Of a stretch of DNA of 33,489 nucleotides, positions 1-33,489 are shown in pieces; position 1 is the first letter of the stretch, and each line of letters opens with the position of its first letter. The notes beneath the pieces are model-generated. The model saw nothing but the letters and a program-made list of their open reading frames with translations. It did not search any database and was not told where the DNA came from. The stretch lies in NCBI GenBank assembly GCA_013697735.1, contig JACCWH010000153.1, positions 1 to 33,489 on the forward strand, written 5' to 3'. This stretch comes from Trueperaceae bacterium (GTDB lineage Bacteria; Deinococcota; Deinococci; Deinococcales; Trueperaceae). A program made the position numbers and the translations under genes.

Positions 1-1
1 C

Positions 2-784
2 GCCGCCACCGCGGCCGTCGCGGCCGCGCGCCTCGGCGGCGCCGTGCACCTCTGGGCCGTCCACGGCGACGACGACGACGGCGAAGCCTGCCGCGCCGAG
101 CTGGCCGCCGAAGGGGTCGACGTCGGCGGCATCCGCACCACGCTCGGCTCACGATCGTTCGTCTCGGCGGTGCTCGTAGCGCCCGACGGTGAACGCTTCA
201 TCTTCCCCTTTCGAGGCGATGCGCTCCTCGACGACCCCAGCGGACTCGACTGGTCGGCGCTGCCGGGGCTCGGCGCGCTGCTCACCGATGGCCGACACCC
301 TGCCATGGCGTCGTTCGCCCTCGACGCCGCGCGGCGCTCCGGCGTCCCCACGATCGGAGACTGGAGCGACGGGCGGCATTGGCACCTCGTCGATCTCGTC
401 GACCACCTGATCGTGTCGGAGGAGTGCGCGGCGGCGGTGCTCGGGCGAGACGATCCGGTCGCCGCACTCGCACGGTTGCGGGCGTTCCCCAGCCAGCTCG
501 TCGCGATCACCCTGGGCGCACGAGGCGTAGTCTGGGACGCAGGCGACGGACCATGGCGCCTCCGCGCTCCGCCGATCGACGCCGTCGACACGACCGGAGC
601 CGGTGACGCATTCCACGGCGCGTACGCCTGGGCGATCGCCGACGGCCGCGAGCCCGCGGCCGCAATGCGCCTCGCGACCGCCGCCGCAGCACTCATGTGC
701 CGCGGCCACGGCCGCGCCACGTTGCCCGACGTTCACGCGGCCGAGGAATTCGCCGCCCACTTGCCATCGGAGGAACGAGCGTGA
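2..784 (+). CDS. PfkB-family sugar kinase, YihV-like (5' end outside window)
   Basis: This is a ribokinase/PfkB-family kinase that should transfer phosphate from ATP to a sugar hydroxyl in the cytoplasm. The reading frame is open from base 2. The residues before the GTG at 44 (AAARLGG) are a normal internal part of the family fold, so the true start lies upstream of the window. The C-terminal PfkB signature DTTGAGDAFHGA is clear, with the catalytic Asp at codon 605-607. The FHGA ending, the GERFIFPF strand, the TDGRHPA segment and the GDWSDGRHW segment recall E. coli YihV (6-deoxy-6-sulfofructose kinase) as I remember it. That resemblance is from memory, not from an alignment. The stop codon overlaps the GTG of the aldolase gene (GTGA), so the two are translationally coupled and probably act in sequence: phosphorylation, then cleavage. 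The substrate is not proven; a tagatose-, fructose- or sulfosugar-type ketose is most likely. Confidence 0.88.
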   Translation, partial: AATAAVAAARLGGAVHLWAVHGDDDDGEACRAELAAEGVDVGGIRTTLGSRSFVSAVLVAPDGERFIFPFRGDALLDDPSGLDWSALPGLGALLTDGRHPAMASFALDAARRSGVPTIGDWSDGRHWHLVDLVDHLIVSEECAAAVLGRDDPVAALARLRAFPSQLVAITLGARGVVWDAGDGPWRLRAPPIDAVDTTGAGDAFHGAYAWAIADGREPAAAMRLATAAAALMCRGHGRATLPDVHAAEEFAAHLPSEERA

Positions 785-1875
785 CCACCACATCCGACAC
801 CACCGCGCGAAGCACGGCCACGCTCCCGGCGGGCACGCTTCGGGGCCTCATGACCCTCGCCGACGCCACCGGCCGCTTCGCCATGATCGCCGTCGATCAG
901 CGACCACCGATCTTCCAAGCGATCGCACGCCACGGTGGGCGACGCCCCGAAGACGTCACATACGATGAGATCTCGCTCGTGAAGGGAGTGCTCGTCGAGG
1001 TATTGGCGCCCCACGCGACCGCCGTGCTCTGCGACCCGGTCTGGACCCACCCACACCACGCCACCGCCGTTCCGGGGCGAGTCGGCCTCCTATCGACGCT
1101 GGAAGACCACGAATTTGCGCTCGTCGATGGCGAACGCCGCTCGCAGGCGATCGCCGATTGGACCGTGTCGAAGATCAAGCGCAGCGGCGCCCAGGGGGTC
1201 AAGGTGCTCGCCTGGGACCGCCGCGACGCGAGCGAAGCGACGCGAGCGCACCAGGACGCCTTCATCGCCGATGCGGGCCGTGCGTGTCGGGAACACGAGC
1301 TCCCCTTCGTGCTGGAGCTCCTCGTCTATCCCTTCCCGGGTGAGGACGCCACGTCCGCCGCGTACGCCCGTGCGAAACCCGAGCGCGTGCTCGAGTCGGT
1401 TCGGCACTACGCCGAGGAGCGCTTCGGCGTCGACCTGCTCAAGCTCGAGTTCCCGGCCGATCTCAAGTACACGCGTGAGTTCGCCTCCGGCGCCTTCGAC
1501 GGCGTGGCACGCGAGCACGTCTACGACCTCGGTGAGGTCGAAGCACACCTCGCGCACCTCGATAGCGTCGCGAGCGTTCCCTGGGTGATCCTTTCCGCCG
1601 GCGTCGGCCCACGCGAGTTCGCCCTCAACGTCGAACTCGGCTGTGCGGCCGGGGCCAGCGGGTTCCTCGCCGGGCGCGCCGTCTGGTGGGACGCCCTCGA
1701 CGCCTACCCCGACGTCGACGCCATGCGCGAGCGGCTCGCGCGCCTCAGCGTCCCGTACCTCCAGTCCCTCACGGCGAGCGTGGCTCGCGGTACGCCCTGG
1801 ACGGAGCACCGACGTTTCGGCGGCGCTGTGGGCATCGCGGGCGCATCGTCGACATGGTTCGAGACGTACCGATGA
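781..1875 (+). CDS. Class I sugar-phosphate aldolase, LacD/YihT family
   Basis: This 364-residue TIM-barrel aldolase belongs to the class I (Schiff base) tagatose-1,6-bisphosphate aldolase group. It should split a phosphorylated ketose into dihydroxyacetone phosphate and a three-carbon aldehyde. Seen here are the N-terminal AVDQR motif, a DLLKLEF segment whose Lys221 is the likely Schiff-base lysine, and a C-terminal block with PWVILSAGV followed by GASGFLAGRAVW. This block matches what I recall of YihT (6-deoxy-6-sulfofructose-1-phosphate aldolase) better than LacD, which has a longer spacer before GRATW. The GTG at 781 is chosen because it overlaps the kinase stop and gives a normal N-terminus; the in-frame extension to 697 would lie inside the kinase gene and is Arg-rich. 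The gene is followed by a 4-base overlap with the first oxidoreductase. The family call is firm. The substrate, which could also be tagatose or another ketose phosphate, is inference. Confidence 0.88.
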   Translation: MTTTSDTTARSTATLPAGTLRGLMTLADATGRFAMIAVDQRPPIFQAIARHGGRRPEDVTYDEISLVKGVLVEVLAPHATAVLCDPVWTHPHHATAVPGRVGLLSTLEDHEFALVDGERRSQAIADWTVSKIKRSGAQGVKVLAWDRRDASEATRAHQDAFIADAGRACREHELPFVLELLVYPFPGEDATSAAYARAKPERVLESVRHYAEERFGVDLLKLEFPADLKYTREFASGAFDGVAREHVYDLGEVEAHLAHLDSVASVPWVILSAGVGPREFALNVELGCAAGASGFLAGRAVWWDALDAYPDVDAMRERLARLSVPYLQSLTASVARGTPWTEHRRFGGAVGIAGASSTWFETYR

Positions 1876-2918
1876 CGCCGGGTGCCACCATGGGCGTGGT
1901 GGTCGTCGGTGCCGGCGACATGGGAGCGCGCCACGCGACACACTGGCAGGCCGTCGGCGCATGCGTGGTGGCGGTCGTCGACCGCGACGTCGAGCGTGCG
2001 AGCGCCATCGCCGGTCCGCTGGGGGCGGCCCATGGTGGCGACCTCGGACCCTACCTGCGCCACGAAGGGGTGCACGTGGTGTCGGTGTGTACGCCCACCC
2101 ACCTGCACGCCCCCTTCACGATCGCCGCGCTCGAGGCGGGAAAGCACGTGCTCTGCGAGAAACCGGCGGCGCTCACGCTCGCCGACGCGCACGCGATGCG
2201 GGCCGCTGCGGTGGCGTCGGGATGCGAACTGCGCATCGGCTTCATGCGCCGCTTCGACCCCGCGTACGAACCGATGGGTACGTTCATCGGACGCATCGGC
2301 CGACCCGTGCTCGCCCAGGTCACCATCACCGCCGGCGTCCGCCCCAAGCGGCTCATGCACGACGCCCTGGCGAACGGCGGCCCGATCATCGACATGTGCT
2401 GCCACGTGTTCACGCAGTGGCGGACCCTGTTCGACGGCCGACCCGAGCTCGTGAGCGCGCGTGGGTATACCTTCTCCGACAACAAGCCGGAGGTGGCCGC
2501 GATCGACCAGCGGGCCCTCGATAGCGCGCTCGTCACGATCGAGTACGCCGACGGCTCGGTCGGGCAGATCCAGGTCTCGTGGGGGCTCCCGGCGGGGATC
2601 GAGGCCGTCGAACGCCACTCCTACGTCGGTCCCGACGGACACGTGGTCGTCGATTGGCCCAAGCGTGTGACGCTCCGCGACGCGAGCGGCGTCACGCGCT
2701 GGTCGTCGAGCGGCGTCGACCCGTGGCGCGAGGAGATCGCGTGGTTCCACCGCGAGCTCCGCGATGGAGCCGAGCGCCGCGTCGCCACCATCGACGACGG
2801 CGTGGAGGCGCTGCTGACCTCCCTCGCCGTGTTGCGATCCGTCCGCGAGCGTCGCGGCGTGACCCTCGACGAGATCCTCCGCGAGGATGCCCGCGAGGTC
2901 GAGGCGACGATCCGATGA
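1872..2918 (+). CDS. Gfo/Idh/MocA-family NAD(P)-dependent oxidoreductase (1)
   Basis: This 348-residue protein has the two-domain Gfo/Idh/MocA fold: an N-terminal Rossmann domain with GAGDMG at residues 13-18, then an alpha/beta domain. The family motif EKP has its catalytic Lys at 97. The C-terminal domain carries the usual Asp174-x3-His178 pair in the GGPIID...H motif, as in inositol 2-dehydrogenase (IolG). It should oxidise or reduce a hydroxyl of a sugar or cyclitol using NAD(P). The ATG at 1872 overlaps the aldolase stop (ATGA); a second ATG at 1890 (Met7) would also leave the nucleotide-binding strand intact. It lies third in an operon with a sugar kinase, an aldolase and a second family member, so it probably prepares or interconverts the sugar feeding the kinase. 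The exact substrate cannot be read from sequence. Some members of this superfamily are NAD-dependent glycosidases (GH109, GH179, GH188), which remains possible. Confidence 0.87.
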   Translation: MTPGATMGVVVVGAGDMGARHATHWQAVGACVVAVVDRDVERASAIAGPLGAAHGGDLGPYLRHEGVHVVSVCTPTHLHAPFTIAALEAGKHVLCEKPAALTLADAHAMRAAAVASGCELRIGFMRRFDPAYEPMGTFIGRIGRPVLAQVTITAGVRPKRLMHDALANGGPIIDMCCHVFTQWRTLFDGRPELVSARGYTFSDNKPEVAAIDQRALDSALVTIEYADGSVGQIQVSWGLPAGIEAVERHSYVGPDGHVVVDWPKRVTLRDASGVTRWSSSGVDPWREEIAWFHRELRDGAERRVATIDDGVEALLTSLAVLRSVRERRGVTLDEILREDAREVEATIR

Positions 2919-3994
2919 TGAGCGTCCCCTCCGACGCCGTCGCCCTGTTGCGCGACCGTCTCGAGCGGATTGCCGCCTGGCGCAGTACCCGGGGCGTCGA
3001 CGCGGTCGTGCTGCGTCGCGCCGAGAACCTCGCCTGGATCACCGGCGGCGGCGATCTCCGCGTCTCTCGCGAAGGTGACGCCGTCGCCGATGCGGTCGTC
3101 ACGGACGCTGGGCTGACGCTGATCACGAACCGCATCGAAGCCGCGCGACTCGAACGTGAGATCGCACCCCCCGGGACGCGCTTCGAGGTGGTCCCGTGGC
3201 ACGAGCCGGGCGCGCGTGCAAAGGCGCTCGCCCGCCTCACCGTCGATCTCCGCACCGCGAACGACGGCGAGTACGATCTCGCCGAGCTCCGCCTCCCCCT
3301 GACGTCGCTCGAGCGTGAGCGCTTCGAGTACGTCGGTGGCCTCGCCGCTCGCGCACTCACCGACGCCGCGAGTGCGCTGCGCCCCGACATGCGTGAGTAC
3401 GACGTCGCCGCGGAGGTCCACCTCAGTGCGCGCCGCGCCGGACTCGAGCTCCCGGTCGTGCTCGTCGCCGGCGCCGAGCGGTTCGCGCGCTATCGCCATC
3501 CGGTGGTGAGTGACGCCGCGTTCGGCGCCTATGGGCTGATCGTCGTGTGCGCGCAGCGCTTCGGACTGATCGCGTCGCTGACGCGGACCGTCGCGTTCGG
3601 TAGCGTCCCGGACGAACTCGCCGAGCGCCTCGAGCGTGTGCTTCGGGTCGAGGCTGCGATGCTCGACGCCACGAGGCCCGGGGTCGCGACGAACGAAGTC
3701 CTGAGAGCCGCCCGCGACGCCTACGCCGAGGTCGGCGAACCGGACGCCTGGCTCGACCACCACCAGGGCGGCCCGGCCGGGTACACCCCACGCGAATGGC
3801 TGGCGACCCCGAGCGAGACTCGCCCGCTACTCGCCGGCACACCCGTCGCCTGGAACCCCTCCCTGCCACTCGCCAAGTCCGAGGACACGTTCATGGTGGA
3901 GCGCGACGCGCCGCCACGGAACCTGACCTGGGACGATCGCTGGCCGTCGGTGACCGTCGCCGGCCGCAAGCGCGCCAGCGTGCGCGTGCTGTGA
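2915..3994 (+). CDS. M24 (pita-bread fold) family protein, metal ligands mostly lost
   Basis: This 359-residue protein resembles creatinase/aminopeptidase P (M24): a creatinase-type N-terminal domain (about 1-130) and a pita-bread C-terminal domain (about 135-359). In active M24 metallopeptidases two Asp, one His and two Glu hold two metal ions. By position, V210 and S221 stand where the two Asp should be (TRT still follows at 223-225), and N314 replaces the first Glu. Only the His in HHQGGPAGY (282-283) and a Glu at 323 remain. It may be a metal-independent hydrolase, as creatinase is, or a non-catalytic protein. The start overlaps the preceding stop (ATGA at 2915); Met at 2918 is equally possible. 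It sits between two sugar oxidoreductases in a coupled operon, which argues for a small-molecule role rather than peptide turnover. The ligand assignment is by eye and could shift by a residue. Confidence 0.78.
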   Translation: MMSVPSDAVALLRDRLERIAAWRSTRGVDAVVLRRAENLAWITGGGDLRVSREGDAVADAVVTDAGLTLITNRIEAARLEREIAPPGTRFEVVPWHEPGARAKALARLTVDLRTANDGEYDLAELRLPLTSLERERFEYVGGLAARALTDAASALRPDMREYDVAAEVHLSARRAGLELPVVLVAGAERFARYRHPVVSDAAFGAYGLIVVCAQRFGLIASLTRTVAFGSVPDELAERLERVLRVEAAMLDATRPGVATNEVLRAARDAYAEVGEPDAWLDHHQGGPAGYTPREWLATPSETRPLLAGTPVAWNPSLPLAKSEDTFMVERDAPPRNLTWDDRWPSVTVAGRKRASVRVL

Positions 3995-5055
3995 GCGTCG
4001 ACGCGCCCCTGCGTGTCGCTCTCGTCGGTGCCGGCCGCTGGGCGGCCGTCCACCGCGACGCGCTACCGCGAGCGGGCGCCGAACTCGTGGGCGTCGCCAC
4101 GAGGAGCGAGGCTTCCGCGGACCGCGTGCGCGAGACGTGGGGGGTGCCTGCGACCACGCGGCTCGCCGAGCTGCTGGCGCTCGGCGCCGACGCCGTCATC
4201 GTCGCGAGCCCCAACGATCTCCATGCCGAGCACGCGATCGCAGCGCTCGACGCCGGCCTGCACGTGCTCGTCGAGAAGCCGATGGCGATCACGGCCGCGG
4301 ACGCGCGCGCCGTTCGCGACGCTGCCCGAGCGCGTCCTGAGCTCGTGGTCGCCGTCGGTCACGAGATGCGGACCTTCACCCTCTTCGAGCGCGTCCACGC
4401 GCTCCTCGGCGCGGGGCGCATCGGCGACCCGATCCACCTAGCGCTCGCGCTCTGGCGGCGGCCCTACCGTGCCGGCGCTGGTGGCTGGAAGTCCGACGTG
4501 CGCCGCCTCGGGTCGACGATCCTCGAGGAGCCGGTCCACTATCTCGACCTCGCTCGGTGGTACCTCGGTGATCCGGCCGGGGTCCGGGCCTGGGCGACCT
4601 CGCGCCCGGGTGAGGAGGGGGCGTGGCAGAACCTCGACGTCCGACTCGACGTCGAACGACCGGGCGCCCGCAGCGCACACGCCCTCGTCACGCGGAGCAT
4701 CGCGGCGTACGGCCACGCGGTCGACCTCAAGCTCGTCGGCACCACGGGCGCACTCCACGCGTGGTGGCGCGGCGCCATGGATCTCGATCCCGATCCCGAC
4801 GTCGGACTCGTGCTGCACGGCGGCGGCGCTACCGAGGTGCTCGAGCAGACGCGCGAGACCGGCCACGCCCACGATGTATGGCGGCAGACGAACGCCTTCG
4901 TACGGGCGATCCGAGACGGGACCGCGCCCGCCGCCGGCGCCGACGACGGCCTGGCCGCCGTGGAGCTCTGCCTCGCCGTGGAGCGGTCGCTCGCCACGGG
5001 TGATCGGGTTGCCCTGGCGTCCACGCCCGACCCGGCCCGGACGGGCGGTCGCTAG
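3991..5055 (+). CDS. Gfo/Idh/MocA-family oxidoreductase (2)
   Basis: This second family member has 354 residues and a GTG start that overlaps the M24 stop (GTGA). The Rossmann motif GAGRWA is at residues 13-18 and EKP is present with Lys96. The C-terminal active-site helix reads ILEEPVHYLDL: His183 is kept, but the residue four positions before it is Glu179 rather than the Asp found in the first copy. The two copies are clearly divergent and so probably act on different substrates or different carbons. It is the last gene of the operon and ends with a TAG that lies in one arm of a hairpin (5050-5071). The likely role is redox chemistry on a sugar, cyclitol or sugar acid in the same pathway. 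An NAD-dependent glycosidase role is possible, because several glycosidase families arose within this fold. Family is sure, substrate unknown. Confidence 0.85.
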   Translation: MSVDAPLRVALVGAGRWAAVHRDALPRAGAELVGVATRSEASADRVRETWGVPATTRLAELLALGADAVIVASPNDLHAEHAIAALDAGLHVLVEKPMAITAADARAVRDAARARPELVVAVGHEMRTFTLFERVHALLGAGRIGDPIHLALALWRRPYRAGAGGWKSDVRRLGSTILEEPVHYLDLARWYLGDPAGVRAWATSRPGEEGAWQNLDVRLDVERPGARSAHALVTRSIAAYGHAVDLKLVGTTGALHAWWRGAMDLDPDPDVGLVLHGGGATEVLEQTRETGHAHDVWRQTNAFVRAIRDGTAPAAGADDGLAAVELCLAVERSLATGDRVALASTPDPARTGGR

Positions 5056-5071
5056 CTGGGCGACGCTAGCG
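5050..5071. terminator. Bidirectional hairpin containing both stop codons
   Basis: A perfect 7-bp inverted repeat, CGCTAGC (5050-5056) and GCTAGCG (5065-5071), has an 8-base loop. It fills the 10-base gap between two convergent genes. The TAG stop of the plus-strand oxidoreductase lies in the left arm and the TAG stop of the minus-strand dehydrogenase lies in the right arm. There is no T-tract, so function as a terminator is inferred from position and symmetry. Confidence 0.5.
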
Positions 5072-6019
5072 GGGCGCCTCCGTCCGCGCCCGCTCCCCCC
5101 GGAGCACGCGCAAGACCTCGTCGACCGCGTGGTGCGAGGCGCGTGTGTTCGAGTCGATCGTGACGCCGGCGACGTGAGGCGTGAGGATGAGGTTCGGGCA
5201 CCCCGCCAGGGCGTCGTCTCGCCCGGGGGGTTCGGTCGCCCGCACGTCGAGGACCGCGCCGCCGATCGTCCCGGCGCGGAGCGCGCGAGCCAGGGCGGCC
5301 TCGTCGACGAGACCGCCTCGGGCGGTGTTCACCAGCAGCGCCGTCGGTCTCATCCGCTCGAGCGCCTCCGCACCCACCAGGTGGCGCGTGGCGGCCACCA
5401 GGGGAGCGTGCAGCGACACGACGTCCGACCCTGCCAGGAGCGTGTCGAGATCGACGAGCTCCACGTCGTACTCCTGGACGGCAGCGCTGGCGTCGTGCAC
5501 CGCGGGGTCGGAGGCGAGGACACGCATGCCGAAGGCGCGGGCGCGCCGCGCCAGCCGCGCGCCGATGTCGCCGAGCCCGACGATGCCCAGGGTGCGACCG
5601 TGGAGCTCGCGGCCCATGAACGCCTGCCGATCCCAGCCGCCGGCGTGGACGTGCTCACTCGCCGCGGCGAAGCGCCGAGCGTGGGCGAGCATCGCGCCCA
5701 TCACGTACTCCGCGACGCTCACGGCGTTCGTACCGGGCGCCCACGACACCACCACGCCCCGCTCGCGCAGCGCGGCGACGTCGATGGTGTCGAGCCCGAC
5801 GCCGACGCGGCCGACGACGCGCAGGTGCGGCGCGGCCTCGATCGCGTCGCGATCCACCAGCGTCTGGTTCCTGACGAGCCACCCGCCGGCATCCGCGAGG
5901 GCCGCGAACAGTTCCGCTCGATCGGCGTGCAATGCGGGGTGCCCCACGACCCGATGAACGGCGCGTAGCCGCGCCTCGGCGGCCGAGTCGATCCACTCCG
6001 AGACGACCACGGTGGCCAT
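5066..6019 (-). CDS. D-isomer-specific 2-hydroxyacid dehydrogenase
   Basis: This 317-residue cytoplasmic NAD-dependent dehydrogenase belongs to the phosphoglycerate/glyoxylate-hydroxypyruvate reductase superfamily. The Rossmann motif GLGDIG is at 148-153 with Asp171 ending the second strand, typical of NAD preference. The catalytic triad is complete: Arg234 in NTARGG, Glu263 in TEPP, His282 in TPHVAG. There is no C-terminal ACT domain, so it is the short form. The ATG at 6019 is preceded by GAGGAGGA at good spacing; the longer frame to 6361 is not supported. It points towards the sugar operon and ends 10 bases from it. It could reduce or oxidise a three-carbon hydroxyacid released by that pathway. 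SerA, hydroxypyruvate reductase and sulfolactate dehydrogenase (SlcC) all fall in this superfamily, and the sequence alone does not separate them. Confidence 0.87.
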   Translation of the reverse strand: MATVVVSEWIDSAAEARLRAVHRVVGHPALHADRAELFAALADAGGWLVRNQTLVDRDAIEAAPHLRVVGRVGVGLDTIDVAALRERGVVVSWAPGTNAVSVAEYVMGAMLAHARRFAAASEHVHAGGWDRQAFMGRELHGRTLGIVGLGDIGARLARRARAFGMRVLASDPAVHDASAAVQEYDVELVDLDTLLAGSDVVSLHAPLVAATRHLVGAEALERMRPTALLVNTARGGLVDEAALARALRAGTIGGAVLDVRATEPPGRDDALAGCPNLILTPHVAGVTIDSNTRASHHAVDEVLRVLRGERARTEAPR

Positions 6020-6051
6020 GCGTTCCTCCTCGTTCAGGATGCTCCGACTCG

Positions 6052-6057
6052 ATGCTA
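6052..6057 (-). promoter_or_regulatory. Possible -10 box for the hydroxyacid dehydrogenase
   Basis: TAGCAT on the minus strand lies about 33 bases before the ATG at 6019 and fits the TANNNT form used elsewhere in the window. I see no -35 TTG at the right distance. A ribosome binding site follows, so this would be a leadered mRNA. Confidence 0.3.
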
Positions 6058-6106
6058 TCAGGAGTCCGCACGGGTCCGGCGCCCACTGGCAGCGACGGGT
6101 GCGAGG

Positions 6107-6135
6107 TTGAGGCTCGCGGGCGCGCGGCGTACGCT
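6107..6135 (+). promoter_or_regulatory. Promoter of the small membrane protein gene
   Basis: TTGAGG (6107-6112) and TACGCT (6130-6135) are separated by 17 bases, a standard sigma-70 spacing. The predicted transcript starts near 6142 and carries a leader of about 68 bases ending in GGGAGG (6195-6200) before the ATG at 6210. Confidence 0.5.
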
Positions 6136-6209
6136 GCGATCGTGCGCGGCGCTTCGCGGCCCGCATGTGCGGGGCCCCGGCCGCCCCGACCCTCGGGAGG
6201 TCCATCCAC

Positions 6210-6659
6210 ATGTACGTCGGTCTACTCCACCTCCACAACCTCACGCGCTGGCTCGTCTTGATCGCCGCGGTCGTCGCCGTGGGCGTCGCCATCCACGGTC
6301 TCGTCACGCGTCGACCGTGGACGCAGCTCGCCCGCAAGAGCGGCACGGCGTTCGTGATCACGCTCGACGTCCAGCTCGTGCTCGGCCTGCTGCTCTACGT
6401 GGTCAGCCCGATCGTCCGCAGCGGCTTCGCCGACATGGCCACCGCGATGGCCGACGGCGCCGTCCGCTTCTTCCTGGTCGAGCACCTGGTGCTGATGATC
6501 CTCGCGGTCGCCGCCGCCCACGTCGGGTCGGTCCTCGTGCGCCGAGCCCCGAGCGACCGTGCCAAGCATGCCCGCGCAGCGACGTGGTATTCGCTCGCGC
6601 TCGCTCTCGTGCTGCTGGCGATCCCGTGGTGGCGGCCGCTCTTCCCCGGCCTCGCCTGA
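6210..6659 (+). CDS. Small four-helix membrane protein with conserved-looking histidines
   Basis: This 149-residue protein has four predicted transmembrane segments, roughly at residues 12-32, 48-70, 84-105 and 120-140. Histidines sit at or near helix ends (H7, H9, H28, one in LVEH, one in AAAHVG), an arrangement that could bind heme b but proves nothing. The opening YVGLLHLHNLTRW resembles hypothetical membrane proteins I recall from several phyla; no function is known to me. The ATG at 6210 is chosen because GGGAGG lies 9 bases upstream; the frame to 6165 adds a non-hydrophobic stretch. It stands alone with its own promoter and is followed by a GC hairpin at 6691-6717. A heme-binding or small electron-transfer membrane protein is one guess; a plain structural protein is another. 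Confidence 0.72.
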   Translation: MYVGLLHLHNLTRWLVLIAAVVAVGVAIHGLVTRRPWTQLARKSGTAFVITLDVQLVLGLLLYVVSPIVRSGFADMATAMADGAVRFFLVEHLVLMILAVAAAHVGSVLVRRAPSDRAKHARAATWYSLALALVLLAIPWWRPLFPGLA

Positions 6660-6690
6660 TCGGGCACGTGGCGCGCGACGCCACAAGGGT

Positions 6691-6717
6691 GAACCCCGCG
6701 AGGGAGGCGCGGGGTTC
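6691..6717 (+). terminator. GC-rich hairpin after the membrane protein gene
   Basis: A perfect 10-bp stem, GAACCCCGCG (6691-6700) with CGCGGGGTTC (6708-6717), has a 7-base loop and lies 31 bases after the stop codon. No T-tract follows, so it may act as a weak or Rho-assisted terminator or a 3' stabiliser. The rest of the gap to 6843 shows no gene. Confidence 0.45.
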
Positions 6718-6843
6718 GGCTCGGAAGAGGGTGGGAGGCCTGGGAGGGGACCTCAAATATCCACGTCCACATGCTACGAATCGCGACTCACGAAACTCTG
6801 ACGCACGGACCGGGGCGCGACGCCCACCACGCGCCGTCGTCCG

Positions 6844-6849
6844 TATGAT
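6844..6849 (+). promoter_or_regulatory. -10 box of a leaderless promoter (exonuclease gene)
   Basis: TATGAT lies exactly 6 bases before the GTG at 6856. This places the transcription start at or next to the start codon. There is no ribosome binding site and no clear -35 TTG. Confidence 0.55.
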
Positions 6850-6855
6850 CGCCTC

Positions 6856-7731
6856 GTGAGCGACCCCGTCCGCTACGTCTCGTGGGCCGAGGTGCCCGCC
6901 GGCCTCCGGCCCGCCAACGACCTGCGCTTCGCCGGTCTCGAGCCGCGCGGCGGCCCCGCGGGCGTGCTGGTGATCGACGACCGCGAGGTCGAACTCTTCC
7001 GCAGCGCCGACGCCACGCCACGTGTCCGGCCGGCGACCGCGCCCGCTCGCGACGGGGCCATCCCGCCACCGATCGGGTCGCCTGGCTCCACCGGCGGCCG
7101 AGCCTCGCGCCGGAGCGCGGTCGCGCTGCCGCACGCCTCAGGGCTCTTGGCGCGACTCAAGCGCAGCGACGCCGACGGTGCCACGACCGTGACCACGGCG
7201 CGAACCTGGGTGCGCGAGCTCCTCGACTCCTCGTTCGTCGTGCTCGACACGGAGACCACCGGGCTCGGCTACGACGACGAGATCGTCGAGATCGCCGTGG
7301 TCGGCCCCGACGGCGAAACACTGCTCGAGACGCTCGTGCGACCCCGATCCGGGCACGTGCCGGCGATGGTCTCGCGCGTGCACGGGCTCACCATGCGCGA
7401 CCTGCAGGGCGCACCGACGTGGGCAGAGGTATACGACGAGGTACTCGCGCTCACCTCCGGGAGGCGCGTGGTGGCGTGGAACGCCCCCTTCGACGAGCGG
7501 ATGGTGCGGCAATCGGCGCGCCTCTGGTCGCTCCCGGAGCGGCTGAAGGGCTTCGAGTGCGCGATGCAGGCGTACGCCTTCTGCCGCGGCGGCCGCTTCG
7601 GGCGCGCGAAGCTCGAACGGGCCGCCGCCGCGTTGGGCCTGCTCGGCGGTGCGCCACAACGCCACCGCTCGTGCGCCGATGCGCGGTTGACGCTCGACGT
7701 CCTGCGGGCCTCGATCGACGCGCGCCGCTGA
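6856..7731 (+). CDS. DEDDh 3'-5' exonuclease (DnaQ-like) with extra N-terminal region
   Basis: This 291-residue protein has a C-terminal DnaQ/epsilon-type exonuclease domain (about 125-291). All acidic residues and the general base are visible: Asp131 and Glu133 in DTETTG, Asp213 in NAPFDE, and His270 and Asp275 in HRSCADA. It should remove nucleotides from 3' ends of DNA or RNA with two metal ions. The first 120 residues are unusual. They begin with a WAEVPAGL...LRFAGLEP pattern that I recall preceding other free-standing exonucleases, followed by a Pro/Ala/Arg-rich linker (about 55-105). The GTG at 6856 is chosen because a TATGAT box sits 6 bases upstream. It is not next to the polymerase alpha subunit, so it is probably a stand-alone repair or RNA-processing exonuclease rather than the replicase proofreader. 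Function is sure at the level of exonuclease; the target is unknown. Confidence 0.83.
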   Translation: MSDPVRYVSWAEVPAGLRPANDLRFAGLEPRGGPAGVLVIDDREVELFRSADATPRVRPATAPARDGAIPPPIGSPGSTGGRASRRSAVALPHASGLLARLKRSDADGATTVTTARTWVRELLDSSFVVLDTETTGLGYDDEIVEIAVVGPDGETLLETLVRPRSGHVPAMVSRVHGLTMRDLQGAPTWAEVYDEVLALTSGRRVVAWNAPFDERMVRQSARLWSLPERLKGFECAMQAYAFCRGGRFGRAKLERAAAALGLLGGAPQRHRSCADARLTLDVLRASIDARR

Positions 7732-7734
7732 GGC

Positions 7735-7755
7735 CGCTCGGCTCCTCCCCGAGCG
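7735..7755. terminator. Bidirectional terminator hairpin
   Basis: A 7-bp stem, CGCTCGG (7735-7741) with CCGAGCG (7749-7755), and a 7-base loop fill most of the 26-base gap between the convergent exonuclease and enolase-superfamily genes. It is followed by CTTC on the plus strand. Confidence 0.5.
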
Positions 7756-7757
7756 CT

Positions 7758-8864
7758 TCAGGCCGAATAGGTCTCCACGCGCTGCGTGAGCCGCTCGACG
7801 AGATCGTGCTTGAGCTCGACGCCGATCCCGGCGCCCGGCGGCACGCGTTGCACCCCGTCGACGGCGTCGAGGAGCGGCTCGACGATGTCCTCCTCCCAGT
7901 AGCGACTGGCGCTCGAGGTGTCGCCCGGGAGCACGAACCCCTCCATCGTCGACACGTGCAGGTTGTGCGCACGACCGACCCCGGATTCGAGCATGCCCCC
8001 ACACCAGACGGGGGCACCGAACGCCACCGCCACGTCGTGCAGCCGCCGTGCGGCGACGTAGCCGCGAACGCGCCCGACCTTGACGTTGATGACCCGCCCC
8101 GCGCCGATCTGCAGCCCCTTGCGGGCGTCCTCGGCGGAGTGGATCGATTCGTCGAGGCAGATCGCCGTGGAGAGTTGGCGCTGCAACTCCGCGTGGTCGA
8201 TCAGATCGTCGTGTGCGAGCGGCTGTTCGATGTAGGAGAGGCCGAAGGCGTCGAGGCGCCGCATGGTCGCGGCGTCGACGAGCCGATAGGCGCTGTTCGC
8301 GTCGACGGTGAGGTCGGCGTTCGGGAAGGCCTCCCGGACCGCCTCGACCACATCGACGTCCCAGCCCGGCTTGATCTTGAGCTTCACGCGACGGTACCCC
8401 TGCTCGAGGTGTTCCCCCGCGAGCGCGACCGTCTCCTCGGCGCTCGCCTGGATGCCGAGCGAGACACCGACGGGGACCTCGGTGCGAACGCCGCCGAGCA
8501 GGTGCCAGAGCGGCACGCCGAGCGACTTCGCCTGTAGGTCCCAGAATGCCATCTCGACCGCGGCGACGGCCATGTTGTGGCCCCGAACCAGGCGCACGTC
8601 GTGCAGGAGCTGCTGCGGCGTGTGGTACTCGCGGCCGAGTACGGCCGGCGCCACGAAGTCGCGGATCACGCCCCACGCGGTGTCGCGCGTCTCGTAGGCG
8701 TAGCCCGGGAACTCGCCGGCGACGCACTCCGAGATGCCTTCTCCCCCGTCTCCGCGCACGCGCACGAGTAGGATGCGACGGTCCTGCTCGACGCCGAAGC
8801 TCGTCTCGAAGCGGAAGCGGAGCCGCATGGCGAGTTCACGGATCTCGATCTGATCGATGCGCAT
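7758..8864 (-). CDS. Enolase-superfamily MenC / N-succinylamino acid racemase-like enzyme
   Basis: This 368-residue member of the muconate lactonizing subgroup has a capping domain (1-125) and a barrel with every active-site element: KLKIK (Lys163 and Lys165), metal ligands Asp188 (DAN), Glu213 (IEQPL) and Asp238 (LDES), and Lys262 in KVGR. The length and the REL...RFRFETSFG opening fit the o-succinylbenzoate synthase / N-succinylamino acid racemase (OSBS/NSAR) group. The reaction starts by removing the proton alpha to a carboxylate. If OSBS, it serves menaquinone synthesis; if NSAR, it racemises N-acylated amino acids. No other men gene is present, so genome context does not decide. The ATG at 8864 is preceded by GATGAT five bases away, an imperfect match to the local leaderless box. 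It is divergent from the polymerase IV gene across a 58-base gap. Confidence 0.85.
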   Translation of the reverse strand: MRIDQIEIRELAMRLRFRFETSFGVEQDRRILLVRVRGDGGEGISECVAGEFPGYAYETRDTAWGVIRDFVAPAVLGREYHTPQQLLHDVRLVRGHNMAVAAVEMAFWDLQAKSLGVPLWHLLGGVRTEVPVGVSLGIQASAEETVALAGEHLEQGYRRVKLKIKPGWDVDVVEAVREAFPNADLTVDANSAYRLVDAATMRRLDAFGLSYIEQPLAHDDLIDHAELQRQLSTAICLDESIHSAEDARKGLQIGAGRVINVKVGRVRGYVAARRLHDVAVAFGAPVWCGGMLESGVGRAHNLHVSTMEGFVLPGDTSSASRYWEEDIVEPLLDAVDGVQRVPPGAGIGVELKHDLVERLTQRVETYSA

Positions 8865-8909
8865 ACCCCATCATCGCCCGCGGAGCGCGCCCCGTCGAGG
8901 CCGACCTGC

Positions 8910-8915
8910 TAGCGT
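8910..8915 (+). promoter_or_regulatory. -10 box of a leaderless promoter (dinB)
   Basis: TAGCGT lies 7 bases before the ATG at 8923. A GTG immediately precedes that ATG, so either could be used. No ribosome binding site is visible. Confidence 0.45.
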
Positions 8916-8922
8916 GCACGTG

Positions 8923-9999
8923 ATGCGCAAGATCGTCCACGTCGACATGGACGCGTTCTTCGCGGCCGTCGAGCAGCGCGACCACCCCGAACTCCGTGGA
9001 CTCCCCGTGGCCGTGGGCGGGGCCGGGGATCGTGGCGTGGTCATGACCGCCTCGTACGAGGCGCGCCGCTATGGTGTCGGCTCGGCGATGCCGATGGCCC
9101 ACGCGCGCCGGCGCTGCCCGGACCTCGTGATCGTGCCGCCCTCGTTCGAGGCCTATCACGCCGCGTCGCGCGCCATCCGGTCGATCTTCGGACGCTACAC
9201 CGACCTGGTGGAGCCGCTCTCGCTCGACGAGGCGTTCCTCGACGTGACGCATCCGCTCCGGAGCCCACCCTCGGCGACGCTCCTCGCGCGCGCGATCAGG
9301 GACGACATCCGCCGTGAGACGGGCCTCACGGCCTCCGCTGGCGTGGCGAACGGCAAGTTCATCGCGAAGGTGGCGTCCGGCATGCAGAAGCCCGATGGTC
9401 TCACCGTGGTACGGCCCGAGGAGTCGCTCGCCTTCGTGGCCGCTCTCCCGATCGAGCGATTCTTCGGCGTCGGCCCGAAGACGGCGGAGCGCATGCACGC
9501 GCTCGGCATCCGCTCGGGTGCCGACCTCCGCGAGCGTGGGCACGCCGAACTCGTGGCGCACTTCGGCAAGGCCGGCGGGTTCCTCTACCGGATCGCGCGG
9601 GCCGACGACGAGCGGCCGGTGGTCCCCGACCGCGAGCGCAAGTCGATCGGCGCGGAGCGGACGTTCGAGCGCGACGTACACGACGACGCGCGCATCCTCA
9701 GCGAACTCGAGAAGGTCTGCGACACGGTGGCCGAACGACTCGTGCGCTCCCTTCTGGCGGCGCGAACCGTGACGCTCAAGGTGAAGTATCGCGACTTCAA
9801 GGTGGTGACGCGCTCGCACACGCCGCGCACACCCGTAGCGTCGCTCGACGACCTCTGGAGCGTCGCGCGTTCGCTCGCGCTCGACGTCGACCGCCCTGCC
9901 GGTGCGGTGCGACTCGTGGGCGTCAGCGTGCGCTCCCTCCTACCGCGTGCCGAGCGTGTGGTGCAACCGCGGCTCGTGTTCGACGCCGCGCCGCCGTGA
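8923..9999 (+). CDS. dinB: DNA polymerase IV (Y family)
   Basis: This 358-residue error-prone polymerase copies across damaged bases. The catalytic carboxylates are present: Asp8 in HVDMDAFF, and Asp102 and Glu103 in SLDEAF. The steric-gate Phe12/Phe13 region, the YEARRYGV fingers motif, the ASAGVANGKFIAKVAS palm segment and the helix-hairpin-helix FFGVGPKTAERM follow in the usual order. The little-finger domain covers about 235-350. I see no beta-clamp motif of the QxxLxLF type, though the last residues (VVQPRLVF) may serve that role. It ends 9 bases before a convergent gene. The leaderless-type promoter contains no obvious LexA box. Together with polymerase I, RarA and the exonuclease it adds to a repair-rich neighbourhood, but these genes do not form an operon. 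Confidence 0.95.
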   Translation: MRKIVHVDMDAFFAAVEQRDHPELRGLPVAVGGAGDRGVVMTASYEARRYGVGSAMPMAHARRRCPDLVIVPPSFEAYHAASRAIRSIFGRYTDLVEPLSLDEAFLDVTHPLRSPPSATLLARAIRDDIRRETGLTASAGVANGKFIAKVASGMQKPDGLTVVRPEESLAFVAALPIERFFGVGPKTAERMHALGIRSGADLRERGHAELVAHFGKAGGFLYRIARADDERPVVPDRERKSIGAERTFERDVHDDARILSELEKVCDTVAERLVRSLLAARTVTLKVKYRDFKVVTRSHTPRTPVASLDDLWSVARSLALDVDRPAGAVRLVGVSVRSLLPRAERVVQPRLVFDAAPP

Positions 10000-10008
10000 A
10001 GGGGTCGA

Positions 10009-10446
10009 TCAACCCTCGGAACGATCGTCGCGGCGAGGGAAGTCTCGTGCGCGCTCGAGATCATCCTCGATGAGGCCACCGTCACCCGCGAGCGACTCCA
10101 CGTGATGGCGCAGCTCGTGCGTCAGCGTCTCCCAGAGCTCGTCCTCCCAGTCGAAGCGGTCGTCGCCCTCGGCGATCCGGACGAAGGAGCCGTAGTAGAG
10201 CGCGACGTGGCGGCCGAGACCGTCGCCTCCGCCCAGGAACTGCTCCGGGCCCGGATCGAGGTACTCGCCCATCCGCCAGACGTCCTCGAACTCGGGCTCC
10301 GGCTTCGGCTCCTCGATCGCATGGATCCCCTGCAGACCGCGAAGGAACTCGTCCGGGATGTCGTCCACCATGGCGGCGAGCAGCCGCTCGAATTCTTCGA
10401 AGGGCATCGGGTCGCTCTGGCGCCGTCGTGGCCGTCGCCTCGTCAT
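10009..10446 (-). CDS. Small zincin-like metallopeptidase family protein
   Basis: This 145-residue soluble protein contains THELRHHVE, an HExxH zinc motif (His110, Glu111, His114) typical of the short 'possibl zinc metallo-peptidase' family (Pfam Zincin_1 type). Members usually carry an acidic residue downstream as third ligand; candidates here are Asp122 or Glu127. The middle region is acidic and the N-terminus basic (RRRPRRR), which may contact nucleic acid or simply reflect base composition. The gene starts 9 bases after the surE stop on the same strand, so the two are probably cotranscribed. Peptidase activity is often assumed for this family but rarely shown. It converges on dinB with only 9 bases between them. 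Confidence 0.72.
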   Translation of the reverse strand: MTRRRPRRRQSDPMPFEEFERLLAAMVDDIPDEFLRGLQGIHAIEEPKPEPEFEDVWRMGEYLDPGPEQFLGGGDGLGRHVALYYGSFVRIAEGDDRFDWEDELWETLTHELRHHVESLAGDGGLIEDDLERARDFPRRDDRSEG

Positions 10447-10455
10447 GCGCGCACG

Positions 10456-11187
10456 TCAGTGGCGCTGCGTCTTACGCAGCGCACGCTCGAGCCGGAGATC
10501 GTCGGTCAGATCGAGGCGGATGGGATTGAGCGACACGAACCCCTGCTCGATCGCCCAGCGATCCGTCCCCTCCTCGACCTGCTCGCGCGGCTCCTCCGAG
10601 AACCAGTAGTGTGTGCGCCCCTTCGGGTCCTCCCCCGGAATGAGGTAGCCGTCGTAGTGCCGGACCGACTGCCGCGTCCAACGCATCCCCTTGGGCGCGA
10701 TCGGGAAGTTGACGTTGAGCAATGGTAGGTCGCCGATGTCGAGCATCAGGTCGATCACCTCGCGGATGTAGGGCTCGTAGACCGCGTAGTCGATCGGGTC
10801 CTCGTCCACGGGACCGCTGAAAGCGATCGCCGGGATGCCGAGGAACGCCGCCTGCTTGGCGGCGCCGACGGTGCCGGAGTGCCAGATGTTGTGCCCGATG
10901 TTCAGTCCGAGGTTGATGCCCGATACCACGAGGTCGACCTTGTCCCAATGGTGCGTCCCGAGCGCCACGGCGTCGGCGGGCGTGCCATCGACCCGGTACG
11001 CCTCGATCCCTTCGATCGGGGTCCGGTGGTAGTGGAGCGGCCGGCGCACGGTGATGGCGTGCCCCATCGCGGACTGCTCGACGTCCGGGGCCACCAGCCG
11101 AACGTCGCCATAGCCCTGCGCGACGCGTGCTAGGGCGTGAATACCGGGGCTGTAGACCCCGTCGTCGTTGCTCACGAGGATTCGCAT
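10456..11187 (-). CDS. surE: 5'/3'-nucleotidase SurE
   Basis: This 243-residue metal-dependent phosphatase removes phosphate from nucleoside monophosphates and possibly short polyphosphate. The SurE signature SNDDG gives metal ligands Asp8 and Asp9, and the block VSGINLG...HSGTVGAAKQAAFLGIPAIAFS is characteristic. The loop usually written PDRNRSG is PDVEQSAMG here, as in many members outside proteobacteria. The ATG at 11187 gives the standard MRILVSNDDG start; a TTG one codon upstream (11190) is possible. TATGAT at 11201-11196 lies 8 bases before the ATG, so the mRNA has little or no leader. A 12-base perfect palindrome sits just upstream of that box. The downstream zincin-like gene probably shares the transcript. 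Confidence 0.95.
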   Translation of the reverse strand: MRILVSNDDGVYSPGIHALARVAQGYGDVRLVAPDVEQSAMGHAITVRRPLHYHRTPIEGIEAYRVDGTPADAVALGTHHWDKVDLVVSGINLGLNIGHNIWHSGTVGAAKQAAFLGIPAIAFSGPVDEDPIDYAVYEPYIREVIDLMLDIGDLPLLNVNFPIAPKGMRWTRQSVRHYDGYLIPGEDPKGRTHYWFSEEPREQVEEGTDRWAIEQGFVSLNPIRLDLTDDLRLERALRKTQRH

Positions 11188-11195
11188 CAACGTCG

Positions 11196-11201
11196 ATCAT
11201 A
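11196..11201 (-). promoter_or_regulatory. -10 box of surE
   Basis: TATGAT on the minus strand, 5 bases before a TTG and 8 before the ATG of surE. It fits the leaderless layout of neighbouring genes. Confidence 0.5.
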
Positions 11202-11202
11202 G

Positions 11203-11214
11203 CCGGTGCACCGG
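11203..11214. promoter_or_regulatory. 12-base palindrome next to the surE promoter
   Basis: CCGGTGCACCGG is perfectly self-complementary and abuts the surE -10 box on its upstream side. It could be an operator, or part of the polA 3' end, which lies 37 bases further upstream on the same strand. The evidence is symmetry and position only. Confidence 0.3.
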
Positions 11215-11250
11215 AAGGGGAGCGATGTGAGCGTGCACCTCGTCGCCCGG

Positions 11251-13950
11251 TCAGCCGTCCCCAGCGAGCCAGGTCCGAGCGAGCACCGCGTCGACCTTCA
11301 TCGGCACCCGCAGCGTCATGGCGCCGGCCATCTCCTCGATCGTGAGGTCGCGGACGCGCTCTGCGTCGCGGCGCGGCGTCTCGAGCACGAGCTCGTCGTG
11401 CACCTGGATGAGCAGGCGGCTCTCGGGCGCTTCGCGCTCGAGTCGTTCGTGCAGGCGGACCATCGCCAGCTTGATCATGTCGGCCGCCGAGCCCTGGATC
11501 ACGGTGTTGATCGCCAGTCGCTCACCCAGCGCGCGCTCGTTGAAGTTGCGGCTGTGGACTTGCGGGATGGGGCGGCGCCGCCCGAGGATCGTGGTGACGG
11601 ACCCGTGCGTCTTCGCCTCCTCGACGCAGGCGCGTAGGAATCGCTCCAGGCCGGTGTAGCGCGCCTTGTAGGCGTCGATGAAGGCCTGGGCGTCGCTCGC
11701 GGGGATCCGCAGCGTGCGGGCGAGGCCGTAGGCGGTCTGGCCGTAGACGATCCCGAAGTTGACGGTCTTCGCCACTCGCCGCTGCTCGTCGCCGACCGCG
11801 TCGAGTGGCATCTCGAAGATCTGCGACGCGACGTAGGTGTGGATGTCGAGCCCCTCGCGGAAGGCCCGCAGGAGCTCGTCGTCTTCCGAGAAGTGCGCCA
11901 GGAAACGGAGCTCGATCTGGGAGTAGTCGGCTGCGAGGAGGAGGTGGTCGGCGTCGCGCGCCACGAAGGCGCGGCGGATCTCGCGCCCCGCTTCGGAGCG
12001 GATGGGGATGTTCTGGATGTTCGGATCCGACGACGACAAGCGTCCCGTGGCGGCGCCCGTCTGATTGAAGCTCGCGTGCAGGCGCCCGGTGCGGGGCGAG
12101 ACGTAGCTCGGCAAGGGATCGACGTAGGTGCCCAGGAGCTTGGTGAGCTCGCGGTACTCGAGTACCAGCGGCGGCAGCGGATGCGCGGTCTCGCTCGCCA
12201 GCGTCTCGAGCACCTCGGCGTCGGTCGAGAAGCCGGTCTTCGTCTTCTTGACGACCGGCAGCCCGAGCTTCGTGAAGAGCACCTCGGAGAGCTGCTTCGG
12301 GCTGTCGAGGTTGAACTCGAACCCGGCCGCCTCGCCCACGCGGCTGCGGAGGTCGTCGATCCGGATCAGCAGCGTCTCGCGGTAGGCGTGGAGGAGGTCG
12401 ACGTCGAGCGAAACGCCGGCGCCTTCCATCGACGCCAGCACCCGCACGAGCGGCATCTCGACCTCGGTGAAGAGGCGCGCGAGCGCGTCGCCGGCGTCGG
12501 CGATCTCCCCTTCGAGCCGCTCGTAGAGCCGCCAGGTGACGTCGGCGTCCTCGGCGGCGTAGGCGAGGAGCTCGTCCATGGGCACGTCGAGCATCGAGCG
12601 CTGGCTCTTCCCCTTGCCGATGATCGCGCTGATGGGCGTGGTCGTGATCCCGAGGAGGTCGCGCGCGAGATCGTCCATCCCCACCCCGCGCCGCTCGGGG
12701 TTCAGCAGCGACGCGGCGATCATCGTGTCGAAGAGCTCGCCGGCGAGCGTGATGCCGGCGCACGAGAGCACCGACATGTCGTACTTCAGGTTCTGCCCCA
12801 CCTTGCGGATCGCGGGATCCTCCAGGACGGGCCGGAGCGCCTCGAGCGTGTCGACGGGGTCGAGCGACGTCGCCACGTGGCTGCGCACGGGGACGTACCA
12901 GGCGGATCCCGCGCGCCACGAGAACGAGAGGCCGCACAGGTCGCAGTCCATCGGCCGGAGCCCGGTCGTCTCCGTATCGACCGCGATGGCGCGCTCGGAG
13001 CGCATGAGGGCGACGAGCTCCGCCAGCGCCTCCTTCGTGTCGACGAGGCGATAGTCGAGCGGCACGGCGTCGGCGGGGGCGGGCTCTGCCGCGAGCGCGC
13101 CGTCGGGGAGCCCATCGAGGAAGGAGCGGAAGCCGAGCTCGGCGAAGACCTCCCGGACGTCGTCTTTCGTCACGCTCGGCGTGCGGCAGCGCTCGAGGTC
13201 GAACTCGAAGTCGAGGTCTCGTCGCAGGGTCACCAGCTGGCGGGTGACGGGGAGGAGGTCGCGTGCCTCGAGCAGGCGTTCGCGGAGCTTCGGCGTCTGC
13301 TCGTCGGCGTGCTCCAGCACCGCGTCTGCCGTGCCATAGCGGTCGATGAGCTTCAACGCGGTCTTCTGGCCCACTCCGTGGACGCCCGGTACGTTGTCGG
13401 TCGAGTCGCCGACGAGGGTCTGGATCTCGACCGCCTGCTCGGGCGTGTAGCCCTTCGTCTCCCAGAGGCGCTCGGCGTCGAGGACCTCGCCCGTCGAGGG
13501 GTCCCACAGCGCGACCTGATGACTGAGGATCTGGTGGAGATCCTTGTCCTTGCTGGCGATGCGGAGCTCGACGTCGCTCCCTTTCAGGCGCTCGGCGATC
13601 GTGGCGATGAGGTCGTCGGCCTCCTGCCCGTCCACGCGGTAGATGGGGACGCGCATCGCCTCGATCACCTGCACGGCGCGGGCGAACTGGGTGTGCAGGT
13701 CGTCCGGCGCCGCTTCGCGGTGCGCCTTGTACTGCGGATAGAACGCCTTGCGCTCCGTCGTCTCGTCGGAGACGTCGAAGGCGACGGCCAGGTAGTCGGG
13801 GCGCTCCTTGAGCACGATCGCGAGCAGCATCTGCGTGAATACGTAGACGGCCTTGACGCTCTCGCCCGAAGGGCTCGACAGTGGGCGGAACGGCGCGTAG
13901 TAGGCGCGGAAGAGCTGCGCGTAGCCGTCGATCAGGTAGAAGGTGCGCAC
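11251..13950 (-). CDS. polA: DNA polymerase I
   Basis: This 899-residue polymerase has all three modules. Residues 1-290 form the 5' nuclease domain that removes primers. Residues about 305-490 form the 3'-5' exonuclease, and its proofreading residues look intact: Asp325 and Glu327 in DTETTG, the Asp in NLKYD, and the YAAEDAD motif. Thermus aquaticus Pol I lacks these. Residues about 495-899 form the family A polymerase, with motif A DYSQIELR, motif B RRVAKTVNFGIVYG and motif C QVHDE (His851, Asp852, Glu853). The GTG at 13950 is chosen because it opens directly with the conserved FYLIDGYAQLFRAYYAPF region and lies 6 bases after TAGTCT. It works in repair and Okazaki fragment maturation. It is divergent from a lipoprotein gene with only 43 bases between start codons. 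Confidence 0.97.
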   Translation of the reverse strand: MRTFYLIDGYAQLFRAYYAPFRPLSSPSGESVKAVYVFTQMLLAIVLKERPDYLAVAFDVSDETTERKAFYPQYKAHREAAPDDLHTQFARAVQVIEAMRVPIYRVDGQEADDLIATIAERLKGSDVELRIASKDKDLHQILSHQVALWDPSTGEVLDAERLWETKGYTPEQAVEIQTLVGDSTDNVPGVHGVGQKTALKLIDRYGTADAVLEHADEQTPKLRERLLEARDLLPVTRQLVTLRRDLDFEFDLERCRTPSVTKDDVREVFAELGFRSFLDGLPDGALAAEPAPADAVPLDYRLVDTKEALAELVALMRSERAIAVDTETTGLRPMDCDLCGLSFSWRAGSAWYVPVRSHVATSLDPVDTLEALRPVLEDPAIRKVGQNLKYDMSVLSCAGITLAGELFDTMIAASLLNPERRGVGMDDLARDLLGITTTPISAIIGKGKSQRSMLDVPMDELLAYAAEDADVTWRLYERLEGEIADAGDALARLFTEVEMPLVRVLASMEGAGVSLDVDLLHAYRETLLIRIDDLRSRVGEAAGFEFNLDSPKQLSEVLFTKLGLPVVKKTKTGFSTDAEVLETLASETAHPLPPLVLEYRELTKLLGTYVDPLPSYVSPRTGRLHASFNQTGAATGRLSSSDPNIQNIPIRSEAGREIRRAFVARDADHLLLAADYSQIELRFLAHFSEDDELLRAFREGLDIHTYVASQIFEMPLDAVGDEQRRVAKTVNFGIVYGQTAYGLARTLRIPASDAQAFIDAYKARYTGLERFLRACVEEAKTHGSVTTILGRRRPIPQVHSRNFNERALGERLAINTVIQGSAADMIKLAMVRLHERLEREAPESRLLIQVHDELVLETPRRDAERVRDLTIEEMAGAMTLRVPMKVDAVLARTWLAGDG

Positions 13951-13956
13951 CCGTTC

Positions 13957-13962
13957 AGACTA
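13957..13962 (-). promoter_or_regulatory. -10 box of the leaderless polA promoter
   Basis: TAGTCT on the minus strand, exactly 6 bases before the polA GTG. Any -35 contact would fall on the -10 box of the divergent lipoprotein promoter 20 bases away. Confidence 0.55.
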
Positions 13963-13981
13963 CCGCGCGCGAGGCGGTTGC

Positions 13982-13987
13982 TAGACT
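13982..13987 (+). promoter_or_regulatory. -10 box of the leaderless lipoprotein promoter
   Basis: TAGACT, exactly 6 bases before the GTG at 13994. Together with the polA box it makes a back-to-back promoter pair with 19 bases between the two boxes. Confidence 0.55.
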
Positions 13988-13993
13988 GCCGAC

Positions 13994-14419
13994 GTGAAGG
14001 TCTCGTCGCCCGTACCCGGCACCGTCGCCCTGCGCAGGGTGTCGCGGTGGCTCCTGAGCATCCTCCTGGCGACGTCCGTGGTCGCCTGCCGTCCGCCCGA
14101 AGCCGGCGGGGGCGACGCATCACGAACCGTGTCGGCGCGCGTGATCGACGATTCGCCTCGAACGGGCCCGGCCACCATCGAGGTCGAGGTGCTGCGCGAC
14201 GGCGAGCGCGTCGCGGGAGCGAGCGTCCGGGTGACGGGCGACATGACGCATGCCGGCATGATTCCGGTCGTGAGCGACGCCGTCGATCTCGGCGACGGCC
14301 GCTACCGGACGGAGTCGTTCGCATTCACGATGGCGGGTGATTGGATATTGAGCGTCGACGTGACGTATCCAGACGCGGTGACGCGTCAGGTCTCGGTGCC
14401 GCTGTCGGTCGGACGCTGA
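13994..14419 (+). CDS. Lipoprotein with FixH/YtkA-like domain
   Basis: This 141-residue protein has a lipoprotein signal peptide: basic start, hydrophobic WLLSILLATSVV, lipobox ending in Cys32. It should be anchored to the outer face of the membrane. The rest (about 45-141) is a small beta-sandwich resembling FixH/YtkA-like domains. These often carry copper or calcium, or help cytochrome oxidase assembly. TGDMTHAGM contains Met and His residues that could bind copper, though I cannot confirm this. The GTG at 13994 fits both the signal peptide and the TAGACT box 6 bases upstream. No oxidase gene is nearby. The family call is moderate and the copper role is inference. It converges on the arsenic operon across a 142-base gap. 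Confidence 0.7.
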   Translation: MKVSSPVPGTVALRRVSRWLLSILLATSVVACRPPEAGGGDASRTVSARVIDDSPRTGPATIEVEVLRDGERVAGASVRVTGDMTHAGMIPVVSDAVDLGDGRYRTESFAFTMAGDWILSVDVTYPDAVTRQVSVPLSVGR

Positions 14420-14561
14420 ACACGACTCCGAGGGTGGGAAAGGGTGCGTGCGGGTTCGCCACGCCCGCGGTGAGTGAGGTTCCGCCTCACGCGACAGCGC
14501 CACCCCCGGGGGGAGCCGGGTCGCACCGGCCGTAGCCTAGCGAAGCCGCGCGCGGCTTGTG
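14420..14561. other. Convergent intergenic stretch with several small inverted repeats
   Basis: This 142-base gap between convergent genes holds GCGGG...CCCGC (14450-14468), GTGAGG...CCTCAC with a 5-base loop (14474-14490), and a perfect 16-base palindrome AAGCCGCG/CGCGGCTT (14543-14558) ending 3 bases before the acr3 stop. It most likely works as a two-way transcription end. No T-tract, tRNA or known riboswitch core is visible on either strand. Confidence 0.4.
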
Positions 14562-15671
14562 TCATGCCTCCCGCCGACTCCGGGGCGCGATCTCGTCGTG
14601 CGCGGCCTCACCGACGGGCGCTCGCGAGCGCCCGTCGGTCGTGAAGAACCGCCGTTTCAGCCACAGCGACACGCTCACGAGGCCGATCAGCACGGGCACC
14701 TCGACCAATGGACCGATGATGGCCGCGAAGGCGACCCCGGAGCCGATGCCGAAGACGCCGATCGCGACGGCGAGCGACAGTTCGAAGTTGTTGCTCGCCG
14801 CCGTGAACGACAGCGTCGCCGTCTTCGCGTAGTCGGCCCCGATGGCGCGCCCCATGGCGAAGCTCACCAGGAACATCACCACGAAGTAGATGAGCAGCGG
14901 CACCGCGATGAGCACGACGTCGAACGGGTTCGTGAGGATCGCCGCCCCCTCGAGCCCGAACATCACGACGATCGTGAAGAGCAGCGCGCCGAGCGTGACC
15001 GGGCTGATCCGCGGCAGGAAGGTGCGGTCGTACCACGTGCGCCCCATCGTAGGGATGAGCGCGACGCGCAGCAGCACCCCCACCCCGAACGGCAGACCGA
15101 GGTAGAGGAGTACGGCCAGGGCGACATCGAGGATCGAGATGTCGACGACGGCACCTTCGAGCCCGAGCCAGGCAGGGAATACGGTCACGAACGCGAACGC
15201 ATAGGCGCTGAAGAAGAGGATCTGGAAGATGCTGTTGAAGGCCACGAGCCCGGCGGCGTAGTCGTTGTCGCCGTCGGCGAGTTGGTTCCAGACGAGCACC
15301 ATGGCGATGCAGCGCGCCAGCCCGATGAGGATCACGCCGACCATGTACTCGGGGTGATCGCGGAGGAAGATCACCGCCAGCGCGAACATGAGCACCGGCC
15401 CGATCACCCAGTTCTGGAGGAGCGACAGCGTCAGCACGCGCACGTCGGAGAAGACGCGCGGCAGTTCGCCGTAGCGCACCTTCGCGAGCGGCGGGATCAT
15501 CATGAGGATGAGACCTATCGCGATCGGCACGTTCGTGGCGCCCACGCTCCAGCCGTGCACGAGGTCGCCGAAGGCGGGCACCCACGCGCCCAACGCCACG
15601 CCGATACCCATGGCCACGAAGATCCACACGGTGAGGTAGCGATCCAGGGGCGAGAGGCGGCGCGCGATCAT
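14562..15671 (-). CDS. acr3: Arsenite efflux permease ACR3
   Basis: This 369-residue inner membrane protein has about ten transmembrane segments and belongs to the ACR3 (arsenical resistance-3) family, which expels arsenite. The conserved motif [15 protein letters not shown] contains the Cys needed for transport in known members, and [13 protein letters not shown] in the second half is also characteristic. The ATG at 15671 overlaps the arsC stop (ATGA) and starts with the usual short cytoplasmic tail before the first helix; the Arg-rich extension to 15866 lies inside arsC and is not real. As the last gene of arsR-arsC-acr3, it exports the arsenite that ArsC produces. Confidence 0.95.
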
Positions 15672-16162
15672 GTGCGCACCCGCATCGCGGCAGCTCCGGT
15701 GAGTTCGTCGTCGGGCGGCACGGCGCCGCGCCCGAGGCCGTCGACGACCGCGCGGCTCATGGCGCCGATGGCGTCGCGCACGTCGCGCCACGCTCCGAGC
15801 GGCGCGCCGCTCGGGTCGGGGAACGACACGTGGCGGCGCGCCGTCGCGGCCGGATAGACGGGGCACGCCTCGTGGGCGTCGTCGCAGACGGTGAGCACGA
15901 CGTCGAAGGTCCAGGGATCGTCGATCTCGTCGAGACGCTTGCTGGTGTGCGTCCCGAGGTCGATGCCGACCTCGGCCATCACCGTCAGTGCTTCAGATTT
16001 GACGCGGGTGCGCTCGGTACCGGCGGAGTGGACCTCGATCTCGAGTCCCGTCTGGTGGGCGTGGTGTCGGATCCAGCCCTCTGCCATCTGGCTGCGCGCG
16101 GAATTGTGGGTACAGAGCACCAACACCCGTGTCGAGCACGCCCCTCGCTCCTGAGCGCTCAC
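15668..16162 (-). CDS. arsC: Arsenate reductase, thioredoxin-coupled type
   Basis: This 164-residue protein has the low-molecular-weight tyrosine phosphatase fold. It carries the Cys-x5-Arg loop CTHNSAR (Cys17, Arg23) and two more Cys in CDDAHEACP (Cys93 and Cys100, seven apart) that match the redox relay Cys82/Cys89 of the thioredoxin-linked ArsC group. It reduces arsenate to arsenite for ACR3 to export. The start is a GTG at 16162 that overlaps the arsR stop (GTGA). The C-terminal 15 residues extend past the usual end and may be a lineage feature. Family and role are certain; thioredoxin as reductant is known for the family. Confidence 0.94.
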
Positions 16163-16470
16163 GTCGCCACCCTGCGGGGAGCGTGGGCGAATCGCGCGAG
16201 CCGGTCGGCGATGGCCGCGAAAGCGGCGGGCTCGAGATCGTAGTAGACCCAGCGGCCTCGCTTCTCGGCGCGCACGAGGCCGGCATCGACGAGCAGCTTC
16301 ATGTGGTGCGAGACGGTCGGTTGGCTGAGGCCGAGGAGTTGCTCGAAATCACAGCCGCAGACGCCGTCACCGCGGCTGCAGCAGCTCGCCACGGGCGCGT
16401 GGAGGAACTCGAGTATCTGGAGCCGGACCGGGTCGGCGATCGCCTTGAGCGGGAGCGCGAGGTCGTCCAT
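16159..16470 (-). CDS. arsR: Arsenite-responsive repressor, ArsR/SmtB family
   Basis: This 103-residue winged-helix repressor shows the recognition helix SQPTVSHHMKLL (49-60) and the wing KRGRWVYYDL. Cys38 and Cys40 in GVCGCDF correspond to the Cys-x-Cys arsenite sensor in helix 3 of classical ArsR. Two further Cys (30, 31) just before may add a third sulfur ligand. It should release DNA on binding As(III) or Sb(III). The ATG at 16470 lies 6 bases after TAGGAT, with no clear ribosome binding site, so the operon mRNA is probably leaderless. The inverted repeats covering that box (16472-16497) are the likely autoregulatory operator. It heads arsR-arsC-acr3. Confidence 0.93.
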   Translation of the reverse strand: MDDLALPLKAIADPVRLQILEFLHAPVASCCSRGDGVCGCDFEQLLGLSQPTVSHHMKLLVDAGLVRAEKRGRWVYYDLEPAAFAAIADRLARFAHAPRRVAT

Positions 16471-16471
16471 C

Positions 16472-16497
16472 CATCGATCCTACTCGATGTATCGATG
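16472..16497 (-). promoter_or_regulatory. ars operator overlapping the leaderless arsR promoter
   Basis: ATCGA (16473-16477), six bases, then TCGAT (16484-16488) forms an inverted repeat of the spacing used by ArsR/SmtB repressors. A second nested repeat, TCGAT-GT-ATCGA (16484-16495), and an outer pair CATCGAT/ATCGATG (16472-16478 and 16491-16497) share the same bases. The -10 box TAGGAT (16482-16477) lies inside. Bound repressor would cover both the -10 box and the transcription start. Confidence 0.65.
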
Positions 16498-16538
16498 AGC
16501 GTCTATGCGAGTGCGCTACGGCCCTCACGCCACGCGGT

Positions 16539-17174
16539 TCACGACGTGCGCCGTGTGAGCGCCGCGGTGACCCCGAGCGCCACGAAGACGCCCCCCGTCA
16601 CCCATCGCTGCGCCGCTAGCACCCGACGGCCACGCCCGCGCAGCAGCACGCGCCGCGCGCTCCCGGCCAAGAGGGCGAAGCAGGAATCGGAACTCACCCC
16701 CAACGCCGTGAAGGTCAGCCCGAGCGCCAACATCTGCGGCGCCACCGCGCGCTCGGGGTCGACGAACTGTGGGAGGAAGGCGAGGAAGAAGAGCGCCGTC
16801 TTCGGATTCAGCAGATTGACCATCGCCCCCTGGCGGAACGTGGCCCATGCGTTCTGGGGGACGAGCGCCGTACGAGGCCCGGGGGCGTCGGGCGACAGCA
16901 GTCTGCGAATCCCAATCCAGAGGAGGTAGGCAGCGCCGGCGTACTTCACGATCGAGAAGGCGAGTGCCGACGAGGAGAGCAGCGCGGAGATGCCAAGAGT
17001 CGCGGCGAGCACATGGCCGAGCGTACCGAGACCGATTCCCGCTACCGATACGAGTCCGGAGCGCGGTCCTTCGTCGAGGCTCCGACCGATGATGTAGAGC
17101 ACGGAGGGCCCCGGCGTGACGAGCAGGACGATCGCCGCAACGACGAAGACGGTCCATGACGACGCATCTGGCAC
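16539..17174 (-). CDS. LysE/RhtB-family exporter
   Basis: This 211-residue inner membrane protein has six predicted transmembrane segments. It contains the family motif LLVTPGPSVLYI near the N-terminus, then AAYLLWIGIR and NLLNPKTALFFLAFLPQFV. Members export amino acids or small metabolites by proton exchange. The GTG at 17174 is chosen because GAGAGGA lies just upstream and the length then matches the family; the frame to 17291 would remove the normal start. It has its own -35/-10 promoter and lies directly upstream of arsR on the same strand, with 68 bases between. The substrate is not predictable, and a link to arsenic is not supported beyond position. Confidence 0.88.
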   Translation of the reverse strand: MPDASSWTVFVVAAIVLLVTPGPSVLYIIGRSLDEGPRSGLVSVAGIGLGTLGHVLAATLGISALLSSSALAFSIVKYAGAAYLLWIGIRRLLSPDAPGPRTALVPQNAWATFRQGAMVNLLNPKTALFFLAFLPQFVDPERAVAPQMLALGLTFTALGVSSDSCFALLAGSARRVLLRGRGRRVLAAQRWVTGGVFVALGVTAALTRRTS

Positions 17175-17220
17175 GAGGATCCTCTCGACGTTCGGCGCAG
17201 CGCTCGCACCGACTGGCTGG

Positions 17221-17249
17221 ATGCTACGTCCGTCTGGCTGGCGACGCAA
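17221..17249 (-). promoter_or_regulatory. Promoter of the LysE-family gene
   Basis: On the minus strand TTGCGT (17249-17244) and TAGCAT (17226-17221) are 17 bases apart. The predicted start is about 40 bases before the GTG at 17174, leaving room for the visible ribosome binding site. Confidence 0.5.
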
Positions 17250-17271
17250 CCACCACCCGTCGCGTATGCCG

Positions 17272-17277
17272 TAGTAT
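17272..17277 (+). promoter_or_regulatory. -10 box of a leaderless promoter (radical SAM gene)
   Basis: TAGTAT lies 7 bases before the ATG at 17285. No convincing ribosome binding site: AAGG lies directly against the start codon, too close to work. Confidence 0.5.
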
Positions 17278-17284
17278 CTAAGGT

Positions 17285-18379
17285 ATGACAACGCCCCAGC
17301 GCCGCGGGCGCGGCGCCGGCCTCGATCCGGCCAACCGCTTCACGCACATCGAGATCGCACCCGACGGCGACGAACTCGACCACGCGTTTCGCGCCGGCGA
17401 CGACGAAAACGACGCGCCGACGCGCTACCTTCGCGACACCAGCCGTCGCATCATCAGCACCAACGACTCCCCAGACATCGGCTTCGACGCGAGCCTGAAC
17501 CCGTACCGCGGCTGCGAACACGGGTGCAGCTACTGCTACGCGCGTCCCACGCACGAGTACCTCGGCCTCTCCGCCGGTCTCGACTTCGAGCGCGTCATCA
17601 TGGTGAAGGAAGACGCGCCCGAGCTGCTCGCCGCCGAGCTCGCCAAGGCGTCGTGGCGACCGAGGACGCTCGCCCTCTCGGGCGTCACCGACCCCTACCA
17701 ACCGGTCGAGCGTCGCCTCGAGATCACGCGGCGGTGCCTGCAGGTCCTCGCTGCGCACAGGAACCCGGTGGCCGTGATCACCAAGAACGCGCTCGTGACG
17801 CGCGACGTCGACGTTTTGCAGGAGCTCGCCGCGTTCGGCGCCGCGAGCGTCACGCTCTCGATCACCACGCTCGACGAGGAGTTGCGGCGCGTGCTCGAGC
17901 CACGCACCTCCACCGCTGCGCGGCGGCTCGCAGGGGTGCGGACGTTGGCGCAGGCCGGCGTGAGCGTCGGCGTCAACGTGGCACCGATCATCCCCGGGCT
18001 CAACGACCACGAGGTCCCGGCGATCCTGGAGGCCGCCGCCGCGGCCGGCGCGACGCGAGCCTCCTACACCCTCTTGCGCCTCCCGGGCGCCGTGGCCGAG
18101 ATCTTCACGGAGTGGTTGCGGCGCCACCGGCCCGAACGGGCCGATCGGGTACTCGCACGCATCCGCGACGCTCGCGGTGGCCGCCTGAACGACGCCCGCT
18201 TCGGCCACCGAATGCACGGCTCCGGACCATACGCCGACAGCACGGCGCAGCTCTTTCGCCTCGGTTGCGCGCGTGTCGGGCTCGCCGCGCCGTGGCCGCC
18301 GCTCGAAACCCGCCACTTCCGTGTGCCGGGCACGACGCGCCAAGGCGGGCTCTTCGATGGCGACGGCGCCGCGGGGTGA
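17285..18379 (+). CDS. Radical SAM protein, PA0069/Rv2578c-like (SplB-related)
   Basis: This 364-residue cytoplasmic iron-sulfur protein carries the radical SAM cluster motif CEHGCSYC with Cys77, Cys81 and Cys84. The flanking NPYRG and YARPTHEYLG segments are typical of the PA0069 group distantly related to spore photoproduct lyase. Downstream, LSGVTDPYQPVE and PIIPGLND line the barrel. It should use a 4Fe-4S cluster and SAM to generate a radical; the substrate of this group is not established as far as I know. It lies just upstream of the rarA fusion gene, 22 bases from its start, so the two may be partly cotranscribed. A DNA-repair role would fit the neighbour and the SplB kinship but is only a guess. 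Confidence 0.87.
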   Translation: MTTPQRRGRGAGLDPANRFTHIEIAPDGDELDHAFRAGDDENDAPTRYLRDTSRRIISTNDSPDIGFDASLNPYRGCEHGCSYCYARPTHEYLGLSAGLDFERVIMVKEDAPELLAAELAKASWRPRTLALSGVTDPYQPVERRLEITRRCLQVLAAHRNPVAVITKNALVTRDVDVLQELAAFGAASVTLSITTLDEELRRVLEPRTSTAARRLAGVRTLAQAGVSVGVNVAPIIPGLNDHEVPAILEAAAAAGATRASYTLLRLPGAVAEIFTEWLRRHRPERADRVLARIRDARGGRLNDARFGHRMHGSGPYADSTAQLFRLGCARVGLAAPWPPLETRHFRVPGTTRQGGLFDGDGAAG

Positions 18380-18385
18380 GAGCGG

Positions 18386-18391
18386 TACGCT
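18386..18391 (+). promoter_or_regulatory. Possible -10 box of the rarA fusion gene
   Basis: TACGCT lies 10 bases before the ATG at 18402, slightly further than in the other leaderless-type promoters here. Read-through from the upstream radical SAM gene is an alternative. Confidence 0.35.
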
Positions 18392-18401
18392 GCGAAGCGG
18401 C

Positions 18402-20603
18402 ATGACGCGATCCCCGAGCCTCTTCCACCGTCCGGAGGACGAACCCCTGGCGGCGCGGATGCGGCCCCGTACGCTCGACGAATTCGTCGGGCAGGATCAC
18501 ATCCTCGGACCGGGGCGCCTGCTGCGCCGCGCCATACAGGCCGATCAGCTCACGTCGCTGATCTTCTATGGCCCCCCGGGTACCGGCAAGACGACCCTGG
18601 CGCGGGTCATCGCGAACTCCACGCGCGCGCACTTCACCGCCCTCAACGCGGTGCTCTCGGGCGTCAAGGACATCCGTGAGGCCGTCGCCGAGGCGCAGGA
18701 GCGGCAACGCGCGGGACATCGCACGATCCTCTTCGTCGACGAGGTACACCGCTTCAACAAGGCACAGCAGGACGCGCTCCTCCCCTGGGTCGAGAGCGGC
18801 ACCGTGGTGCTCATCGGGGCCACCACCGAGAACCCGTATTTCGAAGTCAACAAGGCCCTCGTGTCGCGCAGCCGCATCTTCCAACTCAAGCCGCACGACG
18901 AGAGCGATCTGCGGCGCGTGGTCGCACTCGTGTTGGCCGACGAGCGCCGCGGTCTGGGATCCGTTCCGGTGGACCTAGCAGCCGATGCTCTCGACCACCT
19001 CGTGAACGTCGCCAACGGCGACGCACGAGCGCTGCTGAACGCTCTGGAGCTGGCCGCGACCACCACGCCGCCAGACGAAGCCGGCCGCGTGACGATCACG
19101 CGCGAGGTGGCCGAGGAGTCGATCCAGCAGCGCGCAGTGCTCTACGACAAGGAGGGCGACGCCCACTTCGACACCATCAGCGCGTTCATCAAGAGCGTTC
19201 GCGGCTCGGACGCCGACGCCGCCCTCTACTGGCTCGCGAAGATGGTCTACGCCGGCGAGGACCCGCGCTTCATCCTGCGCCGTCTCATCATCCTGGCGAG
19301 CGAAGACGTCGGACTCGCCGACCCCCAGGCGCTGGGCGTGGTGACGAGCGCGGCCCAGGCCTACGACTACGTCGGTCTCCCGGAAGGGCGCTACCACCTC
19401 GCGCAGGCGACCCTCTACCTCGCGACCGCGCCGAAATCGAACAGCACCATGGGCTTCTTCGACGCGCTCGAAGCGGTCCGGAAGGAGCGCGAAGCCGAGG
19501 TCCCGAATCACCTGCGCGACGGCAACCGCGACGCTGAAGGCTTCGGGCATGGCGCCGGCTACGCCTATCCCCACGCCTACCGCGAGCACTGGGTCGCGCA
19601 GCAGTACCTCCCCGCCGCGCTCCAGGGCAAGGTCTTCTACCGACCCTCCGATCGCGGCAGCGAAGGCCGAATCCGCGACGACGTCGATCGTCGGCGCGAA
19701 GCGCAGCTCGCTGCCATGCTGGAGGAGGGGACGCACGCACCCGTCGAGATCCTGACGCACGGCCCCGCCGACCGGGCACGCGATCGTTGGCTCGAACGGA
19801 CCGTCTCCAGCGCCGGCGAGCGCCTCGGACGCGTGCGCGACGTGCTCTTCGACCTCGCCCGGGTCCAGCGGCACTTCGTCGTGCTCGACGTCGCCGCGGG
19901 CACGGGGCTCCTCACCTGGGAGGCAGTGCGGCGCACACCGGAAGGGCAGGTCTGGGCGGCCGTGCACGAGTCGGCGCACGCGACGACGCTGCGCGAGGGG
20001 GCCGCGCGCCTCGACGAGCTCGCTCGCCCCGTGGTGCTCGAGTCGGCGCCCGAGGGGGTCCCGGCGGCGCTCGCCGCCGGGTCGCACGAGCCGATTCGCT
20101 TCGACCGCGTCTTCGCGCGCGACGTCCTCCAGCACATCGCGGAACCCACCGCGTGGCTCCGCGCCATCGCCTCTTGGCTCACGCACGACGGCAGCGTCTT
20201 CCTCGCCGAGGTCGACGCGTCGCGCGCGCAGCGCCTCTCGACGCTCGTCGATTGGTCGGGACGCGAGGCGCTCGGAACGGCGGTCGCCGAGGCCGAGGCG
20301 ACGCTCTACGGCGAAGCCCCGGCGTGGACGGCGGCGAGGCTCGTCGCGCTCGCGCACGATGCCGGGCTCGCCGACGCGAGCCACCACGAGGTGGTGGTGC
20401 GAGCCGATCAGCGCATCTCGGCGCGCGCCGTCGAGCGCTGGTTCGGCACCGCCGAAACGCCGGGACCGTACGCAGCTGCGCTCGCCAAGCGGCTCGAGGG
20501 CGCCGAGCTCGCCGAGGTCGAGCGCCGCTACCGCACGCGCTTCGCCGACCACGTCGTGCCGTGGCGGACGGTGGTGACCATCGTGCGAGCAGGCGGATCG
20601 TGA
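18402..20603 (+). CDS. rarA: RarA/MgsA AAA+ ATPase fused to a methyltransferase-like domain
   Basis: This 733-residue protein is two proteins in one frame. Residues 1-440 are a full RarA (MgsA/WRNIP1 family) replication-maintenance ATPase, with Walker A GPPGTGKTT at 57-65, Walker B DEVHRFNK from 113, sensor GATTENPYFEVN, and the C-terminal tetramerisation and MgsA regions ending near YLPAALQGKVFY. Residues about 460-733 add a Rossmann-like SAM methyltransferase domain with VLDVAAGTGLLTWEAVRR (motif I from 494), an Asp-containing FDRVFARDVLQHI segment and a LAEVDASRA strand. Ordinary RarA ends at about 430-450 residues. No stop or frameshift occurs at the junction. RarA acts at stalled forks and single-stranded DNA; the methyltransferase part has no known partner that I can name. 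The stop codon sits inside a strong hairpin. Confidence 0.9.
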   Translation: MTRSPSLFHRPEDEPLAARMRPRTLDEFVGQDHILGPGRLLRRAIQADQLTSLIFYGPPGTGKTTLARVIANSTRAHFTALNAVLSGVKDIREAVAEAQERQRAGHRTILFVDEVHRFNKAQQDALLPWVESGTVVLIGATTENPYFEVNKALVSRSRIFQLKPHDESDLRRVVALVLADERRGLGSVPVDLAADALDHLVNVANGDARALLNALELAATTTPPDEAGRVTITREVAEESIQQRAVLYDKEGDAHFDTISAFIKSVRGSDADAALYWLAKMVYAGEDPRFILRRLIILASEDVGLADPQALGVVTSAAQAYDYVGLPEGRYHLAQATLYLATAPKSNSTMGFFDALEAVRKEREAEVPNHLRDGNRDAEGFGHGAGYAYPHAYREHWVAQQYLPAALQGKVFYRPSDRGSEGRIRDDVDRRREAQLAAMLEEGTHAPVEILTHGPADRARDRWLERTVSSAGERLGRVRDVLFDLARVQRHFVVLDVAAGTGLLTWEAVRRTPEGQVWAAVHESAHATTLREGAARLDELARPVVLESAPEGVPAALAAGSHEPIRFDRVFARDVLQHIAEPTAWLRAIASWLTHDGSVFLAEVDASRAQRLSTLVDWSGREALGTAVAEAEATLYGEAPAWTAARLVALAHDAGLADASHHEVVVRADQRISARAVERWFGTAETPGPYAAALAKRLEGAELAEVERRYRTRFADHVVPWRTVVTIVRAGGS

Positions 20604-20626
20604 CGGGTGGTGACGCCCGTCACGAT
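20597..20626 (+). terminator. Terminator hairpin overlapping the rarA stop codon
   Basis: A perfect 11-bp stem, ATCGTGACGGG (20597-20607) with CCCGTCACGAT (20616-20626), has an 8-base loop. The TGA stop (20601-20603) is in the left arm. CTTC rather than a T-run follows. No gene is seen between here and 20721. Confidence 0.6.
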
Positions 20627-20721
20627 CTTCGTCGGTGAGAACGGCAGCGGCAAGCCGTCCGACGATCTCGAGAAGCATTCCTCCGGCATCTCTGAGGGGC
20701 GCACAGCGTCCCGATCCGTCC

Positions 20722-21654
20722 TCAGTCGCTTCGGTCGATCCGATCGTAGGCCCGCAGACGCAGCAGCGCATCGAGCGTGAGCATGCCGGCCCACGCGACA
20801 CGCTGCCGCTCCCACACGTCCTCATTACGCCCCCACGACCAGGTCGGCCACCACGCACCATCGTCGGCCTGCTCCTCGACGAGGTAATCGAGATTGGCAT
20901 CGATCGCGTCTGAGAGCCGCCCGGCGAAGGCGCTCCCTGGGCGAGGGGCGACGGCCAGGGGCCTGAGGGCGTACCCGCTCCACGCGTCGCGATCTCGCGC
21001 CACGAGCGCATCGACCGCGCTCACGAGCACCTCGTGGAGCCGGAGGCGCACGGGCACGGGAAGGTCGGGGGAGTCGAGCAGCGCAACGGCGGCGGTGACA
21101 TCGTGCACCTCGAGGGGTGTGTCGGCCGCCGCCCAGGCTTCGACATCGCGCACCACGTCCTCGGCCAGCGCGTCGAGCCAGCCATCCTCGTCGGCGCGCA
21201 AGGTGTAGAGCTGCGCGAGGAGGTCGGCCTTGGGATTGACGCGGAAGCCATTGAAGCGATTCTCGAGCCCCTCGGTGTCCCACCACGGTGCATGGGGCGC
21301 ATCCTCGGTCTCGGGGGGCACGATCGGCCAGACGCGCTCGTACGGCGCGATCGAGGCACGAACGTACGCGGCTGCCGACGCCACGACCGGATGGTCACCC
21401 GGAGCCTCGACTTCGGCGAGGCGGCGGAGGGCGATACTCGTCGCGAGCGCGCCGGATGCCCCGGTGAGCGCATCGGGTTCGAGTCCGTGACCGAAGCCGC
21501 CATCGGGGTTCTGGTATCGCTGCAGTTCGTCGATCACACGCCAGGTCGGTCCGTCGACGAATGTCCGCTCGAAGATTGCGAGTTCGAGGGGCCGGGCGTA
21601 CTGGGCGAGGAAGGCGTGAGCGTGCGAGAACGCCTCCACGCTGAGTCGATGCAT
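20722..21654 (-). CDS. Predicted terpenoid-cyclase-like alpha-barrel protein, function unknown
   Basis: This 310-residue soluble protein resembles the prenyltransferase/squalene-oxidase repeat (alpha-alpha barrel) fold. Repeats of the form Q..DGGFG / DDGAWW are visible: RYQNPDGGFGHGLEPD near residue 45-60 and EEQADDGAWWPTWSWG near 275-290. The central region between them is more diverged. I do not see the DxDD or DCTAE motifs of true triterpene cyclases, and there is no signal peptide or membrane segment, so catalysis is doubtful. The ATG at 21654 is chosen because TATACT lies 5 bases upstream; the frame to 21822 is not supported. It stands alone between the rarA fusion gene and the iron importer. 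Other possibilities are a carbohydrate-active or scaffold protein with the same barrel. Confidence 0.65.
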   Translation of the reverse strand: MHRLSVEAFSHAHAFLAQYARPLELAIFERTFVDGPTWRVIDELQRYQNPDGGFGHGLEPDALTGASGALATSIALRRLAEVEAPGDHPVVASAAAYVRASIAPYERVWPIVPPETEDAPHAPWWDTEGLENRFNGFRVNPKADLLAQLYTLRADEDGWLDALAEDVVRDVEAWAAADTPLEVHDVTAAVALLDSPDLPVPVRLRLHEVLVSAVDALVARDRDAWSGYALRPLAVAPRPGSAFAGRLSDAIDANLDYLVEEQADDGAWWPTWSWGRNEDVWERQRVAWAGMLTLDALLRLRAYDRIDRSD

Positions 21655-21659
21655 GCGGC

Positions 21660-21665
21660 AGTATA
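21660..21665 (-). promoter_or_regulatory. -10 box of a leaderless promoter (alpha-barrel protein gene)
   Basis: TATACT on the minus strand, 5 bases before the ATG at 21654, with no ribosome binding site between. Confidence 0.5.
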
Positions 21666-21695
21666 GGCGCACGCCTGCGGTCCTGCCGGTGCGTC

Positions 21696-21725
21696 TTGAC
21701 GCCCGCGGCGTGGTTCGCATAGCAT
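21696..21725 (+). promoter_or_regulatory. Promoter of the iron importer binding-protein gene
   Basis: TTGACG (21696-21701) and TAGCAT (21720-21725) are 18 bases apart, one of the best sigma-70 matches in the window. The predicted start is near 21732, giving a leader of about 75 bases. Confidence 0.6.
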
Positions 21726-21733
21726 CACCACGT

Positions 21734-21799
21734 AATCCCGACTTGAACACTCGGGATTCGCTCCCGACTCCACGAGTCCCACCGAGTGGCTCGGAAGGA
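21734..21799 (+). promoter_or_regulatory. Structured leader with three hairpins before the iron importer
   Basis: Three non-overlapping inverted repeats follow the predicted start: AATCCCGA/TCGGGATT (21734-21741 and 21751-21758, loop 9), GACTC-CAC-GAGTC (21766-21778) and CCGAG-TGG-CTCGG (21782-21794). The last shares two bases with the ribosome binding site GGAAGGA (21793-21799). Alternative pairings exist: TCGGGA (21751-21756) with TCCCGA (21762-21767), and ACTCGG (21749-21754) with CCGAGT (21782-21787). The second alternative would open the third hairpin. The first repeat could also be a protein operator at the transcription start. A regulatory switch is inference. Confidence 0.45.
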
Positions 21800-21806
21800 C
21801 GACCAC

Positions 21807-22796
21807 ATGGTCCGCACCACACTCCTGCTCTCCCTCACCCTCGCACTCCTCGGTCATGGCCTCGCGCAGAGCCTCACGCTCTACTCCGGCCGTGGCGAGG
21901 GGCTCGTCCAACCCCTGATCGAGCGCTTCACCGCTGAAACGGGCATCATCGTGAACGTTCGCTACGGCGATACGGCGCAGCTCGCCGTGCTCCTGCTCGA
22001 AGAGGGCCCAGCGAGCCCCGCCGACGTCTTCTGGGGGCAAGACGCCGGCGCCCTCGGCGCGCTCTCGCTCGGCGGACGGTTCCGGGAGCTGCCGGCGTCA
22101 CTCGCCGCCGACCTCCCCGGCATCTACACCAGCGCTGGCGGACTCTGGGTCGCGACGAGCGGCCGCGCGCGCGTACTTGCCTATTCGCCTGGACGGACCG
22201 CGGGTCAGCCGTGGCCCGAAAGCGTCTTCGATCTCACCGATCCCAGCTACCGTGGCCGTGTCGCCTGGGCGCCGACGAACGGTTCGTTCCAGTCCTTCGT
22301 GACCGCCATGCGCGTCTTGCACGGCGAAGACGCCACCCGGGACTGGCTCCGGGGCATGATGGCGAACGACGTGCAGTCCTACGGGAACAACACCACGCAA
22401 GTCGAGGCCGTCGCCGCCGGCGAGGTCGACTACGCCTTGGTGAACAACTACTACCTCCTGCGGTTCCTCGCCGACGATCCGGCCTTTCCCGTAGCCCAGG
22501 ACTTCTTCGCCGACGGTGACATCGGCAACCTCGTGAACGTGGCCGGCGCTGGCATCCTCGCGTCCTCCGACGACGTCGAGATGGCCGAACGGTTCCTCGA
22601 ATTCCTCCTCAGCGACGAATCGCAGTCCTACTTCACGAACGTCGTCTACGAATACCCGGTCACGCGCGCCGTCGCGCCGAACGAGCGACTCGTCGACTAC
22701 GACGAGTTGCTCGAGACGAGCCCCGAAGTCGACCTCGACGTCCTCGAAGACCTCGAGGGAACCCTCGACCTGCTTCGGGAGGTCGGCCTCCTCTGA
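21807..22796 (+). CDS. fbpA: Ferric-iron ABC importer, periplasmic binding protein
   Basis: This 329-residue secreted binding protein of the FbpA/FutA (extracellular solute-binding family 1) type has a signal peptide covering about residues 1-21 (LLLSLTLALLGHGLAQ). The mature protein begins SLTLYSGRGE, matching the classic opening of iron-binding proteins. The adjacent tyrosines in NNYYLLRF (Tyr215, Tyr216) are the expected Fe(III) ligands. It captures ferric iron outside the membrane and hands it to the permease. The ATG at 21807 lies 7 bases after GGAAGGA. The gene heads the importer cluster and has its own promoter and structured leader. Iron as substrate rests on the Tyr pair and on the family; thiamine or phosphonate importers have related binding proteins but lack this Tyr pair. 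Confidence 0.9.
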   Translation: MVRTTLLLSLTLALLGHGLAQSLTLYSGRGEGLVQPLIERFTAETGIIVNVRYGDTAQLAVLLLEEGPASPADVFWGQDAGALGALSLGGRFRELPASLAADLPGIYTSAGGLWVATSGRARVLAYSPGRTAGQPWPESVFDLTDPSYRGRVAWAPTNGSFQSFVTAMRVLHGEDATRDWLRGMMANDVQSYGNNTTQVEAVAAGEVDYALVNNYYLLRFLADDPAFPVAQDFFADGDIGNLVNVAGAGILASSDDVEMAERFLEFLLSDESQSYFTNVVYEYPVTRAVAPNERLVDYDELLETSPEVDLDVLEDLEGTLDLLREVGLL

Positions 22797-22813
22797 CCCC
22801 CGTCCTCCGCGGC

Positions 22814-22838
22814 GCACGGCGGCGACTCCGCCACGTGC
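22814..22838 (+). other. Intercistronic stem-loop before the permease start
   Basis: GGCGG/CCGCC (22818-22822 and 22828-22832, loop 5) is extended after a 2-base bulge by GCAC/GTGC (22814-22817 and 22835-22838). The right arm contains the permease GTG. Such hairpins after binding-protein genes often lower expression of the downstream genes; that effect is inferred here. Confidence 0.35.
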
Positions 22839-24379
22839 CATGGTTCGTCCTCATCCCGGCCCTCGCGGCCGGGATCGGGACGGTGGTACCGATCGCCTAC
22901 CTCGTGCTGCGAGCCTTCGACGCGGACCTCGACACCGTGGCGCGTCTCGTCCTGCGCGAACGGACCCTCCATCTCCTCGTCAACACCCTGTCCCTCACGG
23001 CTGGCGTGCTCGTGATCACCACGATCATGGCCGTCCCGCTCGCATGGCTCGCGGTCCGCTCCGACCTTCGGTTTCGTCGCGTCGTCACGTGGCTGGCCGT
23101 GATTCCGTTGGCGATCCCCGGGTACGTCGTCGCCTACGCGCTCATCGGGCTCGGCGGGCACAACGGTCTCCTCGCGCAGATCTTCGACCTCACCGTGGCG
23201 CGGCCACGCGGCTACTGGGGCGCGACCATCGCGCTCAGCATGTACACCTTCCCGTATCTCTTCCTGAACGTCCGCGCCGCACTCATGGGGCTCGATCCGA
23301 GCCTCGAGGAGAGCGCGCGTAGCCTCGGCCTCGGCGGTCGCGAGATCGTCAGGCGCGTGGTGATTCCGCAGCTGCGGCCGGCACTCCTGGCGGGCTGGCT
23401 CGTGATCGCGCTCTACGTGCTCGGTGACTTCGGGGTGGTGGCACTCATGCGCTTCGAAGCCTTCAGTTACGCAATCTATCTCCAGTACTCGGCGGCCTTC
23501 GATCGGATCTACGCCGCCTGGCTCTCCCTCATGCTGTTGGCGCTCACGCTCGGCATCGTCGCCGCCGAGGCGCGTCTCCTGGGAACACGCCGCTATGCCC
23601 GAATCGGCGCCGGGACGCAACGCGCCGTCGTGGTCACCCGACTCGGCCGCTGGGCCCCGCTCGCCCACGCGTACGTCGCCGTGGTCCTGCTCGCGTCGTT
23701 GGGCCTCCCGATCGTCGTCCTCGCCTACTGGCTGCTCCTCGCGCCGCCCGACGCGGCGGCGTGGTCGGCCGTCGGTACCGCATTCCTGCGGACGGCGAGC
23801 GTCGCCATCCCCACCGCCCTCCTCGCGGCCGCAGTGGCGATGCCGGTCGCCTACATGAGTGCGCGGGTGCGGATGCGCGGCGGCCGCGTGATCGAGCGCC
23901 TCGCTTACCTCGGCTATGCGATTCCGCCAGTATCGCTCGCGTTGGCGCTGGTCTTCTTCGCACTCCGCTCCGCCCCCTGGCTCTACCAGACGATCCCGCT
24001 CCTGATCGCCGCCTATGTGGTGAGCTTCCTCGCGCTCGCGATCGGACCGATACGGAGCGCCGTCCTGCAGGTTCCTGCCAGGATAGAAGAGGCCGCCACG
24101 TCACTCGGACGTCAACGCTTCACGGCCTTCTGGCAAGTGATCTTCCCGATCATCCGCCGCCCGGTCATCGCGGCGACGGCGCTCGTCTTGATGGTGACGA
24201 TGAAGGAACTGCCGATCACGTTCCTGCTCGGGCCGACCGGCTTCACGACCCTCGCAGTGAGTGTCTTCAGTCGCACCTCCGAAGCGATGATGGCCGCGGC
24301 CGCTCCCTTCGCCGCGGCGATCGTGCTCTTCTCGAGCCTCTTCGTGGGGTTGCTGATCTCGTACGAAGGGCGACGCTGA
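22835..24379 (+). CDS. fbpB: Ferric-iron ABC importer, fused permease
   Basis: This 514-residue inner membrane permease has about twelve transmembrane segments made of two similar halves, as in FbpB/SfuB. Each half carries an EAA-type loop that docks the ATPase: EESARSLGLGG...IPQLRPALLAG in the first half, and EEAATSLGRQRFTAFWQVIFPIIRRP in the second. The GTG at 22835 is the first usable start after the binding-protein stop. No ribosome binding site is clear, and the start lies in a hairpin, so translation may be weak, suiting the low permease-to-binding-protein ratio usual for such importers. The hydrophobic domain begins within a few residues of the start. The function is firm; substrate follows from the binding protein. 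Confidence 0.9.
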   Translation: MPWFVLIPALAAGIGTVVPIAYLVLRAFDADLDTVARLVLRERTLHLLVNTLSLTAGVLVITTIMAVPLAWLAVRSDLRFRRVVTWLAVIPLAIPGYVVAYALIGLGGHNGLLAQIFDLTVARPRGYWGATIALSMYTFPYLFLNVRAALMGLDPSLEESARSLGLGGREIVRRVVIPQLRPALLAGWLVIALYVLGDFGVVALMRFEAFSYAIYLQYSAAFDRIYAAWLSLMLLALTLGIVAAEARLLGTRRYARIGAGTQRAVVVTRLGRWAPLAHAYVAVVLLASLGLPIVVLAYWLLLAPPDAAAWSAVGTAFLRTASVAIPTALLAAAVAMPVAYMSARVRMRGGRVIERLAYLGYAIPPVSLALALVFFALRSAPWLYQTIPLLIAAYVVSFLALAIGPIRSAVLQVPARIEEAATSLGRQRFTAFWQVIFPIIRRPVIAATALVLMVTMKELPITFLLGPTGFTTLAVSVFSRTSEAMMAAAAPFAAAIVLFSSLFVGLLISYEGRR

Positions 24380-24461
24380 AGTCGTCAGACCGCGTCTCCG
24401 ATCCACCCGAGCATGTGGTTCACCACGTGATTCGGCGCCGACGCCCGACATCGCGCTATCG

Positions 24462-24494
24462 CCTACCAAAATGGTCGGGTATCCACGATAGACT
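24462..24494 (+). promoter_or_regulatory. Separate promoter and possible operator of the ATPase gene
   Basis: TAGACT (24489-24494) lies 12 bases before the ATG at 24507. An inverted repeat CCTACCA-AAA-TGGTCGG (24462-24478, one mismatch per arm) sits where the -35 region would be. A repressor bound there would block the promoter. A weaker hairpin, CATGTGG-TTCA-CCACGTG, lies upstream around 24412-24430 and may end the permease transcript. Confidence 0.4.
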
Positions 24495-24506
24495 GCCGCC
24501 AGCGAC

Positions 24507-25631
24507 ATGGCCGACACCCCCCACCTCCCGCACACCCCACGGCCCGTCGTCGAGCTTCGCGGGCTCTCGAAGGCCTACCCCCGCCCCGACCACGTGGCCG
24601 TGGAGGACCTCGATCTCGAAGTCGGCTCCGGAGAGGTCCTGTGCCTGCTCGGACCCTCCGGGTGCGGAAAGACCACGCTGCTGCGGCTCGTCGCCGGCTT
24701 CGAAGTCCCCGACACCGGCACCGTGTCGATCGCGGGCGACCTCGTGGCGGGCCCGGACTGCTGGGTCCAGCCCGACCGGCGACGAATCGGCTTCGTCTTC
24801 CAGGACTACGCGCTCTTCCCGCACCTGAGCGTGCTCCAGAACGTCGCCTTCGGTTTACGGCGCGGGAGCCGCACGCAACGCATGCAGCAGGCGAAGGCGG
24901 TCATGGACCTCGTTGGTCTCACCATCTTCGCGAGCCGCTACCCACACCAGCTCTCCGGTGGTCAGCAGCAGCGGGTCGCGCTCGCGCGAGCGCTCGCCCC
25001 CGCCCCGGCGGTGCTGCTGCTCGACGAGCCGTTCAGCAACCTCGATGCCGCACTTCGCGGCAGCACGCGCGACGAGGTGCGGCAGATACTCAAGCGAACG
25101 AACACCACGGCGATCCTCGTGACCCACGATCAGGAGGAGGCGATGACGTTCGGGGACCGCCTCGCCGTTATGCGCGCCGGGAGGCTCGAGCAGGCGGGGA
25201 GCGCGGAGTCGGTCTACTCCCGGCCGCGAACAGCATTCGTCGCGAGCTTCCTCGGCCGCACCAACCTCCTGCGCGGCGAGGGACTCGGGACCGTTGCGAA
25301 GACGCCGATCGGTGACCTGGCGCTGGCGCGCCCCGCGACGGGCCAGGTGATGCTCTCGGTACGTCCGGAGTCACTGCACTTCAGCCCCCACGGCGGCGGT
25401 GTCGATGTGCGCGTGCTGCAGCGTGAGTTCAAGGGCCACGACCTCACCTACACGTGCCAGCTCACGGGCCCCGACGCGGTTCGCCTGATCGTGCAGACGG
25501 GTCCCGATTGCCTCGTCCGCGTCGGCGACACGGTCCCGATCGCGGCGTCGACTGCTGCGGTGCCCCTCGAGCCGAGCGTATCGAGCGCAGCACACAGCGC
25601 CGCGGCTCGACGTGCCGTGCAGGAGCGCTGA
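24507..25631 (+). CDS. fbpC: Ferric-iron ABC importer, ATP-binding protein
   Basis: This 374-residue ATPase energises the importer on the cytoplasmic side. Walker A GPSGCGKTT is at 49-57, the Q-loop is in VFQDYALFPH, the signature LSGGQQQR starts at 149, Walker B LLLDEP has Asp173 and Glu174, and the switch His is in VTHDQEEA. The region from about 250 to 350 is a TOBE-type regulatory domain, present in FbpC and related importers, where it may sense substrate or metabolite. The C-terminal 20 residues are Ala/Ser/Arg-rich and probably disordered. It follows the permease after 127 bases and has a promoter-like TAGACT, so it can be expressed apart from the other two genes. Family and role are firm. 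Confidence 0.92.
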   Translation: MADTPHLPHTPRPVVELRGLSKAYPRPDHVAVEDLDLEVGSGEVLCLLGPSGCGKTTLLRLVAGFEVPDTGTVSIAGDLVAGPDCWVQPDRRRIGFVFQDYALFPHLSVLQNVAFGLRRGSRTQRMQQAKAVMDLVGLTIFASRYPHQLSGGQQQRVALARALAPAPAVLLLDEPFSNLDAALRGSTRDEVRQILKRTNTTAILVTHDQEEAMTFGDRLAVMRAGRLEQAGSAESVYSRPRTAFVASFLGRTNLLRGEGLGTVAKTPIGDLALARPATGQVMLSVRPESLHFSPHGGGVDVRVLQREFKGHDLTYTCQLTGPDAVRLIVQTGPDCLVRVGDTVPIAASTAAVPLEPSVSSAAHSAAARRAVQER

Positions 25632-25808
25632 CGACACCACCCACACACGGCGACCACGGAACGAAGGCACACCCCAGTACCGCCGCCAAGCAGGAGGATG
25701 TGCCCTCGTCGCGCCGCAGCGTGGGTCGAGCGACCCGGCCGTTGCTGCCGCGATCGTACCACCGTGCGTACGGATGCGTCGACGTATCCGCGGGTGACGC
25801 AGTCGGCC
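25632..25808. other. Convergent intergenic region, no feature recognised
   Basis: This 177-base gap lies between the 3' ends of fbpC and bcp. I see no convincing gene, and only a short GGGTCGAGCGACCC stem near 25727-25740. Confidence 0.3.
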
Positions 25809-26285
25809 TCAGGCCGCTCGGTCGGCCAGCTCCGCGATCACGGCGTGCACGTCTTCGGCGTGGCCCTCCACGTTCACAGTGTGCCAGACGTGCGCGATCA
25901 CGCCCGACGGATCGATGAGGAACGTCGTCCGTATGACGCCCATGTACGTGCGCCCGAAATTCTTCTTCTCGCCCCAGACCTCGTAGGCCTCGAGGAGGGA
26001 CTTTTCGGGATCGACCAGCAGGGGGAAGTCGAGATCGTACTTGGTGGCGAACGCGCGATGGGCGTCGGCGTCGTCGCCGGAGGCGCCGAGCACCACGGCT
26101 CCGACACCCTGCAACGACGCCAGCGAATCGCGGAAGCCGCAGGCTTGTGTCGTACAGCCTGGGGTGTCGTCGGTTGGATAGAAGTACAGCACCACCCAGC
26201 TGCCCGCGTAGCGCTCCAGCGAATGGACCTGCCCCTCTGCGTCGTGCGCCTCGAACGCCGGCGCCCCCTCTCCTACTTCGGGCAT
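25809..26285 (-). CDS. bcp: Thioredoxin-dependent peroxiredoxin Bcp/PrxQ
   Basis: This 158-residue thiol peroxidase reduces hydrogen peroxide and organic peroxides. The active site TPGCTTQACGFRD has the peroxidatic Cys44 and the resolving Cys49 five residues on, the atypical 2-Cys arrangement of the Bcp/PrxQ class, reduced by thioredoxin. FYPTDDTPG and the RTTFLIDPSG strand are typical. The ATG at 26285 is chosen because AGGAGGT lies just upstream; the frame to 26396 adds a non-conserved Ala/Pro-rich stretch. It is convergent with the iron importer, which is a sensible neighbour since ferrous iron and peroxide together cause damage, but there is no shared operon. Confidence 0.95.
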   Translation of the reverse strand: MPEVGEGAPAFEAHDAEGQVHSLERYAGSWVVLYFYPTDDTPGCTTQACGFRDSLASLQGVGAVVLGASGDDADAHRAFATKYDLDFPLLVDPEKSLLEAYEVWGEKKNFGRTYMGVIRTTFLIDPSGVIAHVWHTVNVEGHAEDVHAVIAELADRAA

Positions 26286-26386
26286 CGTGACCTCCTGGCA
26301 CCACCGTACGCTCGGGGGTGGCGGCACGATGGTAGCCCAACGCCCTCCGGTGTGCGCGACGCGCGCGACCGACGCGCATCCGGTGC

Positions 26387-26392
26387 TAGCTT
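26387..26392 (+). promoter_or_regulatory. Possible -10 box of the small secreted protein gene
   Basis: TAGCTT lies about 90 bases before the ATG at 26483. No -35 TTG at 17 bases is visible, so this is weak. Confidence 0.25.
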
Positions 26393-26482
26393 GCATGGAC
26401 GCGTGGGGGACGGCGACTCGGCCGTGCGAGCGTCTCGCACCCCCTCGTTCCGCGCGACCCGCACGCCCCGAAAGGACGTCAC

Positions 26483-26995
26483 ATGACCAGAGCCTGCCCC
26501 CACGACCGCCGCACGCTTCGGCCGGTGCTCACGGCGCTGCTCACGACGCTCGCGATCCTCGTGAGCGTGACCGTCGGCGCCCAAGCGCCAGCGCCGGAGT
26601 CGTTCGATACGATTTCCACGGCCTCCTACCCGCTCTTTCCGATCGACGACAGCAAGGTGCACGCCCAACTCCAAGTCGTGTCGCGAACCGAGGGTGGGAG
26701 CATGCTGATCCTCACCGTCGAGGGTATCGAGGAAGGGGGCCAGTACACGGCCGCGCTCTATGCCGGTGATTGCGGTCCAGATCGCCAGGTGGTGCTCGAA
26801 CTCGAACCGATCGGCAGGGAGAACGATCCCTACGTCAGCATCACCGAGACCGACCTCGAGTTCGAGACGATCACGGAAGGCGACCACTTCATCTACATCT
26901 TCGCCGGCGACGACATCGATCGGCCGAACGAACCCGGGCTCGACGCGCCGGCGCTCGCGTGCGGCGAGGTGGGCGTCGGAGCGATCGCCGAATAG
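26483..26995 (+). CDS. Small secreted protein of unknown function
   Basis: This 170-residue protein has a signal peptide over about residues 1-34: basic start, then LTALLTTLAILVSVTVGAQA with a likely Ala-x-Ala cleavage. The mature part (about 135 residues) is acidic and beta-rich. It has two Cys, in AGDCGPDRQ and ALACGEVG, which could form one disulfide. The region GGQYTAALYAGDCG...VLELEPI loosely resembles CHRD/superoxide-dismutase-like or adhesion beta-sandwich repeats, but I do not recognise it firmly. The ATG at 26483 follows AAAGGA at good spacing. It converges on birA with 30 bases between. It is divergent from bcp, which gives no functional hint. Confidence 0.7.
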   Translation: MTRACPHDRRTLRPVLTALLTTLAILVSVTVGAQAPAPESFDTISTASYPLFPIDDSKVHAQLQVVSRTEGGSMLILTVEGIEEGGQYTAALYAGDCGPDRQVVLELEPIGRENDPYVSITETDLEFETITEGDHFIYIFAGDDIDRPNEPGLDAPALACGEVGVGAIAE

Positions 26996-27014
26996 ACGGC
27001 GGAAGACCGACTGA

Positions 27015-27030
27015 CGTAGCGAGCCCTACG
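27015..27030. terminator. Small hairpin at the birA stop codon
   Basis: CGTAG (27015-27019) and CTACG (27026-27030) pair across a 6-base loop. The birA TAG stop lies in the right arm. The stem is only 5 bp, so terminator function is uncertain. Confidence 0.3.
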
Positions 27031-27751
27031 CCGGGCGCACGTGCACCTTGCCGCGGCCCACGGCCAGCTCATCGGTCCCGACCAGGAGTCGGAGTCGACC
27101 ATCGCTCGCGAGACCGAGGACCGTGCCGACGGTCGTCGATTCGCCGTCGACGATGGTGACTTCGGCGCCTCGGTAGGCGTCGAGTTGGTCCCAGCGCGCG
27201 ACGAGTTGGTCCGGACTCGTGGTGACTGCCTCTTGGAGGCCGTCCAACACGGCTCGTCGAGCGCTCTGCCAGAGCTCCCGGGAGCCGACGTTCGGGAGCA
27301 ACGCCCGTAGCGCGACGGCACCCTCCGGAACGTCGTTCGTGACGTTGAGCCCGACGCCCACGAGCGCGTGGGCGCCACGCCGTTCGACGAGCACGCCCGC
27401 GAGCTTGCCGCTGGTCGCTCCACCGACGACCAGATCGTTGGGCCACTTCACGTCGACCCTGCAACCGAGCGCGCGGAGTCGCCGCGCCACGGCGACGGTG
27501 GTCGCGGCGGGCCACGCCGTCGCCGCGAGCGCCGACAAGCGCTCGACGGCGAGAACGGCGGTGAGCCAGAGGCCACCGGGCGGGCTCGACCAGTCCCGAC
27601 GGCGGCGACCACGCCCGCCGCGTTGCTCGCGTGCGACGATCACGAGGCCCTCGCCCGCACCCCCCTCGACCCGATCACGGGCGAGGTCTTGCGTCGAGAC
27701 GACGCTCTCGAGATGCGCCACGCGCCACTCGAGCGCGGCGCGGGCGCTCAT
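27026..27751 (-). CDS. birA: Biotin-protein ligase (class I, no DNA-binding domain)
   Basis: This 241-residue enzyme attaches biotin to a lysine of carrier proteins such as the acetyl-CoA carboxylase carrier subunit, through biotinyl-AMP. The biotin-AMP loop GGRGRRRRDW is at 45-54, KWPND at 102-106, and GKLAGVLVE with the catalytic Lys at 115-124; a small SH3-like C-terminal domain follows from about 195. The N-terminal helix-turn-helix of E. coli BirA is missing, so it should not act as the biotin operon repressor. The ATG at 27751 overlaps the smc stop (ATGA), so expression is coupled to smc. The ligase call is firm; why it is tied to smc is unclear. Confidence 0.93.
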   Translation of the reverse strand: MSARAALEWRVAHLESVVSTQDLARDRVEGGAGEGLVIVAREQRGGRGRRRRDWSSPPGGLWLTAVLAVERLSALAATAWPAATTVAVARRLRALGCRVDVKWPNDLVVGGATSGKLAGVLVERRGAHALVGVGLNVTNDVPEGAVALRALLPNVGSRELWQSARRAVLDGLQEAVTTSPDQLVARWDQLDAYRGAEVTIVDGESTTVGTVLGLASDGRLRLLVGTDELAVGRGKVHVRPA

Positions 27752-30700
27752 GGGGCGCTCGCGCCCTCCGCCTCCGGGAGCGCGGCCTCGTCGATCGGGA
27801 TGAGGGGATCGCTCCGCCCTTCGCGTCGCATCGAAAAGACACGGCTCACCCCCGCCTCGGTGGTCACGCCCCAGAGCGTGTCCGCGACCTCGAAGGTCGC
27901 CTTCTGGTGCGTGATGAGCACGAACTGGGTACCACGCTGCGAGAGCGTCTCGAGGAACTCGCCGAAGCGACGAATGTTGGCCTCGTCGAGCGGGGCATCG
28001 ACCTCGTCGAGCACTGCTATTGGGAGGCCGCGCCCCTCGTCGGCCATGAGCGCGAAGAGGAACGCGAGCGCTCCCATCGTCCGCTCGCCGACCGACAGGA
28101 GCCCAAGCGATTGGGTCTGCTTGCCCGGCGGCTGAAGCCGGATGCGGAGCCCGATGTGCCGAGCACCGTCGAGATCCACGTCGACCTCGCCGACCGCCTC
28201 GGCACCGAAGAGCGAGCGAACGTGGTGACGGAAGCCGGTCTTGAGGCCTTCGATGGCAACGGCGAGACGGGCGGTGGTCTCGCGATCGATCCGTTCGAGG
28301 GTCGCCTCGAGGTCGGTCGTCGCGAGGATCGCCTGCACTGCCTCGACCTCGAGTGTTTCTAACCGGTCGCGCCGAGCGGCAAGATCGTCGGCGGCGCGGT
28401 GGTTGACGGGCCCGATCGCCTCGAGTGCCTCCTCGACCTCCCGTAGCCGAGCGCGAGCGGGGCGCTCGGCGAGATCGAGCACCTCGACGCCGGCGGGGAG
28501 TGCGGCCCGCTCCTCCTGCGCGAGTTCGAGAGCCGCCTCGCGCCTCGCCAACGTGATGCGCACCTCCTCGAGGTCGCGACCGAGATCCGCCTGTGCGGTG
28601 GTGAGCGCATCGAGTCTGGAGTCGGCGCGGGCGGTCGACTCGCGCGCCTCCTCGAAGGTCCGGATCACGTCGCCGAGGTCGGGGATCGCCGCCAGGGCGG
28701 TTTCGGCCGCCCGCCCAGCCAGGGCCACCTCCTCACGCACCAGCGCCAGACGCTCGCGCTGCGCAGCGATCTCCTCCCGGAGCGTGGCGAGGCGAAGTAG
28801 CCCGGCGTCGTAGCGCTCGCGGTCGGCGTCGTAGGCGCGACGCCGCTCGGCGTGCACGGCGTGCGCCTCGCGGGCGCGAGCCACCGTCCCTTCGACCTCG
28901 AAGCGCGCGACGTCTGCCGTGCGACGCGTCTCCTCGGCTGCGACCCAGGCGGCCTCGGACGCGCTCACGCGCTCGCGTGCGTCGTCGACGTCCGGCACGT
29001 CGGTCGGCGCCTCCGTCGACGCCATGGCGGCCCGGAGCCGCTCCACGCGCTCCGCCCCGTCCTCGCGCATGCGTCGATCCCCCAGGGCCTCCGCGCGGGC
29101 GCGACCATACGCATCCGCCGCCGCCGCGTGCGCGGTCTTCGCGTCCGCTGCGATCGCCGTAGCCTCGCGCACGTCGTCCTGCGCACTCTGCACGCGCGCG
29201 AGGGCGTCTTCGGCGCGCTGCGTCGCCGCGGCCGTGACAGCGACGGCGTCCTCGAGTTCTTTGGCCGCGCCGAGCACCCCCACGCCGCCGCGACGCCCGC
29301 CGCTCATCGCACCTCCTGGATCGACCGTGTCGCCGTCGAGCGTGACGAGCCGGGGACGACGGCGATGACCGCGCGCGAGCGCGGCGGCGTGGTGCATGGT
29401 CTCGACCACCACGCTGTCGCCGAGCAGACTTTCGAACACGCCCCGGTAGGCGTCGCCGACGTCGATAAGGTCGATGGCGGCAGCCACCACTCCAGGAGCG
29501 CCGTCTCCGGCCGGCCAAGAGGCGCTCCGGCCGCCGCGGACGAGGTCGAGCGGAAGCACCGTCACCCAGCCGCCTGCCGTGCGCACGTGCGCGAGCACAC
29601 GCTCGCCGGTGGTGGCGGTGTCGACGACCACGTATTCGGAGCGGCGACCGAGCGCGCCACCGATCGCGGCGGCGAAGCGTTGCTCCACCGTGACGAGGTC
29701 GGCCACCGAACCGATGACGCCGGGGATCCTCGAGGTGAGTGCCTGTTTCGGCCCGTGGGCATACCCCTGGCGCGACGCGAGCGCCGCTCGGAGCCGCTCG
29801 GCCGCACGCGAGCGGGCCTGCGCTTCGGCGCTCGCCTCCGCATGGTCGCGGTGGTGCTCCGCGAGTATCGAACGCGCAACCTCGAGCGCGTCCGCCGCGC
29901 ATTCGGAGGCGCGCTCCGCGTCGAGCGCGATCCGTTCGAGTTGAGCAGGATCCTCGGGCTCGGCCGCTTCGAGCGCGCGGAGGTGGGACTCCGCCGCCTC
30001 GAGCTGCTCCTCGAGCGAGGAGGCGCGACTGGCGTACGCGGCCCATGCTCGCTCCGCTGCGCTGGCGAGGGTGCGGGCTTCCTGGAGCCCACGAGCGCGC
30101 TCAGCGGCGGCGCGCTCGTATTCGGCAGACTCGGCCCGTCGCTCGAATGCGGCCGCTTCGGCGTCGTGAAGCAGTCGCGCCAACGTCTCGCCATCGCCCT
30201 CGGGAGCGACGGGCGGTTCGATGGCGGCGAGCCGCGCGACCTCGTCCGCGATCTCGTCCACGCGAGCTTCGAGCGTGGTCGCACGCTCGTGCGCGCGGTC
30301 ACGTTCGGCCTCCGCGAGGTTGGCGGCGCCGCGTCGCGCCTCGACGAGGGCGGTCGCCTCGCGATACCTGACTTCGGCCTCGCCCAATGAGGAGCGGGCC
30401 CGTGCCACCGCCGCGCGCGCGGCGTCGATCGACGTCGCGCCGGCAACGAGCGCGTGATCGCCGTCCACCTCGCGCGACCGCAGACCCGCCACCTCGGCGG
30501 TGAGGCCCGCGACGCGTGCATCCGCCGCGGTGACGCGCAGCCGGAGCGCCTCGCGCGAGAGCGCCTGATGCCGCTGCGCGTCCGCGGCTTCGTCGGCGAG
30601 CTGTTCGACTTGGTCGCGCATGGTGGCGAGGACGTCCTCGAGCCTCTCGAGGTGACCGCGCGCGCTTTGGAGACGCGCCATGGTCTGCTCACGCCGCCCG

Positions 30701-31191
30701 CTCAGGCGCGAGACACCAGCGGCCTCGGCGACGTACTGGAGGAGATCCACGGGGTCGGCCATGAGCACCCCCGAGACCTCCCCCTGGCCGATGATGGCGA
30801 CGCCGGCCGTACCGAGTCCGGAGCCCGCGAGCGCCTCGTCGACGTCGATGAAGCGTGCGATCTTGCCGTTGAGCCGGAGTCGGCTGGTGCCATCGCGATC
30901 GAGATCGCGGCGGATGGTGAGGTTGCGACGGCCATCGCTCAGCTCCACCTCGACTTCGGCGAATCCGAGGCTCCGCTTCCCAGCGGCGCCGTGGAAGATC
31001 AGGTCGGTCTTGTCCTCGGCGCGGAACTGACGCGCACGTCCACCGCCGGTCGCCCACTTGATGGCGTCGAGCACGTTCGATTTCCCCGAACCGTTGGGGC
31101 CGACCACCGCCGTCACGCTCGGCGAGAATTCGATCGTGACGCGGTTCCCGAAGCTCTTGAAGCCTTGGATGGTGACGCTGCTCAGGCGCAC
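27748..31191 (-). CDS. smc: Chromosome segregation ATPase SMC
   Basis: This 1147-residue SMC protein organises and separates chromosomes with ScpA and ScpB. The N-terminal head has FKSFGNRVTIEF and Walker A GPNGSGKSN at 31-39. Two long Ala/Glu/Arg-rich coiled-coil arms (about 170-480 and 640-980) flank a hinge at about 480-630 that contains the Gly-rich GGAMSGGRRGG end. The C-terminal head carries the signature LSVGE at 1032-1036, Walker B at 1057-1063 ending in Asp-Glu, and the D-loop APLDEANI. The length is slightly below the usual 1170-1190, mainly in the coils. The GTG at 31191 has GGGGGGAG a few bases upstream. It follows the M20 peptidase after 28 bases and overlaps birA, so all three are likely one transcript. 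Confidence 0.97.
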   Translation of the reverse strand: MRLSSVTIQGFKSFGNRVTIEFSPSVTAVVGPNGSGKSNVLDAIKWATGGGRARQFRAEDKTDLIFHGAAGKRSLGFAEVEVELSDGRRNLTIRRDLDRDGTSRLRLNGKIARFIDVDEALAGSGLGTAGVAIIGQGEVSGVLMADPVDLLQYVAEAAGVSRLSGRREQTMARLQSARGHLERLEDVLATMRDQVEQLADEAADAQRHQALSREALRLRVTAADARVAGLTAEVAGLRSREVDGDHALVAGATSIDAARAAVARARSSLGEAEVRYREATALVEARRGAANLAEAERDRAHERATTLEARVDEIADEVARLAAIEPPVAPEGDGETLARLLHDAEAAAFERRAESAEYERAAAERARGLQEARTLASAAERAWAAYASRASSLEEQLEAAESHLRALEAAEPEDPAQLERIALDAERASECAADALEVARSILAEHHRDHAEASAEAQARSRAAERLRAALASRQGYAHGPKQALTSRIPGVIGSVADLVTVEQRFAAAIGGALGRRSEYVVVDTATTGERVLAHVRTAGGWVTVLPLDLVRGGRSASWPAGDGAPGVVAAAIDLIDVGDAYRGVFESLLGDSVVVETMHHAAALARGHRRRPRLVTLDGDTVDPGGAMSGGRRGGVGVLGAAKELEDAVAVTAAATQRAEDALARVQSAQDDVREATAIAADAKTAHAAAADAYGRARAEALGDRRMREDGAERVERLRAAMASTEAPTDVPDVDDARERVSASEAAWVAAEETRRTADVARFEVEGTVARAREAHAVHAERRRAYDADRERYDAGLLRLATLREEIAAQRERLALVREEVALAGRAAETALAAIPDLGDVIRTFEEARESTARADSRLDALTTAQADLGRDLEEVRITLARREAALELAQEERAALPAGVEVLDLAERPARARLREVEEALEAIGPVNHRAADDLAARRDRLETLEVEAVQAILATTDLEATLERIDRETTARLAVAIEGLKTGFRHHVRSLFGAEAVGEVDVDLDGARHIGLRIRLQPPGKQTQSLGLLSVGERTMGALAFLFALMADEGRGLPIAVLDEVDAPLDEANIRRFGEFLETLSQRGTQFVLITHQKATFEVADTLWGVTTEAGVSRVFSMRREGRSDPLIPIDEAALPEAEGASAP

Positions 31192-31219
31192 GCGCGCTCC
31201 CCCCCGTCCACGGTATGCC

Positions 31220-32581
31220 TCAAGCGCGCGCGAGAGAGCGCAGCAACTCGGCGCTCACGCGCACGCCGTTGAGGTAGTTCACCACGTCGAACTTCTCGTT
31301 CGGCGAATGGATGCGGTCGTTCTCGAGGCCCAGGCCGACCATGACGGGATCGGCGCCCAGGATGCGCTGGAAGTCGGCCACCACCGGGATCGATCCACCG
31401 CTCCGGGCGAAGACCGGGTCGCGCTCCCACACCATGCGGAGCGCCTCGGCGGCGGCGCGCATGGGAGGGCTGTCGAGCGGTGTCATCGCCGGGTGCCCCA
31501 GAGCCTCGACGTGGACGGAGACCTCGATTCCGGCGGGGGCAACGGCGCGGAGGTGCGCTTCGAGCTTTTCCGCGATGTCGTGGGGGTCCTGATTCGGCAC
31601 GAGGCGGGAACTGAGCTTCGCCATGCCGTGCGCGGCGATCACGGTCTTCGAGCCCGCACCCTGGAACCCGCCGGAGACGCCGTTGACGTCGAGCGTGGGT
31701 CTCGCCCAGAGCCGCTCGAGCAGCGTGTAGCCGGCCTCGCCGGGTGTGGCGCGAACACCGGCGTCGCGCCGGAACTCCGCTTCGGAGAACGGCGCCTTCG
31801 CGATCTGCGCTCGCTCGTCGTCGTCGAGATCGAGCACGTCGTCGTAGAAGCCTGGAACCGTGACCCGTCCCTGCCCATCGTGGAGGCTGGCGATCATCTC
31901 CGCGAGCGCGTTGAGCACGTTCGGCACGCCGCCGCCGTAGGCGCCCGAGTGCAGGTCGCGCCCGGCGCCGCTCACGCGGACGCTCACGTAGGCGAGCCCC
32001 TTCAATCCGTAGGTGATCGTCGGAGTGCCGTGCGCGACCATCGCACCGTCGGAAATGACGACCACGTCGGCCGCGAGGTCCTCTCGGTTCGCCTCCAGGA
32101 AGGCGGGTAGGTGGGGGCTCCCGATCTCCTCTTCCCCTTCGATCAGGAACTTCAGATTGACCGGCAGCGCACCGTCGACCGCCATGAGCGCCTCGACGCC
32201 CTTCACGTGACAGTAGACCTGGCCCTTGTCGTCCGATGCGCCACGCGCGACGATCACGCCGTCCTCGATGGTGGGTTCGAAGGGATCACCCGTCCAGAGG
32301 TCGATCGGATCGGCGGGTTGGACGTCGTAGTGCCCGTAGATCAACACCGTCGGGGCGCCCGGAACGCGCGGTCCCACGGCGGTGACCACCGGATGCTTCG
32401 CCGTGGGGTGCACGGTCGCCTCGAGGCCGGCACGTTCGAGTGCTGCCGCGACGAAATCGGCGGCGCGGCGGGTGTCGTCGTTGCGAGCAGGGTCGGTCGA
32501 GACGGACGGGATTCGAAGGAAGTCGAAGAGCTCCTCGAGGAGCCGCTCGCGCGCTTCGTTCACGTATTGGTCGACGGTCAT
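31220..32581 (-). CDS. M20-family dipeptidase/carboxypeptidase
   Basis: This 453-residue cytoplasmic di-zinc peptidase of the M20 family belongs to the group including CNDP-type dipeptidases and DapE-like proteins. Metal ligands are visible in order: His and Asp in YGHYDVQPAD, Asp in GASDDKGQ, the catalytic Glu and metal Glu in EGEEEIGS, Asp in ISDGAM, and His in DRIHSPNE near the C-terminus. The dimerisation (lid) domain lies at about 205-335 and includes GRDLHSGAYGG. It should release amino acids from dipeptides or N-acyl groups. The ATG at 32581 is chosen because TAGCGT lies 5 bases upstream. It heads the transcript that continues into smc and birA, an unusual partner set whose sense is unknown. 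Confidence 0.9.
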   Translation of the reverse strand: MTVDQYVNEARERLLEELFDFLRIPSVSTDPARNDDTRRAADFVAAALERAGLEATVHPTAKHPVVTAVGPRVPGAPTVLIYGHYDVQPADPIDLWTGDPFEPTIEDGVIVARGASDDKGQVYCHVKGVEALMAVDGALPVNLKFLIEGEEEIGSPHLPAFLEANREDLAADVVVISDGAMVAHGTPTITYGLKGLAYVSVRVSGAGRDLHSGAYGGGVPNVLNALAEMIASLHDGQGRVTVPGFYDDVLDLDDDERAQIAKAPFSEAEFRRDAGVRATPGEAGYTLLERLWARPTLDVNGVSGGFQGAGSKTVIAAHGMAKLSSRLVPNQDPHDIAEKLEAHLRAVAPAGIEVSVHVEALGHPAMTPLDSPPMRAAAEALRMVWERDPVFARSGGSIPVVADFQRILGADPVMVGLGLENDRIHSPNEKFDVVNYLNGVRVSAELLRSLARA

Positions 32582-32586
32582 ACGGC

Positions 32587-32592
32587 ACGCTA
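32587..32592 (-). promoter_or_regulatory. -10 box of the leaderless M20-smc-birA promoter
   Basis: TAGCGT on the minus strand, 5 bases before the ATG at 32581, with no ribosome binding site between. Confidence 0.5.
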
Positions 32593-32689
32593 CCACCCGC
32601 TGCCGACGTCGGCCACGGGCGCGGGGCGTCGCGGCGGGCGCCCGCGGCACCTGCGCCGAGGCGCCGGTACGCTACGAGTGTGCTGCTTC

Positions 32690-33205
32690 TCAGTCCCGCC
32701 GTCGTCGCTCGAGCAGCGCTGCGATGACGGCGGCGTCGGCTGCTGCCTCCACATCGTCGGAACCGTCGCTGCTGCCCTCGGCGCCGCCCTCGGCCTCGTC
32801 TCGTGGCGCCGGGAGCGCGTGGCGCATGTTCGCCATCTCGCTCTGTATGCGGTCCTGTAGCGTGCCGATACGCCGCTCCATCCGCTCCTGCAGGTCGTCG
32901 AGGGTACGGCGGAGTCGAATGATCTCCTCCACGCCGGCGAGGTTCACGCCGAGTTCCTGCGTCAGACGCCGGATGTCGCGGAGCTGTTCGATGTTGCGTT
33001 GCGAGTACAGGCGGGTCTTCCCTGCCGAGCGTGACGGCTCGATGAGGCCCTTGCGTTCGTAGAGCCTGAGCGTCTGCGGGTGCATGTCGACGAGCTCCGC
33101 CGCCACGCTGATGACGTAGAGCGGCTTGTCCTTGTCGGGCATCGGCTCCGCGCGCGCGTCGCGCTCGCGCTCACGCCTCGTTTCGTCGTCGCGCGGCTCG
33201 CTCAT
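32690..33205 (-). CDS. hspR: Heat-shock repressor HspR (MerR family)
   Basis: This 171-residue MerR-type regulator has its helix-turn-helix and wing at about residues 28-95: [26 protein letters not shown] is characteristic of HspR, with the [16 protein letters not shown] wing after it. A coiled coil at about 95-130 ([19 protein letters not shown]) makes the dimer, followed by an acidic Ser/Ala tail. HspR binds HAIR repeats upstream of dnaK-type operons and needs DnaK as corepressor. The ATG at 33205 overlaps the dnaJ stop (ATGA) and has GGAGGA upstream. The promoter and any HAIR box would be outside the window. Confidence 0.93.
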
Positions 33206-33489
33206 GCGTTCCTCCTCCGGGCGACGGACCGAACGAGGTCCACGGCGGCGCGCCCGAGGCCGCGCCAGGTGTCGGTGCGGAGCGTGACGATGAGGTCGCC
33301 ACCCACACCGCCGCCCGCCACCCGGACCTCCTGACCGTCGGACGCCCCCGCCGCGACCGGAACGCGCACACCGAGGACGTTCGCGACCAGCCCGCGCGCC
33401 GCCTCGAACGGGGTGACGAACACCTCCGTGCGCAGGTCGCCGCCGCGGAGCGTCACCCATTCGGGGAGATCGATCGCGAGCACGACGTA
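33202..33489 (-). CDS. DnaJ/CbpA-type co-chaperone, C-terminal end only
   Basis: Only the last 95 residues lie in the window. They match the second peptide-binding (C-terminal) domain of DnaJ-family co-chaperones: a [30 protein letters not shown] block, then a short beta-rich end and a basic tail ([10 protein letters not shown]). The J domain and any zinc-finger region lie beyond the edge, so DnaJ and CbpA cannot be told apart. The stop codon overlaps the hspR start, the usual dnaJ-hspR arrangement in a chaperone operon. Confidence 0.85.

Follow-up and report, generated by a model that had tools for sequence, protein, structure and literature searches.

The 33,489-nucleotide stretch analysed here (the window) is the start of contig C63, part of a 3.5-Mb genome; among named genomes, Trueperaceae MAGs are its closest relatives. 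At the left end of the window probably lies the 3′ portion of an operon that serves the uptake and breakdown of a sulfonated hexose, with sulfoquinovose or a stereoisomer as the likeliest substrate. Plants and algae produce very large amounts of sulfoquinovose, one of the chief sources of organic sulfur. From the isomerase, the kinase, the residue patterns, and the gene context together, we infer a divergent sulfo-EMP-type pathway of Deinococcota that would use a third combination of enzymes. Gene order, conservation, family placement, and residue patterns are direct observations, from which each substrate and reaction discussed below is deduced. The window sequence and Pfam place five plus-strand genes at 2-5055 and a convergent dehydrogenase gene beside them:

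2-784, plus strand: PfkB sugar kinase of a clade sister to YihV, truncated at its 5′ end by the contig start (Pfam, 121.5 bits; trees; residues)
781-1875, plus strand: class I aldolase of the PRK12858 group (NF009498, 294.5 bits; PDB matches; tree)
1872-2918, plus strand: GFO1, a Gfo/Idh/MocA oxidoreductase (Pfam; adjoins the aldolase in relatives)
2915-3994, plus strand: M24-fold protein of the prolidase/creatinase type in which four of the five metal ligands are gone (Pfam; alignment; predicted fold; context)
3991-5055, plus strand: GFO2, a Gfo/Idh oxidoreductase related to the NAD-dependent sulfoquinovosidases of GH188 but altered in its anion loop, WRRPYRAGAGGWK (PDB 8qc2; structural match; residue test)
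5066-6019, minus strand: convergent 2-hydroxyacid dehydrogenase (Pfam; kept beside the cluster in relatives)

The first-pass annotation described five genes with four 4-base junctions in this family order, and the description holds. All four overlaps are present in the window sequence (GTGA at 781-784, ATGA at 1872-1875, ATGA at 2915-2918, and GTGA at 3991-3994), and the Pfam families agree (PfkB, DeoC/LacD aldolase, GFO_IDH_MocA, Peptidase_M24, GFO_IDH_MocA, and the convergent 2-Hacid_dh at 5066-6019). Related loci with the same order have overlaps of 4, 4, 4, and 4 bases (L025 and L026) or of 4, 4, and 4 bases followed by a gap (L027 and L028). Because the overlapping order is repeated in related genomes, it is not due to chance. 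A whole-genome search finds the aldolase in 20 of 39 Trueperaceae genomes (18/39 at E < 1e-100). With genes in the relatives’ neighbourhoods called by codon usage in this GC-rich DNA, the conserved Trueperaceae order reads LacI regulator, binding protein, two ABC permeases, a protein of ~470 amino acids, kinase, aldolase, GFO1, M24-fold protein, GFO2, and convergent 2-hydroxyacid dehydrogenase. The M24 gene is missing from five Trueperaceae loci.

The kinase frame is truncated because contig C63 starts at window base 1. On contig C206 of this genome, the last genes are two for ABC permeases, one for a 479-residue isomerase, and one that encodes the kinase N-terminus and breaks off shortly before the point where C63 starts. 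We infer from this gene content that the operon continues upstream across a C206-C63 join, the contigs sharing no overlap. The C206 isomerase is 64% identical to that of L025. The ~470-residue upstream protein carries a Fucose_iso_C domain, and its sole NCBIfam match is SftI, a sulfoquinovose isomerase; the L028 isomerase reaches 116 bits against this model (NF048012), under the 700-bit cut-off. The isomerase of an actinobacterial GH188 cluster likewise scores only 267 bits against the same cut-off of 700. It had been proposed that redox steps replace the isomerase in this operon. That idea is wrong, since a fucose-isomerase-type gene lies directly upstream in the relatives and on C206, giving the order isomerase, kinase, and aldolase. 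Two isomerase paralogues (30-35% identical) are found at other sugar loci of the same genome (L152:4781-6214 and L153:324-1766), and a midpoint-rooted tree places them closer to the Deinococcota than to the Rhodobacterales isomerases.

The kinase was initially described as YihV-like, which the trees and residues bear out. Its best PDB match is YihV (7ag6) with 112.8 bits, and another sugar kinase, 2rbc, scores on a par with it. In the trees, the kinases of Trueperaceae, Deinococcus peraridilitoris, and Thermaceae form the sister of the YihV-containing clade, and RbsK, KdgK, FruK, FrlD, and LacC all fall outside this grouping. The kinase lies outside the YihV clade itself (sister split supports of 99/92 versus 97/90), and a second tree agrees. 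The kinase tree joins long outgroup branches, so only its main splits are used. Positions 27, 138, and 109 of YihV, which we take to be sulfonate-site residues, are retained in part. Lys27 corresponds to Arg in all Deinococcota sequences examined (in the window kinase, within the motif FPPTSSRT on contig C206), and Arg138 is kept in 12 of 12 aligned kinases (Arg98 of the window). However, Asn109 is replaced by Pro in all 12, and Pro is found at this position in both Trueperaceae and Thermaceae. Basic residues at 27 and 138 are absent from the other PfkB kinases compared (RbsK, LacC, KdgK, and FruK). The motifs SRT, IFPYR, and DxR are common to the Thermaceae and Trueperaceae kinases.

The aldolase had also been likened to its sulfoglycolytic counterpart, YihT, and here the likeness fails. 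The two enzymes are separated at 100/100 in the tree and share 26% identity; judged by sequence, their resemblance is at the superfamily level. LacD is separate as well (TIGR01232, 134 bits against a cut-off of 432). The closest PDB structure is 8tnf (232 bits), followed by LacD (~130) and YihT (~70). The aldolase scores 294.5 bits against NF009498, above the cut-off of 184, and the name tagatose 1,6-diphosphate aldolase is family-level naming only. A tagatose or fructose grouping coupled with a lack of sulfonate residues, named at the outset as the result that would refute a sulfosugar role, was not found. Elsewhere, at a Rubrivivax locus (L072) with no isomerase, a PRK12858 aldolase accompanies a kinase resembling YihV and an aldolase resembling YihT (51-52% identical).

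The suggested link between the Gfo/Idh proteins and the GH188 glycosidases stands for the ancestry of GFO2 but not for its full ligand set, nor for GFO1. GFO2 matches the GH188 structure 8qc2 at 62 bits, and a structure search places GH188 among its top matches, alongside glucuronide 3-dehydrogenase and others. The GH188 residue set is that of ArSqgA (PMC10755693). Its sulfonate ligand Arg166 corresponds to Arg156 of GFO2 (12/12 sequences), and Glu189, His193, and His321 are conserved in 12/12, with His321 less certain (GHAHD aligned with GDHHG). The second sulfonate ligand, Lys172, is Gly in all 12; Tyr136, which contacts the C2 hydroxyl, is Met or Ile; Glu163 is lost; and Leu170 is Arg. The cluster Gfo/Idh of the Rhodobacterales type keeps the sulfonate ligands and main catalytic residues of GH188 (Arg166, Leu170, Lys172, Tyr136, Glu189, and His193) in 26 of 26 sequences. 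Residue comparison finds no GH188 sulfonate ligands in GFO1, whose gene adjoins the aldolase gene in relatives.

In the proposed pathway, the ABC transporter would take up the sugar, the fucose-isomerase-type enzyme would convert the aldose to a 6-sulfo-ketose, the kinase would phosphorylate C1, and the class I aldolase would yield DHAP and sulfolactaldehyde. GFO2 might release the sugar from a glycoside through transient oxidation at C3, as GH188 enzymes do, and sulfolactate would be the substrate of the 2-hydroxyacid dehydrogenase. The original suggestion of a variant sulfosugar or rare-sugar pathway is thereby narrowed: the Thermaceae and Rhodobacterales context points to sulfosugars, but the substitution of redox steps for the isomerase is not retained.

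This context comes from homologous clusters. In Rhodobacterales, Thioglobus, and Actinomycetota, all outside Deinococcota, kinases and aldolases of these groups stand beside GH188 and an SftI-like isomerase, and the Shimia cluster also holds an aldehyde dehydrogenase and ComD and ComE above NCBIfam cut-offs. In a second Deinococcota family, taken as Thermaceae, the isomerase is found in 24 genomes (43-49% identity). The gene order there is small SAF protein, large GD_AH protein, 2-hydroxyacid dehydrogenase, Ldh2, transporter, isomerase, kinase, and aldolase. The Thermaceae Ldh2 scores highest against the L-sulfolactate dehydrogenase model (205 bits, under its cut-off of 500), and the SuyAB-like and ComC-like assignments used here lie below curated cut-offs or belong to models without them. 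The isomerase is present in 25 of 26 Deinococcota with a SuyB-like gene versus 19 of 85 without one, a statistic that ignores shared ancestry. A Gfo/Idh that carries the complete GH188 loop signature is located several kb from the Thermaceae clusters, and in one genome a glycerol kinase-like gene follows it; another genome of this set has GH31, glycerol kinase, and glycerophosphate-oxidase-type genes beside the cluster. Such genes near Thermaceae-type clusters would be as expected for the use of sulfoquinovosyl glycerol. An apparent gene set for the conversion of sulfoquinovose to pyruvate and sulfite is seen in L193-L197 and L201 (Thermaceae-type and G042), comprising SuyAB-like, SlcC-like, and ComC-like genes, transporter, isomerase, kinase, and aldolase; in several of these loci, GH188 and glycerol kinase genes lie close by.

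GH31 glycosidases are a further partner of these clusters. The residues Q288, R301, W304, and Y508, presumed here to mark sulfoquinovosidases such as YihQ, are absent from the GH31 proteins of the D. peraridilitoris and Kiloniellaceae clusters. Because both proteins are also nearer YicI, they were rejected as sulfoquinovosidases and give no support to the sulfosugar case. A GH31 group that is ~50% identical across phyla lies beside isomerase-kinase-aldolase genes (L120:14999-17185, L196:5940-7937, L204:1656-3740, and L051:12522-14498). Two members of this group were compared with YihQ and lack its sulfoquinovosidase residues; the group may represent a different glycosidase or a new type of sulfoquinovosidase.

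The 2-hydroxyacid dehydrogenase is possibly an SlcC-type sulfolactate dehydrogenase, an assignment made by analogy. Its homologues lie next to ComC/SuyAB-like genes in Thermaceae and, in Shimia, next to ComDE. The window type forms its own clade in the dehydrogenase tree, which does not resolve whether the cluster dehydrogenases group into a single clade. No SuyAB, ComC, or ComDE genes are linked to the Trueperaceae cluster, which likewise contains no aldehyde dehydrogenase or reductase and has no linked YihU or SlaB. A SuyB-like gene occurs among Trueperaceae only in G027, at a separate locus, and no sulfopyruvate decarboxylase ComDE scores above the curated cut-off in this family. A succinate-semialdehyde-type dehydrogenase was considered for the missing step and discarded as uninformative, since it is present in 37 of 39 genomes with or without the cluster.

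Several observations count against a sulfosugar substrate: GFO2 lacks Lys172 and Tyr136, the kinase has Pro in place of Asn109, the isomerase reaches 116 of the 700 bits set for SftI, and no sulfolactaldehyde or sulfolactate lyase genes are linked to the cluster in Trueperaceae. The same pathway logic could apply to a hexose that carries a different acid function at C6, for instance a uronic acid or a glycoside of one, with the basic residues binding a carboxylate. The matches of GFO2 to glucuronide 3-dehydrogenase (8tdi) and WlbA in both sequence and structure would fit this explanation, as would the exchange of Lys172 for Gly and Leu170 for Arg and the GH31 partners of sister clusters that lack sulfoquinovosidase residues. 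We consider it unlikely, however, as clusters of the same enzymes in Thermaceae and Rhodobacterales hold sulfolactate or sulfopyruvate genes. It is rather unlikely that a neutral sugar (tagatose, fructose, or a 6-deoxyhexose) is degraded by isomerase, 1-kinase, and aldolase, with the likeness to sulfoglycolysis confined to the family level. The NCBIfam name of the aldolase and the presence of same-group aldolases and kinases in isomerase-less Bradyrhizobium-type loci favour such a route, but the aldolase stands apart from LacD and the kinase from LacC and FruK, and the basic pair at 27/138 is retained.

An inositol-type pathway would instead cast the Gfo/Idh proteins as IolG-like dehydrogenases, the kinase as IolC-like, and the aldolase as IolJ-like. 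The best NCBIfam model of both Gfo/Idh proteins is indeed inositol 2-dehydrogenase (136 and 113 bits), and the kinase matches IolC at 73 bits, all far under the cut-offs. Additionally, the nearest PDB structure of the aldolase, 8tnf, is labelled a DUF2090 protein, and DUF2090 is a proposed IolC-linked aldolase, although the window aldolase has no DUF2090 Pfam match. This pathway is highly improbable and was rejected because of the low scores, the absence of IolB, IolD, and IolE from the cluster, and the aldose isomerase upstream. A sulfo-EMP-type pathway remains the preferred explanation.

Sulfoglycolysis itself and nearly identical parts lists are already known (PMC11465081; PMC10755693; PMC9594981). 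The sulfo-EMP pathway (YihS/YihV/YihT of E. coli; Arthrobacter) shares with the Trueperaceae cluster an isomerase, a C1 kinase of the YihV branch, and a class I aldolase in the same logical order. However, the Trueperaceae isomerase is of the fucose-isomerase type rather than YihS, the aldolase belongs to the PRK12858 group rather than YihT, YihU or SlaB is not linked, and two Gfo/Idh proteins and the M24-fold protein are extra. Sulfo-EMP2 (SqvD/SqiK/SqiA) uses an isomerase of the same fucose-isomerase-type family, whereas the Trueperaceae kinase is PF00294 rather than PF00365 and the aldolase class I rather than class II (PMC9594981). The GH188 clusters have an almost identical set of parts. 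In actinobacterium IMCC26103, a fucose isomerase is combined with SF kinase, SFP aldolase, and a gene resembling phosphoglycerate dehydrogenase (PMC11465081), and Jannaschia provides a further example (PMC10755693). Relative to these, Trueperaceae GFO2 lacks Lys172 and Tyr136, SuyAB and the SLA dehydrogenase are unlinked, and GFO1 and the M24-fold protein are extra. The sulfofucose degrader Paracoccus wurundjeri also has a PF00294 kinase and a PF01791 aldolase in a sulfonate cluster, and its SuyA-SuyB-SlcC-ComC order is that of the Thermaceae (PMC12421959). Its sugar breakdown is of the Entner-Doudoroff type, whereas in Trueperaceae the SuyAB-SlcC-ComC module is unlinked.

A literature search returned no report of sulfosugar breakdown in Deinococcota, but it ranked off-topic papers first and so does not prove absence; the strings Deinococc and Truepera do not occur in a 2026 survey of sulfoquinovose degraders. 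If the sulfosugar assignment is correct, this metabolism extends to Trueperaceae and Thermaceae, and the enzyme set escapes searches built on YihS, YihT, or classical glycosidases. Cultivated Meiothermus species would then offer a tractable test organism.

The M24-fold protein has a predicted prolidase/creatinase fold (pLDDT 88). Alignment with 1pv9 shows that the metal ligands D209, D220, H284, and E313 are replaced and E327 is kept, and the conserved pattern is DHHQGG...NPS...EDTF. The protein is present in 51 of 111 Deinococcota. Its gene lies between galT and galK in a Meiothermus-type genome, and beside galK in a Trueperaceae genome (G028). In G042 it follows a series of isomerase, kinase, aldolase, and GH31 genes, and the plasmid cluster of D. 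peraridilitoris holds it as well; it adjoins isomerase-kinase-aldolase genes in three lineages. Since such sites often hold a mutarotase (GalM or YihR would be expected), the protein may, by analogy of position, act as an aldose mutarotase. Among Trueperaceae, the GalM family PF01263 is found in 3 of 17 genomes with the M24 protein versus 11 of 22 without it (p = 0.049, uncorrected for ancestry), and the window’s own genome has no PF01263 match. The combined proposal, that Deinococcota possess a third sulfoglycolysis enzyme set in which a metal-free M24-fold protein serves as a new kind of aldose mutarotase, is a long shot.

Two other features of the window were noted by eye. A single plus-strand frame at 18402-20603 seemingly fuses an AAA ATPase of the RarA/MgsA type to a C-terminal half that resembles a methyltransferase, and an arsenic-resistance-like set on the minus strand at 14562-16470 comprises an ArsR-type regulator, an arsenate reductase-like protein, and an ACR3-like permease.
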